Of a stretch of DNA of 64,000 bases, positions 1 through 64,000 are shown in pieces (position 1 is the first letter of the stretch; the number at the start of each line of letters is the position of its first letter). A program made the translations under genes and the position numbers. The DNA is from Rhizophagus irregularis (lineage: Eukaryota; Glomeromycota; Glomeromycetes; Glomerales; Glomeraceae), in NCBI RefSeq assembly GCF_026210795.1, contig NC_089436.1, positions 3,720,001 to 3,784,000 on the forward strand. Reading direction: 5' to 3'. The notes under the pieces are model-generated. The model was not told the origin of the DNA. It saw only the letters and a list, made by a program, of their open reading frames with translations, and searched no databases.

Positions 1-1246
1 TTTCAATGCCAATTCCTTCTTCATAACATAGACCTAATTTAAATTGTGCATCTTTATATTCATTTTCTGCTGCTTTTTGATACCAATAAAAGGCTTTTTC
101 TAAATCCTTTTCCTTTCCTTCTTTATCTATATATCTATTGGCTAAATTAAACATTGCAATAACATTACCGTTTTCTGCTGCTTTTTGATACCAGTAAAAA
201 GCTTTTTCTAAATTTTTTTCTGTTCCTTCTCCTCTTTCATAATACACAGCTAAATTATTCATTGCAATATTATTACCATTTTCTGCTGCTTTTTGATACC
301 AATAAAAGGCTTTTTCTAAATTCTTTTCTGTTCCTTTTCCATCTTTATAACATAGGGCTAAACTACTTATTGCTTTAATATGATCTTTTTCTGCTGCTTT
401 TTGATACCAATAAAAGGCTTTTTCTAAATTCTTTTCTGTTCCTTTTCCCATTTCATAATACATAGCTAAATTATTCATTGCAACATCATTACCATTTTCT
501 GCTGCTTTTTGATACCAATAAAAGACTTTTTCTAAATTCTTTTCTATTCCTTCTCCTTTTTTATAGCACATGGCTAAATTCTTCATTGCAATATCATTAC
601 CATTTTCTGCTGCTTTTTGATACCAATAAAAGGCTTTAACTTCATCTTTTTCAATACCAATTCCAAACTGATAACAATAACCTAATCTATTTTGTGCATA
701 TTTATTTTCATTTTCTGCTGCTTTTTGGTACCAATAAATGGATTTATCTTTATTCTTAATATCAATTTCTTTTTCATAATAAAAATCTAATTTATTTTGT
801 GTATATTTGTTTTTATTTTTTCCTTTTTGATACCAATAAAAGGCCTTAGCTTCATCTTTTTCAATACCAATTCCTTCTTCATAACATAAACCTAAATTAA
901 ATTGCGCTTCTTTATCTACATTTTCGGCTATTTTTTGACACCAATAAAAGGCTTTAGCTTCATCTTTATCAGTACCAATTCCTTCTTCATAGCAAATACT
1001 TAATTTAAATTGTGCTTCTTTATTTTCATTTTCTGCTGCTTTTTGATACCAATAAAAGGCTTTAGCTTCTTCATCCTTTTCAATACCAATTCCATTAGAA
1101 TAAAAAACACCTAAATTAAATTGTGCTTCCTTATCTCCATTTTCTGCTGCTTTTTGATACCAATAAATGGCTTTTTCTAAATTCTTTTCCGTCCCTTTTC
1201 CATTTTCATAACATATGGCTAAATCATTCATTGCATGTTTATTATC
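1..1246 (-). pseudogene. Sel1-repeat gene, downstream part (cut off by window edge, separated from its start by a LINE)
   Basis: The minus strand reads without a stop as 36-residue Sel1-like repeats of the type A-x-NLA-x-CY-x-G-x-GTEK-x-LEKAFYWYQKAAENG. Sel1 repeats form helical solenoids that act as protein-protein scaffolds. The frame picks up exactly where the fragment at 9264-9498 stops: both pieces share the 16 bases at 1231-1246 and 9264-9279, and joining them restores a continuous repeat. The gene runs off the left edge of the window, so its C-terminus is unknown. A kinase domain could follow, as in the gene at 23545-26814. The LINE between the parts makes this allele disrupted. I am sure of the repeat family and the split; the partner is unknown. 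Confidence 0.85.
1231..1246. repeat. LINE target-site duplication, 3' copy
   Basis: The 16 bases TTGCATGTTTATTATC here are repeated exactly at 9264-9279. They flank the poly(T)-ended element between them, as expected for target-primed reverse transcription. Confidence 0.95.
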
Positions 1247-1269
1247 TTTTTTTTTTTTTTTTTTTTTTT
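1247..1269 (-). repeat. LINE poly(A) tail
   Basis: This is a run of 23 T on the plus strand, so poly(A) at the 3' end of the minus-strand element. It directly abuts the target-site duplication. AATAAA-like sequence lies just upstream in the 3' UTR. Confidence 0.93.
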
Positions 1270-1424
1270 AATAGTAACGCATTTTATTAATTATTTAAAA
1301 TTTACAAAATTTATATAATTAGTTTAAAATACTTAGAGCTCGCCATAAAATGACGAACCCTATAACTAAGTTTTAACTATCTAAAACTATTCTATTTCTA
1401 TCTAATTTTAAACTATCTATTTAT

Positions 1425-4400
1425 CTATACTAAGTCAGTAATCTTTGGTGTTAGGTCCCAGTTATGTTCTATATTAATTCCTTCAGTTACCGCACCTATA
1501 AGTCTATCTCTCGTTACTATATTAATTTTTTCATCAAATTCTTTTTTTTGTTTTTTCTTGTCTTTTTTATTTGTTTTTTTATTTTCTGTGTTTTCATCTG
1601 CAGAGTCCCCTTCCTGTTGATCCTGCTTTCTTCTTCTTTTTTCCTTCCTTAAATCTTGTTTCTGTATCCCCTTTAATTTTTCTAATCTTGCGACTTCTTC
1701 GCAACGAATTAACCAAATTCTAGTTTTGAATTCTCTATATATAAAGTTCCAACACTCCTTTATAATCCTTAATTCTTCTTTGATCTTTGTTAAATGATTG
1801 AATCTATCATTAAAGACTCCTCTTAGCATTTCCCAAATTCGACTTTTTCCAAGTAAAATATTTGATCTTTCTTCTAGAATTGTAACGATATTAATATTGT
1901 GATTTCTCAAGATTGTAATATCTTCTGATCTTCCGTTTTTATTTAAATGTTCTTCAAATTTACTTATAGATTCTCTCAAAATTTCATCTAGATTTGCTTC
2001 GTTATCGGTACAAATCCATACATGATCCCATGTCTCTATCTCATTTTCGTCGCATCTTATACATTTATTATTTTCTAATGCATCAACATCTCTTTTGCAT
2101 AATGTCTCATACGTTGGAAGGTCTTTTAATAAGTTCTTTATTCGATACGACCGTTCTATAGTATCTACAGAACTACATTGCCTTTTAGTAAATGTTGTAC
2201 GATTACTAATAAATTCTAATGTCGTCCTCCAGTCGAATTCTTTTTTAAAATTAAGTATAAAGAGATCATTTAATTTATTACTATTTAGGATTTCATTTTT
2301 CCATAATGCCATAGAAACTTTTTTCCTCCAATTTCTGAATCCTCCAGTAATAATATTTTTCCTCCATATTAAATTGTATTCATTTATTAATAAGGCATTT
2401 TCTATTATTTCGATCTTATATCTCATTTTCTTTTCTTTAAGATCTTTTCCTAATATTTGTTCCATTCTCTTTTTGATATCTTTCATTATGATTGCTTCTT
2501 CCTCATTAATGTCTTCTACGATATTTATAACATTTTTTGTCAAAAAATTTTCTATATAAAGTAGCTCTATATAATAATCGCTATCTATTTTTTTCCTATT
2601 ACTCGTATTGATAATAAAATCTTTGATTAATTTTTTAATATTTTCGTTTATTCCTAAAACTATCTCACTATTATCATTAATCAGTATTAATCCAATAATT
2701 ATACTTCTTATTAGAATTTTGAATTCGTTTTCATTATAAATTTCGTAGCTAGCTGATATCAAAATTTCTTCTTCTTTATTAACGTTGTCTTCTTTTAAAA
2801 TCCATATTATGTTATACCAAAAAGCTCTTTTACCCTTATTATTTATATGACTTTTAATTTTCTTTAGCTCTATCATCAAGTAATACCTTTTGGTTCTTCT
2901 ATCGTTTTCATTTTCGAATAAGCTATTTTTCATTATTGTAATAAAATCATCTTCCGCTTTTATTAAACTATCAATTTGATCTATTTTTCTATTTATTTCT
3001 TCGTTATTTTCTTCGTCTTCGTTAATTGCTCTTATACATTCATTTTTCTTAATTAAAGTACTAATTGTTTCATAAGGTTTTATCGCTCCCTCTTCTTTTC
3101 TTGTCTTTATTATTCTACTATTTTTGTTTTCTATATATATTAAACATTTTTCATTATTGTCTTTTTTCTTACTAATATTTTTCTCGCATCCTTCGCAACT
3201 TATAAGTAGGGGTGAGTTGTTCCAATCCAAGGTATCTTCTTTGTATGTATAATGAATACCTATTCTTTTGTATTTCTTACTTTTGGATCCTTTTTTGTCT
3301 ACTGCAAAAATTGGAAATTCACCTTCTTCATTCCAAGATATTAACGTATTTTTTCCTTGTTTCTCGCTTTCATCAAAATAGTTAATATTAATATTATTTC
3401 TTTCGAATTTTCCCATGTATTCTTTTTTGATTTTTCTCGTATTCTCATTTGTATTGTCTATCAATTTTCCTTCTAGTTCTTTAAACCATTTAGGAATTTT
3501 ACCTTTTGTGCTAACGCCTAATTCTATGCACATATGTTTCCATTTTTTCATATTTACTCCATCTATTTCTAGTAAATCTTCGATAAACATTACTTTCTTG
3601 TTTCTTCTTGAGAGCGCACTTTTCATGATATTTTTTTCATCAATTATTTCGATAATATCTTTAGCACCGCCTTCTATTAAATGATTTATATTAATGTTAT
3701 TATATACTTCGTGATCGCAAATGTTAATGTTTTCGTTATTCAATAACTTAATTGCTTCAATTATCCAATTATTCTTAATTTTATATCTTAAGTTCAAGTC
3801 GCCTGGGCATTTTGATGTCCATATCCTTTTTTGTTCTTGCGACATCGCGATTTTGAATAATTTTTTTAGTTTTTCATTACCATTTGCCTGGTATAATAAA
3901 TTTTTGCAAAGCATTTCTAACTGTAGATCGTATATATGTTTTACATCGTAAATATCTTTATCATAAATCACGAAGTTCGGTGTTGATCGTGCTAACCTGG
4001 CTCTTTTCTTGATTATCATATTTAATCGTGTCATTAATTTTGTACATTCATTTTTCGTTAGAACTATAGCCGCCAGTTGATATTCGATCCTCGGTATTAT
4101 TACTATATTCCATACCGCTATTATTTGCTTTTCGTTTAATTTTTTCCAATTAAATATATTGCACGCGCTATTAATAATTGATGCTATTTTGTCTTTGTAA
4201 ATTTTTCTTTTATTGTCATATCTAAAATATACTCCTAAGTATCGATTTCCTTCTTCATTATTCATTTTTTTAATTACATTTCCTTCTATTTCGAGCTCTT
4301 TCTCTTCACTATTAATTTTTATTAATTCGTATTTTCCTACGTTCGCTTTAATATCATTAATATCGAAAAATTGATGACATATATCAATCATTTCTTCTAA

Positions 4401-7400
4401 ATTTTTCTTATTATTGCTGATAATCGTAGTGTCATCCATAAATGCCGTCACGTTTATGGAAATGTTTAAATCGTCTATTTCTCTTTTTCTTAAATTTATT
4501 ATTTTCTTTTCATTTAGATTATAACCATTATTTTCTCTAATTTGTTCTAACCTTGCTAAAAGTGCGTCGTAAAAAATTCTCCATAATATGGGCGACCACA
4601 CTTCGCCTTGATCTAGGCCATCTTCTACGTAATATTCATCAGTCATCTCGTTGTTTATTAAAATCCGATTGTGTCTATTTAAACTTATATCTAAAACGAG
4701 ATTTATAAATTTTTCCGGGAGTCCTATTCTTTTCATACTTAATTCAAGCATTTGTATATTGACCGAATCGTACGCCTTCGAGATATCCATGAAAAGAATC
4801 CATGCTTCTTTTCCGTTTCTATTCGCATCTTCGATTATGTGTTGAATAATATTAATTGGTTCAAGCGTACTTTCGTTCTTGAGTGCCGCATAATTAGTAT
4901 CTGTGAGAATCTTGTTATCCGATAAAATTTTGCTCAATCTATTTACTAATATTTTGAACCATATTTTACGCGCGGTTTCCAGTAATACTATTGGTCTCGT
5001 TAGCGATAGATCTTGATTCCAATGCGAACGTGTTGTTTTATTAATCGGGTATATTAAACCTTTTTTCCATTTTTCTGTCGCATTTCCTTTCTCCATGCTT
5101 TCATTAATAATAGCTAAAAGTATCTGTCTTGTCAGATTTTTGCTTTTCTTCCAGAAATCATAACTTATTCCGCTCATTCCTGGCGCTTTGTTTGATTTCA
5201 AATTCTTTATTACTATCTCTAATTCCTCCATCTCAATTTTTTCCATCAATTTCTTATATATGTCAGTATCAATGATTTCTAACGGTTTATATATTTCTCT
5301 CCATTCATGATTGAATTCTATTTCGTCTAGATTTATGTTGCGTTTCGCTGTCCATTTGCTGTAGTGCTCTAGAGTTATTTCTTTTATTTTTTCTTGATTT
5401 TTTTCTATCGTTATTTTCCCATTTTCTTTTATTACTAGACTTGACATGTCTATTTTTTCTCTTTTCTTTTCTAGAATTCTGTTTATCATTTTTCCTATAT
5501 CTTCTTCTAAGTATATTTCTCTTTTCTTTATATTAATTTCAATTATTCTGTCGTTTATTTCTTCGTAAAGCTTTATCATGTATTTTCTCCTTTCTTTTCC
5601 TCTTTCTTCTAGTTCTTTTCTTTTTCTATATTCTCTTAAATGTTCTATATTTATTAATCTCTCTTTGTTCGTTTCTATTTTGTCGTGTGTTTTTATTAAA
5701 CTAATTAATTTTTTTGCGTTAAATTTTCCTGTATCAGTCGTTCCCCAATCTTCTATAGTTAGTTGTTCATCGAAACTTTTATATTGTTTTCCATTTTTTG
5801 CTGTTTCTCTTCCTTTCCATTTCTTTTTAACTACTTTTCTAAGTAATTTGGTTATTTCGTGTTCTATGTTATTAATTTTTTCTAAATTCTCGTACTCTTT
5901 TATCAAATGATCTAATGTTCTTTCTTCCATTTTCTGTTGGTCATCGTTCTCCTTTTCCTTTTCTTTTTTCCTGATTTCTTTTAATTCCTCTATTCGTTTG
6001 GTTTTTTGTTCTTCGTATATTGCTACCATTGTTTCCCACATTTCTTCTCTATTTATATCATTTTCTGTTATATCCAGCAGTTTATCGTCGAATCTTTCTG
6101 CTATTATTTCCCAATCTTCAGTTTCTAATTTTATTCTTTTAAGTTCTGTTTTTATTTGTTTGAAATATTCTTTTCTGTTTAGATCTATCGATTCTTTTAA
6201 TTCTAGCTTGATCGTTAGTGCTTTGTGATCTGTCATAAATTCTTCTATATCTAAAACTTCATGACTTAAAATTTGCCCTAGAATGCCTTCGCTTGTGAAA
6301 ATATAGTCTATTCTGGATGAATGTTCTCTACTCTTCCAAGTATCTAGCATATCTTTCCCTGTCAGACATTCGTGAACATCTGTCAAGCCATGTTTTTTTA
6401 TCGTTTGAGTTACCGGTTTACTTTTTTTCTTGTTGTTTGCTGATTCGTTGAAATCTCCTAATATTATCAGTTCCTGGTTTAAATTTTTCGCTTCGTTAAT
6501 CCAAGCTGTTACTTTCTTTTCTATTTGTCTTGTAGTATCTTTGTCGTTGTTTGGATTGTAAATTCCTATTATTTTAATTCCTTTTTGTTTATCTTTGAAT
6601 AGTATATCTAATTTGATCACGTGACCGTCTATTTTCTCTACTTTGTATCTCCGATCGTTCAGCTTTTTTCTAATTAATATTATTATTCCACTTTTTGTAT
6701 TGTCATTATTGAAACTACTATTTATGCATTCGTATTTGTCCCATCCTTTGTAAATATATTTTCCTTTTTGTTCTGTTAATTTTGTCTCTGTTACGATTGC
6801 TATATCCCATTTTTCTTTTCCCAGAAAGGTTCTCAAATTTCCTTGTTTTTCTACATCATTCATACCTCTTATATTTATACAACCTATTGTTAAATGATTC
6901 TGTTTTTCCTCTTTTTTATTTGTTTTAATATGTTTTTTATGGTTTTCGTGATTTTTATATGTTTTGTCGTTTTTTGGGTTTTTCTTTGCGAGTTTTTTTC
7001 TTTTCTCTTCTACTCCTTCGTCCGCGCTTACTTCTTCGCCTTCTTCTCTTCCTTCCTTTTTTCTTTTATTTGATGTTATTTTAGAAGCGCTCGTCCATTC
7101 GACGTCTTCCATTGTATCTATTTCTTTCGTTCCAGTTTCCGTTATCGTATCTTCTATTTCCTCCGATATAGCCATTGTTACTATTGTTTCTTTTGTCGCT
7201 CTGGTTTTGTTCTCTATAATCGTTGTATCTATTTTGTTGGTATCCTTCACTCTGATATCTTCTATTTTCATATCTTCCATTTTCATTGCGATCATCGTTA
7301 AATTGTCTTCTTCGGTAATCATTGTTCCAATCTTTTCTGTGTCTGTTGTATCTGCTGTTACCGTTGTTGTTGTTGTTCGGTCCTCTGGGTGGCGTGAAAT

Positions 7401-7694
7401 TTCCTTCGTTGTCATATGTCCCTCTGTTGCTGTAACTATTGTGATTGTTCCAATCTTTTCCTCTGTAGTCTCTGCTGTTTCTCTGTCCTTCGTTGTTGTT
7501 GCTGTTGTTGAAATAGCAATCTCTTGCTTTGTGATTGTTCCTTTTACATATAAAACATCTTGTGTTATCTTCATATCCTCCTTTATCGTGCATTTGGCTT
7601 TGAAATCTTCCGTTATTTCTTCTATTGTTGTTTCGAAAAAAGTTTTGTCCATTCTCGTCGTCACGAAAAAGCCACGTGAAGGTTTTGTCGTCAA
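1425..7694 (-). CDS. LINE ORF2: AP-endonuclease / reverse transcriptase polyprotein
   Basis: The product nicks target DNA and reverse-transcribes the element RNA. The open frame is 2,089 codons. Residues about 266-497 are an exonuclease-endonuclease-phosphatase domain with the family motifs NIRG, VTETKL (Glu303), LGDFNE (Asp413), RIDYI (Asp463) and TDHKA (Asp489/His490). The reverse transcriptase covers about 830-1150, with motif A FMDISKAYD (Asp970) and the catalytic FMDD box (Asp1087/1088). A CX2CX9HX3C motif lies at 1878-1895, followed by a Lys-rich tail. The first 614 nt overlap ORF1 in the +1 frame and begin at a TTG, not an ATG. The first 200 residues are Thr/Ile-rich and look like an off-frame reading. 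An ATG at 7112, 31 nt before the ORF1 stop, is the likeliest start; a frameshift from ORF1 is the alternative. No clear RNase H is seen. Confidence 0.93.
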   Translation of the reverse strand: MTTKPSRGFFVTTRMDKTFFETTIEEITEDFKAKCTIKEDMKITQDVLYVKGTITKQEIAISTTATTTKDRETAETTEEKIGTITIVTATEGHMTTKEISRHPEDRTTTTTVTADTTDTEKIGTMITEEDNLTMIAMKMEDMKIEDIRVKDTNKIDTTIIENKTRATKETIVTMAISEEIEDTITETGTKEIDTMEDVEWTSASKITSNKRKKEGREEGEEVSADEGVEEKRKKLAKKNPKNDKTYKNHENHKKHIKTNKKEEKQNHLTIGCINIRGMNDVEKQGNLRTFLGKEKWDIAIVTETKLTEQKGKYIYKGWDKYECINSSFNNDNTKSGIIILIRKKLNDRRYKVEKIDGHVIKLDILFKDKQKGIKIIGIYNPNNDKDTTRQIEKKVTAWINEAKNLNQELIILGDFNESANNKKKSKPVTQTIKKHGLTDVHECLTGKDMLDTWKSREHSSRIDYIFTSEGILGQILSHEVLDIEEFMTDHKALTIKLELKESIDLNRKEYFKQIKTELKRIKLETEDWEIIAERFDDKLLDITENDINREEMWETMVAIYEEQKTKRIEELKEIRKKEKEKENDDQQKMEERTLDHLIKEYENLEKINNIEHEITKLLRKVVKKKWKGRETAKNGKQYKSFDEQLTIEDWGTTDTGKFNAKKLISLIKTHDKIETNKERLINIEHLREYRKRKELEERGKERRKYMIKLYEEINDRIIEINIKKREIYLEEDIGKMINRILEKKREKIDMSSLVIKENGKITIEKNQEKIKEITLEHYSKWTAKRNINLDEIEFNHEWREIYKPLEIIDTDIYKKLMEKIEMEELEIVIKNLKSNKAPGMSGISYDFWKKSKNLTRQILLAIINESMEKGNATEKWKKGLIYPINKTTRSHWNQDLSLTRPIVLLETARKIWFKILVNRLSKILSDNKILTDTNYAALKNESTLEPINIIQHIIEDANRNGKEAWILFMDISKAYDSVNIQMLELSMKRIGLPEKFINLVLDISLNRHNRILINNEMTDEYYVEDGLDQGEVWSPILWRIFYDALLARLEQIRENNGYNLNEKKIINLRKREIDDLNISINVTAFMDDTTIISNNKKNLEEMIDICHQFFDINDIKANVGKYELIKINSEEKELEIEGNVIKKMNNEEGNRYLGVYFRYDNKRKIYKDKIASIINSACNIFNWKKLNEKQIIAVWNIVIIPRIEYQLAAIVLTKNECTKLMTRLNMIIKKRARLARSTPNFVIYDKDIYDVKHIYDLQLEMLCKNLLYQANGNEKLKKLFKIAMSQEQKRIWTSKCPGDLNLRYKIKNNWIIEAIKLLNNENINICDHEVYNNININHLIEGGAKDIIEIIDEKNIMKSALSRRNKKVMFIEDLLEIDGVNMKKWKHMCIELGVSTKGKIPKWFKELEGKLIDNTNENTRKIKKEYMGKFERNNININYFDESEKQGKNTLISWNEEGEFPIFAVDKKGSKSKKYKRIGIHYTYKEDTLDWNNSPLLISCEGCEKNISKKKDNNEKCLIYIENKNSRIIKTRKEEGAIKPYETISTLIKKNECIRAINEDEENNEEINRKIDQIDSLIKAEDDFITIMKNSLFENENDRRTKRYYLMIELKKIKSHINNKGKRAFWYNIIWILKEDNVNKEEEILISASYEIYNENEFKILIRSIIIGLILINDNSEIVLGINENIKKLIKDFIINTSNRKKIDSDYYIELLYIENFLTKNVINIVEDINEEEAIIMKDIKKRMEQILGKDLKEKKMRYKIEIIENALLINEYNLIWRKNIITGGFRNWRKKVSMALWKNEILNSNKLNDLFILNFKKEFDWRTTLEFISNRTTFTKRQCSSVDTIERSYRIKNLLKDLPTYETLCKRDVDALENNKCIRCDENEIETWDHVWICTDNEANLDEILRESISKFEEHLNKNGRSEDITILRNHNINIVTILEERSNILLGKSRIWEMLRGVFNDRFNHLTKIKEELRIIKECWNFIYREFKTRIWLIRCEEVARLEKLKGIQKQDLRKEKRRRKQDQQEGDSADENTENKKTNKKDKKKQKKEFDEKINIVTRDRLIGAVTEGINIEHNWDLTPKITDLV

Positions 7695-9180
7695 TTTTGA
7701 TTTTTTTCCTTATTGCTTCTTGTCTCTCTGTTGCGTTGTTGAATTGTACTATCATTCTGTATGTTCCTCTATTCCTGTCGGGTGACTTATACCAATATCT
7801 TGCACCTGTTTGTCTGAAGATTGGTGTGAATTCTGTGTCGTTGATATGATTGGGTATGTCTATTACGCTCGCGATTATTTTCCCTCGTTGTTTGGTCACG
7901 TGATTTTTGTAATTTAAAGGTTCCGTTCTGATCATTTTTCCGTTGATAAAAATTCCCCATGTATTCAATAATTCATCGTCCGTACATTTTATGTTCATTA
8001 GCACTTTCATGTTGATTTTTCCATTTAATTCATTTTGATGCGTAATTCGTTCCATTTTCCCAAATTTGTTTTCTAGTTGCGTAATTACATCTTCTATATT
8101 CATACTTTTTTCGATTCCTGTTACTGATATTAATATTGTCGTATCAATTTTGTTTAACCATTCGAGGTTTCTGAATTTTCCTATTGCTTCCGATATTCTT
8201 GTGTCTTCCAGGAATTTGTTTTTTGCTGTTTCTGTAAAGAAACCAACGTATGTGTATTCGTTCCCATTTTTTATGGTTCTTCCCAGTGTGTTCACGTGAA
8301 ATTCTAATAATTTGTTATTATTTAAAAATTCTGTTATCATTTTGTCATCTTGTGCTTGTGTTCCTTTCATCTGATGTGTAAAAAGACCCGCGAAATATTT
8401 CAGGTCGTTTGCTGTTTTAGGTTTGTGCATCGATTCTTTGCTTTTTATGGAATTTTCTCCCATGTCGTGATCTGCGGTTATCGCCATTGTAATTGATTGG
8501 TTCCTTGAATATTGAGAATTTCCGTATTCGGTCCTCTCCTGCATTTGCGAGTTGTTATTGGTGCTGTGAGGTGTGTTGACCTTTGTAGGATGTGAAGATT
8601 TGTTGTATATCTGGTATCTTTTCGCAAAGTTTTCATTTTGGTTGAATTCGTCACTACATGTGCTGCTGTTCGTTTCTTTTTCCCAAGGTAATTCATCGCT
8701 GGAAGCGCTGCCTGTTGTTTCTAAGTGATTATCGACCATTTCTTTGCATTTTTTCATTTTTTCTTTGTCGTCTTGGTCTACTGTTCCCAATTCCGTTATA
8801 ATTTGGTGTTTTTTCATTGAGGTGTGTTTAAAGTAGTATTCTTCTTTCAGTTTCCAGTTTTCGTCCATTATTCTAATTTGTTCGTTCATTTCAAAGTGTT
8901 TTTGTTCGAGCGTTGCGTTGTGGAGATTTTTGTATTCTTCTATGTATCGGCCAAATTCTTTGTTGCGTTCTGTATTGTTCTCATCTATGCATATCATTAT
9001 AATTCCTCTCATGAAGCAGCCAAATTTTATATCTTCGACTCCTAGGAAGTTGGCCAGGTCTTGGTCTATTTGTGTTGGTTCCATTCCTGCGTTTTTTAGT
9101 ATGTCAGTGCGTTCTTCATCGCTTTTCTTTGCGTATCCTTCTAAAGCTATAAATTTTTCTTTTGACGGTGTTATTCCCAT
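7081..9180 (-). CDS. LINE ORF1: RNA-binding gag-like protein with zinc knuckle
   Basis: This 699-residue protein starts at an ATG 83 nt from the element's 5' end. In LINEs, ORF1 coats the element RNA and helps ORF2. Residues about 345-420 fit an RRM-like fold: a beta strand ILISVTGI, a helix with EDVITQLENKFG, then further strands. A canonical CX2CX4HX4C zinc knuckle sits at 542-555 (CFICKRNNHKARDC). The last 150 residues are very rich in Asn, Arg, Tyr and Gly, an RGG/prion-like tail expected to bind RNA or phase-separate. Its final 614 nt are also open in the ORF2 frame. The family assignment rests on motifs only; the N-terminal 250 residues are unrecognised. Confidence 0.88.
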   Translation of the reverse strand: MGITPSKEKFIALEGYAKKSDEERTDILKNAGMEPTQIDQDLANFLGVEDIKFGCFMRGIIMICIDENNTERNKEFGRYIEEYKNLHNATLEQKHFEMNEQIRIMDENWKLKEEYYFKHTSMKKHQIITELGTVDQDDKEKMKKCKEMVDNHLETTGSASSDELPWEKETNSSTCSDEFNQNENFAKRYQIYNKSSHPTKVNTPHSTNNNSQMQERTEYGNSQYSRNQSITMAITADHDMGENSIKSKESMHKPKTANDLKYFAGLFTHQMKGTQAQDDKMITEFLNNNKLLEFHVNTLGRTIKNGNEYTYVGFFTETAKNKFLEDTRISEAIGKFRNLEWLNKIDTTILISVTGIEKSMNIEDVITQLENKFGKMERITHQNELNGKINMKVLMNIKCTDDELLNTWGIFINGKMIRTEPLNYKNHVTKQRGKIIASVIDIPNHINDTEFTPIFRQTGARYWYKSPDRNRGTYRMIVQFNNATERQEAIRKKIKIDDKTFTWLFRDDENGQNFFRNNNRRNNGRFQSQMHDKGGYEDNTRCFICKRNNHKARDCYFNNSNNNEGQRNSRDYRGKDWNNHNSYSNRGTYDNEGNFTPPRGPNNNNNGNSRYNRHRKDWNNDYRRRQFNDDRNENGRYENRRYQSEGYQQNRYNDYREQNQSDKRNNSNNGYIGGNRRYDNGNWNERNRYNGRRRMDERF

Positions 9181-9263
9181 TTTTGTTTCTATTTAATTTT
9201 AGTTTTCTGGTTTGCTGCGGAATTCTATGTAAATCGGTTTATGCAGGAGAGAGTTTTCCTCTC

Positions 9264-9279
9264 TTGCATGTTTATTATC
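9264..9279. repeat. LINE target-site duplication, 5' copy
   Basis: Exact repeat of 1231-1246. It lies inside a Sel1 repeat codon stretch, between the host gene and the first base of the LINE leader. Confidence 0.95.
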
Positions 9280-9498
9280 ATTTTCTGCTGCTTTGAGATA
9301 CCAATAAAAGGCTTTGGCTTGATCTTTTTCAATACTAGTATAAAAAACACCTAAATTGAATTGTGCTTCTTTATCTCCATTTTCTGCTGCTTTTTGGTTC
9401 GAATGAAATAATTCAATTTCATCATTTTCGTTATTAATTACTTCTTCATTGAAAATGTTAATTTCATTCTGCGTTTTATCGAATTTTTGTTCAGACAT
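9264..9498 (-). pseudogene. Sel1-repeat gene, N-terminal fragment cut by the LINE
   Basis: The ATG at 9498 opens a protein with an acidic leader (MSEQKFDKTQ...), then one complete and one started Sel1 repeat (AAENGDKEAQFNLGVFY; AKAFYWYLKAAENDNKHA). The host frame ends at the insertion point. The open frame runs on into the LINE leader and stops at 9199, so the residual product would be 99 residues with a foreign tail. The remainder of the gene continues at 1246 on the other side of the element. This start is preferred because the leader matches the short acidic leaders of the two complete Sel1 genes in the window. Confidence 0.85.
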
Positions 9499-12400
9499 TT
9501 TTAATAGTAAAGCAATTTTTTTTTTTGTGCTAAATTGAGTTTCAATTTTGTTAAGAGTGATAAAACAAAAAATAGCTATCTATCAATGAACAGAAAAACT
9601 ATCCAAAGACAGACGAAGTAATGAAACTTAAAAACGATGGACGTTATTAAATTACAGTAGATCAATTTTTCCAAAATCGATGTCGCACAAAAAAAGCGTA
9701 CAAAAAACGTATATTGTTTGATATTTTTTGCTTACAAATTATAAGTACATTTTCTCATTGTCCGTTTTCAAAATGATTGAAATTGATGTCGATCATGCAG
9801 GGGTGGTGACAAAAAATACACAGAAGTAATGTATGTAATGTAACACGGAATCATAGAATGACCGTGCCGATCAAAAGCCCGTGATTAAACCCCGGGATAT
9901 AATTGGATAAATCTGGGATAACAATTATAATTATATAAAAATCAAAAAATTCTTAGTAATAAATAAAAATAAATTATAATTAAATTTATTTGCACCATAT
10001 AATTTTTTTTTAAATAATACCTCTTTATTAATATTATGATAAACAACGTGACAATACAACACACTTGCACAATGCAGACGTAATATATCTTTTGTTTGAT
10101 TTTGATAGGATACTTTATTTAAAAGAATTATTTCTAGAAAATAATTGGATTCTATATAAACACTATTATTATTATATAACACCACAAGTTAGAAAAATTT
10201 TTTGAGAGCCATATTTTATTCATTATTTCGTTACGCGCGTGACTACAACCAATTCACCTAACCTATCTTTTGTTCTATTACTAATTCTTGATAAAAAATT
10301 TAAAATATGATCACCATTACTTAGCCTTTCATTTGCCGTGTAATACTTTGTCCAGTTTCCTATCTAATAACAGCATCATATCTCATATTCCAAATGTACT
10401 TTCCATACAAAATTTTAATATTCATGACAAATACTTAATAATGTGCCTGAACCTTTTGTATAATATTCCCAAATACAAATTGATATTAACAATCCTTTAA
10501 TAATTTTATGAAAGATTCTACCGTTGAATATTGTTGATTTACATAAAAAATAGTTATGAGAATTTACTTCAGATCTTGCTACCTCTAGCGCTTGATTAAT
10601 GATTTGATTAATAGTTACTTCTGATCTGCAAACCAATATGTCCAAAGATGTAAATAACGAATACATTTACCAGATATATAAATTTCAGGATTGCGTTTAT
10701 TTAAAAGGTTCCATTGTAGGTAGTATTTTCAAAAAAATTTTTTATATTAAATGTCATCATGCCCATTATATTTTGAACGAAATTTTGTAGGATGCTATCC
10801 AATCAATATCTATATCCTGTAATTTCAGTCTGTAATTTTTATTAGTCATGATGCCTTATAATAATTACTTAGATTTAATTCTTTGTAAAATTCACGTGAA
10901 CATCTTGTAATTAATTTCATTCCAATAAAAACCATACTCCCACGAATTTTCATTGGTCAGACTGATTTTAGCATTAATTCTCATAAAGAGCCATTTTTAG
11001 TTTGCCAAACTATTCGCCATTTTATTTCTTTTTATGTTAGAATGCCTGTGATTTAACTGGTCACATCAATATTTGATTCTCGTAAACACAACATATATTA
11101 AACTATTATGTATTTCATATTTTCCTTGTACTCCATATTCATAGAATTAATTATTCATAAATGAAAAATTGACAATTTATCCATGTAAACATTATCACTT
11201 ATAGTCAACAATGCACATATAATTGCAACTAATTCTAATTCTAAAACGTTAAACTGATTATCTATACGTATAAAGCTTTATCCGAAAATCTTTCTTTATC
11301 ATCAAAAACAACCTTCCCAATTCCCATCTTTTCTAGCTGCTGCTCAAATTTAAATAACCTTCCTTTAATATCTTATAACCTATATCGCCTCTTTTCAAAA
11401 CTTTATCAATTCAATTAAACATTTTGCATATAATTTTTTTATAAATTTTTGTAATTTTTATAAAGATAAATATTAATTAAACATTAAAAAAAATTATATA
11501 ATGTTAAAGTAACTGCTATAAATAATAAAGTATATTAATTAAACAATATAAACCAAATTTTATTAATAAAAATTATAATTAATATAAATATAAAATATAT
11601 AATTTTCAAAGTTATTTGCATATTATTGCATCATGAGTCGTTGATTAACGACGATCTTTTTTGGTAATTATCATTTCTCCATACGTATGGTAAGTCTCTA
11701 ATTAATGATTTAATTGATCTCTTTAACGAAATACCATCGTTCCTTATTTTGTCTATCCACTTTACGACGCGTTTTTCCTCAAAAGGGAATTCTTTAATTT
11801 GTAAAGTCACGTCCAAAAAATTATACAAATCATCATCGGTAACTTTTTTATCAATAATATTATGATTTGACTTTATATGAATTGTGTTGATTATGCCAGA
11901 TAAAATTGGATCATCATGATCTAATTTGAGAGAATTTATATTTTTTTTGCGATTGTAGAAATAATTTTATTCGAATGATTGAAAAACTAATAATGTCTAA
12001 ATTAGCATTAAAATAAAATAAAATAAAGATGTAATCAAATATGAATAATACCTTAAAATATTGATGCAAAATCTTTTTAACTCCAGTCTCAGAACTAACG
12101 TCCATCCATATTCTCTAATCTTCTCTGTAAGAAGATAAGAAAGAGCGTGATTCATTTTATAATCGATACTTGTTTGATCAAGTAAATCAAAATAAATTTT
12201 AACTGATTTTTTTTTCTAACTGAATAAAAAAAATTCGTTAACAAAAATCAAGTTTTTGAAAACAGAATAATTATAAAAATCAGTTTGATTATTGTACTCT
12301 AAAAAGTTATCATCAAAATCTCTTGACCAAAATCATACAATAACTCTAGAGACTAAAACCTCACTAATTATAATTTCTGAACATGGGTATCCATTATACT

Positions 12401-13070
12401 CTAAATAAGATTTATTTAAAAAAAAAAGCGATTAAAAAAAGTGCGATTTATTAGGGAGTACAGTTTATTACGTCATTCCATATATGGCAAAAAATGATCA
12501 CTTTTTTTTACTTCTTTACAATATTTTTTAAACTCTGCTTAAAAATATTCGTTAGAAAGCCAGAGTCTCTGTCTTTCAAATAAACTTTAAAGAGGCTAAT
12601 AAAGTTTATAACAAAAAAACTATCATATGAAGTCGATAATAAGTTGCGAATTCTCTAAATAGTCCAACTTTAGATTAACTTCAAACTTGCGAAACCTTTT
12701 GAGGCCTATAGTATGATTAGTGAAATGATGTAAATCAAAAAATCATTTGAGCATTATTTATTCAAATAAAAATTTTTACTAATACCATTTTAATTTTTTT
12801 TTATCTTTAGTGTATTTTTTTCCTTTTAAATTTAAATACAAAACACAAAACATTTCATATTTTGTGAGGTGGTAATTAGATTATTATAATTTTATAATAC
12901 TTATATGTTTAGCATTCGTGGAGTTTACTGATTTTAATGTATGAAATCAAAAACAAAGTTATTTTTATTAAGTTTTGTTACTGTTTCAGAAACAATAATA
13001 AAATGATTATTATATAGGTAGGATTGTATGATTGTTTTCTATTTGAATATATATTTAAATAAAATTCATA
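9499..13070. other. Intergenic, no confident gene
   Basis: This stretch is 3.5 kb of AT-rich sequence. It holds only short open frames and one candidate exon (11631-11955). I see no tRNA, inverted-repeat element or recognisable coding domain. One TCACGTGA palindrome lies at 10892. Confidence 0.5.
11631..11955 (-). CDS. Possible exon of an unrecognised gene
   Basis: The minus strand is open from about 11955 to a TGA at 11631, giving about 105 codons with a protein-like mix of charged and hydrophobic residues (for example KRVVKWIDKIRND and SIKSLIRDLPYVW). A short ATG-started segment ending in a GTATTA donor-like site (12105-12052) lies upstream, but I could not find an acceptor joining the two in frame. 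It may be a last exon, a decayed gene or chance. No domain is recognised. Confidence 0.25.
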
Positions 13071-13089
13071 TGATGGTTTGTGAGATATT
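13071..13089. repeat. Direct repeat at 3' side of the orphan-ORF retroposon
   Basis: The 19 bases TGATGGTTTGTGAGATATT recur exactly at 15831-15849 and bracket the element between them. They are read as a target-site duplication. Confidence 0.85.
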
Positions 13090-13391
13090 TATTTATTTAT
13101 TTATTTTATGTGAAGACGGACAGACTATTAACAGGACATAAACGTAACCGTGCTATCCTACTTCTAGCTATCATCCCCCCGAAGATGGACCCGAACTTCT
13201 TTAAATCCAACGAACCAGAATGATCCCCTCCCCTACCAGAAAGGAACCAATGAACCGAAAGAAAAAAATGATAAAGGACACTGACTAAATATTAAGAAGT
13301 TGTGGCAATCTACACATTATAAATAGCAAAATTCAATTTATTGACGACAATCATAAAATGATCCGTATTTTTCTTTCAACCCATAGGGTCG

Positions 13392-13417
13392 CCACCTGTA
13401 AATACTGTCATAGGTGG
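13392..13417 (-). other. Conserved RNA hairpin in 3' region of the retroposon (copy 1)
   Basis: A perfect 6-bp stem CCACCT/AGGTGG encloses a 14-nt loop containing GTAAATACTGTCA. The homologous site at 56893-56918 has the same loop but the stem CTATAC/GTATAG, that is, compensated changes. It is probably recognised as RNA, for example by a reverse transcriptase, but that function is inferred. Confidence 0.6.
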
Positions 13418-13568
13418 AATGATTCACACTATTCTAAATTGTTTGGTGTATAAAAAGTAAACGTGATTTGTACATAATAGTACTACATATAAAACGAAAC
13501 TAAAAAGATGTAGAAAAATCTACTTGTAAAAAAAAAAAAATTTTGGTTAAAATAACCGTAAAAAAAAA

Positions 13569-15665
13569 CTAAAACTTAATCCGTGAAGGACCTGCAACGG
13601 CAGTAGTATCGACTGGTACTTTGGACGGACGATTCCGTTTGTAACGATCTTCATCTATATGAAAAAAATTATTAGCAACTAACGCTGTATTGCGTTTTTT
13701 AGGACGATGTTCCAACTCTTTGGTGTCATCTGACGTTATTTCTTTCTTCTTTTCTTTTTCTTTGCGAATCTTGCCATTAGCTTTCTTTGATCTTTCATTA
13801 AAATTAACCCCACTATTATAATATAGTTCGAAAGATTCCATTTCCGCATTGAGTTCGGCATATCTGATGACGTCATTACCTTTCAGAGGTGTGGTAGTGA
13901 GATGATTCATTCGCTCATGAAAGTGTCTGGTTTTGCCTGTCAGCATTTTACTAGCATGTCTTCTACGTGATAATGTGTGGACACTGGTGCCATAATATCG
14001 GGCTTCAGCTTTAATCGCTTGTTCTTTTTCGAGTAATTCTCTCGTTTCTCTCTCACGTTCTTGTTCCGATTGAAGCAAATATTTACGTTCTTGGCTAGTT
14101 GTAGCTGAAGAGATCCTGCGATGAAGGTTACACATATATGTGAACCATAAATGAGAACCAGGCCTTATGTAATCACCTGTATCTGTATAAAGAGGATCTT
14201 TAGGGATGATGTCCCTGTATTTATAGGGTATAAACATATCTGGGTAGGGATCATATTCTCGAACCCAAGGTTGGGCATTAAAAGGAGATATCTCTGGAAT
14301 TAAATGGTTATATCCTCTAATAATGGGTCGGCCAGTGCGTGAATCAGCGTGATTTGTTGTCTTGTAGTAATGAGGCGTAGAAAAACCATAGTCCTCTGAA
14401 ACTAAACCGTGATCATATATCAAATGTTTCACCGGTTTGTTGATATATTGAGATTTTAGAAACAAAAAATGATATCGTTGCGCCGTACGTAACCTATGCC
14501 TATTAGGGTCGGGAATGTTTTGCTCTTTTGTTTTAAAAACCCATCTACATGCTCGGAGAAATCGGGTTTCTTGCTTTTTCTTAACTTTGAGACAGTTTGA
14601 TTGCTTGAGCTGAAAGTCAGTAAGACGTTTTCTATACATATGTTTATTACCATATTCTAAGACAGATTGAACATCTCTAGCGTGTATCGCTTCTTGATAT
14701 GATATACCTAGTCTGTTTGAAAATACTGATTTTTTGGAGCGATTTTTCCATCGGTCGTAAATCAAATTAGCATGAAGAGCTTTACTATTAACTATGCCAT
14801 CCGAATTAGATACAGAATCTTTCGGTTTGTGAAATAATTTTTCACTGAAGAATTGTCGTTGATGCGTAACACACGCTCGTCTATGTTTTGACATAACAAA
14901 AGGAACAGGTACATTACATATATACGGGGTTGAAGAAAATGAGGGAGTAGAGCAATGTTGACAAGGGGTGTAGATCCCAAAATGAAAACGATATCGTTTA
15001 TAAGTAAAATAGAAAAAGGTCTTCGTAATGCGATTTCTTTCGATAGTACTATGATCACGTGAATAGACCATCAAGTGTCGAGCCAATAATTTATCTCGTA
15101 TATAGTTAAAATATTTTTGTTGAATAGCGCGTGGTAACACTCTTTGTGAGGAAAAAAAGTGTGTGAGCATACAACTCATTTGGTATTTGGCGTTCGGAAT
15201 TGTACTTGTGTTATTATAACTAATCGGTTTAGTGTTCATGTGGTAATCATTTGTGTGTATCTTGAGATGAATATCATTGGTGTTCTGAGGATGATCATCT
15301 AACTCAAAAAAGAAACTTCTTGAACGTCGGATTTCATAAATCCTGTTATATCCAGATCGTCGTGGAGAAGTCACGTGAAATTTGGAAAAAGAGATCTTCA
15401 AAGGATTATTTTTTCCAGGCGAAGAAGATTTTTCTATAGTACGAGAAGGCCTTAATAAACGTGGGCGTTTTTTCCTTTTTTTCTTTTCAATAGGTAATAT
15501 CACCGGAAGAGAAGATATCGTATCCTTTAAGGGTTCAGGAGGTGTAACAGGAACTCGTGAGGGTATTGGAGTAAGGAGAGAAAGGTTAGAGAAGTTATTC
15601 TTATTCTCATAAACGGGGTAAATATCGCTGAAGTCCGCGGCGTCTGCTCGCGGAAAGCCTTTCAT
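13569..15665 (-). CDS. Orphan retroposon protein, basic, His/Arg/Tyr-rich
   Basis: The first ATG (15665) gives 698 residues; the frame is also open 15 codons further up from a TTG. The N-terminal quarter is Pro/Ser- and Lys/Arg-rich (KKKRKKRPRLLRPSR, a likely nuclear signal). The middle is rich in Tyr, His and Arg with a single CQHC pair. Around residues 545-580 a highly charged helix (QERERETRELLEKEQAIKA) should form a coiled coil. The C-terminus is Lys-rich. No FADD/YxDD box, integrase DDE triad, zinc knuckle or endonuclease motif is visible. A stretch with the pattern QFFS-x-x-L-x-H...VNSKAL aligns with QFYSRLTH...VNSQRL in the second copy, so the protein is conserved between copies. Function unknown. 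Confidence 0.7.
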   Translation of the reverse strand: MKGFPRADAADFSDIYPVYENKNNFSNLSLLTPIPSRVPVTPPEPLKDTISSLPVILPIEKKKRKKRPRLLRPSRTIEKSSSPGKNNPLKISFSKFHVTSPRRSGYNRIYEIRRSRSFFFELDDHPQNTNDIHLKIHTNDYHMNTKPISYNNTSTIPNAKYQMSCMLTHFFSSQRVLPRAIQQKYFNYIRDKLLARHLMVYSRDHSTIERNRITKTFFYFTYKRYRFHFGIYTPCQHCSTPSFSSTPYICNVPVPFVMSKHRRACVTHQRQFFSEKLFHKPKDSVSNSDGIVNSKALHANLIYDRWKNRSKKSVFSNRLGISYQEAIHARDVQSVLEYGNKHMYRKRLTDFQLKQSNCLKVKKKQETRFLRACRWVFKTKEQNIPDPNRHRLRTAQRYHFLFLKSQYINKPVKHLIYDHGLVSEDYGFSTPHYYKTTNHADSRTGRPIIRGYNHLIPEISPFNAQPWVREYDPYPDMFIPYKYRDIIPKDPLYTDTGDYIRPGSHLWFTYMCNLHRRISSATTSQERKYLLQSEQERERETRELLEKEQAIKAEARYYGTSVHTLSRRRHASKMLTGKTRHFHERMNHLTTTPLKGNDVIRYAELNAEMESFELYYNSGVNFNERSKKANGKIRKEKEKKKEITSDDTKELEHRPKKRNTALVANNFFHIDEDRYKRNRPSKVPVDTTAVAGPSRIKF

Positions 15666-15830
15666 ATCATGAATATTGTATGTGAGAACCAAAACCTTGT
15701 ATACGACCAAGGCGCCCGGGTGGGCCTCTATCCCCTTGACGTTTCAAATAGAAACTAAAAAAAAACTTGCGCTATATTACTGCGGAAAATTAACAAAAAT
15801 AAAAAAAAGGGGAAAGAGTTTTTTTTGTCC

Positions 15831-15849
15831 TGATGGTTTGTGAGATATT
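15831..15849. repeat. Direct repeat at 5' side of the orphan-ORF retroposon
   Basis: Exact copy of 13071-13089. The first 11 bases, preceded by CC, also occur at the 5' boundary of the second copy (58756-58768). Confidence 0.85.
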
Positions 15850-16053
15850 GTAAATTTTCATGGTTGTTATTCGTTTTTCGTTATCACGTGATCTCATCAA
15901 AATGATCGTCATATAATATAAATGATAACGCACTATATTGGAGCGTACCGCAAATAAAAAACAGGTTCTTCTTTATCCTTTTGATTAACTATAATTTGAA
16001 GTAAAAAAGAAATTATTTATTATTTCTTCTAATATAAAAAAAAAAAGATGAAG

Positions 16054-17614
16054 TTAACTAAATAACTCACGACGATCCTTTAATCCTCGTCCAAAATTAT
16101 TGTAAACGAATACAGACCAAATTAATGAGAACTAAATAAAAAAAAAAATCATTAATATTGTGAAATACTATAACAAAACTTTTTTAATTACTTACAAAAC
16201 TTATTATGATTCCAATGGAAACTAAAAATAGCGGGTATGTTAATATAAATAGCAAAAAAATCTAAAAGAAAAGTATCGAAAATAAATACTTTTTACATAC
16301 GAAATACAATGAAAAAGTACCAACTATCCTTAACACTTATCGAATATTTCATAAGTATACAAAAATCTATAATAATAGCAGCCCAAAATACACATAAGCA
16401 TATCATACCAACTTTTATTTCTCTTTTTGCCTATTAATTGATAATAACTAATTAATAATCGATTTTTAAAATATTTATACAAAAAAAACTTTTAGATAAC
16501 ATACCGAACGATATCCGATTATTTGAATTAGAAAAGTTAAGCCTGTCACTGCTATATGAAACAAATAAAAATGTCTTGGAAGAAATCTGATGCGGTTTAT
16601 AGATGTATGTTCGACTAAATTTATTTTAAATACTATACATGCTTCTAAAGCTAGCCCCAATATAAAGAATAATCCGAGCTTAAGTAACATTTCATAGCTT
16701 AAGTATGTCTTGAACATGGCTAAAAATGAAAATCAATTCACGCGTTAATAAATAAATAAACAAATTTTTAATTTTTAATCTAACGTGCCTTGTGTATTGA
16801 TGTCTCCACCAATTTTTTTATATATGTTCCAACCAAGTTGCCGATATAATTTCCAACCCAGGAAAGCCATAATAAAGCCAAATATTATTAATGCTATCAT
16901 TAATGGTATGTCATACGATAAAAATTTTGGGTAAGATTCAAATTTCAATGGAGCTTGACATAACTTGCCGATATTTCCGTACCATTTTCGGACTTCGAGT
17001 ATCTGAACCTGTTAAAAAATTTTATTTAGATTTTAATAAACAAATGTGTTGCAAGTGGACTTGACATCATTGACTTATATCTTACAATGGCAAAAAGAGC
17101 ACAAAAGAAAGTAACTGCAGCAGTGGTAACAATCTGAACTGTATTTTGAGTATAGATCTAAAGAAACATCCCGTAACGAAATTCTATTAATGGATTATGT
17201 TTGCGCAAAATAAAGGATACAGCTTTGTCATTTTCTTACCGCATTAAAACATAACCACATTTGAAAGATTTGAAATATAATAAAGATAATATTTTCTTCA
17301 ATTATATTGTTTAGTATAAAAAGATCTGGAACTAAGCAACTCATGCTTGGGTTACTACTTCTGGCGTAAGCAACCAACGATATACTAGTATCATTATTAC
17401 GGTGGAATACTCGAACTTCTAATGCTGTTATTATTATGGCTTGCAAAATTGACGAAAGAATAAACAATTGTGTTGTTCTTGATCTGTTGATGCGGTGCAG
17501 CTGGGATACAAATTGTTTAGAAAACACGTTGTTAAAGAGAATTCAAAAAAATTTTCATTTATAAAAATCGCTTACCAACTTTATACATTTGCGTTTTATT
17601 ACAATCATAACCAT
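16054..17614 (-). CDS. UPF0658-like Golgi membrane protein, eight exons
   Basis: I assembled eight exons: 17614-17576, 17500-17240, 17157-17086, 17008-16789, 16719-16505, 16430-16308, 16261-16196 and 16131-16054. They give 357 residues with consistent phases. About eight hydrophobic segments are visible (roughly 22-44, 76-98, 105-127, 151-176, 205-227, 248-267, 275-298, 306-332). The stretches GWKLYRQLGWNIYKKIG, KVGMICLCVFWAAIIIDF and the C-terminal FGRGLKD resemble the fungal UPF0658 Golgi apparatus membrane family, whose molecular role is unknown. All introns are 47-79 nt except a 64-nt gap before exon 8. Intron 4 (16788-16720) needs a GC-AG pair; the only nearby GT leaves the wrong frame. 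Exon 6 uses a weak GTATTT donor. The start could also be the ATG at 17608. Family assignment is from memory of motifs. Confidence 0.82.
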
Positions 17615-17920
17615 GATAAATATGTATATATATTTTTCCTAGTCTATAAATAATAATAATAATAAATTACAATGAATTTAAAAAATTCGAATTTATCTCT
17701 ACCTAAAAAAATATTTTTTTTATGTGAGATCTGGTTTACATATAAATTTTTATCGGCTAACCGATCGATCATGGCTGTGTATCAGCTAATTTTTGTTTTA
17801 GCCATAAAAGGGTAAATGAGAGATATAAATAAGGTCGGCATTGAAAATTGGAGTAGTGAAAAAAATTTTTTTACTGAAACCACGTGATATGATATTGGAT
17901 CGCTTGGATACAGATCATCT

Positions 17921-18716
17921 GCCGAAGGCGCAGTAAATTTTCGGCCAACACAGCCGAAAAAATGTTGATCTTGAATATTATTTTTGACTGTTTTCGGCTA
18001 ATGAAGCCTTATTTTAACCAATCATGTTATAATTTCAGATAGATTAGTTTAGATAGATTATATAATTTCTAGAAATTTATAGAATGAACTTAATAGTTAT
18101 AGAGAATATGATAATGTAAATTATTTTATTTTCTAGGTGTTTTAAAAATTATGTAATCAATTTTATTATTGTTCTTAATTAATTAATAAACGTGTTACCT
18201 GTTACTATTTTTTTTTAAAAAAAAAATATTTTAATCGATCAGTAAGTATTACTGGAATAAATTATTGGCAATTGTATATAGAAGTCTATTTATTGATAAA
18301 GTTTGAAATTGAATAAAGTTGTTATATTTATTATTGTATGTTTAAACTTTAAACTTATGTAAAAAGTCAATCTTTTCGCTGCCACTTTTATTTCAAATTC
18401 GCTTTAACAAAATTTTTTTTTAAATAATTAATTTTAACCTTATTAAAGATTTAAATGGTAAAAACACAAAAAGTTTGAGGAACTACTGTGGCAAATATAA
18501 CACAAGCTGCTAGTAATCATTATGTATAAAATACATGATAATGGGATCATCATGGAGTTAGCCAAAAAATTAAGTGAAGGCACAGCTAACACCTGGCTTA
18601 CTACACTATTATTTTAAAAAAAGTATTTAGCCGAAAATATTCAGCCGAAAATGATATTCAAGATCAACATGAAATTTTTTCGGCTGTGTTAGCCGAAAAT
18701 TTATTGCGCCTTCGGC
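17921..18716. mobile_element. Inverted-repeat element of about 796 bp (MITE-like)
   Basis: The ends are imperfect inverted repeats beginning GCCGAAGGCGCARTAAATTT and continuing for about 60 bp (TTCGGCYAACACAGCCGAAAA, then TTGATCTTGAATAT). The motif TTTTCGGCTAA is repeated inside both arms. There is no coding capacity. No clear target duplication was found, so the exact edges are uncertain. Confidence 0.7.
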
Positions 18717-19112
18717 GGCCAACTACACCATTATTTTTTCAAACGGAAAAATGTGAAAAAAATATTAGGCGAAATTTTTTTAACAAGAAAGAGAAAAAAA
18801 AAAGATTTAGACGTTACACCCGATATAAGATGTAGGAGAATACAGAATATTCGGCACGGGATCAACCTTCAAAATACAGTGGCGTACCAACCGTCTATCG
18901 GTCTATATATAAGCCTCGCATAAGCCTTTTATTATAAACCAGTATGGTACGGAATATTGGATCTCCTATCTTGCCGAATGATGATCGATCATTTCCCGGT
19001 TAATTTTTACAAAAATAAATAAAATCGTAATGGACGCTATAAAAACATTTTTAAACCTTCCTTTTTTTTTAACAACAAATTATTTAATAATACATATACT
19101 CCTTATTATCAA
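18717..19112. other. Upstream region of the channel-like gene
   Basis: About 400 bp lies between the inverted-repeat element and the ATG at 19113. A TATA-like stretch (TCTATATATAAG) at about 18903 and a long T-run at 19061-19070 are present. I see no other feature. Confidence 0.4.
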
Positions 19113-22100
19113 ATGAGTCAAATGGATGAAATTTCCGTAGAAATCGACGACAATATTGATAAAGATAAAATCGATATCGATAAAGTTAATATTTCTAACA
19201 ATATTGATAAGGATAAATTAATTGATGACGATAAATCACATAACGGTAAAACTATTACTATGATAGAAATATCACCAAATGGAAAATATCTCGTTACTTA
19301 TAGTGAAGAAGATCATTCAATTGTCGGTTGGAATATTGAAGATGTAGACGAGGGTCAACTTAAATTAGATCATACTGTTGAACCTGTTAAACTAAGAAAA
19401 AAAGAAATAGAGGTTGATTTACACAAAATGTGTGTTTCCGATGATAAGAAACTTGCGTGTATTTCTTTTATAACTTATGAATATGGATCTAAAAAACGTG
19501 GTAAGTAATAATTAATAGTCAATCTTATAAATTCATGCAGTTTTAAAAATATTAATACTTTGGTATTTATCTAATTACGATAATTTAATTATTATTTTAT
19601 TAGAAATATTAGAAATATACAATATGAATAATCATCAAAACATTGAATTAGATTGTCACCTTGGTTATGACTATTATTATTTTATCTTCAACTTAAAAGG
19701 TGAACTTATTTTATATGGTGATTGTTGTGAGAAAAAAATTATTTATTTTTATTCCACGCAAATTAAAAATAACAAATGGAAGTGTAAAAAAATTTATGAG
19801 ATACCTAAAGATTTTAAATTGATTAGCATATCAAAATGTAATAAACTTTATTTATTTTCAAATAACTCCATTTATGAATGGGATCTTATTACTGAAAAAG
19901 AGATAAAAATATTTATTGATGAGGAGTTTGAATATGATGATAATAGTAAAGATGAGGTAATAAGATATATTAAATTATTTGCCTAAATCTATATGAAAAT
20001 ATTTTAAAAAAATTACTAATTACTTGTCTTTTTTTTACAACCAAAGTCAAAACAAAGAAGATATATTAAAGAAAATATTACAGTTTTCAGCAATGAGAAG
20101 TTTATTTGTACAAGAATCAAGGATAAAATTATTATTTATTCGATTGAATTAGAAATTCCTATTGATTCTTTGGATATAAATAATGGTATTGATTTTTTTT
20201 CTAAGTTAAAAATTCTACTATACTATTAAACTTCATTAATACTATTTTATTATTAGTTAATCAGATGTGTATACCTATGAAACATCCTGTTTTATGTCCT
20301 TTATTATTTCCTTTATTCAGTAATATACCAAGTAGTGGATTTTGGGATTCCGTCATGGAAAATTGTAGAGAAAAATGTTTAGATCGCTTAAAACAATATG
20401 ACCAATTACCAAAAAAATACTTTAATCTTCCAAATAACATTCGAGCCGCAAGCAAATATGCATTTGGAATTTTAGATGGAGATGTTTGTAAGATCGATTT
20501 GGAAAAATTGATATCAAATGTAAATTCTTTACTTAAAAATTCTGATGAATTAAATAATAGTGATTCTAATGATATGATTGGATATTGGTATTTTGACAAT
20601 AATTTTAAAATCAATAAGAAAACATATGCATATGAAAACTTAAATGTTCATTTATTTAATTCATATATCATGGATGCTATACATGCATTATTTCAGGAAG
20701 TTATACCAGATTCTGGGCATAAAGAAAGAATTGAATGGGATTATAATAATGATGATTATAATGATAAAATTGAACTGCAAGTTTTTAGAGATTTAATTTG
20801 CACAAAACTTAAAAATAATCAATCATTTATATGCACAGAAGTTGAAAATTTTGAACCATTATTTATTTGCACAAAAGTTAAAAATCTTGAGCCATTATTA
20901 ATTAAAACTAAGTTAATAAATAGCAATATTATTACTTTAACAGATATGGGACTTTTTATTTACCATTTTAATGGAAATGACAAATCTATTTCTTTAAATT
21001 ATTATTATTACATGGATTTTGTTAGTATTGACCAATATGGCGATAGATACTATTATTATAAAAAATTACAAAGTTATAAGAAATTATTTTCAAAACTTAC
21101 ATTACCTTTGCCAAATTATAATAGTTTTAAATTTTGTGATGAATGGGTTTCATATGTAAAAAATGAAAAAGATGAGAAAAGTTTTTTTAAATATGATACT
21201 GAATTATTAATATTCGCAATTAAAGAACATAATTTAGAATTAGTAGATGTTATCTATGAAAAATGTGATAAGGAAAGTCTTTTGAAATATGGTGTTAAAT
21301 TATTAACATTTGCAATTGAAAATCATCAGCCAAAATTAATAGATGATATCTACAAAAAGTGTATTAATTATTTTAAAGAAGATTTAGGAAATAATAGGAT
21401 TTTTTTGAGTATTATTACTTCTAATATGCCATTATTAAACGAATATTATCCAGAATATACTTTAAAATATTCGTTAGAAACAATAATGATTATAGATTCT
21501 CTTTTTTATAACAAAGAACACCGAAATAACGATTTGCATCTTTATTCTTTTCAATATCTTCAAATAGTTGATTTAACTCGATCTATTTGGTGGTTAAAAT
21601 ACAATGCATTAATGAGGAAATTAAAGAATAATTATAAGTCAACATTCCAGATATTAAGTTTTATTCAAGAATTAATAATTTTGATCCTTTTTCCAATTTG
21701 GTTTGTTACATGTCGTATATTATTAAGATTTCATTTTATTTTTAAAATTGATTCATATGATAACATATTCGATACATATGTGAATGGGTATCTTGATACT
21801 TTGTTTCTTTTTCAAAAAAAAACAACACCATCAATAATAACAATCACTTTCATGAATCCTTACATTAAGTTTATCAACTATCCACAAAATTATAATTGGG
21901 TTTGGGAATTAATTAATCCTCAATCTAATCCATTTGCTAAAACAATAAGTAGTGATATTTATAAAACATGGAGTGGAGAAGCATTAATAAATTTTAAATG
22001 GAATAACTATGGAAAATATTATTACGCAATAATTTGGATTTATAATTTTACTTGGATGCTTTACTGCTGTTGCAACAATTCCTCAGGAATATATCAATGA

Positions 22101-23417
22101 AGATATTCAAAAACAACTACTGGTTGCTTCAATTATACTTGGGTCTATTCATTTGAGTTTTGAAATTTGACAATTTATCTATAATCCTATTAAATGGATC
22201 CATGATGCTTGGAATATATTTGGTATATTTGAATGTTTATTTTTAATTTGAATCTTTTTTAATACACTGGTAACTTCTAACAAGTAATTAACTATATTAT
22301 TTAATGTTACAGATATAATTGCATATTTGTTTCCAATATTTACTGCAATTTACTGGATTCAAACAAAAGATAGAAATGTTCATTTACTTTCTTTTTCATG
22401 CTTATTTTTAGATATAAAATTTTTGTTATTCTTTAGAGCATTTGAATCTTTTGGTGTATATTTTACAATAATCATTAGTGTTGCAAAGAAGATTATTTCT
22501 TTTGTAGTGGTTTTATTAATTATTATAATTAGTTTTGCACATGCATTTTATATTCTTTTATCACCAGAAACACCAGAAACTAAAATTTCTTTTGAAACAT
22601 ATACAAATATTAATGATTTAAATAATCCTTGGAATTTAGTCCCTACTTATATTCAAGTATTTGAAAATGGAACTACTAATTCTAATTCATTTATTATTCA
22701 AAAACCCGATGGAAATACAAACATGTTTACAAATTTTAAAATGGCTCTTTTTGCAGTGTATTTATTCTTAACAGGTATGCTGAAAAAAAATTATTCTCAT
22801 TAATATTTTTATAATTAAATATTTTAACAGAATAACATTTATTATAGGTGATTCGAGAGCACTATCCAATTGGACATATAATGATAATTCAACACTTGCA
22901 ATACTGGTAGTCTTATTTTCACTCTTAATTGTAGTATATCTTATGAATTTGTTTATTAGATTACTTAATATAGCAATTGAAAAAGATAAAGTTTCATATT
23001 TAATACAAAAAGCAGAGGTATGATATCATCATCATTTAATATTAAATATTAAATATTATAAAAATTCTAAAATTTTTAAATTTTCTCAGATTATAGCTGA
23101 AATTGAGTTATTTTATTTATTACCACATCAAAGACGTTGGTATGCATGGTTTCCTGAAGTGATGTAAGTAAAATTCTTTTTTTAAATATATAATATATAT
23201 TATATATATGATTGATACTAATAATATTTATTTTTCTAGACATTATTATGCCAGTGTTGATAAAACTCGTGAAAAGATTAAAGAAATGATAAGTAAAGGT
23301 GAATGGAAAACTGAATTCCCAGAACTGAAGCAAAATTTATTAAATGAACTCGCTATTCAATCTGTTGATGAGAATTCCTTACAGCAATTATTAAAAGAAA
23401 TACAGTCTAAATTGTAA
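19113..23417 (+). pseudogene. WD40-like / six-TM ion-channel-like gene, disabled
   Basis: I resolve eight exons: 19113-19500, 19604-19956, 20047-20185, 20257-22222, 22313-22774, 22848-23016, 23090-23163 and 23240-23417. The N-terminal part has WD40-type strands (ISPNGKYLVTYSEEDHSIVGW; NEKFICTRIKDKIIIYS). The C-terminal part has five to six transmembrane segments (about 21640-23000), as in ion-transport/TRP-like channels. After the membrane part comes a helical tail (HQRRWYAWFPEV...). The reading is broken three times: a +1 shift at about 22041, an in-frame TGA at 22168-22170 where Arg is expected between FEI and QFIYNP, and a missing base near 22981 that shifts exon 6. Splicing does not explain these. 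It is a recent pseudogene unless the sequence has errors. A channel role is inferred. Confidence 0.7.
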
Positions 23418-23544
23418 TTATTGTCCAGAATTTCTAGGCTTTTAATGGTTTCTGTTTCTTATAGATATATTTCCAATATATATTATATATTATTTTAAAA
23501 TAAATCACTGGAAATCATAGAGTATTATTTTTATTTATATAAGA

Positions 23545-26500
23545 TCATTCATTTTTAATTATACATTCAAAACACTCAGACTTTTCTTGAACTAAGATTT
23601 CAGACTTTTCCTGAACTATGATTTCAGATTTTACTTGAGCTAAAATTTCAGTAAATTTGTGACTTGTATAATATGCTTGTGGATGAGATTGCATAATAGA
23701 AGTATTTGCTTGTTCTTGTACTAAAGTTTTGTTTGCTTTTACAAATTCAAGCATATCATCTTTTAATTGATTATCAATATTAGATACTAAAAATTTACGT
23801 CCTCCATCCCTATTTATTTTATAATATTTATTAATACATCTAATCCATTCAGATATAATATTTTCGAGCATTTTTATGGTTGGTCTATTGGAGGGATTTG
23901 AATCCCAACATTTTTTCATTAAATCTATATAACATTTTGGAGTATTTTCTATAATTTCGGGACGTTTTCCTCTACAAATATCCAAGATAAGGAGATGACC
24001 ATGTGCTTCATGATAAAACGGAGGAGTACCTGATGTAAATTCCCACATTATCATTGAAAGACTATAAATATCACTTGCTGGGGTATAGGGTTTGTTTCTT
24101 AATATTTCAGGAGCCATAAAAGGTAAAACTCCATAAATTTCATTAATCTTATTACCAACATCACTAATAGGTTTACATAGTCCTAAATCAATAATAAATA
24201 GCTCATTGTGATTATCTGACATTAAAACATTACCATCATGAAAATCACCATGAGTTAAATTTGATTCATGAATTACTTTAAGTCCTAATATAATTGAATT
24301 CAATAATTGTAACTTGTCTTGCCACTTAAATTTAATTATATCAGACAAACATTTTCTTAAATTTCCTTTTTTTGCATAACTCATTACAATTATATAATTT
24401 AAATTATTTGGATCTTGAGTAATTCCAAAGAATTGAATAAATTTTGAAAATGATTTTTTTTGACAATTATAATGATATTTCCACTATATAGAAGGTAAAA
24501 AAATTAATAAATTTTTTGCAAAAGAAAATAAAATTTGCTATTAAAATAAATACAATACCTCATTCAGAAATTTACTATCTAAACTTGATGAATTATTAAG
24601 TATTTTAAGAATAACCTCATAATATATTTGTCTATTCCATTGTTGATTTTTAAAATTCCAACTATAAATAGGTCCATCTAACCAGATAGCTTTATGGATT
24701 TCACTAAATCCTCCTTTATCATAATAAACAATACTTGCTAATTTATTATAAGGTATCCATTCTAAAACTTCATAACTATTTTTAGCATTTGATTGTGCTT
24801 CTTGAATAAATGTATCAATAAATTCATTTTTACTAGTCCACTTTGAAAAATCTTGTTGAAATCGTCTAGTATTACATTGTTGGCACCACTGATAATCAGT
24901 ATATGGTTGCTTGCATTCATTACATGATTCAACTTCATTTTTAGGATTTACTTTATCATTTTCTGCTGCCTTTTGATACCAATAAAAAGCTTTTTCTAAA
25001 TTCTTTCCTCCTCCTCCAATTTCGTAATATTTGGTTAAAACCTCCATTGCATTAGTATTACCTCTTTCAGCTGCTTTTTGGATCCAATGCAAGGCCTTAA
25101 AAATATTCTTTTCTACCTCTTCTCCTTCTATATAACATATGGCTAAATTAAACATTGCTTTTTCTTCACCATTTTCTGCTACTTTTTGATACCAATGAAT
25201 GGCTTTTACTAAATCCTTTTCTGTTCCTTCTCCATTTTCATAGCATATAGCTAATTTAAACATTGCTTTAATATGATCTTTTTCTGCTGCTTTTTGATAC
25301 CAATGAAAAGCTTTTTCTAAATCCTTTTCTGTTCCTTCTCCATTTCTATATCTATTGGCTAAATTATTCATTGCTTCAATATGATCTTTTTCTGCTGCTT
25401 TTTGATACCAATGAAAGGCTTTTTCTAAATCCTTTTCTGTTCCTTTTCCATTTCTATATCTATTGGCTAACTTATTCATTGCTTCAATATGATCTTTTTC
25501 TGCTGCTTTTTGATACCAATGAAAGGCTTTTTCTAAATCCTTTTCTGTTCCTTTTCCATTTCTATATCTATTGGCTAAATTATTCATTGCTTCAATATAA
25601 TCTTTTTCTGCTGCTTTTTGATACCAATGAAAGGCTTTTTCTAAATTCTTTTCTGTTCCTTCTCCATTTTTATAGCATATAGCTAAACTATTCATTGCTT
25701 CAATATGATCTTTTTCTGCTGCTTTTTGATACCAATGAAAGGCATTTACTAAATCCTTTTCTGTTCCTTCTCCATTATAATAGCATATAGCTAAACTAAA
25801 CATTGCTTTTTCTTCACCATTTTCTGCTGCTTTTTGATACCAATGAAAGGCTTTTTCTAAATTCTTTTCTGTTCCTTCTCCATTTTTATAGCATATAGCT
25901 AAACTATTCATTGCTCCAATATGATCTTTTTCTGTTGCTTTTTGATACCAATGAAAGGCATTTACTAAATTCTTTTCTGTTCCCTCTCCAATTTTATAGC
26001 ATATAGCTAAATTATTCATTGCTTCAATATTATCTTTTTCTGCTGCTTTTTGATACCAATAAAAGGCTTTTTCTAAATTCTTTTCTGTTCCTTTTCCATT
26101 TTCATAACATATGGCTAAACTATTCATTGCTTTAATATGATCTTTTTCTGCTGCTTTTTGATACCAATGAAAGGCTTTTTCTAAATTCTTTTCTGTTCCT
26201 TCTCCATTTTTATAACATATGGCTAAATTAAACATTGCATAAGTGTAACCACTTTCTGCTGCTTTTTGATACCAATGAAAAGCCTTTTCTAAATTCTTTT
26301 CTGTTCCTTTTCCATTTTCATAACATATGGCTAAACTATTCATTGCTTTAATATGATCTTTTTCTGCTGCTTTTTGATACCAATGAAAGGCTTTTTCTAA
26401 ATTCTTTTCTGTTCCTTCTCCATTTTTATAACATATGGCTAAATTAAACATTGCATAAGTGTAACCATTTTCTGCTGCTTTTTTATACCAATGAAAGGCT

Positions 26501-26814
26501 TTTCCTAAATTCTTTTCTGTTCCTTCTCCATTTTCATAGCATATAGCTAAACTATTCATTGCTTTATTAATATGATCTATTTCTGCTGCTTCTTGATACC
26601 AATGAAAGGCTTTTTCTAAATCCTTTTCTGTTCCTTCTCCATCTCTGGCTAAATTAAACATTGCTATTTTATCTCCATTTTCTGCTAATTTTTCTAAAGA
26701 ATCAATACATTCTTTACACCCCAATTCTTCAGTAAATGGTTTACAACAATTTTTGGTATTCATTGTATCAGTATCTTTATCTGAGATATTTAAATTAATA
26801 AGTTTAGTTTCCAT
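23545..26814 (-). CDS. Sel1-repeat / zinc-ribbon / protein kinase fusion
   Basis: Two exons, 26814-24559 and 24483-23545, joined in phase 0 across a 75-nt GTATTG...TATAG intron, give 1,064 residues. A short leader is followed by 17 Sel1 repeats of 36 residues (about 30-630), a CX2C...CX2C ribbon (CNECKQ...CQQC) and a kinase domain (about 695-965). Kinase residues seen: glycine loop DKGGFSE (701), Lys737 in VILKIL, Glu752, HGD at 830-832 (Arg of HRD replaced by Gly), DLG at 851-853 and MAPEIL. Key catalytic residues remain, so it is probably active on Ser/Thr or Tyr. The repeats probably scaffold partners. The C-terminus carries three similar SEI/LVQEKSE units. The first repeat is shortened (lacks the ICYKN segment). 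No lesion was seen. Confidence 0.88.
24950..26690 (-). repeat. 108-bp coding tandem repeat array (Sel1)
   Basis: About 17 units of 108 bp encode the Sel1 repeats of the fusion kinase. Neighbouring units are near-identical at the DNA level, including alternating pairs of types, which points to recent unequal exchange. The same unit type occurs at 1-1246. Confidence 0.85.
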
Positions 26815-26891
26815 TTGGTTATAGAAATTTATTTTACCGATAAAAAATTTTTTGAAAAAAAAAAATTATTTTTTTTTTTGTCAATATGCCA

Positions 26892-27977
26892 TGAATGAGT
26901 TACTAAAAAGGAATAATTAACCAAAAGTAGAAGTTACAATTTTTTTCGGGCCATATTTTTCCGATGCACTGATCTACATCAATAACATGTTTTCCATAAT
27001 ATACCAAATTCTTGAAAAAGTTTTCTATTGAAACAGAATTGGTCCGATGTGTCTAATTTCACTGTGTTTTAGTATAGTAAGACATACGCAAATTTTCAAA
27101 CAATTTATGTATTTTAACATCCTATTATTCCTATTATTTAAATAAACTTTAATTAAAAGCATTAAAAGCTCTATTTAAGTAAGATTCATAAAATAAAAAA
27201 AATGTAAATGTAAAATAAACAAGCCTAATTTTTGACAAATTTTTAAGATTATAAGAAAAATTTTTATCAGCATGTTCTTCAATGAAATTGGTAGACAAAA
27301 TAAATGGGTATGAATTGAATATTTTCACAAATAAAACTTATTATACAGGTGTACAAAAATCGTTATACTTAATATAATTGTAATAATTACATTCAATAGT
27401 AATTTTTTTATATTCTCAAAAATTTGACGATACAGTCGACACATAGTATAAAAAAAAATGATTATTATAAATTAAGTGTCCTGTTATACTCGTTATACTC
27501 ACAAATATACTTTTACAAATATACAAATAGTATTAAAAAAAGAATTTTTTTCAAAAAAAATTTTTCTGGATATCATATGCTTAAAAAATAATAAAAGTTA
27601 AATATATGAATTAAATCTATTTTTGATGAAAATATAGATGTCAAAAGTTACAATAAATGAGTTCTAAATTTAGATTGGCCCATATCTGATATGATATTAC
27701 GTAATTCTAATTTTTGTAATTAATTAAATTTGAAAAAATTTGAGAAAATTAATGGTAAATAAGATTATAGGCATTTCTTATCCAATAACGCAAACAACCA
27801 CAATGAAATATAGCCCGAAAAATAAAAATCAACGAAAATTTCTAAATATTCGTCATAACAATGTAAAAATGTAATGCAGATCATTGTATCGGAAATAATA
27901 CGGCCCGAAAAAAATAAATAAATCGTGGTCAACCCTTCCATTTTTGGTTAAAACCTCCCATTTTAGTAACTCATTCA
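26892..27977. mobile_element. Inverted-repeat element of about 1.09 kb
   Basis: The ends pair as TGAATGAGTTACTAAAA, followed by diverged but matching sequence (TTAACCAAAA...; TTTTTTTCGGGCC; a TTTCCGAT-x-CA-x-TGATCT core) over about 110 bp on each side. There is no ORF. I found no clean target duplication. It is a non-autonomous DNA transposon by structure. Confidence 0.65.
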
Positions 27978-30900
27978 ATAATAAATTGAATATCGTGGTT
28001 TTTTTTTAAAAAAAAATTATCCTAAAAAATAATTTTGAATAACCCAATTAATGTGTAAAGGAAAAATTTACTGCGCACATCAAAAATCATTGTAGATAAA
28101 TAATGACTACAGTATTCGGTAGAAATATGTCGTTCATTACACGCCTGTATTTTCATACGTTAAAAAATAACATTAAATCAGATCTTTACTTTTGATTCTC
28201 ACGTTTACTCCAAAAAAAAATTTATAGTTCGTCTGTTATAAATTGTACCAAAATGAAATTGGTACTAGTAAATTAATTAATTAAACTGAACATTTTTAAT
28301 AAATAGCGTCTGCTAAGTCGTAACTAAGAAGAAATTGATGATTTCTTAATAGATTGTGGGCTAGATACTTCTTAGAATCTCTACCTCGTAATATTATCAG
28401 ATCAAAAGTATAACAATTATCAGTTCCTGCTGATGTTCCTTCCAATATACAAGATCATTTAGATAATACATCATTTTCTAATGATGATATCAGAAAATAA
28501 AGAAAATGTCAGGAAGAGTCATAAATTGGATGATGATGGTGGAGGTGTAGATGGTGGAGTTCGTTCAATTGGAATAGTATTTATTTATTCATATGTTTAC
28601 TGTCACCGAATATTCAAAGCAAAGATTTGCGCTACGGTTTTATTTGGATGGTAAGATAATTTAAAATATTAAATAATTGGTTATTTTTATTTCATATATA
28701 TTTGTCTTTTATAGAAGGATAATGAAGGAATTGGCATTTCTTTGGTAGTGTACTTCAAAGTCGAACTAAATCACATCCTGGGTTTACAAATATTTTTCAC
28801 TGTAGATTGAAAAATCTTTATATTCAATAGCTGACATTCAATCTTACTAGATGTTCTCCAAATCTTAGCTTCTATCAACATAAGTTTCGTTAATACATAA
28901 ATTTCCAGTAACTTTTTGTTATATAATTCTAACATATTCAGTAGAATTTATAGTTACTATATATATTTCAAGTTATTGTCTTGGTAGTGGTAATTGGATT
29001 ATTTATTATGGAAGTAAAAAAGGTAAGTTTACCATTATGCAAAATTTGCTTGATTAATTATTTATTTAAAAGATTTATTTTTCATAGATTACCGTAGTGC
29101 CATCATCACTCCATGGTACAAATATATATCCTTCGCTTTTCATTCTTAGCGATTTGCGTGATAAGGATTGAAAACATTCTTATGGAAATTAGAAATTGTG
29201 TTGGTACGATTAACGCAATTTAAGTTTAGCATGATTTATAATATTTTTTAAGATTTTAATCAATCAATTAAATTTATTAGTCAACGCTTAGTTATTCCCA
29301 TATACGATGAATAGAATTATGGATTACGTGATATCCCTTTTATATAATATCTCTTATAACTGAGAAATCTCTCAAATATTCTAATATATCATTTGGGGAG
29401 TGGTATGTTTATTATTATTACAGTATGATAAAAAATTAAGAACCAGATGAAAATTTTTTTTTGCTAAATATTATCTTTATGTCATTAGGATATTTACTGG
29501 GAGATAGCAAAAAATGTACTTGTCAAATAATCCTGACGCCTCATCAAGACATCAAGACATGATTGAGCAGTCGTTATTATACTATACATACAGGAAAAAT
29601 ATCAGAAAACATATGCATTGTCTTTGCAAGTCAACCATTACGTTAACTTTATTAGGAAATGGGGAAATAATTCGAATATTTCAATAATATTTACAGGCTT
29701 AGTATAGTATAATAAGAATAAATTGTTGAAAATATTGTACTGGTTTATCTGAAAATTATATTAATAAAGTGGTTAAGTTTAATATTGTGATTTGTAAATG
29801 AACGAAAGATAATATACGTAAAACTTTGAATGTCTGTCTAACTTTACAGATCAAACCGAAAAAAAAAATTAAAAATTAAAATTATTGTGCATAAAGAAAA
29901 GAATGCTGAAATACTTGTTACATCTTGCTTAAATTTATTTAATTTTTTTTCAATTTTAACTAGACAACCACACTAACCAAGAATTTCAATTTATATTAAA
30001 CAGCTATCCACAAAAAAACACTGATCCAGAGCATAAAAGAATAATTTGTTAATTTTTGCATAAAAGAAAAAAAAGATTTAACGAAACTAATGAAAGAATT
30101 TCATCCTGATCACTGACTATGAAAATTTTTTGCAAATTAATAATAATACAGTATGCAATATAAAATGGATTGATTTGAGACTAGTTTTCAAGGTACCAAT
30201 TAAGTAATACTGATTACTAAAGAATTTTGGCTTTAAGTTTGATATTTTCAAAACCTAAATTACTATTATTGTAGTGTTTATTGAAGAATTTAAATTAATA
30301 AAGCCATCCAATTTGGAGATTTCGATAATTTAATGACTTTATTTTAATGTTGCTTAAAATAAATAAATATAAAATGCAATTGTTAATAACAAACATTACT
30401 TTTAACATTACTATACCATGGGTATGTTGATATGGTACTAAAAAAAGGAAATTTAATTTCCCGCTCTTTGGTTAAAAAAAGACAAACTTACTTTTTATAA
30501 TCCATCAATTCGTTACGAGATATACAGTATGATGGAAAATAATATATTTTGAATAATTTTGGTCGATAAAATTTTTGTAACGTTTAAAGTAAACTTGTCA
30601 AAAATCTACTTATTCACTTTACAATAGGATTTATGAACCGAATAAATTATCACAAATTGTGGACCACACAAATGGCCAAAATTTAGTAATTCGTAATTTG
30701 CACTTGTTGTATTACTTCTTTAATGTTCATAGTGTTAAAAAATAATAAAATTATCTTTTGTTTTACCCCAAGTATTAGTGAAAGATACAAGATTTTTCAG
30801 AAAGATAATTGAAATCAAAGTATTTAATATTTTTTTAGCTATTAAGCTTGTCAAAATTCTTTGAAGGCTTTATATTAGTTTTGTCGCACAATGCACATTT

Positions 30901-31435
30901 GCTGCGGAATTTAATTTAAAATAAAAGTAATAGTACACATAATTTAAGTCTACTAACCGAATTTCATTAAATTTATTTATTAAAAAATATTATGAATTTA
31001 CTTATTAAAGTATATATTACATGAATTGATTTATTAAAAAAGTTATATATATTATACGAATTGATTTATTAAAAAAAATATGTGGGCATAGAATTTCATC
31101 CAAATTTGATTTGAAATATCCTACAATATTAATAAGTTTTTAATCATGTGAAATAAATTTTATTGAATAATTTTATTTTGGTTAGAAATGAAAAAATGTT
31201 TTAAAAAAAATTGTTAAAATGTTGTTTTTTATAAATTTCAAAAAAAAAAATTCTTCTTTTAAGGCCAATTAAATAAAAACGTAAAAAACAATAAATTGAA
31301 TTATTTTAGATGAAAAAAATAAAATAAATTATTTATTTATTTCAAATGAAAATTAAATTATATCTTACCAATACTTTTGTTTCTACAAATAACAGATAAG
31401 TGTTAAAATTTATGGTATATATAATACTTTTAGTA
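27978..31435. other. Intergenic; possible gene relic at 28430-29190
   Basis: The only protein-like signals are short pieces between intron-like GTAAG...TAG sites at about 28430-29190 (such as YSKQRFALRFYLDG and LGSGNWIIYYGSKK). In-frame stops separate them and I recognise no domain. The rest is AT-rich sequence with nothing I can name. Confidence 0.35.
28430..29190 (+). pseudogene. Possible decayed multi-exon gene
   Basis: Short open pieces are separated by intron-like segments: GTAAGATAA...TTTTATAG at 28650-28717 and GTAAGTTT...TTTCATAG at about 29021-29088. Several stops interrupt any continuous reading. The product cannot be identified. This is a weak call based on splice-like spacing and residue composition. 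Confidence 0.22.
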
Positions 31436-31845
31436 AGGGCCGGCCACTAGTCTTAAGGTATGACTCTAGTTTGTATATTCTAAGAAATCGGCCTAGGTCA
31501 ATTAATTTTACATGTATTATAGTTATTAGATTATAGGAGATCGAAACGTTTGGATGTTTAATCAACGGTAAGACGGTAAGTGCTATATGAATATCGGGAG
31601 AATTTCAGCAATTCAATATTTCTCTTAATCCTTACCAAACTATTTATGATATCAGGTGTATATTTACTATATCGAAACCTGATTTCTTATTATTTATTTT
31701 ATCTATATTTTATTTATTATTTTATTTTATTATTATATTTAAATTATATCCATTAATTTTTTCCTATTCTATCTATTTATATTATGTTGTTAATGGTTTG
31801 GAACATTGTTCCTGTTGGTTCGATTCCAACAAGCAACTTCTAAGT
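31436..31845 (+). other. tRNA-like remnants, possibly of a tRNA-derived SINE
   Basis: At 31814-31832 a perfect T-arm (GTTGG TTCGATT CCAAC) carries a consensus pol III B box, GGTTCGATTCC. Only about 30 nt precede it, too few for D and anticodon arms. At 31444-31465, TAGTCTTAAGGTATGACTC resembles an A box with D-arm. Neither piece forms a whole tRNA. Confidence 0.3.
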
Positions 31846-31974
31846 TCTAATATTAGATGTCACGTCTTAGATGACCTTGACATTACTATCATATCTGATC
31901 TACATTACGCGTTTTAATCCAAGAAACATAAAAAAAATAAATAAAAATGTGTTAGCTTTGCTTAATAATACCAT

Positions 31975-32690
31975 TATTGCATTAACAAAAAGAACTTACC
32001 ATAATGTTACATCCAAAAATCGTTCAAAGCATTGTCCAAGAACCTAAAAAATAGAAGAAATTACTGTATGTTAGTACTGTTTCTTAACGACATACCAACC
32101 AAAAGAAACTTATTACTGGTAAGAAATCTGTGTTTTTTATCTAAAAACTTACCGCAAGGAGACATCCAGAAACTATCCTAAAACCTAAAAACAAAAAAAA
32201 GGGGGTTATTAAGTTTAATAGTACTATTAACACCCACCCGAAAGACTTACCATGAACAATTATCAAAGAATCGTCTAAAAATCAAAAAAGAAAGAAGTAA
32301 AAGGTGTTAATGTCGCTATTAATACTACCATATAATCACCCAAAGAAACTTATCGCAAATAATCGTCAAAAAGGCATTTTAATAACGCCATTAATACCCG
32401 AACAAAAGACCTACCGCGAAGGATTATCCAAGAACTATCAAGAATCCTAAAAATAAAAAAAATAGTGACGTTAGTATTACTATTAACATTACCACGAGCT
32501 CAACCGAAAGTCCTTACCATGAAGAGTTATCCAAGAACTGTTAAAGAATCTAAAAAATAGAAAATAATGGCGTTAGTTATTATTTTATAACGCCATTAGC
32601 AATAAATTATATATATATACACTCCATTACCTGCCATTTGCCTAAGAGCCGTTTAAAAACTATCTAAAAACCTAAAAAAGATAAAGAAAT
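31975..32690. repeat. Degenerate minisatellite, about 100-bp period
   Basis: About seven diverged units recur at roughly 100-bp spacing, each starting near CTTACCRYRA and containing TCCAAGAACYRT then CCTAAAAA and an A-rich stretch (starts at about 31997, 32147, 32248, 32347, 32410, 32514). One unit holds CCTAAAAAATAGAAGAAA, almost the same 18 bases as the array at 59.5-60.1 kb. Confidence 0.7.
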
Positions 32691-32793
32691 GGCACGTTAC
32701 TGGTAAACTAGTTAGCTGACAATATTGTCATTGTAACTGGGGATTAACGTAATCATAAAATAAAAAAAGTCTATAAAAAAAATGTTCTAATTA

Positions 32794-33272
32794 TTGCCGT
32801 TTTCAGAAATGTTGGCACTCAGTGTGTCGATCATTTCTCAAATCGAACACACCGAACACACACTGAACACAAACAAAACACAGCAATTAAAATTGCGAAA
32901 AAAAAATTTTTTCCTTTATAAAACAAAAAATTAGACTTCGATAATATATTTTTAGGTAGTGTGCATAAAAAAATGTATAAAAATTATATTATTTATATAT
33001 ATGTATTCACTTGTATTTGCTTGTATTCGCTTATATTCAGTGTGTTCGGTTGTGTTCGGTTGTGTTCGGTGTGTGTTCGGTATAAATTTTAACATTTTCA
33101 ATTTTTTTCATAACTAAAAATTGATAAAAATAGTTTTTATGTAAAACTATATACGCACACTTCAAGTTCTCATAATTTTTTATATGTGTTCACGGTGTGT
33201 TCGGTGTGTTCGGTGTGTTCGTTTTGTAAAAATGATTGACACATTGAGTGCCAACATTTCTGAAAACGGCAA
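32794..33272. mobile_element. TA-flanked inverted-repeat element, 479 bp (Tc1/mariner-type MITE)
   Basis: Inverted ends begin TTGCCGTTTTCAGAAATGTT and run about 45 bp. TA dinucleotides sit directly outside both ends (32792-32793; 33273-33274), the duplication typical of Tc1/mariner. The inside holds arrays of GTGTTCGGT on one arm and the complement on the other, and has no ORF. Confidence 0.8.
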
Positions 33273-33544
33273 TAATCAATTCAAAAAATTAACTTACTAA
33301 ACTGGAGTGCAGCAATGATTAGGAGCTGCGGAGCTGCCATTATTCTGTACGTTGGATTAGCGCAGCTGCTCAATTCTCAAAATGAAAGCCCTGACATAAT
33401 AGGCATTTGACTTGACTTTTCTTCTTTCAGAGCACAGAAAACCGTCAAATATGAGGCCTAACGACTGGCAGCTTTATAGCGAAACATGGTTACTCAGGAA
33501 TCTAATGATATAATTTTTACCTTAAAATCTATATTGTATAAATA

Positions 33545-33899
33545 GTTAGAGTACAAAAAGTTGTCATACAAAAGATTTTTTCCTACGGAGTGGAGAGTAT
33601 AAGATCAAACAAATCATTTATATATTGCTTTTGTGTAATAAATTACTAAACATTTGTTAAATGTAAAAAATAATATATTTCTAATACTTCGCACGCGTTA
33701 TTGCATGATCTCATGTATACATGATCAATAATCATGAGTTATTGAGTCATCTAAAATGAAAATTTTTTTACTGAAGAATCTATATTGATTTGGGAAAATC
33801 AACATGTATAAAAAGCATGATCACATGATCACATAATCAATAATCATCTAAACTCCGTGGAAAAAAATCTTTTGTATGACAATTTTTTTGTACTCTAAC
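33545..33899. mobile_element. Inverted-repeat element, 355 bp
   Basis: Inverted ends begin GTTAGAGTACAAAAA and continue with TTGTCATACAAAAGATTTTT on both sides. AATA flanks both ends (33541-33544; 33900-33903), a possible 4-bp target duplication. It has no ORF and is MITE-like. Confidence 0.7.
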
Positions 33900-33903
33900 A
33901 ATA

Positions 33904-35486
33904 GCTAACAAATTTATATATTGTTTTTGTGTAATAAACTAAAACGTAAGAATAATATATTTCTCATATATAAATCGCGTCTCAACTCTCAAAGCGTGTT
34001 ATGATAATGAGTCATGACGCAAAATTTTTACTCTATACTCTGACTATAACATAATTTTTATATAAAATACCTTTCCATTCCACCCGAAAAAAAAAATTTA
34101 AAAAAAATCCCATCCTCTTCTTTTGTCTCTTCCCGCCTCATTTTTATCATTTCCAAGTAATAACCTATCTTCTCTTTTTTATTTCTACACTGTGCGGAGG
34201 ATATTATTTTAAAAAAGGTTTTCTTTTTTAAAAATTATTTTATGTTTATTTTCTCTCACACACTTTGGAGCAGTATAGAACCTTGCTCTAAGTAAACTCG
34301 TCCTTAGTATTATTTACAGATGAAAGTAGAAAGAGGTAAGAGACCTGTTCCTTACTGTTAACACACGCGTCATCTCAGGATACCGAATTATTATAATTTA
34401 ATGGTTAAATTATAATAAGGGTGCCGCAAAATCTTCTCTTACATGGCAGGACCATGATAAGGATCCTCATACGCATATTTTAATGGAGGTTGGAGGAAAG
34501 TATGTTAAGTGGGGTGGTTGTATCTGATTGGCGGTCCCTAATAAGGGTGACGTTAAATTCCTTAATTCCTATTCGTTTTCTTGATAGACTATTTATAAAT
34601 TTCCTTTTGCTAATTAATCGTTACAGTGATCCGTGTTACTCATACATCGGTGCTTTTTTTGTAGGTAATTTCTGATGATCATATGATCATATTCTCACGG
34701 TATATTGCTATGCGAAGATCCTTACTTTTAGTAAACTTATCCTTTATATGATTTACAGACGGAAGTAAAGCAGGTTTGTACATTATTAATAAATTTTCTT
34801 TTTGGTATTATTTTACTCTACTATAGATTCGTTTATTTAATACCGGTCAAAATTATTAGCATACTTTAGATAATTTATTAAGTTGATGCTTCTTTTTTAT
34901 AAATAATTAATTCAACAAATTTTTTTTTATCCTTTTTTTTAGAATTTTGAAACAGATGAATCGAAAATAATTTGATAACAATGTTTTATTTTTTTAATTT
35001 GATTTATTAATTTAATGATACTTAGAACTTCATTTCTTTTTTATTCCTAAATTTATATTTAAAAAAATCATGAGAGTATTAAGAAGATAAAAATATTTCT
35101 AAAATAAATAAAATATAGTACGAATATGCACTACTTGTTTTTGACGTTGATATTTATCTCCAAAATCAGTTGACTTATCATCAAATATGTATATATAAGT
35201 ATATCTTTTATAAAAATATTAAAAAAATTTGGGGTGAAAATTCGGGTGAAAAAATAAATATATTTAATATGTTACAGTACATAGGCGGAGAATGTAAAAT
35301 ATTAAATTTCCTATATCGTAATTTCCTATATCGTATACTAAAATGATAAAAGGGTAATACTTTGATATTCTGATGTATAATTTTTAAGATGACAACATAA
35401 AATAATAATTAGGGATGGGTAAAGAAAGTAGAATAGTTATGGTTTTTAGTATTTTCGCTTGGAAATAAGTTGTTACAGATACATTT
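33904..35486. other. Intergenic with a diverged duplicated segment
   Basis: A segment of about 60 bp at 34290-34350 (AGTAAACT-x-RTCCTT...TATTTACAGA-GAAGTA) recurs in diverged form at 34718-34772. Each copy ends like a splice acceptor plus a tiny exon. No gene could be built around them. Otherwise AT-rich and featureless. Confidence 0.35.
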
Positions 35487-36139
35487 ATTTTTTTTTTTTG
35501 ACGAAGTCATTTTATTACTTTATTAGGAAATTAAGAAAATTACAAAAAAGGAAAAAATCTACATTATACAACATTTAGTAAAGAACACGATCGAACTATA
35601 CTATAATATTATGATTTTATGTTCAAAAGAACTATCTACCATCCTGCACACCCAAGTGTAGGTACCAGTTAATTTATACAATGGGTTCTTTGATTCTTTT
35701 ATTCATAAAACTCAAAGATTAGAAAGCTGTAACATTTATGACCAGATTTGTAGACTAATAAAATTTCATTAGATAATTTCTAAAGTTTGTCATAATGTTC
35801 GCAAAAAAATTTTTTATTATAAATGTCACACCCTCTAATAGTGGGCCATTTTATAGCAAGCACCTGCCGTTTGTTATAGCAGGTACCGCTAGGTACCCTA
35901 CTGTCCCTACAACAGGTTAGCCCCTGTATCCTGTTAATTTCAGGGATATCCCGCCGTAAAAAACGCTTACATAATTTAACGTGTATACGCTGTATATTAA
36001 TTACTACGAACTTTTGACTATGGTGGCTTTCCATATGCCAATCGTATGTACAGTATATGTTACCCATTGGTATCCGGATAATGCGGATATGCAAAATCAT
36101 TTTTAACTGAAGCGTCACGGGTTTATGTGAATAATCCAT
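35487..36139 (-). mobile_element. Possible 5'-truncated retroelement 3' end with poly(A)
   Basis: On the minus strand the segment ends TAATAAAATGACTTCGTC followed by about 13 A (T-run near 35488-35500). The full LINE ends in a similar way (TAATAAAATGCGTTACTATT plus poly(A)). A 119-codon open frame lies upstream (36139-35780), Cys-containing but not matched to any domain. No target duplication was found. It could also be a retrocopied host gene. Confidence 0.35.
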
Positions 36140-37868
36140 GAATAATATAATTTACGGGTTAATGAGCAATCCGTGGGTTAATATTCATCATAATTTCAAC
36201 TGTAATAAAGAGCAAATAAATTGAAATAAAATAAATCAACAGTTATTTCCTTCTTTTTTTAAAAAATAAATTATCATGATATGGATATATAACTTATTTG
36301 ATAGATTTACATTTTAGGATTGATTTTGTCATACCTTAACATGTTTAAGAAACGCTTTGTAATAAAAATACTAAAACCAAAAATCCCATTGCATCATATA
36401 ATTGTGCGATCTTCGAATTAAATATTTACACAGATAACTTTGCAAAATTCTTTTTCTTTAACTTCTATAATAAATAGCATTCTAAATTAATTTTAAAATA
36501 ATTTTTTCAATCTAATACTTTACTTATTAAATATGAAAGGTACAATTTTTTGAAAATTTTAAACACAAAACCTTTCGTTAATATAAAATGGCTTGTCAAA
36601 TTACAACACTTCCAATTTGATTATTTGCTTGTCTTTCCAATTAATAATGAAATCACCTACTTTAAAGTTATCATTTTTAATTATACAGCATTTTGCAAAG
36701 TCCTTTCAAATCCTTGGATTAATGGTATAGTTAATGATTCTCTTAGAAATCTACTATCTGTTAATCCACTTACTCTATTAAATAATAAATTATTTAGTCA
36801 CAAATGAATTGATCAAAATGTTCATGAATCAAGCTTCTTTGAAAGTATTAATATAAATTTTCCTTTTTTTTGTTTCCTGGAATAAGAAATCTTTCAGAAT
36901 TTATGACACATATATTCTCAATTTGTATATTTGTATAAATAGATCTTTTTTCACGACATATTCATTCCTTTAACCAGTTAAAGATTTTATGTAATTATGA
37001 TTGATTTCGCAATATTTGCCAATTGAATAATTTGCAATATTCACCGAAAAATTAAAAATAAGATACATGTATGTACGAATTTTGATTTATCCGGCGAAAT
37101 ATATATACAAATATTTACTCTTTTATTTTATCTTTTTTAATAAATCGTTCTTAAACCAAAGAAGAAAAGTAATTCCCGCTTTCAAATTCTAATTATTTAG
37201 TAGCAAATAATTTTACATTAGCGAATAGATTAGAGGTTGAAAGTATCCAAATAAACTTCAACATGTTAAAAGCGGTTAACCTAGGCGGACTTAACTGGTT
37301 AATTAACGTTAATTGTTATGCACTTATGCTCATGTAAAGGGCTGACTGTAATCAATACTTTTATTCAAATATTAATAAATACAGTGTTTAAAACTTTTTT
37401 GACTGTAAAATGTAAATCGTATTAGATCGTTCGAAATATAAATTATATCAAGCCTATTATCGACAAACTTTCGATCTTGGTATTGCATATTTCAGGCTTA
37501 CATTATATAAATCTGACCAGAATTATGGTCCAAATAGTTTTAACGACATTAACCTATTCCAACCTTTAGAATATATTCACGTCATTTAAATGATTTTTTT
37601 TTGCGTATTATCGGAAATTTAGGATTTAAATTGTTTAAATTTTTACCACGAGTGGTTTGTATATACCGTATACATATACAAGAAAATATAGTAAGTATGA
37701 CTTGAATAAATATATGTCACGTGTCAGCCACTTTGATATGTTCATCTCTTCACCCACTCAGGTGATATTTTGTTCTACATAATAGGAAATTTGTGAAACA
37801 TTTATATATATATCAGATATATAAACGAACAATTTTTTTCTTTTTTTTTGTATAACATCCTTCTTTTA
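36140..37868. other. Intergenic, nothing recognised
   Basis: AT-rich sequence upstream of the tandem-kinase gene. There are short open frames without domain features. A TATA-like stretch (TATATATATCAGATATATAAAC) about 60 bp before the ATG at 37869 may be its promoter. A CACGTG box lies near 37718. Confidence 0.4.
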
Positions 37869-40538
37869 ATGCAGGACCCAATCGAAATCACATTTTTAGA
37901 AGATAAAATTAATGAATATAATTCAATCTTATCACAAGAACCAGACGACGACGAGGAAATCATATCACAAAATGAATCAGAAGTAATTGAAGGTATAATT
38001 GAAAGTTTTGAAACAATCTTAAAAAATATTGAAAATATTCATTAATTACACAAACATATATTCGTTTGTTTTTAATTTACAGATTCTTTTTCTGAAAAAG
38101 ATGAATCAGAAGAAAATATTTCATATGGAATTTGTATAAAGTGTGAAAAAGGTAGAAGTCATTATCAATGGTGTCAATCATGTGAACGAAAACGATGTCA
38201 AGAAAATTTTTCAAAATGGACCAGCGAAAATGAGGACATTGACCAATTTCTTCAAAATTCACAATTAAATTCTACAAGACCTCAAACTTTCTCCCTTTTA
38301 AAAAACTTAGTAATATAAAATATTTAGATAAACAATCAGAAAGTACTTTATATTCTGCTGTTTGGACGGATGGACCAAGAATTTTATGGGATCAACAAAA
38401 TCAAGAATATAAAAGATCTAAAGTTCAAGTTCTTATCAAATTATATCATGAGAATCAAGTTGATGAAATCTTAAATGAGGTAATCTAAATAGTGTATTTT
38501 ATTTAGTCATTAATTAATATCATTAAAATAGATTTAAACACATTTTAGCTCAAAATATATCTAGATTGTCACTCACAGGATTATGGATTATTAATACAAT
38601 TTTATGGAATATCTAAACAACCTGAAAATAACGAATATCTTATTATAAAGCAATATGCTCAAAATGGTTCATTATATGATTACATTGTTGATAATTTTGA
38701 TAATATAGACTGGGAGATAAAATTACATTTACTTTATTACCTTGCCGAAGATTTGAAAGCATTACATAACGCTGGATATGTTCATAGAAATTTTCATCCA
38801 TTTAATGTATTAGTATTTGATAATAGCCTCTGTGCAATAGGTTCATTTTCAAAATGCTGGAAGGATTCAATTTACACTTATACGAACGTATTTGGGAATC
38901 AACATTATATGGCACCAGAATTTTTAAGTGGCAGATCTTATACAAAGGCCAGCGATATTTATTCACTTGGGATGATTATGTACACTGTTGGAACTGGACG
39001 AATTCCTTTTATCCCTTCTAAAAATTTTGAATATCATATATTTATGAAATTATATATATGCCATGGGATGCGCCCAATTATTTCAAATGATATACCAAAA
39101 AGTTACAAAGAATTAATTGTAAAATATTGGAATCCTGATCCAGATTTACGCCCTGATATTTCTGAAATACATGATACTTTATTGAAATGGTGGTCGTCTG
39201 TTTACCATAATAGTTTAACTCCGATATGTCTAGAATTCCTTACAACTAATAAAATTCAAAAACCGACAATAACAAAAGAAACGAAAGAATTAAAAGATAT
39301 AGTGCTTCCAAACAAAAAAAATTTAGAGCCATCAGAATTTATCGATTTTATTGTAAGAAATCATTTTGTTAAATTTATTAATTTAAGCGAATTATCAATA
39401 GTAGCGAAACCTATAGAAAGTGGTCATTTTGGAATCATTTTAAAAACTATTTGGAAAAAAACAAATAATGAGGTTGTTTGTAAAAGATTAAAAAATATTG
39501 AATCAATTAATTATAAACAAATTGAGGCATTTCTCCACGAATTAAACATGCATAGAAGACTTGATTTTTGCTCAAGAATTATACGTATATTAGGAATAAG
39601 CTTTGGTAAGGTTTAATTTATTATATAAATTAAATTATAATTAATACTTATATTTGTTTATTATTCATTTACAGATGAATGTACAAAAGAGTATTTATTT
39701 ATAATGCAATATGCTGATGGTGGAAATTTACGCAATTATCTTAAAAAAAAATTTTCAAAATTAACTTGGAATGATAAAATCAAATTAGCCTATCAAATTA
39801 CTGAAGGAATCAAATATCTTCATGGAGAAAATATTCTTCATCGAGATTTACATTCCAAAAATATAGTAATACATCAAGGGGAAGCTAAAATAATTGATCT
39901 TGGTATTGCAAAAAGTACAGAAACCGAAACACATCTTCATTCAGGTTTATTTGGTATGATTCCGTATGTTGATCCTAAATTATTAGAAAGCGATTCTTAT
40001 ACATACGATAAAAAGTCTGATATTTATAGTTTAGGTGTTCTCATGTGGGAATTATCTAGCGGTCATCCTCCATTTTATAATAATAATAATTTAAAGATGT
40101 TAACTTTAAGTTTAATAAAGGGTACGAGAGAAGATCCCATTTCTAACACACCTTGTGAATACATGAAATTGTATCAATCTTGTTGGAATAGTGAATCGGA
40201 TGCAAGACCATCAGTTGAGCAAGTTTTTAATAAGTTAGAGGAAATATTAAATCTTCAAAATAATACTAATCATGATGATGATGATGATGATGGTGGTGAT
40301 GGTGGTGGTGATGGTAGTAGTACGCCAACGTTACAAGGTTAGTCAGATTGCGAATTAACTTTATGTGCTAAAAATAGAGAGATAATTTTTTATTTAATTT
40401 TAGATTCTACAAAGGAGCCGGAAAGCCACGATAGTCTTCAAATAGGTAAAGGTATAATAATGGTGTTATGTTATAATTTATTTATATTCGTAATTTATTA
40501 ATTTTCTAATATTAACAGGTAGTGAAGACATAACATAA
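37869..40538 (+). pseudogene. Tandem pseudokinase-kinase gene with zinc ribbon, one frameshift
   Basis: Exons: 37869-37992, 38083-38479, 38549-39605, 39675-40337, 40404-40445 and 40519-40538. An acidic N-terminus precedes a CX2C...CX2C ribbon (CIKCEK...CQSC) and the WTSENEDID motif shared with the Sel1-kinase. The first kinase domain is degenerate: the glycine loop is lost (KQSESTLY), HRD reads HRN and DFG reads GSF. The second (about 39360-40250) looks active: ESGHFG loop, Lys in VVCKRL, HRDLHSKN, DLG and DARPS. The arrangement recalls JAK-type pseudokinase-kinase pairs. A low-complexity Asp/Gly run follows. One base is missing near 38285, between ribbon and first kinase, and puts a stop at 38313. 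Either the gene is freshly disabled, or translation starts later, or the sequence has an error. Confidence 0.72.
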
Positions 40539-41588
40539 CAAATCCGTCTAACATGATATCCGAATATCGGTTTTTACCAAAATTCTTAGAATATGGAGTT
40601 ACAATATAACAATGTAATTTGGTTATCACATTTTACTAGCCACAATTAATAATGTAGGACCGCTTCTCCTGAAAATGTTAATCATGATCGCCTTGGATCG
40701 TATATTACTATTGAAGCATGTAGTAAGTAATAAACAGAGCTTAGGCAGGTACTGTATGTATTACTGGAAAATATTGCATTAAAAAAGATGTTTACACCAC
40801 TTATATTGAAATTAAAAGTACATCATTTTTGTATGATTTTATTGGTTCAACCGAAATAAACTTTTAGCAACAACAAGTGCATTATATAATCGGATTTAAA
40901 TAGTAATTTTATAATATGTGTAATTAATAATCAAATACATAATCGTTATCCCAGTAAAATAATATAACATAAAAGTCATAAAAAGAATTGAAAACTATGA
41001 ATTTCCATTTAAGAGATATATACATAATATACATATATGGCTGATAAGTAAATTAAAATAGCTAATAATTCGTTATTTTTCCTTATTGATGCATTAAAAT
41101 TTATAAATTCTGCGATAAACAAAAGCAAAGAACTCTGATGATAACTTTACTTCTTTATACAAGTACGGTACGTCGTAGTATAACATAATGACATTTTTTT
41201 AATCAAACCGACGCTTAAAGGTCCATTGAGACCAGAAAGAGAAGAGATTGCTTGTTGAACATAATTTTTCATTCATTGAATAGGTTAACCCCTATTTGAT
41301 GCAAGAACAATACAGTTAATTTTTGTAAATTTATATTATTGGTTGAAACAAAATGTCAAAATGTAACACAAGTTCTCCTTGAATATAACTACATTTAACG
41401 ATTTGTTTCACCAATAAATCAACTATTTTCGAATAAGGACATCACATGGAAATCACATAATTAAAATAAAAAAAGGTCATTCTAAATTTGTGATTTTTGG
41501 TAAAATTAGTTTGCTCATTTGTAAGAAGCTGGTAAAAAATTGCTGGTAAAAAATTACTTCTAATTTTTGTTCCTATTTTTTATTATTT

Positions 41589-41627
<39 letters not shown>

Positions 41628-41663
41628 GCAATAATCGAACAAACAAAAAAATTGAGAAATGAA

Positions 41664-41694
<31 letters not shown>

Positions 41695-43022
41695 TATTAA
41701 TTAATTTACGGTAATTACAAAATCTTTTGTTCCTAAATTAATTGTAAAGATGATTCTGTTGCATAAATAGTCCTGAAATCACGTTTTCTTTACGGAGTCA
41801 AGATTCCATGAATGGTCTGTTAATTCGTACGCCAACTCTTTAATTTCGCCAATTTGTAAATAAAAATTAAACAATAAAATCTCATCAAAAAAGAAAATCT
41901 AGTGACACAATCAAAGTTCAAACTAATTTGGATAAACTGTTCGTGTCTATCCAATATGAAAGAAAATTTAAAAATTTGAAGATCATAATAAGAGAAATCA
42001 TTGTACAATAAATTTAACATATCTAAGATTAAGCGTACTCGATTTATTTGAGATAAATAATTTTTAATTCGGAATGAAATTGAATAACCTTTTTTCAATT
42101 GTTTATCATTAATATAAGTAACATATTTAAATAATTGAACACAGAAAAGTACGAGAGAATTCTTCCGGACTAATTGAACCAATTAAAAATGATTTTATTT
42201 ATGATTTGTGATCTTATTCCCTAAAATAGTAAAGTGGTGTTTGTTCTAAATTATTTTGAAAGCCCATGTAAACAAACAAAATTTTGTGACCACACTTAAA
42301 ACTCAATAAACTTGATTAAATAAATATGCTGAGCATTGATAATTTTTTTTTTTTTTGGAATAAATAAATTTTACAATGAAAAAGTCATAAGATATTAAAA
42401 TGTGGACGAATACCTTAATTAATTTTAGTTATTTTTGGAAAAATGGCGGATTGTTTTTTTTTGAAATGAAAATAATAAATATGGAAAAATCTGGACTAAT
42501 ATATTATTTTTTTATTATTATTATTTTATTTTCTTCATTGTAATAAAAAAAATATAGATAAATAAATAAATAAAAGAAATTTATTAACAGTACATAGATT
42601 AATCGATTAGTCGATTAATAATTTTTGTGAAGCGCGTGATATGGTGTATAATGAATGGATACAAAAATGTAAAAAAAAAGGCAACATAATATTAATTATT
42701 ATTTTTTTTTTAAAAAAAAAAGAATGAGGGCGTTATGGCTGTTATACTATTGTAAATATTTGGATCGGCAAAAATCCCAAAAAAAGAGTACCAAACATGC
42801 TTAATAAATCTTACGAATTTGGCTTGATTAAAAGAGGGATAAACAAATAAAATGGTATAAAAATGTTTCGATTTTCTGTTTTTTATTCCCTCAACACTTA
42901 AAATTCATTTGTTTCTCACAATTCTTATAATTCTTATTAATTCTTATATTTCTTTACCTTAAAAAATATTTATTACCTTTCGTAAATTTTTTTTTCGTAT
43001 CGATATAACTAAACTATAAATC
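40539..43022. other. Intergenic, homopolymer-rich
   Basis: There is no gene I can support. T-run/A-run junctions are notable: about 10 T then 29 A at 41590-41627, 12 T then 18 A at 41667-41695, and another at 42702-42721. A 22-bp palindrome (ATTAATCGA-TTAG-TCGATTAAT) lies at 42598-42619, about 400 bp before the Sel1 gene. Confidence 0.45.
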
Positions 43023-44402
43023 ATGTCGGCTACTGATATTACATCAAGAGATGTTTACACAATTAAAGAAGAAAAGAAAGAACTTTATCTTGGTCATAAT
43101 TATAGATTAGGAAAAAATGGTTGTGAGAAAGACGAGAAAAAAGCATTTGAAATTTATAAAAAATTATCCGATAATGGAAACGTCATGGCAAAATTTCAAC
43201 TCGGTTATTGTTATGATTATGGAATTGGTGTTGAAGTTAATGAAAAATTAGCTTTTGAATTATACCGAGAATCTGCCGAAGGAAATAATACTCAAGCACA
43301 AAATAATATTGGAATTTGTTATGAATTAGGTATGGGAACAGAAAAAAATATTGAAAAAGCTGTTTATTGGTATGAAAAAGCCGGAAATAATAAACACGCT
43401 TTATGTAATCTTGGTAATTGTTATAAATATGGTAAAGGTGTCGATAAAGATGAAGTTAAAGCCTTCGAATTATATAAAAAATCTGCGGATCAAGACTTTC
43501 TAAATGCACAATATCAACTTGGTGATTGTTATGATAATGGTATAGGAACTGATGTTGATAAAAAGAAGGCTTATGAATTTTATCATATTGCTGCTGAAGC
43601 TGGTCATATTGATGCTCAAAAATGTCTTGGTACTTTATATGAATATGGTGAAGGAATTGATAAAGATTTAGATAAAGCTTTTTATTGGTATCAAAAATCT
43701 TTTGAACAAGGAAATAAGGCTGCTCAATGTAAACTTGGAGATTTTTATAGATCAGGGAAAAGTGTTGAAAAGGATGAAAAGAAGGCTTTTGAAATTTATA
43801 AAGAATTGGCTGATACAGGTTATCTTAACGCTCAACTTAAACTTGGATGGTGTTATGATTATGGTGTTGGAACTGATATGAGCAAGAGTAAAGCTTATGA
43901 ATTATATAGATTAATTGCAGAACAAGGTGATAGTACTGGTGAATTAAATCTTGGAATATGTTATTTATATGCATACGGAGTAGAAAGAGATGTGGATAAA
44001 GCCATTTATTGGTATCAAAGAGCGGCTGATAAAGGGAATAATATCGCCCAATTTAATTTAGGTAAATGTTACGAAATAGGAGTCGGAGTTGATGAAGATT
44101 TTGGCAAAGCTTTTGAATTATATTTAAAATCGGCTGAACAGCAATATGAAGAAGCGCAAATAAGCGTTGGATTAGCGTATGAGAGAGGTCAAGGAGTAGA
44201 AAAAGATTTGAATAAAGCAATCTATTGGTATAAGAAAGCCGTTGAGAACGGATCTCAAGAAGCTCAAGAAAATTTAGAACATTTGGAACAATTATTAGAT
44301 CGCCAAAATAAAGCTCAAAAAAATTTAGATCCCTTATTAAATGACAAAGAAGTTCAAGAAAGTTTGGATATTTTAACTGAATCTAATGAATCTTCGGAAT
44401 GA
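43023..44402 (+). CDS. Sel1-repeat protein, intact, single exon
   Basis: The ATG at 43023 starts 459 residues without intron or lesion. After about 20 residues come 11 Sel1 repeats of 36 residues (pattern A-x2-NLG-x-CYE-x-G-x-GV-x-KD-x-KAFELYKKSA), followed by a short charged helix with Asn/Gln-Glu repeats at the C-terminus. No signal peptide, membrane segment or catalytic domain is present, so it is a soluble scaffold, in the manner of Sel1/Skt5-type proteins that tether signalling or cell-wall enzymes. Repeats here are well diverged from each other, unlike those of the fusion kinase, so this is an older, more stable gene. A pyrimidine-rich leader (42884-43010) precedes the start. The partner is unknown. 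Confidence 0.9.
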   Translation: MSATDITSRDVYTIKEEKKELYLGHNYRLGKNGCEKDEKKAFEIYKKLSDNGNVMAKFQLGYCYDYGIGVEVNEKLAFELYRESAEGNNTQAQNNIGICYELGMGTEKNIEKAVYWYEKAGNNKHALCNLGNCYKYGKGVDKDEVKAFELYKKSADQDFLNAQYQLGDCYDNGIGTDVDKKKAYEFYHIAAEAGHIDAQKCLGTLYEYGEGIDKDLDKAFYWYQKSFEQGNKAAQCKLGDFYRSGKSVEKDEKKAFEIYKELADTGYLNAQLKLGWCYDYGVGTDMSKSKAYELYRLIAEQGDSTGELNLGICYLYAYGVERDVDKAIYWYQRAADKGNNIAQFNLGKCYEIGVGVDEDFGKAFELYLKSAEQQYEEAQISVGLAYERGQGVEKDLNKAIYWYKKAVENGSQEAQENLEHLEQLLDRQNKAQKNLDPLLNDKEVQESLDILTESNESSE

Positions 44403-45236
44403 AAAACAATAAAGAAAACTTTTTTTTTTTTAATTTTTATTTAAATGTATTAATAGTTAGAACATATTATATATATATATTTTTTAATAGTATTATTTAT
44501 TATTTACATATATTAATTAATTTATTATCATATAATTTATTTTTTTTTTTTGTTTACGTATCTTAATTATAATAGTTTATATAGTTGTATTTAAAATAAA
44601 TAATCAAAAAATAACGATGTCGTATCGACAACTTCTTGTAATAAAAAAATAATAAACTTTAAATATTTTTTGGTTAAAATAAAAAAAAAGAAATAAAAAT
44701 GACTCAAAATATCAGTATCATCGCGTTGTTAGCCGTTGTACATATGGTCATTTTGGCTAAAAATTACCGTTAATTTTGGCCAAAATGATCGACATTCCGA
44801 TCTTCAATTTACCGATACCCCAAGAGTTGTCAGGTTGTCGGGTTGTCGGATGCTAATCAGCCAATCAATTACACTTTGAATCCAAAAGGGTGTCACATGA
44901 TATTGGCTAAATCATGTGTTCGTTATTTTTTCAATTTGCCGACAAAAATTTGCATTATGAAATCAGCTGTAATGGGCATGAAGAATCACCATTTTGTCGA
45001 TAGATATTTTTGACATGATCAACATAGTATCTTTTCCTTTTTTTGTTTTTTAATTACATATAGTAAATAAAATGAATGTTATTTTCAAAAAAAAAATGAA
45101 ATGACCCATCTAACCCTATAAAAAATTTTATCCGTTATTTTATTTCTGTAAAAATTTTGTAAAAATGAGCCTTTCATGGATCCATTCACGGAAAATGTAA
45201 TTTCATAAACTGGTCAGATTTACTTACAGCAAAATT
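44403..45236. other. Intergenic, dispersed repeat pieces
   Basis: There is no gene. At 45108-45190 a segment (CCCTATAAAAAATTTTATCC...AAAATGAGCC-TTTC) resembles one at 63752-63815. A TGTCGGGTTGTCGG piece at 44840 matches the arms of the neighbouring inverted-repeat element. Confidence 0.45.
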
Positions 45237-46066
45237 CGAAATATTGTGGACACTTGAAAATTTTTATTGTAGGGGTTACTCGGGTTACCCGGCTAGTCGG
45301 GTAATTAGAAAAGAAAATAACATGGGTATACATTAATTAAATTTTAATACAACATAATTACATTACATAGTATAGTATATACAATTATAGTACTTTTATA
45401 CTTTATACTACGCCATCATATATATCTTTTCTAATGGTTTTGGTATGAACGACTGACAACAAAATCTTGACAAGTCAACGCCAAATTATTATACCGACAA
45501 GTTGATTATCCTGGCAAATTACCACATTTAAACTAAATATTACATTACAGCAAATTTCAAAATATACGGGACACTTGAGAAATTTGATTGTCGGGTTGTC
45601 GGGTAGCCGGGTTACTCGGCAGTAGGTTATTATATAATCTGATATACTACTATTCATTATACTCGTCACGTGTTATTTATACTTTTCTAATAAACAACCT
45701 ACTGCCGAGTAACCCGGCTACCCGACAACCCGACAATCAAATTTCTCAAGTGTCCCGTTACTCCCGTATATTTTGAAATTTGCTGTAATAAAATATAAAA
45801 TATATAGTAAATGAAAATATAAAGTACTAATAGATTTATTGCATTTAAAAATATAAAACTATTAGTTTATTATATAAAAAATTTGATATTGCAACAAATT
45901 ATTTTATTAGAACACATCATTAGATTTACAAAATTGTCGATATAATGACTTGTCGTGATTTTGGATTGTCGAGACTTGAATTGTTTCTAATAACCCGACT
46001 AGCCGAGTAACCCGCAATCCCGACAATAAAAATTTTCAAGTGTCCACTATATTTCGAATTTTGTTG
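45237..46066. mobile_element. Outer TA-flanked inverted-repeat element, 830 bp
   Basis: Inverted ends begin CARCAAAATTCGAAATAT and continue GTGGACACTTGAAAATTTT for about 80 bp, including blocks of GGGTTACYCGGCTAGTCGGG. TA flanks both ends (45235-45236; 46067-46068), as for Tc1/mariner elements. It contains a second, related element. It has no ORF. Confidence 0.8.
45548..45785. mobile_element. Inner inverted-repeat element, 238 bp, nested in its relative
   Basis: Inverted ends begin CAGCAAATTTCAAAATATAC and run about 85 bp with few mismatches. TA flanks both ends (45546-45547; 45786-45787). The ends are related to those of the enclosing element. The arms are far more alike than the outer arms, so this insertion is younger. 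Confidence 0.85.
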
Positions 46067-46068
46067 TA

Positions 46069-47640
46069 ATATGATTCTTGTTATCAATGACGTACTACTG
46101 CGGTATGATTTCTCACGTGACTCAAAAACCATTATGAAAGCAATTTTGCATAAAAGAATTTTAGTTGAGCTTTAATTATATGACATATAAGAAATTGGTA
46201 CAGTACACAAATTATACTATATTTTTTATAGAGGATTTAGTTGAATATGGTTATATGGTGCTGGAAATCTATTTTATTTTTATTTTTATTTCAACGTGAC
46301 GTCGTGACGGTGGATAGGGATTGGAATCGATTATCGAATCTTTGTATATTCGATTTTTTGTTCCTTAAAAGATAATCCATTTTAAGCTTTAATAATTAAT
46401 TCCATGATCAATAAATATATAAATTCTGAATTAAAATTGTAAAATCTATTAAGCAATTGTAAATTACTATAAAATCGTTGCCGGTCATTTGCCGATAATT
46501 TCGTCATTTTTGAGTTTTTGAAGGTCATTATCGATCAATTTTTCTTTATTAAAAATATTTTAAATCATGCATTTAATCTTTGGATGCAATGTTGAATTAA
46601 TTTTTTGCTTAATTTCAATTTTCTCTGGACCTATCGACAAATCAAAGTCACGTGACTATAAATCAGCCGTAAACGTTGTGACAACAAAAATGATAATTAA
46701 AATATTTTCATATATATCGTTATAATTATTTTTCTTAAAATAATTAATGTAATTTAGGCTGAAATTAAGTTACTTTTACAATATTTGGCCTAAATTATGA
46801 AAAATTTTGGCCTATTATATATGTTTTTGAAGTCATTTCCGGCACCATATGTATAATAGGATTGTATCAATATAAAATCAGACGAAAACTCCAAAACTGG
46901 CGAAGCAGTGATGTTATATTTGCACTTCGTAACAGGCGTAACAGGATAAACTTCCGTAATCTCCAAAATCCAGAAAAGTCTCTTACACGCATGAGAAATA
47001 ATCTGATTGATGTGAAAATTCTATTTTAAAAACAGTATGTTTCAGTTTTTCAAAATATATATCTCCTTTTGAATTTGATATTTATTATATTCGTACGAAA
47101 AAACATTGTAAAGTATATATATTATATTATTACAACGCGATTCGACTTTTGACTTCACATACTAGTTACACTAGCAACTACTAACTAGTACTAAGATTAC
47201 TAAGACGCGATTATTAATGTGACTTATTTATATTTGTGCGGAGCCATGTTAGAAACATTTTTTACTTGGAGAAACCACTACTTAAGACAGATTTTCCTTT
47301 TATGTTCATGTTTATCGTGTTTATATCCGCCAATTCATTGTATACTAAGTCAAGATTTTTATTTCAGAATTGACAGTTTCTTACGAGTACTTTCCTTTCA
47401 AATATACCATGGCTAGTACTATTAGAAGTCTTATACAAAGCAATTCATTTGCAAATAGTCCTTACGCAAAATATTTTGATTTCTTTCCCTTCGAAAAGTC
47501 ACGATAACAAAAGGACAAGGCGACATCTTGCATTTTTAACACTTTACGTGATATCAATTCAGAACGATTTAAATGTATCACAGAAAATCCCTAATGTCGT
47601 GAAATCACTATTAAAAAACAGAATGGTGAGTATGATAAGC
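46069..47640. other. Intergenic, nothing recognised
   Basis: AT-rich; TCACGTGA occurs at 46113 and 46648. A 57-codon open stretch at 46858-47028 is Arg/Asn-rich but has no domain. Confidence 0.4.
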
Positions 47641-47994
47641 CCCTATAAGAAATATGTACACGGAAAGGATACGTTTTGTATACATTTTATGTACGTTTCT
47701 ATAGATTCCGTATACAAATTCCGTATATTTAATAAGCAATTCATTTTTGAACATTTTTTTAAAAAAATAATGTATACGGAAAAAATTAATCATGCGGAAT
47801 GTATACGGAATTTTTAAACTTAATATTTTTAGAAGATAATTTTACAAAAATCCCGTATCATAACACGAGATCACGTGATTGTTTATTGATTTAACCCTTA
47901 CTTTGATGAGTTTGATCTTCCGATCTTCCTTTCTGTCTTTCCTTTCCTTTCTCTTTTCTCTTGTCTTATTTTTGTTATTTTTTCTAAAATTTTC

Positions 47995-48290
47995 TTCTTT
48001 CTTCATCACCCCCCTTTTAAAAAAAAAATTTTTTTATCGTACCTCACTTTAAAAAAGTTTTTTTTCGTCACTCTCCCTTAAAAAAAAATTTTATGATTTT
48101 ATTCTTTTATTCCCACTCTTCTTTTTTTTTAAAAAAAATTTTCTTCTTTCTATTTCTATTTCCTCTTTATAAAAAATTTTTTATCTTTCTAACTTTGACG
48201 TCCTCCCTTTAAAAAAAAATTTTTTTAACTTTCCTAACTTCGTTACCCCTCTTTTTAAAAAAATATTTTTTTTAATTTATTCTTTATTTA
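47995..48290. repeat. Tandem array of A-tract/T-tract junctions in pyrimidine-rich sequence
   Basis: Six to seven units of about 45-55 bp recur, each a CT-rich stretch (such as CTTTCCTAACTTCGTTACCCCT) then TTTAAAAAAAAATTTTTT. Each junction is a self-complementary A/T palindrome. Confidence 0.6.
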
Positions 48291-48309
48291 TTCCCTTTCC
48301 CCCTTTTTT

Positions 48310-48660
48310 TATTTCATAGGCTAGCAGATTTTTTTTTGTGAGAAGATTCAGTTTTCTTTTTTCTTTTTTGTAGATCAGTTTGGGAGTCCTTTCCTTTTTG
48401 TAGGATGGTTCAGGATTTTTTCTTTTTTTAGGTCAGTTCAAATTTTCTTTTTTTTTTGTAAGTTGGGTTCAGATTCTTTTCTTTTATAGGTTATTACAGT
48501 TTTGTTGCTTCGGAGTCTTCTTTTTTTGTAGGTCAGTTTTGGATTTATTTTGTTGTTTTGGTTTCTTTTTCATCAGATACTTCATAATTCTTTTCTTTTA
48601 TGTAGGTCAGACATTCTGGAGTTCTCTTTCTTTTTTTGTAGGAATGCTAACCTTTGGTGA
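48310..48660 (-). repeat. Minisatellite with TTTTTGTAGGTCAG core
   Basis: Units of about 50-60 bp share a TTTCTTTTTTTGTAGGTCAGTTT-like core with variable ends (48369, 48393, 48439, 48525, 48600, 48635). Its complement CTGACCTACAAAAA also occurs in the array ending near 60115. Confidence 0.55.
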
Positions 48661-49106
48661 CTTGGATGATTGCAGATACTATATGAGGGGTTTTGTTTCC
48701 AATTAAGTTAGACGTTCTTATGTTTCTTTTTTTTGTTGTTTTTTTAGGAACTTATAGATAATTTTGGTTGCAATAGGTGGTTTTAATAAGGAGGGAATTT
48801 TCATAATATATTTGTATTTTATTTTTTATTTAATTTAATAAAGTAAAATTAGATTTATGAAAATACAATTATAGTAAACTGTAATACAAATAGTAAATTC
48901 AGTGACCAAATCGTATAAATTTCGTGATAAAATCAGTGATCAAATCATGTAAATTCCATATGAATCCCGTGCAAATTCCGTATCCAAACCATATTTTTAG
49001 TGATACGGAATTGTGCATTTTTCCGTATCCTATTATGATACGTTATTTCTAAGGAAAAAAATCGTATGAAAACTTTATAAAAAACGTATCCAATTTTTTT
49101 ATAGGG

Positions 49107-51872
49107 AAGGTGATAAGTCTACAATATTATCCAAAAGAATTTTTTTTTTCTTCATTTTTCATTTTACCAAAACCTTTGTGAATGGTGTCTTTTAACCAGG
49201 TACTTGTGCCTTATTGGATTCGTTTTCGTAGGGAGTCTGCCATTCAACATAATATACACAATTAATTTATTCTATTCTACTCTATTAACATTACAACTAG
49301 TAAAATAGATTTCTCACTTTATTTTATAAAGTCAAATGGCAAAAAGGTGAATAACTTGTGGAAAATCCCTGCTGAGCGATGTGATTAATACTTTGGGAAG
49401 AGGCGAATAGAAATGATAATATTATGAGCACTTCATGACTTTATCATCAGAAATTTCCAGGAGTGCTGATCACGAAGATATCCCAATCAACTTTGATCGG
49501 ACCCAAAGTTAACAACAAAAGGTTCTTTTCGACCAGACTTCCTTTGCTGAGGGTTCCTTAATGTACAGTGAGGGTGTACGATATTTAACAGTATTCGGAA
49601 ATAACCTAATCATTTGACCATTCAAAGGATTTGCCTAATCCTTTGTCATAATCATAAATCATTTAAAATTTGTCATTTGGGTCATTTGCGAAATGACAAA
49701 TGCCAAATGATTTATTTGATCATTTGTCGAAAGATTATTGGACAAGTCCTAATTGTGGAATCACGTGATTTGTGAAAAATACTAAGCGAACAATTCTTTA
49801 ATTTTTTTTTTCATAATCATTTTTACATAACTATTATATATAATATTATTAGGTTGATTTTAATTTGTTGTTACGGTATTATTCTTCACCACTCCATACA
49901 AATTTAGAAACAAGCCAATAAAAAATTACATTGAAATGTCGAATTTTAAATAGCAATTTCAGCTAAATAATCCAAATTTTGACTTGTATTTTACATTTTT
50001 TCTATATAGCATAATTTTTTAATTTTAGTTTATAATTTATATACTATTTACTTTAAATTATAATGCTAAAATAAATCAAGTAATGTAGAAATGTTAGAAC
50101 TTAGAAGAAGCCTCAGTATGACTCATTTGGCTGGTCAGTAAATTTGAGTTGATTGTTAAGGCAAGAAATTGCAAATGTTTAAATTTTAAATTTTCTTTCG
50201 TTAAATATAAATTATAAATCACGTGATATGAAAATCTTTTGCACTAAGAAAAATTTTTGTTACATAGATAAGATTTTTAATATTTGGTTTCTTTACTTTA
50301 TGTTAAATGAGATTATCGATAAAAACTTTCAAATATTTAATATTGGTGGTCAAATGACTGGTCATTTGAATTTCAAATGACAAATGACAAATTTAATTCA
50401 TTTGTCATTTCAAGTCATTTGCCATATTAACGTACGAACTGGCCGGAATTAACGTTAACGCTATCACGTGCAAGTGCATAACTCCTAAACTCGGGCCAGT
50501 TCGTACATTAATATCGTACACTCCATTGTATAGCATTGTATAGTTCGAAAACCCTTCTCCGCGCTTAATATTTCCGGGAATTCGTCCCAAATCAGCCGGT
50601 ACTTTGAATTGATTCATTTTTTTTTTTGAATCTTCTTTAGATCGTTCGGGGTTAAAACACCCTCGTCGATCCAAATCCTCTTCATTATCCACTTCGCAAT
50701 GCCTAAGAATAAGCACGTTAAGGACGCCCCCTTTGCTGGTCAAAGGATCAAAGGGTCTACAAACGGTGTCAGTTATTTCATGTCAGTGAGATGGCTGTTT
50801 GTAAATTGTACCATAACCATTTCTTTTTTGCAACAATTTTTGTCCTTTTCACAAATAATAATTTGCATAATATAGGTATCATAATAATATTATATTCCTC
50901 CGAAATTAAGCAATATGAAAATTAACACCACAACACCACTGGCCAGAATTATGAAGATTTTAGCCTAAATTATGTTTATTCTGGGCGGAATTATGTGCAA
51001 ACATGAGTTGCTTTATTTTCTTAGCTATAATAGCTATAATAGCACAAAATTTGGTAAATATATTACTAATAACCATATGATTCCCATATATGGTATGGTA
51101 TATAGTTCGATTAGAATCATGTCTTCGGTCTGTATTAACCAAATAAATTATTTAGCTAACCCGGTTACGCTAGCTATCAATATTTTTTGGTAAAATTAAG
51201 GAAACTCTGGTTTTAAGATTAAATAAATTAAACCTGATAAACATTTTGCGACTGAAAACTAATTGTCAACCGTACCACAAATTAATTTATTTTCAACAAT
51301 TATTCTATTGTCACGACTCACGCCACAGAAAATGTCTTACTATAATATATTATTTTTCTCATAATAGATCATAGAGGATGAAAACTGATACAAGACTATT
51401 GGAGTAATTCAAAGCAATTAATAATGTTAGGTAATATCATTAAGACGCAAAAGATGCAGAAACCAATATAAAGATTTTTCTTTATAACGAACTGAACATT
51501 TGCAGATCGCTTTAAAAATTTTTTAATGATGTAAATTTGCATCATAAAATTAATTTTTAAATACATATATATCACATTCGTTTTGCAGTATAAATTTGTT
51601 TAAATTCTCGGATGAAAACTCCGTTATAAATTAAGAGTTACGAAATTAATAGAAAATTCTATTATTGGAATTAACACTTGGTTTTATTAGGTTTAGGTTA
51701 AAAACATACTAGGATAAATCTGGTCAAAACGATCTCTATTTTTATTAATTATTTTTATTAAACTAATTTAGTAAAAAAAATAATAATAATAATTTGCTAC
51801 TAAATTTACTGATTATGGAAATAAATTAAACAACGTGCAAGTTCGTGCAAGTGTACTACAAATAAACAAATG
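49107..51872. other. Intergenic; a GC-richer coding-like relic and ATTTG-rich repeats
   Basis: Copies of CAAATGACAAATG in both orientations lie at 49600-49740 and 50345-50425 and may be arms of a decayed inverted-repeat element. ACGTACGAACTGGCC at 50430 is inverted at 50495-50510. The open frame at 50405-50800 is described separately. Nothing else is recognised. Confidence 0.4.
50405..50800 (-). pseudogene. Coding-like relic, unidentified
   Basis: The minus strand is open for about 130 codons with no ATG near its upstream end. It is richer in G+C than its surroundings and protein-like (for example GGVLNVLILRHCEVDNEEDL and VPADLGRIPGNIKRGEGF). It probably is a piece of a dead gene or element. 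No family is recognised. Confidence 0.3.
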
Positions 51873-53498
51873 TTACACCAACACCTTTTTTGATGGTGAT
51901 GGTTCATAAGTTGATAGACCAAAATGATCATCATCATCGGGATTAAACCTAACAATCGTTTGACATGGAATTTCACCAGGACGAGTAGTGCGTTCTAAAA
52001 AACCAATGTTAGTAACACTTCGTATCAAAGCTATATGTTTATATCCAATATCAGATGCCAGCCACCACACTTTATTATTAAACAACAGTGGTATTAACTC
52101 AACAATCATCATTAATAATGGTATAGATATCGTTAAACCGACCATTAACATTGGATTGTTACCTCCTATACACACTTTATGCGTTGCCGTTAAGAACCCA
52201 GTTGATTTGCTATTTACTACATAATCATCCAATTCAATTGAATAATCTATGGGATACAGATTAGCTGCGGACTCTAATAATGCACCAGTATACCTCACAG
52301 CTGCTGAGGCTCCAACACGCTGTGCACAAGTGTTGTTTCCCTCACAATTCCATCCACTAACCAGTTGTTTTATAACATTGTTGGAAATTATGTCAGGTTT
52401 ATAATCAGGGCGTGAATAAGCCTCTTCCATTGCATCAAATAGCTCATCTGTAAGTTCATTTAAATCTGTTAACTCATTCTTTCGTAACAAAACTTCTGCA
52501 AGATTTTCATCACGAGGACCATTATTTGGAAACCCAATTGTTACGCGAGGAAAGAGTCCTTGTTTTAGAGTTATCTTACAATCCAATTGTACCGAGCCTT
52601 GGTCACGAGGCAAATCACACAATTTCCATGAAATGGTTTTATTTTCTTTACCAGCCATCAAACTAATTGTTGTCCCCCTTACTATTTGATCTTTATTGCA
52701 GGGAGGATCTGGATTAACATTGCATTGTGCAGTTAAGTATTGTAAGTTAGCATTATCCAATTCCAATTCCAAGTTCCACTTCATTAGACCATCTTTATCT
52801 TTAAGGTTACCACTTGCTGTCGCATTTGTTGATGTAGTCCACGTTTGTGGCAGAAATGGCACTTCAATTTCACGTCCTCTAGTTTTATCAACCCAGCTAG
52901 ACAATGAATTATATTGTATCACGGTTATTCCATCGATGGAATTTTCTGGTATAAATGCATTAAGAAGACTGTCTCTTATCCCTTGTGTTGGAGCTTGCGC
53001 CCACATAATTGGAGCATTATAAAAAATGTAAGGTTCTCCCAACTTAGATGCAGCATATGCACCAATACCAACACTTAAAATGTATATTAATAAGACACTT
53101 ATATATGAAATTATCTGAAAGAAGCTTCCATGTCTTTGTTTATTATATCGTGTTCGTCGAAATATTATTAAACATGCTATTAAAACTCGTGCTGGAGTTT
53201 GTTCTCCGCTCATGATGGCTTGAAGAGGAATTCCTTGTTTTTTAAGTAAAAAGTAACCTTGTAAGTAAGCAAACATATGAGCGAGCGTCGTTTGAGCCAG
53301 AGCGCCAACTACAAGCGCCACAATAAATGATCCTAAGTTCATCAAGTACTTAAGTTCAGGATAATAATCGGGCTGCGAACCACAAAACTCGAGAAAAAGC
53401 CCCCATGAAAATATTATTAAAATCAGAAAGAATCTACTCAATGGACCTTGCCATTGCCAAGCGGCAAGAGGAACGTCGTGAAGACTTCTTGATGGCAT
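51873..53498 (-). CDS. Four-TM membrane protein with large Cys-bearing loop, unknown function
   Basis: The ATG at 53498 opens an uninterrupted 541-residue protein. Hydrophobic segments lie at about 23-42, 52-75, 128-152 and 455-480. Between the third and fourth is a loop of about 300 residues, predicted to lie outside the cytosol. It has paired cysteines (QCNVNPDPPC, LCDLPRD...LDC, NCEGNNTC) and N-glycosylation sequons (NATA, NKTI, NNTC), as in fungal plasma-membrane proteins. The cytosolic tail has an acidic DDDD patch and ends KKVLV. It is G+C-richer than the flanks and has no lesion, so it is under selection. No domain that I can name is present; a conserved fungal membrane protein is the safest call. 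Confidence 0.85.
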   Translation of the reverse strand: MPSRSLHDVPLAAWQWQGPLSRFFLILIIFSWGLFLEFCGSQPDYYPELKYLMNLGSFIVALVVGALAQTTLAHMFAYLQGYFLLKKQGIPLQAIMSGEQTPARVLIACLIIFRRTRYNKQRHGSFFQIISYISVLLIYILSVGIGAYAASKLGEPYIFYNAPIMWAQAPTQGIRDSLLNAFIPENSIDGITVIQYNSLSSWVDKTRGREIEVPFLPQTWTTSTNATASGNLKDKDGLMKWNLELELDNANLQYLTAQCNVNPDPPCNKDQIVRGTTISLMAGKENKTISWKLCDLPRDQGSVQLDCKITLKQGLFPRVTIGFPNNGPRDENLAEVLLRKNELTDLNELTDELFDAMEEAYSRPDYKPDIISNNVIKQLVSGWNCEGNNTCAQRVGASAAVRYTGALLESAANLYPIDYSIELDDYVVNSKSTGFLTATHKVCIGGNNPMLMVGLTISIPLLMMIVELIPLLFNNKVWWLASDIGYKHIALIRSVTNIGFLERTTRPGEIPCQTIVRFNPDDDDHFGLSTYEPSPSKKVLV

Positions 53499-54063
53499 TT
53501 TATATAATTAAAAGAGTGAATGCGTTTATTTTTGTTTTGTAAACCAGTTACTTCTTTTTTTTTCTTAAAAAAAAAAAAAAAAATATTACATTGAATTCAT
53601 AAGTTTATTCAATATAAGTAGTTTTTTTTAAAAAAATTTTTTCGGAAAAATTCATATTTTAAAAATTTAATTAATTTGGTAACATTTTATTCTTATTTAA
53701 TATATGTGCAGAGTGAGTTAATATTTGTTTTATGTCACAAATTACTTTCCTTTGTTCCCTTTTATATTGTAGAAAATCTTGAAACAAACCCTTTGTTTAT
53801 CGTTATGTACCATTTTTTTCACGGGTACATGTCCGATTGGTTTTGTTTGCCAAAACAGATTATATATAAAACGTTTGTTTCACGAAAAATAAACACTTTG
53901 TTTTATCACTGTGATATCATTGAGGAATTGATTTTTTTTTTAATTAAAAAGGCTTTTTATTCTTACATCGTTTCAATTCTCTTCCTTCTCTTTCCCTATT
54001 TTTATTTTTTCTTAAAATTGACATTCTTTTAATAAACGTTATATATATATATATATATACAAA
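53499..54063. promoter_or_regulatory. Divergent promoter region
   Basis: The 565 bp between two outward-facing genes (51873-53498 minus, 54064-55620 plus) contain T/A tracts at 53561-53583 and 53624-53640. A (TA)n stretch TATATATATATATATA ends just before the plus-strand ATG. Confidence 0.45.
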
Positions 54064-55620
54064 ATGCAGTACTTATTATTTAAATTAATTTTTTCAACGG
54101 CTCTAATAATAATTTTTAATTATATTAAATTTGCAAATTGCAAATTATTTTTTACCGGTGGAACTGGGTATAAATCTATTTTTACTGGGAATAAATTATA
54201 TTATCTAAGCTTCCCAGAAATCTCTTTTTTTTACGTAGATTTAACAGGAGTATCATTAGATAGCGATACTCACGTTGATCAATCCAAATGGATTGACCTC
54301 ACCGATATTAAACCTCGACCAGAACGCACATCTACTAGACCAGTCTTGGGCGGTAAAGTTAATGATCAAATAATGTTCTTTGATTCAGACGACGGTAAAT
54401 CGGTAACCGCTAATTCATTTGATACTACACCAAAACAATGGATAATAAATCAAAATGTCAAATCTTTAACACCGGGATTCTTTTCTGATCTTAATGGTTG
54501 GGTTTCTGATGGTAAAACTGGAAAGGCCTATACATTTGATTCAATTAATAAAGGAATGACAATACTTGATACTATTAATTTATCGGTTGGATCTGGTATT
54601 TCAACTCCTAAAAATCTTTTCGCGAAGAAATCTACCTTTTACGACGATTTTGTTCAAGTTATGATACCAAATGGTCAAATTTTGTTCATTGGTGGAAAAC
54701 TTGGTAATGAACACCAGTCAATGAAAAGTTTACTAACTTATGATAGTAATAAAGATACTTGGCAAATAACGGTATGTAAAAAAAAAAAGATTTATTTCTT
54801 TTATACAAATTAAATTAATTGATTATTTATTCTTTATGCGTGAATATATAAGAACACAGTAGGTGCAGCACCTCAAGAACGTACCAAGCATACAGCTGTT
54901 TCAAGTAAGCGTTAAAAAAATAGTCATAAAAAATCCTTTAAAATTTCATTCATTATTAATTTTTTTTTTTAGCTTCGGATGGACGTGTAATTTTATTTGG
55001 TGGAATAATAAATAATGTACCAGCTTTACCACAATTAGCGGTATTAGATACTTCAAAAGCGCCATACCAATGGGTAACACTAACAGAAGAAGATCCTATT
55101 GGAGCTTTTAGCGAACATACAGCAGTGATGGCTAACAATTATATGATATTTGCGTTTGGTAAATTTAATTTATTTATTTTTTTACATAATATAAAGGTTA
55201 ATTAAATTGTTAATTTCTTTTTTGAATTTTTTTAAAGGTAAAAATGAATCAGAAACAAAGGAATTGAAATCTAATAACAAAGATATATATAAATTAAATA
55301 TATCAGATCCATTAAAGTATAAATGGTCATTATTAGCTAGTTTTGAAGGGAAACCTACATCAACTACATCATCAAACAGTTCCAGTTCTGCTTCTACTCC
55401 CATTCAAACGGATGTATCGGTTGGTAATAGCTCATTTTCGAAAAATTTTGAATTAAAGGCACGTTGGGTTGTTACAATCGTTGTTGTAATAGTAGCTCTT
55501 ATATGCATATCAATATTTGCCGTTTATAGAACAAGACAATATAGAAACAAAAATAGGGTTAAGAATACTTATCAACATAAATTATCTAGTAATGATGAAT
55601 TAGATAAAAATTATATTTGA
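54064..55620 (+). CDS. Kelch-repeat type I membrane protein, four exons
   Basis: Exons 54064-54771, 54853-54904, 54973-55158 and 55238-55620 join in phase (0, 1, 1) to 442 residues. An N-terminal hydrophobic segment of about 25 residues (LLFKLIFSTALIIIFNYIKF, then ANC) is a likely signal peptide. Kelch-type blades follow, each with a GG pair and a later W: LFFTGGTGY, ILFIGGKLGNEHQ...DTWQIT, VILFGGIINNVP...YQWVTL and FAFGKNES...YKWSLL. A Ser/Thr-rich linker leads to one transmembrane helix (about 390-412, VVTIVVVIVALICISIFAVY) and a short basic cytosolic tail. Kelch propellers bind proteins or sugars, so this is a probable cell-surface receptor or wall-associated protein. No lesion was seen. 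Confidence 0.85.
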
Positions 55621-56644
55621 AAGAAATATTGTATTGATTACAATAAACCTTCTTTCGACGCTTTATATATATAATGGTTAGTAGCGTACAAGTACTGTAA
55701 ATTAGAATATTATATGTATGATATGTCTCTGACGAACTGAAGCGCGTCAGATGTCAATTTTGAATAGTTTACTACAAGTGAACTATTTTTTTTATTAATA
55801 AATAAAACTTGTGCATCATATAACAAATTGCATATATTCTGAGCAAATATTTTAAATATTGAGTTATTTATTATAAATAATGTTATTACACAATTTTTCA
55901 GTATTAATTTATTCGTCATATTTGTAAGTATATAATTTTAAAATTTCAGATTTTTATTTCTTCTTAAAAAAATTATATTTGGCATCTGACGTAAATTGAC
56001 ACACTACATATATATACGTACAGTACATAATGGAATTATCTTTCATGAGATTAATTAATCATCATTTTTTAAACAATGTATTACTACAGTAAATAATAAT
56101 AAATAAACTCTAAAAAGTACGAGTTGGAAGTCACATTATGAAGTAATTTATAATACTTCAGTTGTTTGCAGATTTTGCGTTGTACCATGTAATTCGTCCT
56201 GTAAATCTTTATTATTTTGGTGTGTTGCATAACCGCCTCCAGGTCTGTGCGACTCGTAATAAAAATTTTTCTCGCTCTTACGTGTTGGATTTTTTGTAGA
56301 ATTGCTGAATGAATAGTAATTTAGCTTGTAGCATCCCATTATTACATAAATTATAATTTACCGTTGTATTGTAATTCAAAATCCGGAATTAACTTCTTTA
56401 TAATAATGTGAAAATCAAAAATGAAATATTTTAGCCTAAAAAGAAAATATAAAAAAAGTTCAGCAAAAAAATATATTTTTTAAATCCGATTTTTTATTCT
56501 TTTCGGGAACAAAAATTCAAAAACTATACGTTAAAATAAAACACCAGATATTGCAGACATAAAATCGACAATTGTAGTTTGATGCGTTTTTCTTTATTTG
56601 TACTGAACTAACTTGTTAGTTATGAAATAATTACAGTATTTTAT
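55621..56644. other. Intergenic with one small open frame
   Basis: Downstream region of the Kelch gene. The only candidate is the 63-codon frame at 56148-56339. The rest is AT-rich and unrecognised. Confidence 0.4.
56148..56339 (-). CDS. Small ORF or terminal exon, unidentified
   Basis: ATG-started, 63 codons. The sequence is hydrophilic and gene-like (KSEKNFYYESHRPGGGYATH...NNKDLQDELHGTTQNLQ) and G+C-richer than its flanks. AG sites at its upstream side would also let it be the last exon of a longer minus-strand gene. No family recognised. Confidence 0.35.
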   Translation of the reverse strand: MGCYKLNYYSFSNSTKNPTRKSEKNFYYESHRPGGGYATHQNNKDLQDELHGTTQNLQTTEVL

Positions 56645-56892
56645 TTATTTATTTTATTTTTAAAAGAGTAGTAACCAGGGTCTATTACATTTAATAACCA
56701 AGTTTTGAAACAAAATGACTATCTAAGTAGTAGATCGGTGGTCGTCCCTCAAGAGAGGATCTCACCCTTCGATTTGACTACGCTATAAGAACAAACTGGA
56801 ACGTAAAACAATGAGGAAGACAAAAGAACTAGTTATAAAAAAGATTAGTCGTTTAATCTATCAATCCGTATTTTCTTTTATCCATAAGGATA

Positions 56893-56918
56893 CTATACGT
56901 AAATACTGTCAGGTATAG
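56893..56918 (-). other. Conserved RNA hairpin in 3' region of the retroposon (copy 2)
   Basis: A perfect 6-bp stem CTATAC/GTATAG encloses a 14-nt loop, identical in 13 of 14 positions to the loop at 13398-13411, while the stem bases differ but stay paired. The preceding CCATARGG is also shared. Confidence 0.6.
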
Positions 56919-57853
56919 AATGGTGTATTTTAATAAGGTCCATAATTGTTTTAGTATGATGTCTATTCTTTTGATGTAGAAGGTAAATAGATGGCGGTAA
57001 TGTCCGATTTTTCTGAAGTGTATGAATTATCACTCACAGCACTATGTGAGTAGTTGTCAGGTGTAGGAATACGTCGGAAAAAGGAGTTAGGGTCGTTGAT
57101 AATAGCGCTATCGCGTTGAGACTTGAGAGATCGCGTAACGGCGTAAGTGACGTTGTTGTTGGATTTGGATCGAAACGCTTCCTAACTTTGTAATCGAAAA
57201 GGTTAATATTATAAGTGTTTTTATAATATGTGTAGATGCGTAGATCACCAGGTGTACCCGGAGGTAAAGGAGGGAATTGTTTTTTCAATTTGTTGCGTTT
57301 TCGATTACGACGTATCCAGTTTTTAATCCTTCGTTTATGTCGTTTTCGTTTTTCAAATCCGCTGTGTTTTTCAGGCAAATGTTGGATTTGTTTAAATAAC
57401 GCAGGATGTGGCGTTCGAACACATTTGGTGTCTAATATTATCGAAGTGATTTTGTTGTGATAATATTCGTGATTTAGAGTACTTTTAGTAAGGCAGTTCC
57501 ATCGCTCTATCTGTTTTGGAGATCGGTGGACGTCTAATTTGAGGTTAGAGTATTCTTTGTAATAATATCTTTTCTGAATGTCCGGGGGAGGGTCCATCAT
57601 TTGCTTCAATTCAGGATTGAGCTCGCCTATAGACTTGTTGTATTTGTGTATCGTCACAGTATAATTAACGCATAAGCGTTGGGAATTAACGTTTTTGACA
57701 TTTTTATTTTGTTTGAGTGCGCTATGAGTGAGACGAGAATAAAATTGTTCTTCGTGAAAATGAGGGCCTTTTGGGAAACGACTTTCTCCATGAGTTAATG
57801 TCGAGTTTGTTGCTTTTTTCATGATGAGCACCGCAGTACCAGCAGCGTTTTTA

Positions 57854-58690
57854 TGGAAAGCCGTCCTTGACAAAAGGTTGATATCCAGACATCATGTTGG
57901 ATAATGTCTAGACATCATGTTTGATATATGTAGGATGATGTTTATGGCACGCCGGACTGGACAGATGTTTAAACGTAAAAGCTAAATCATTTGACGTTAA
58001 CACCATATCATTTGACTTTGGAGTACAAAGCATTTGGTGTTAAATATAAACCATTTGTCATTAATTCCAAAGCATTTGTCATTAATTCCCAAAGCATTTG
58101 CCATTAATTCCAAAGTATTTGCAAATCTATAAACAAATTTCCTATAAAGGAAATAGGATTTCACGAGACTTTTAAAAAGAAAATTATTACTTAAATTGCA
58201 CCATTTGAATTTTAACCAAATATGGAAAATTATTTTCATATCGCCAAACTGTTTGACAGTATTGGCAAAGAATTTAACTATAAAGTCAAACAGTTTGTCG
58301 GTACAGCAAATCATTTGAATTTCGCAGTTAACCTTAAACGTCAAATGATTTAGCTTTTACGTTTAAACATCTGTCCAGTCCGGCGTGCCATAGATGTTTG
58401 TACATCATTCAACATGATGCTCAAGCATCAACCGACATGATGTCTTAGACATCATGTTACCAAATATAGTAAATTTTATTTTGTGTAACTCATAAATATA
58501 CTATATTTGGTAATTTGATCAGCATGATGTCTAGACATCATGTCGGTTGATGTCTTTCACATCATGTTGAATGATGTATAAACATCATCCTACATATATC
58601 AAACATGATGTCTAGACATACCATCATGATGTCTAAATATTATATTTCATGATGTTTGGACATCAACCTTTTGTCAAGGACGGCTTTCCA
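57854..58690. mobile_element. Outer fold-back element, 837 bp, inside the retroposon ORF
   Basis: Inverted ends are TGGAAAGCCGTCCTTGACAA, continuing AAGGTTGATRTCC for over 40 bp, with TA on both outsides (57852-57853; 58691-58692). The arms extend inward as one long imperfect palindrome built of ATGATGTCTAGACATCAT-like units around a centre near 58480. It is a Tc1/mariner-like MITE by its TA duplication, with no ORF. Confidence 0.88.
57945..58390. mobile_element. Inner inverted-repeat element, 446 bp, nested in the fold-back element
   Basis: Inverted ends begin TGGCACGCCGGACTGGACAG and run over 50 bp nearly perfectly, again with TA outside both ends (57943-57944; 58391-58392). Inside lie about four units of CATTTGTCATTAATTCCAAAG (58043-58110). 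It has no ORF. It must be younger than the element it interrupts. Confidence 0.88.
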
Positions 58691-58768
58691 TACGTTTTGA
58701 CATAACACGCTGCTGGAAGAGGACATGAGTTGAAATTGATGTTGGTCACGTGTGCCCTGATGGTTTGT

Positions 58769-59015
58769 CGATTATTTTAAGCGGTCGAGTCAATTCTTCT
58801 TTTAAGAGCTACTAATTTGTCTTTGAGGAGTTGACGTAAGCGCTGCTCATAACTTCGGCAGGAATGTACATATCATGTGATTTGTAATTCTTATTAATAA
58901 TCCTGACCAAATTTTATAATTTTAGGGTTAGGATTAGTTTTTGTTGGAGCTAGGGAGGGTAAGTCGAGTAAGTTAGTTACCAGGGTTAGGGTTAAAGTAA
59001 TATGATTAGAATTAG
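58769..59015. other. Intergenic with short telomere-like motifs
   Basis: TTAGGGTTAGG at 58922 and AGGGTTAGGGTTA at 58982 contain the TTAGGG unit common in fungal telomeres, but only one or two units each. Confidence 0.4.
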
Positions 59016-59420
59016 ATGAATTCTGGCCTAAATTCCAATCACGAATTCACTATTGATAGAAACATCCGAAAACTTTTAAAAAACTCATCAATTATCAAAG
59101 ATCCGACACTTTCTAACCACATCAATTGGCATTATACCCATATCTGGATGTTATATAACCACTTCAATCGTCTTACGTCACTCAAACTAAGCAAGATCGA
59201 AAGTTGGAAAATGAGAACGCCGACACATAATCTTCCCACTTTGAATATCCTAAATCGAAATTTCCCCGGACTCCTACAAGGACACTCCTCATGTTTTTTT
59301 GTAACCAAGAAATTGAATCCAAGCTTCATTTATGGTCATGTCCTTCATTAATTGATCGACTTATCCCAATTTCGCCAAACACAAAGACCTATTATAGGAT
59401 TTCCTTACTACTAACTCTAA
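59016..59420 (+). mobile_element. LINE remnant, C-terminal part of ORF2
   Basis: Open translation gives KIESWKMRTPTHNLPTLNIL and, after a one-base shift in a T-run near 59299, a CX2CX8HX3C motif (CFFCNQEIESKLHLWSC). The full LINE at 1247-9263 has the same kind of motif near the end of ORF2 (CX2CX9HX3C). There is no endonuclease or RT. This is a decayed, truncated copy of a different LINE lineage. Confidence 0.6.
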
Positions 59421-59459
59421 CCATCCTTCAATGATAAGTTTTGAAAAGAAAGCAAAACT

Positions 59460-60115
59460 TCGAAACTCACCTATCCAAAACCCAAAGAACAAAATACCGA
59501 AACCTGCAAAATAGAAGAAAAAAAATTAAAAAAGAAATTAAAAGAAAATAATTTTTTAAAAAAAGTTTTGTAGTTTTCACCTCCAAAACTTATCTATATA
59601 TGATATATCCAAAACCTAAGAACTGAAAGCCGAAACCTACAAAATAGAAGAAAAAAAAAATTAAAAAAAATTAAAAAAAATAATTTTTTTAAAAAAATTT
59701 CGATTCTTTCATTCCGAAACTTTGCCTATATATTCAATACCTAAGAAACGAAATAGAAGGAAAAAAAAATTAAAAAATTTTTTTTAAAAAAAAAAGTTTT
59801 GAAGTTTTCACTCTGAAACTCACCTATATATCCAACACCCAAGAACTGAAAGTCGAAACCTACAAAGTAGAAGAAAAAAAATTAAATAATTTTTTTTAAG
59901 AAAGTTTTGAAGCTCTTCAAACTCACCTATATATCCAACGTGAAGCTGAAACCTACAAAATAGAAGAAAAAAAAAATAAAAAATAATTTTCTTTTAAAAA
60001 GTTTTGAAGTTTTTGCTTCAAAAACTCGCCTATATATCCAACGCCCAAGAACTGAAAGCTGAAACCTACAAAAAAGAGACTCAAGTCCGGAAATCGAAAT
60101 GAACTGACCTACAAA
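59460..60115. repeat. Minisatellite, 100-130-bp period, about six units
   Basis: Units share YCACCTATATATCCAACRCC, AAGAACTGAAAGYCGAAACC and TACAAAATAGAAGAAAAA, then an A-tract/T-tract/A-tract block and AGTTTTGAAGTTTT. Starts lie at about 59466, 59589, 59718, 59818, 59921 and 60023. Confidence 0.75.
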
Positions 60116-61329
60116 AATAAATTCCAAGTCCGAGAGTCGAAACAGAAGAAACTACAAAAAAAAGTCTTTTTTTTAAAAAAAAAAATTGCACTGCATTTCT
60201 TTATTAATTTCTGTACAAGTACATATTAATTTCAAAATACTAGAACTGCAGACCTCAAGGATCATACGACTCTATAGCAAAGTTTAATCTAGTCTAAATA
60301 CAGAGGGCTAACTAATCTAATATGTACTATCGTGCAATGATTTGATCTCAGGTCCCAATAAATAAATCTCCAAAATCTTCTCATCCTTCTCATCCGTTGC
60401 AAAAACTAAAAAAAAATAAACAAAACCTAACCAAAGAAGAATAAACCCTGAAAAAGAAAATTTTAATTATTATAAGGAAAATTTGTCCATCTCTAGAGAA
60501 TTTGATGATAAACTGAAATTAAACTCCAAAAGGAGATGGCTCCAACTTCCAGTTAATACCCTTAACTTTCCCTCCACAGTATCTCCCTTACAAGTATAAA
60601 AGTTAATAAAAAATCATAAACTTAAAAAAAACCTATTCTAGATTCTATACTTTTATCTCGTTTGCATCTAAGTAAAATTTTTATCAGTAAATTTTTTATG
60701 TGAAATCAAATGAAAAAAAAAGAGTCCGAACCTGATTAAAAAAGAAACTAATTTAGACTTTTATGTCAAAAGTCTATTTAAATCTTAGGGGGTTATAAAT
60801 CAGTCGAAGGTCGTAGTACAAAATGAATATTGACCATATGACTCATCGTACCAATTTGTTTTACTGATCGGATAATCAAAACTTTTTTTTTAAAAAAAAA
60901 CGGTTTATGAAACTGGTATTCTTTTTTTTTTGTTAGAAGAGTTTTTTTAAACCATTAACATTTTATTTTTCTTCTGTTATTCTTTCTATTTTTTTAAAAA
61001 AAAACTTTCAAACCATTTAAAAAAATAGTTTCACCCGTCCAATTTTGAATATCTTTTTTTTAATTTGAACTAGACGCCCGTGTCCAGGATGATAAAAAAG
61101 TTATTTACTACTATACGTCTATACGTAGTAAATAAATGGGTTATCATCCTTCATAACTCATTTATTTACTCGTATGGGCTGATTTGACGCATTGCATGTG
61201 ATAATTTCATAGTAAATGGGAATTGGTTACTATTTGGTATGATGCGTCAAATCGGCCCATATGTACTAATACATAATTGTTAAGCAATAAATAAATAACT
61301 TTATCCCTGAAAACATTTATTCACGAAAA
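60116..61329. other. Intergenic, nothing recognised
   Basis: Holds T/A homopolymer junctions (60163-60184, 60882-60900, 60992-61003). A pair of opposed matches, GGGCTGATTTGACGCAT at 61178 and ATGATGCGTCAAATCGGCCC at 61239, may be part of a decayed inverted-repeat element. No gene. Confidence 0.4.
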
Positions 61330-61741
61330 GAGGTCGTCTAAAGCAGGGGCAAATCACGTGACTTCGAAAAAAATTGTTTTCATAAAATAAAACTTTTCAC
61401 CATATATTCAACCATTCTAAACACACATCCTAAATGCATTTTTGCCTGCTCTGCAAGTTTACTTAGAGCGCAGAGTAGGGTTTTGAATGCTGTTTTTGAT
61501 TTATTTGACTTTTTCAATTTCGTTATCCATTTTTGGATATGATCGGCAAAGTTTCGTTCATTCATATGTAAAGTCAAAAACAATATTCATAATCCACTTT
61601 TTTTCCTTAAGTAAACTTGCAAAGCAGATAAAAATACGCTTATATTATGATTTTAAAGTTTCTATTAATCTTTCTTTATAAAAAATTAATCTAATTAAAA
61701 TTACACCGAATCACGTGATTTGCCCCGCTTTAGACGACCTC
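61330..61741. mobile_element. Inverted-repeat element, 412 bp, with 8-bp target duplication
   Basis: The ends pair as GAGGTCGTCTAAAGC, then GGGGCAAATCACGTGA with one extra base on the left. CACGAAAA flanks both sides (61322-61329; 61742-61749). An 8-bp duplication suggests a hAT-like or related superfamily, unlike the TA-flanked elements elsewhere in the window. No transposase is encoded. Confidence 0.85.
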
Positions 61742-61749
61742 CACGAAAA

Positions 61750-62140
61750 GTAATTTTTATAAATAACGAGATAAATTAATAAAAATCAGCTAATTCAAAA
61801 ATTTATCTAGATTCTAGAAAAGATTTCTTTATGTATTTAGTATAAAAACAATAAAATAACTAAATGGAATAAATAATTTTTTGGTGAAATGTCCATTTGG
61901 CAAAATGTCAATTCGGCGAGTAGCTAAAAATAAATGAAAAAATAAAATAGAAAAACTGAAAAAGGATTAAATTTCTTTTAAAAAAGAATTTTTAATTTTA
62001 ATAAAAAATTACCTCCATTTAGATTATATTTATAATATTTCTTTATAAGGAATATTAACTAAGGATTAATTAGAGAAAAAACAGGAAATAAAAAAGTAAT
62101 AGAAAAAGAAAGCATCAGAGAGATAGCCGAGATGAAGATG
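61750..62140. other. Intergenic, nothing recognised
   Basis: AT-rich. A few forerunners of the GAAATGG minisatellite occur at 61885-61920. Confidence 0.4.
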
Positions 62141-62295
62141 TCCATTCGATAAAATGGCTTCAGCGAAATGGAATTCGGTGAAATGGGGTTTTGGTGAAAT
62201 GGTATTTCGGACGAAATGGTACTTTGATGAAATATCCCTTCGGTGAAATGGCTTCGGCGAAATATGTTTCGATGAAATGGACTTTGACGAAAAGT
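62141..62295 (+). repeat. Minisatellite of TTYGRYGAAATGG units
   Basis: About ten degenerate 13-19-bp units of the type TTCGGTGAAATGG follow one another, with occasional GAAATAT or GATAAAATGG variants. Confidence 0.75.
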
Positions 62296-64000
62296 CCGGA
62301 TACCCTTGGCATGAAGCTACTGTATGTATTCTAAATTGTGTGTTTGATCATTTTTTTCTATCACTACGAGATGATTCTCACATTTCAATAGTCTTTCTTT
62401 GTAAATATAAAATAAATTAAACACAAATTTTCGCCAAATCATATCCTTCGTACTCAAATAAATTATAGAGAATGTTAATTTTAGCGAGAGAAATCTAAGA
62501 TAATATGATTTCGAATCTATAATATGATTTTGGAGATTAGTAATAAAGTAAAAAAAAAAATAAACCAAAATTCATTTTATCATACATTTTATTTCAATCG
62601 ACAAATATCTGAAACATTATTGTGAATTCAATACTCTACAGATATGACAAAAAAAGTTGCAGTCACGTGATTTTTGGCCTGCATCATGGCATTACACTGA
62701 CAAATAAATGCTCCACCTAAAATTTGTGACGCATCCTGCAAATTAGCATAATACTGATGTTGATTACAATTTTCTTGAGAAAATCAATGTGCTAATATAC
62801 TGTATATATATATGAAAATTAAATAGTATGTCTGAATTAATTATGGACATTAGTTTTTTTCGATTACATATACAAATGGTGCAGCTTATTTATACAAAAT
62901 CCACATCATTGGTGTAAACACTATCATTAAAAATAGATAAGTATCATCACTCTGCAAAATCAGAATATACTACATACGAATTTGTATTATATGAAAATTT
63001 CACAAATAATGTGACAGAAAAGTGGAAATATATAAAGGAAAGATTTATGAAAAAAATAAGAATGATTTAAGAATATAGAAATGACTTGGTAGTGAATAGT
63101 GAATGATTGTAAATAACTTTAATGGAAAATTAAGAAAATAGGAGATTACTAAAAATAATTAATGAGAATTCGTATTACAATGATAATTAGTTTATTAATG
63201 ACTTGAGTTTAATCAAATCTCTATTAATGTAAAAGTAGTGACAGAAGCATTTAAATTTAGACAATCATGGCATTGATAAGTAAATTTTACTAATCGTAAC
63301 TTGGGCTATGATGCATAGTATGCACTTTGCTATTGTAATAAGAGTGTATTAATTTTCTTTAAAATTTGCTTCTGTGTATCAACTATTGACGGTTGTAACC
63401 TGCCGACCGTTTTGGCCAACCATTGCCATCTCTAGTCATATCTAAAGTTGCTTGCTGAAAATAAAGAAGGTCATTGTCGAAATGGTAAAAATAATTTCTA
63501 CAATTTCGACATAACGAATTCACTAATTGTGACAAGTAAATTTAGTCATAGCTAATCGATTAGGAATGTAAGATATTTCATTATTTTAAATGTGAATCTG
63601 TGTGAAAACGGGTCAGTATCATCATATTTTCCATCGTAAATATCGCTAATATTTTCATCAACGTTCCAATATGTCCGATATGCCCATTTTGTCGTACATT
63701 TTTCGATAATATTTATGAAAAAACGATATTATCATTTTTTCTTAACCAGGGATCCCTATAAAAATTTTATCCATTATTTCTATAAAAACTCCATAAAAAT
63801 GGGACTTTCCCGGATCAAAATGTATGTAATTCGATAAATTCCATGATATAAGATTATTAATTCCTGAAATATGAGCCTTTTACGGAAAAAGATGGAATAT
63901 AAAAACGGATCAACTTTTTTTACAGAGAATCTATAGAAAATTATTTCTACACTAAGAGTGTTGAGATTTGATAATTATTAATCCAGTAAAGTATGAATTT
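62296..64000. other. Intergenic to window end, nothing recognised
   Basis: There is no coding region. At 63752-63815 a segment resembling 45108-45190 recurs (CCCTATAAAAATTTTATCC, then AAAATGGGACTTTC). One TCACGTGA occurs at 62663. Confidence 0.4.

Follow-up and report, generated by a model that had tools for sequence, protein, structure and literature searches.

The locus described here raises the question of why a mobile element that lives off the enzymes of others would keep a gene of its own. It lies in a stretch of 64,000 nucleotides of Rhizophagus irregularis DNA (the window), and its features are collected in Table 1. The explanation that we favour, and which we consider likely, is that of a LINE-dependent retroposon which provides the protein that packages its RNA and takes exchangeable tails from LINEs, with the role of the protein being inferred. 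What makes this unusual is that a mobile element that appears to depend on LINEs also encodes a conserved protein without known relatives, and the retention of such a gene in a non-autonomous element points to cis preference.

Table 1. Features of the retroposed element and of its distant relative in the window (feature, position, strand, remarks).
Whole retroposed element	13090..15830	-	2,741 bp; 5' end 15830, 3' end 13090; flanked by exact 19-bp repeats, empty-site alignment
Target site duplication, copy at element 3' end	13071..13089	.	Exact repeat TGATGGTTTGTGAGATATT; single in paralogous empty sites
Target site duplication, copy at element 5' end	15831..15849	.	Exact 19-bp repeat TGATGGTTTGTGAGATATT
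5' UTR, 165 nt	15666..15830	-	Start CTCTTTCCCC...CCGCAGTA conserved, common to subfamilies; predicted stems, weak covariation
Orphan ORF, 698 aa (with stop)	13569..15665	-	Basic; purifying selection in family
Conserved core of protein, ~codons 95-435	14361..15383	-	
Candidate zinc-binding module, codons 235-268	14862..14963	-	Cys235, Cys250, Cys265 and His268 invariant, 33/33 proteins
Element-specific 3' UTR RNA	13361..13429	-	Two hairpins and likely 6-bp pseudoknot; no Rfam match
LINE-derived 3' tail including (AAAT)n tract	13090..13336	-	96% identity to 3' end of LINE in locus L031
Remnant: last codons and stop codon of partner LINE ORF2	13310..13336	-	Sequence comparison
Clade 2 element ORF fragment, 262 aa	57034..57822	-	Interrupted upstream by nested inverted-repeat elements
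Element-type 3' RNA structure in distant family member	56864..56930	-	RNA model, 58.7 bits, E 2.3e-11

The window element has a single intact ORF and an (AAAT)n tract at its 13090 side. When its flanks were joined, with the element removed and one repeat kept, we obtained 48 genomic matches, 14 of which crossed the junction (70-74% identity), and four paralogous empty sites (loci L064-L067) aligned without a break over the repeat. As the joined flanks match uninterrupted paralogous sites, the window element is an insertion, and its A-rich tail, target site duplications and empty sites identify this insertion as LINE-type. It is also interstitial, lying at 3.73 Mb on a 5.30-Mb contig with its target site duplicated. 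Two-sided changes were seen in only 2/22 pairs of the predicted 5' UTR stems, and structure in this region is therefore claimed only weakly. A 13-mer shared between positions 15829 and 58756, CCTGATGGTTTGT, was considered as a second terminal motif and discarded as chance, being absent from all other loci searched.

The same genome holds a large family that includes the window element and is likely to consist of non-autonomous protein-coding retroposons. Direct repeats of 11-23 bp were found at the ends of 44/51 element loci, directly after the A-rich tail in 43 of the 51 and after a bare tail-B end in one (L057), while no direct repeat was found in seven (L008, L011, L021, L026, L027, L052 and L053). 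This count omits the LINE loci (L025, L029-L035 and L058-L060), the empty sites, and L004, which belongs to the L003 element. With an automatic procedure, a direct repeat of ≥13 bp was detected in the own flanks of 34/41 element loci compared with 6/598 using exchanged flanks. Ten of the 51 loci had no landmark for this test, five of which (L048, L050 and L055-L057) have repeats found otherwise, and L002, L003 and L041 scored below 13 bp because of wrong landmarks, their actual repeats being 15, 14 and 20 bp, respectively. Forty units could be bounded, omitting L054-L057, in which repeats are present but which were not compared with LINEs; 39 of them were 2,505-3,149 bp long and one, which carries an insertion, was 4,110 bp. 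The ORF ranged from 490 to 828 aa across 33 loci and was present in all 15 elements picked by UTR similarity and in all three picked by the RNA motif alone; picks based on the UTRs favour copies whose two ends lie 2.6 kb from each other, and short derivatives without an ORF could escape. Beyond this genome, no relatives were found in IMG/VR viral contigs or in GTDB bacterial and archaeal contigs.

Comparison with LINEs showed that the 3'-most ~160-380 bp of 36/40 bounded copies match the 3' end of one, and only one, of four LINEs, with the match reaching to within 12 bp of the unit's own end, and with LINE A, B, C and D as partners of 14, 9, 3 and 10 units, respectively. The match of the window element covers 248 bp at 96% identity and includes the LINE stop codon, while the best match was that of L041, with 201/201 positions identical to LINE D. 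Three units (L061-L063) have no match among the four LINEs and L028 matches over 38 bp only; the 3' end varies, with at least four LINE-tied kinds plus unassigned ones. Exo_endo_phos, RVT_1 and RNase_H matches were detected in LINEs A and B, and RVT_1 in LINE D, with open frames holding ORF2 of 1967 aa in LINE B and 1988 aa in LINE D. LINE A has its own 16-bp direct repeat after (AAAT)n and one frame break in ORF2, and LINE C (L060) is fragmentary, with broken frames. A further LINE inside the window (1425-9180) was rejected as a partner, as the element tails have no match there. These data demonstrate that the tail of the window element derives from a LINE with endonuclease, reverse transcriptase (RT) and RNase H, and that other subfamilies carry other LINE tails. 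On the ORF tree, elements with tail A do not form one clade (AU test, p-AU 0.000389, with a long-branch warning) and the window element, which has tail A, is placed among tail-B and tail-C elements. Tail type thus conflicts with the ORF tree, which indicates that tails were swapped. When the ORF2s of LINEs A, B and D and of the window LINE were sought in the 40 bounded units, no trace was detected (tblastn, E up to 0.01); nor was any longer copy seen that joins this ORF to an RT. We have no mobilisation data, and regard dependence of the element on LINEs as very likely.

The protein itself is an orphan. That of the window element has no family in Pfam (E up to 1), NCBIfam or PHROGs (E up to 0.01) and no sequence match in the PDB (E up to 1), and Pfam revealed neither an RT nor an endonuclease family in its ORF. 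Comparison with the ORF1s of LINEs A, B and D and of the window LINE likewise detected no similarity (hhalign probability 0.1-0.2%). Weak PDB profile matches (best E 0.18, coiled-coil-like) and Pfam matches in 1-3 of 21 members (best E 0.0073) were dropped as scattered. By eye, the N-termini of the proteins look polar and variable. The protein is basic, and three cysteines and one histidine are invariant in all 33 proteins compared. Values of dN/dS were 0.228-0.359 in 32/39 pairs (dS ≥0.1) and 0.313-0.610 in seven closer pairs; these pairs are non-independent and were drawn from proteins selected for an open frame. Selection has conserved the ORF.

Just upstream of the borrowed tail is an RNA structure. 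In its alignment 97.9% of cells were paired, with two-sided changes in 8/17 pairs, and covariation was 0.326 compared with 0.156 in shuffled and at most 0.071 in slid alignments, while a measure of further pair types was not above shuffles (11 versus 13.2). The RNA model matched 46/48 elements, including 21/23 whose sequences had stayed out of the model, but 0/8 LINE loci at E 0.01 or less, and against 11 LINE loci the best E was 0.21. Rfam contained no known RNA family matching 13050-15870 at E 1 or less. We conclude that two covarying hairpins with a likely pseudoknot are specific to the element. Among the six pairs of the pseudoknot a two-sided change occurred in only one, in one sequence, and another pair is broken in 4/20 sequences; an energy fold, which cannot draw pseudoknots, extends hairpin 1 across the pseudoknot loop.

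The original prediction had described a perfect 19-bp repeat around a 2.74-kb unit that ends in (AAAT)n and has one intact 698-aa ORF with no recognisable enzyme motif, as well as LINE-type insertion marks. All of this held, the absence of an enzyme motif in the Pfam, NCBIfam, PHROGs and PDB sequence searches and the insertion marks through the direct repeats and empty sites. Its inference of a protein-coding non-autonomous retroposon is supported by these same marks together with the LINE tails, ORF conservation and lack of ORF2 trace. It would have been refuted by copies without direct repeats or with fixed non-repeat ends; direct repeats are present in most copies, and 3' ends differ between copies.

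In the mechanism that we propose, the transcript would be translated into the basic, CCCH-bearing protein, which would bind its own mRNA in cis, probably via the 3' UTR RNA structure, and pack it into a particle, so replacing LINE ORF1p. A LINE ORF2 protein would then recognise the borrowed tail and, through target-primed reverse transcription, copy the RNA into a nicked target; occasional template switching onto the RNA of another LINE may swap the tail and hence the partner. The packaging role is an inference from basic charge, candidate zinc ligands and selection, with no expression, mobilisation or protein data, and in its cis-acting form we lean only slightly towards it. A bolder reading, which could equally well prove right or wrong, is that of a class of LINE-dependent retroposons with their own particle-forming protein, packaging RNA and change of partner through 3' tail swaps. 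If true, this would be a parasite whose ORF1-like function arose independently and which outlasts the turnover of its enzyme hosts.

We did not recognise an account of this retroposon family in the open-licence literature searched, although an earlier description may exist. The element does not meet the definition of an autonomous LINE, lacking its own endonuclease and reverse transcriptase. Closer are SINEs that share their 3' end with a partner LINE, which presumably supplies EN-RT (PMC3747384); like our family these are non-autonomous, with a 3' end almost identical to that of a resident LINE and the same terminal short repeat (PMC3747384). SINEs are short (below ~700 bp) and non-coding, with Pol III-derived heads. 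The family therefore fits with respect to the LINE-shared 3' end (36/40 bounded units) but not the short non-coding form, as its members span 2.5-3.1 kb, carry a long, selected ORF and have an RNA structure of their own. HeT-A encodes only Gag, apparently selected, and no RT, which comes from another element (PMC5537684), and its Gag forms particles with HeT-A mRNA (PMC5537684). The family resembles it in lacking an RT, in coding for a single, selected protein, whose structural role is inferred, and in its very likely dependence on the RT of another element. However, HeT-A adds to telomeres without internal insertion and is tied to TART/TAHRE, whereas the family, including the window element, inserts interstitially with direct repeats, draws its tails from several different LINEs, and encodes a protein whose sequence shows no resemblance to Gag. 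HAL1 (half-LINE) has ORF1 only, is LINE-dependent and descends from L1 ORF1; it too keeps one protein-coding ORF, but the ORF of our family could not be related to any ORF1 tested. Among fungi, the EKA genes of Blumeria graminis arose from part of a LINE ORF1 in truncated copies and were co-opted as effectors (PMC4641428), and ROPIP1 is a 74-aa peptide of the SINE-like element Eg-R1 (PMC6022647). These are likewise high-copy coding sequences tied to non-LTR retrotransposons; however, our family has a long, orphan ORF that moves in full-length mobile units, and the homology to a resident LINE ORF1 that characterises EKA genes was absent for all four ORF1s compared. Because LINE dependants with only gag (HeT-A) and SINEs with LINE tails have both been described before, the earlier suggestion of a new class of element goes too far.

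The alternative that survives best, and which remains possible, is an ORF1-only descendant of a lost LINE, similar to HeT-A or HAL1, in which a diverged ORF1/Gag was retained, ORF2 was lost, and the remainder later recombined with the tails of living LINEs. In its favour are a basic protein with candidate zinc ligands that could take the place of an ORF1, and conservation of 5' UTR, ORF and 3' UTR as a unit; against it are the lack of similarity to the four LINE ORF1s compared, and 40 bounded copies without a trace of LINE ORF2. Its odds overlap with those of the favoured explanation, because both work in the same way and differ in origin. It is unlikely that LINEs amplified a family of orphan host or effector-like genes (compare EKA genes) that is under selection for a fungal function. 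Repetitive orphan genes are abundant in Rhizophagus genomes (PMC8647823) and the ORF is under purifying selection, but within subfamilies the 5' UTR, RNA structure and LINE tail stay together as a single mobile unit, direct repeats bound most loci, and no intron-bearing parent gene was seen among the loci read. Furthermore, dN/dS of 0.5-0.6 in some of the youngest pairs hints at relaxation after insertion, and the polar, variable N-termini, judged by eye without signal-peptide prediction, also speak against it. A persistent RNA replicon or virus that LINEs had captured as DNA copies would account for conserved, partly structured UTRs on both sides of one ORF. However, LINE tails are inherited within ORF subfamilies, so new copies stem from the DNA copies themselves; on this ground we reject the viral-replicon reading, which also lacks a polymerase and any relative in IMG/VR contigs or PHROGs, and is very unlikely. 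An ordinary gene lying by chance between 19-bp repeats is all but excluded by the exchanged flanks, a family with the same anatomy and the empty-site alignment.

Given that the window is from Rhizophagus irregularis, the family also bears on the genome of this fungus, about one third of which is described as unclassified repeats and in which repetitive orphan genes are puzzling (PMC8647823), as it explains part of both. It also provides a natural test of template choice by LINE enzymes; since one ORF family is joined to at least four LINE tails, the tail, RNA structure and protein are separable experimentally.

We finally consider the second copy in the window, which had originally been taken as proof of a family. 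This claim held in part, as the copy is real but remote and the argument is weaker than stated. No direct repeat was found around it, and its ORF was matched neither by tblastn with 33 first-clade proteins nor by their profile. The link to the window element runs instead through an intermediate, L021, and the second copy is a distant sister of the 13090-15830 element, with which it shares the 3' RNA structure.

The window element is a 2,741-bp unit flanked in the window sequence by an identical 19-bp direct repeat, and comprises a 5' UTR, an ORF and a 3' UTR (Table). Using the joined flanks as an empty-site query, with the element removed and one repeat copy retained, we obtained 48 matches in the same genome, 14 of which span the junction with 70–74% identity, and in all four of those fetched the alignment was unbroken over the repeat. 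As the joined flanks match uninterrupted paralogous sites, the window element interrupts one copy of an older repeat family. The flanks themselves are part of that family, whose identity is undetermined.

Table. Coordinates of features in the window
Feature	Position	Strand	Details
Direct repeat of window element	13071-13089; 15831-15849		19 bp
5' UTR of window element	15666-15830	minus	165 nt
ORF of window element	13569-15665	minus	698 aa
3' UTR of window element		minus	479 nt, (AAAT)n end at 13090
Insertion-site flanks	12871-13070; 15850-16070		older repeat family
Window LINE with flanking TTGCATGTTTATTATC	1231-9279	minus	frames 1425-7652 and 7081-9180
Second window copy, ORF fragment	57034-57822	minus
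Second window copy, RNA structure	56864-56930	minus
Nested inverted-repeat elements	57852-58692		outer arms 68 nt, 88%
Inner arms of nested elements	57943-57998; 58337-58392		56 nt, 100%

A search of the 146.7 Mb genome, in which the window lies on contig C8, returned 65 matches to the window ORF protein after 64 of 477 candidates had been scored, the longest open frame being 835 aa. We read 51 element loci, both window copies counted, and in 44 an exact direct repeat of 11–23 bp bounds the unit, lying directly after an A-rich tail in 43 and after a bare tail end in L057; among these, the repeats of L016 and L042 are only 11 bp and those of L019 and L047 are of low complexity. No direct repeat was found at the other seven loci (L008, L011, L021, L026, L027, L052 and L053). 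With an automatic rule requiring ≥13 bp, repeats were detected at 34/41 loci, compared with 6/598 when flanks were exchanged between loci. Nearly all copies compared at the 5' end share a conserved start, CTCTTTCCCC, after a few mostly A-rich bases, the exceptions being L009 and L051, which have a variant, and L002, which begins slightly inside. The 5' UTR is 80–88% identical at the DNA level between subfamilies with proteins only 31–49% alike, and it has a predicted closing stem (CUCUUUCCCC/GGGGAUAGAG).

Searching with the 3' UTR of the window element recovered LINEs with the same last ~250 bp. In L031, a long copy of LINE A, a 767-aa ORF1 with, by eye, a CCHC-like stretch is followed by endonuclease and RT-RNase H frames with one frame break between, and the copy has its own 16-bp direct repeat following (AAAT)n. 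The segment common to the element and L031 begins within the last ORF2 codons of the LINE and includes the stop codon, which indicates that the tail passed from LINE to element and not the reverse. When 40 bounded units were compared with four LINEs (A, L031; B, L059/L035; C, L060; D, L058), 14, 9, 3 and 10 units, respectively, had matching tails, each fitting one LINE only over 164–384 bp and reaching to ≤12 bp from the unit end, with identities between 72% (L051) and 100% (L041, 201/201 bases). In L028 the match to LINE A extends over only 38 bp, and L061–L063 match none of the four. These last three loci (contigs C12, C8 and C14) have another kind of tail, with (AAAAAT)n at its end, for which a fifth partner LINE is predicted. 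More LINE-tail pairs of kind D were seen by position. Open frames containing ORF2 reach 1967 aa in LINE B and 1988 aa in LINE D, with RVT_1 matches in each and additional RNase_H and Exo_endo_phos matches in B. LINE C is a broken fragment, recognised because it matches the C-terminal portion of LINE A ORF2. A tblastn comparison of the 40 bounded units with the ORF2 of the window LINE and of LINEs A, B and D gave no match (E up to 0.01). Insertion by LINE machinery and the LINE origin of the tail are established at the sequence level.

Mapping the four tail labels onto a tree of 33 ORF proteins requires four changes, one more than the minimum of three, and a constraint holding tail-A elements together was rejected (p-AU 0.000389, with a long-branch warning attached). 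The window element and L002, both with tail A, are placed among elements bearing tail B or tail C.

Searches of Pfam, NCBIfam, PHROGs and PDB sequences with the window protein returned nothing, profile searches with the protein family gave no credible match, and no similarity was found between the ORF protein and the LINE ORF1s tested. The 33 proteins are basic (pI 9.1–10.3) and all share Cys235, Cys250, Cys265 and His268, from which possible zinc binding is inferred. The dN/dS values were 0.228–0.359 in the 32 of 39 pairs having dS ≥0.1 and 0.313–0.610 in the remaining seven closer pairs, in a sample where proteins were picked as open and pairs share branches; this is the pattern expected if selection operates during spread and relaxes after insertion. 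The ORF was present in 15/15 elements fetched by UTR similarity (16 loci, one being a LINE) and in 3/3 fetched by RNA motif alone, with no ORF-less derivatives seen in either set, the former being biased towards copies whose two ends lie 2.6 kb from each other.

The borrowed tail is preceded by a ~69-nt RNA element, formed of a hairpin (CCACCU/AGGUGG) and then a second hairpin. Across 20 distinct sequences, pairing is maintained in 97.9% of cells with two-sided changes in 8/17 pairs, and the covariation score is 0.326 compared with 0.156 for shuffled and ≤0.071 for slid controls, while a measure of further pair types was not above shuffles. The bulk of this support comes from the hairpins. The first loop (GUAUUU) may also pair with a downstream AAAUAC as a pseudoknot, supported by 96.6% pairing and a single two-sided change (L016); however, the last pair is broken in four sequences, and RNAalifold, a program that cannot represent pseudoknots, predicts a longer hairpin 1 reaching into the first loop. 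The two-hairpin model was found in 46/48 elements, including 21/23 whose sequence stayed out of the model, but at E ≤0.01 in 0/8 LINE loci (best E 0.21 over 11 LINE loci), and a genome-wide search with an exact 30-place pattern gave 85 occurrences, compared with none for the reversed control. A second, weaker copy lies near the 5' end in L051 (2781-2852, minus), L052 (447-518) and L009 (3526-3590, minus), and some subfamilies may therefore have the structure at both ends.

In the proposed mechanism, the ORF protein would pack its own RNA via the 3' UTR structure, substituting for ORF1p, a role for which the inference rests on the protein's charge and candidate ligands, on selection, and on the element-specific RNA. 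SINE/LINE pairs (PMC3747384) parallel the element and its partner LINEs, although the element, being coding and long, does not meet the definition of a SINE. HeT-A, which encodes Gag without enzymes for transposition (PMC5537684), is another parallel; however, by sequence the element's protein does not resemble a Gag. R. irregularis has been described as having repetitive orphan genes and unclassified repeats (PMC8647823), and curated LINE and SINE families have been listed for it (PMC11075540). Because of these parallels we consider the element a variation on known LINE-dependent kinds and not wholly new, yet the family itself is not described in the relevant sections of the two R. irregularis papers (supplements excluded).

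The window LINE, which is not a partner, has two ORFs with RVT_1 and Exo_endo_phos, is flanked by TTGCATGTTTATTATC at 1231 and 9264 after a T run, and has a tail unrelated to that of the element. By eye, it is inserted in an apparent Sel1-repeat gene.

The second window copy, around which no direct repeat was found, has the RNA structure with both hairpins maintained by different bases, and its tail resembles kind B (53 bp, 83%). The ORF of this copy falls in a second clade with 109 matches (146 of 172 candidates scored), connected to the first through L021, which matches both. Of five clade-2 loci read (L053–L057), four (L054–L057) have direct repeats of 13–17 bp. Inside the second window copy lie two nested inverted-repeat elements, which are likely to be TIR DNA transposons.
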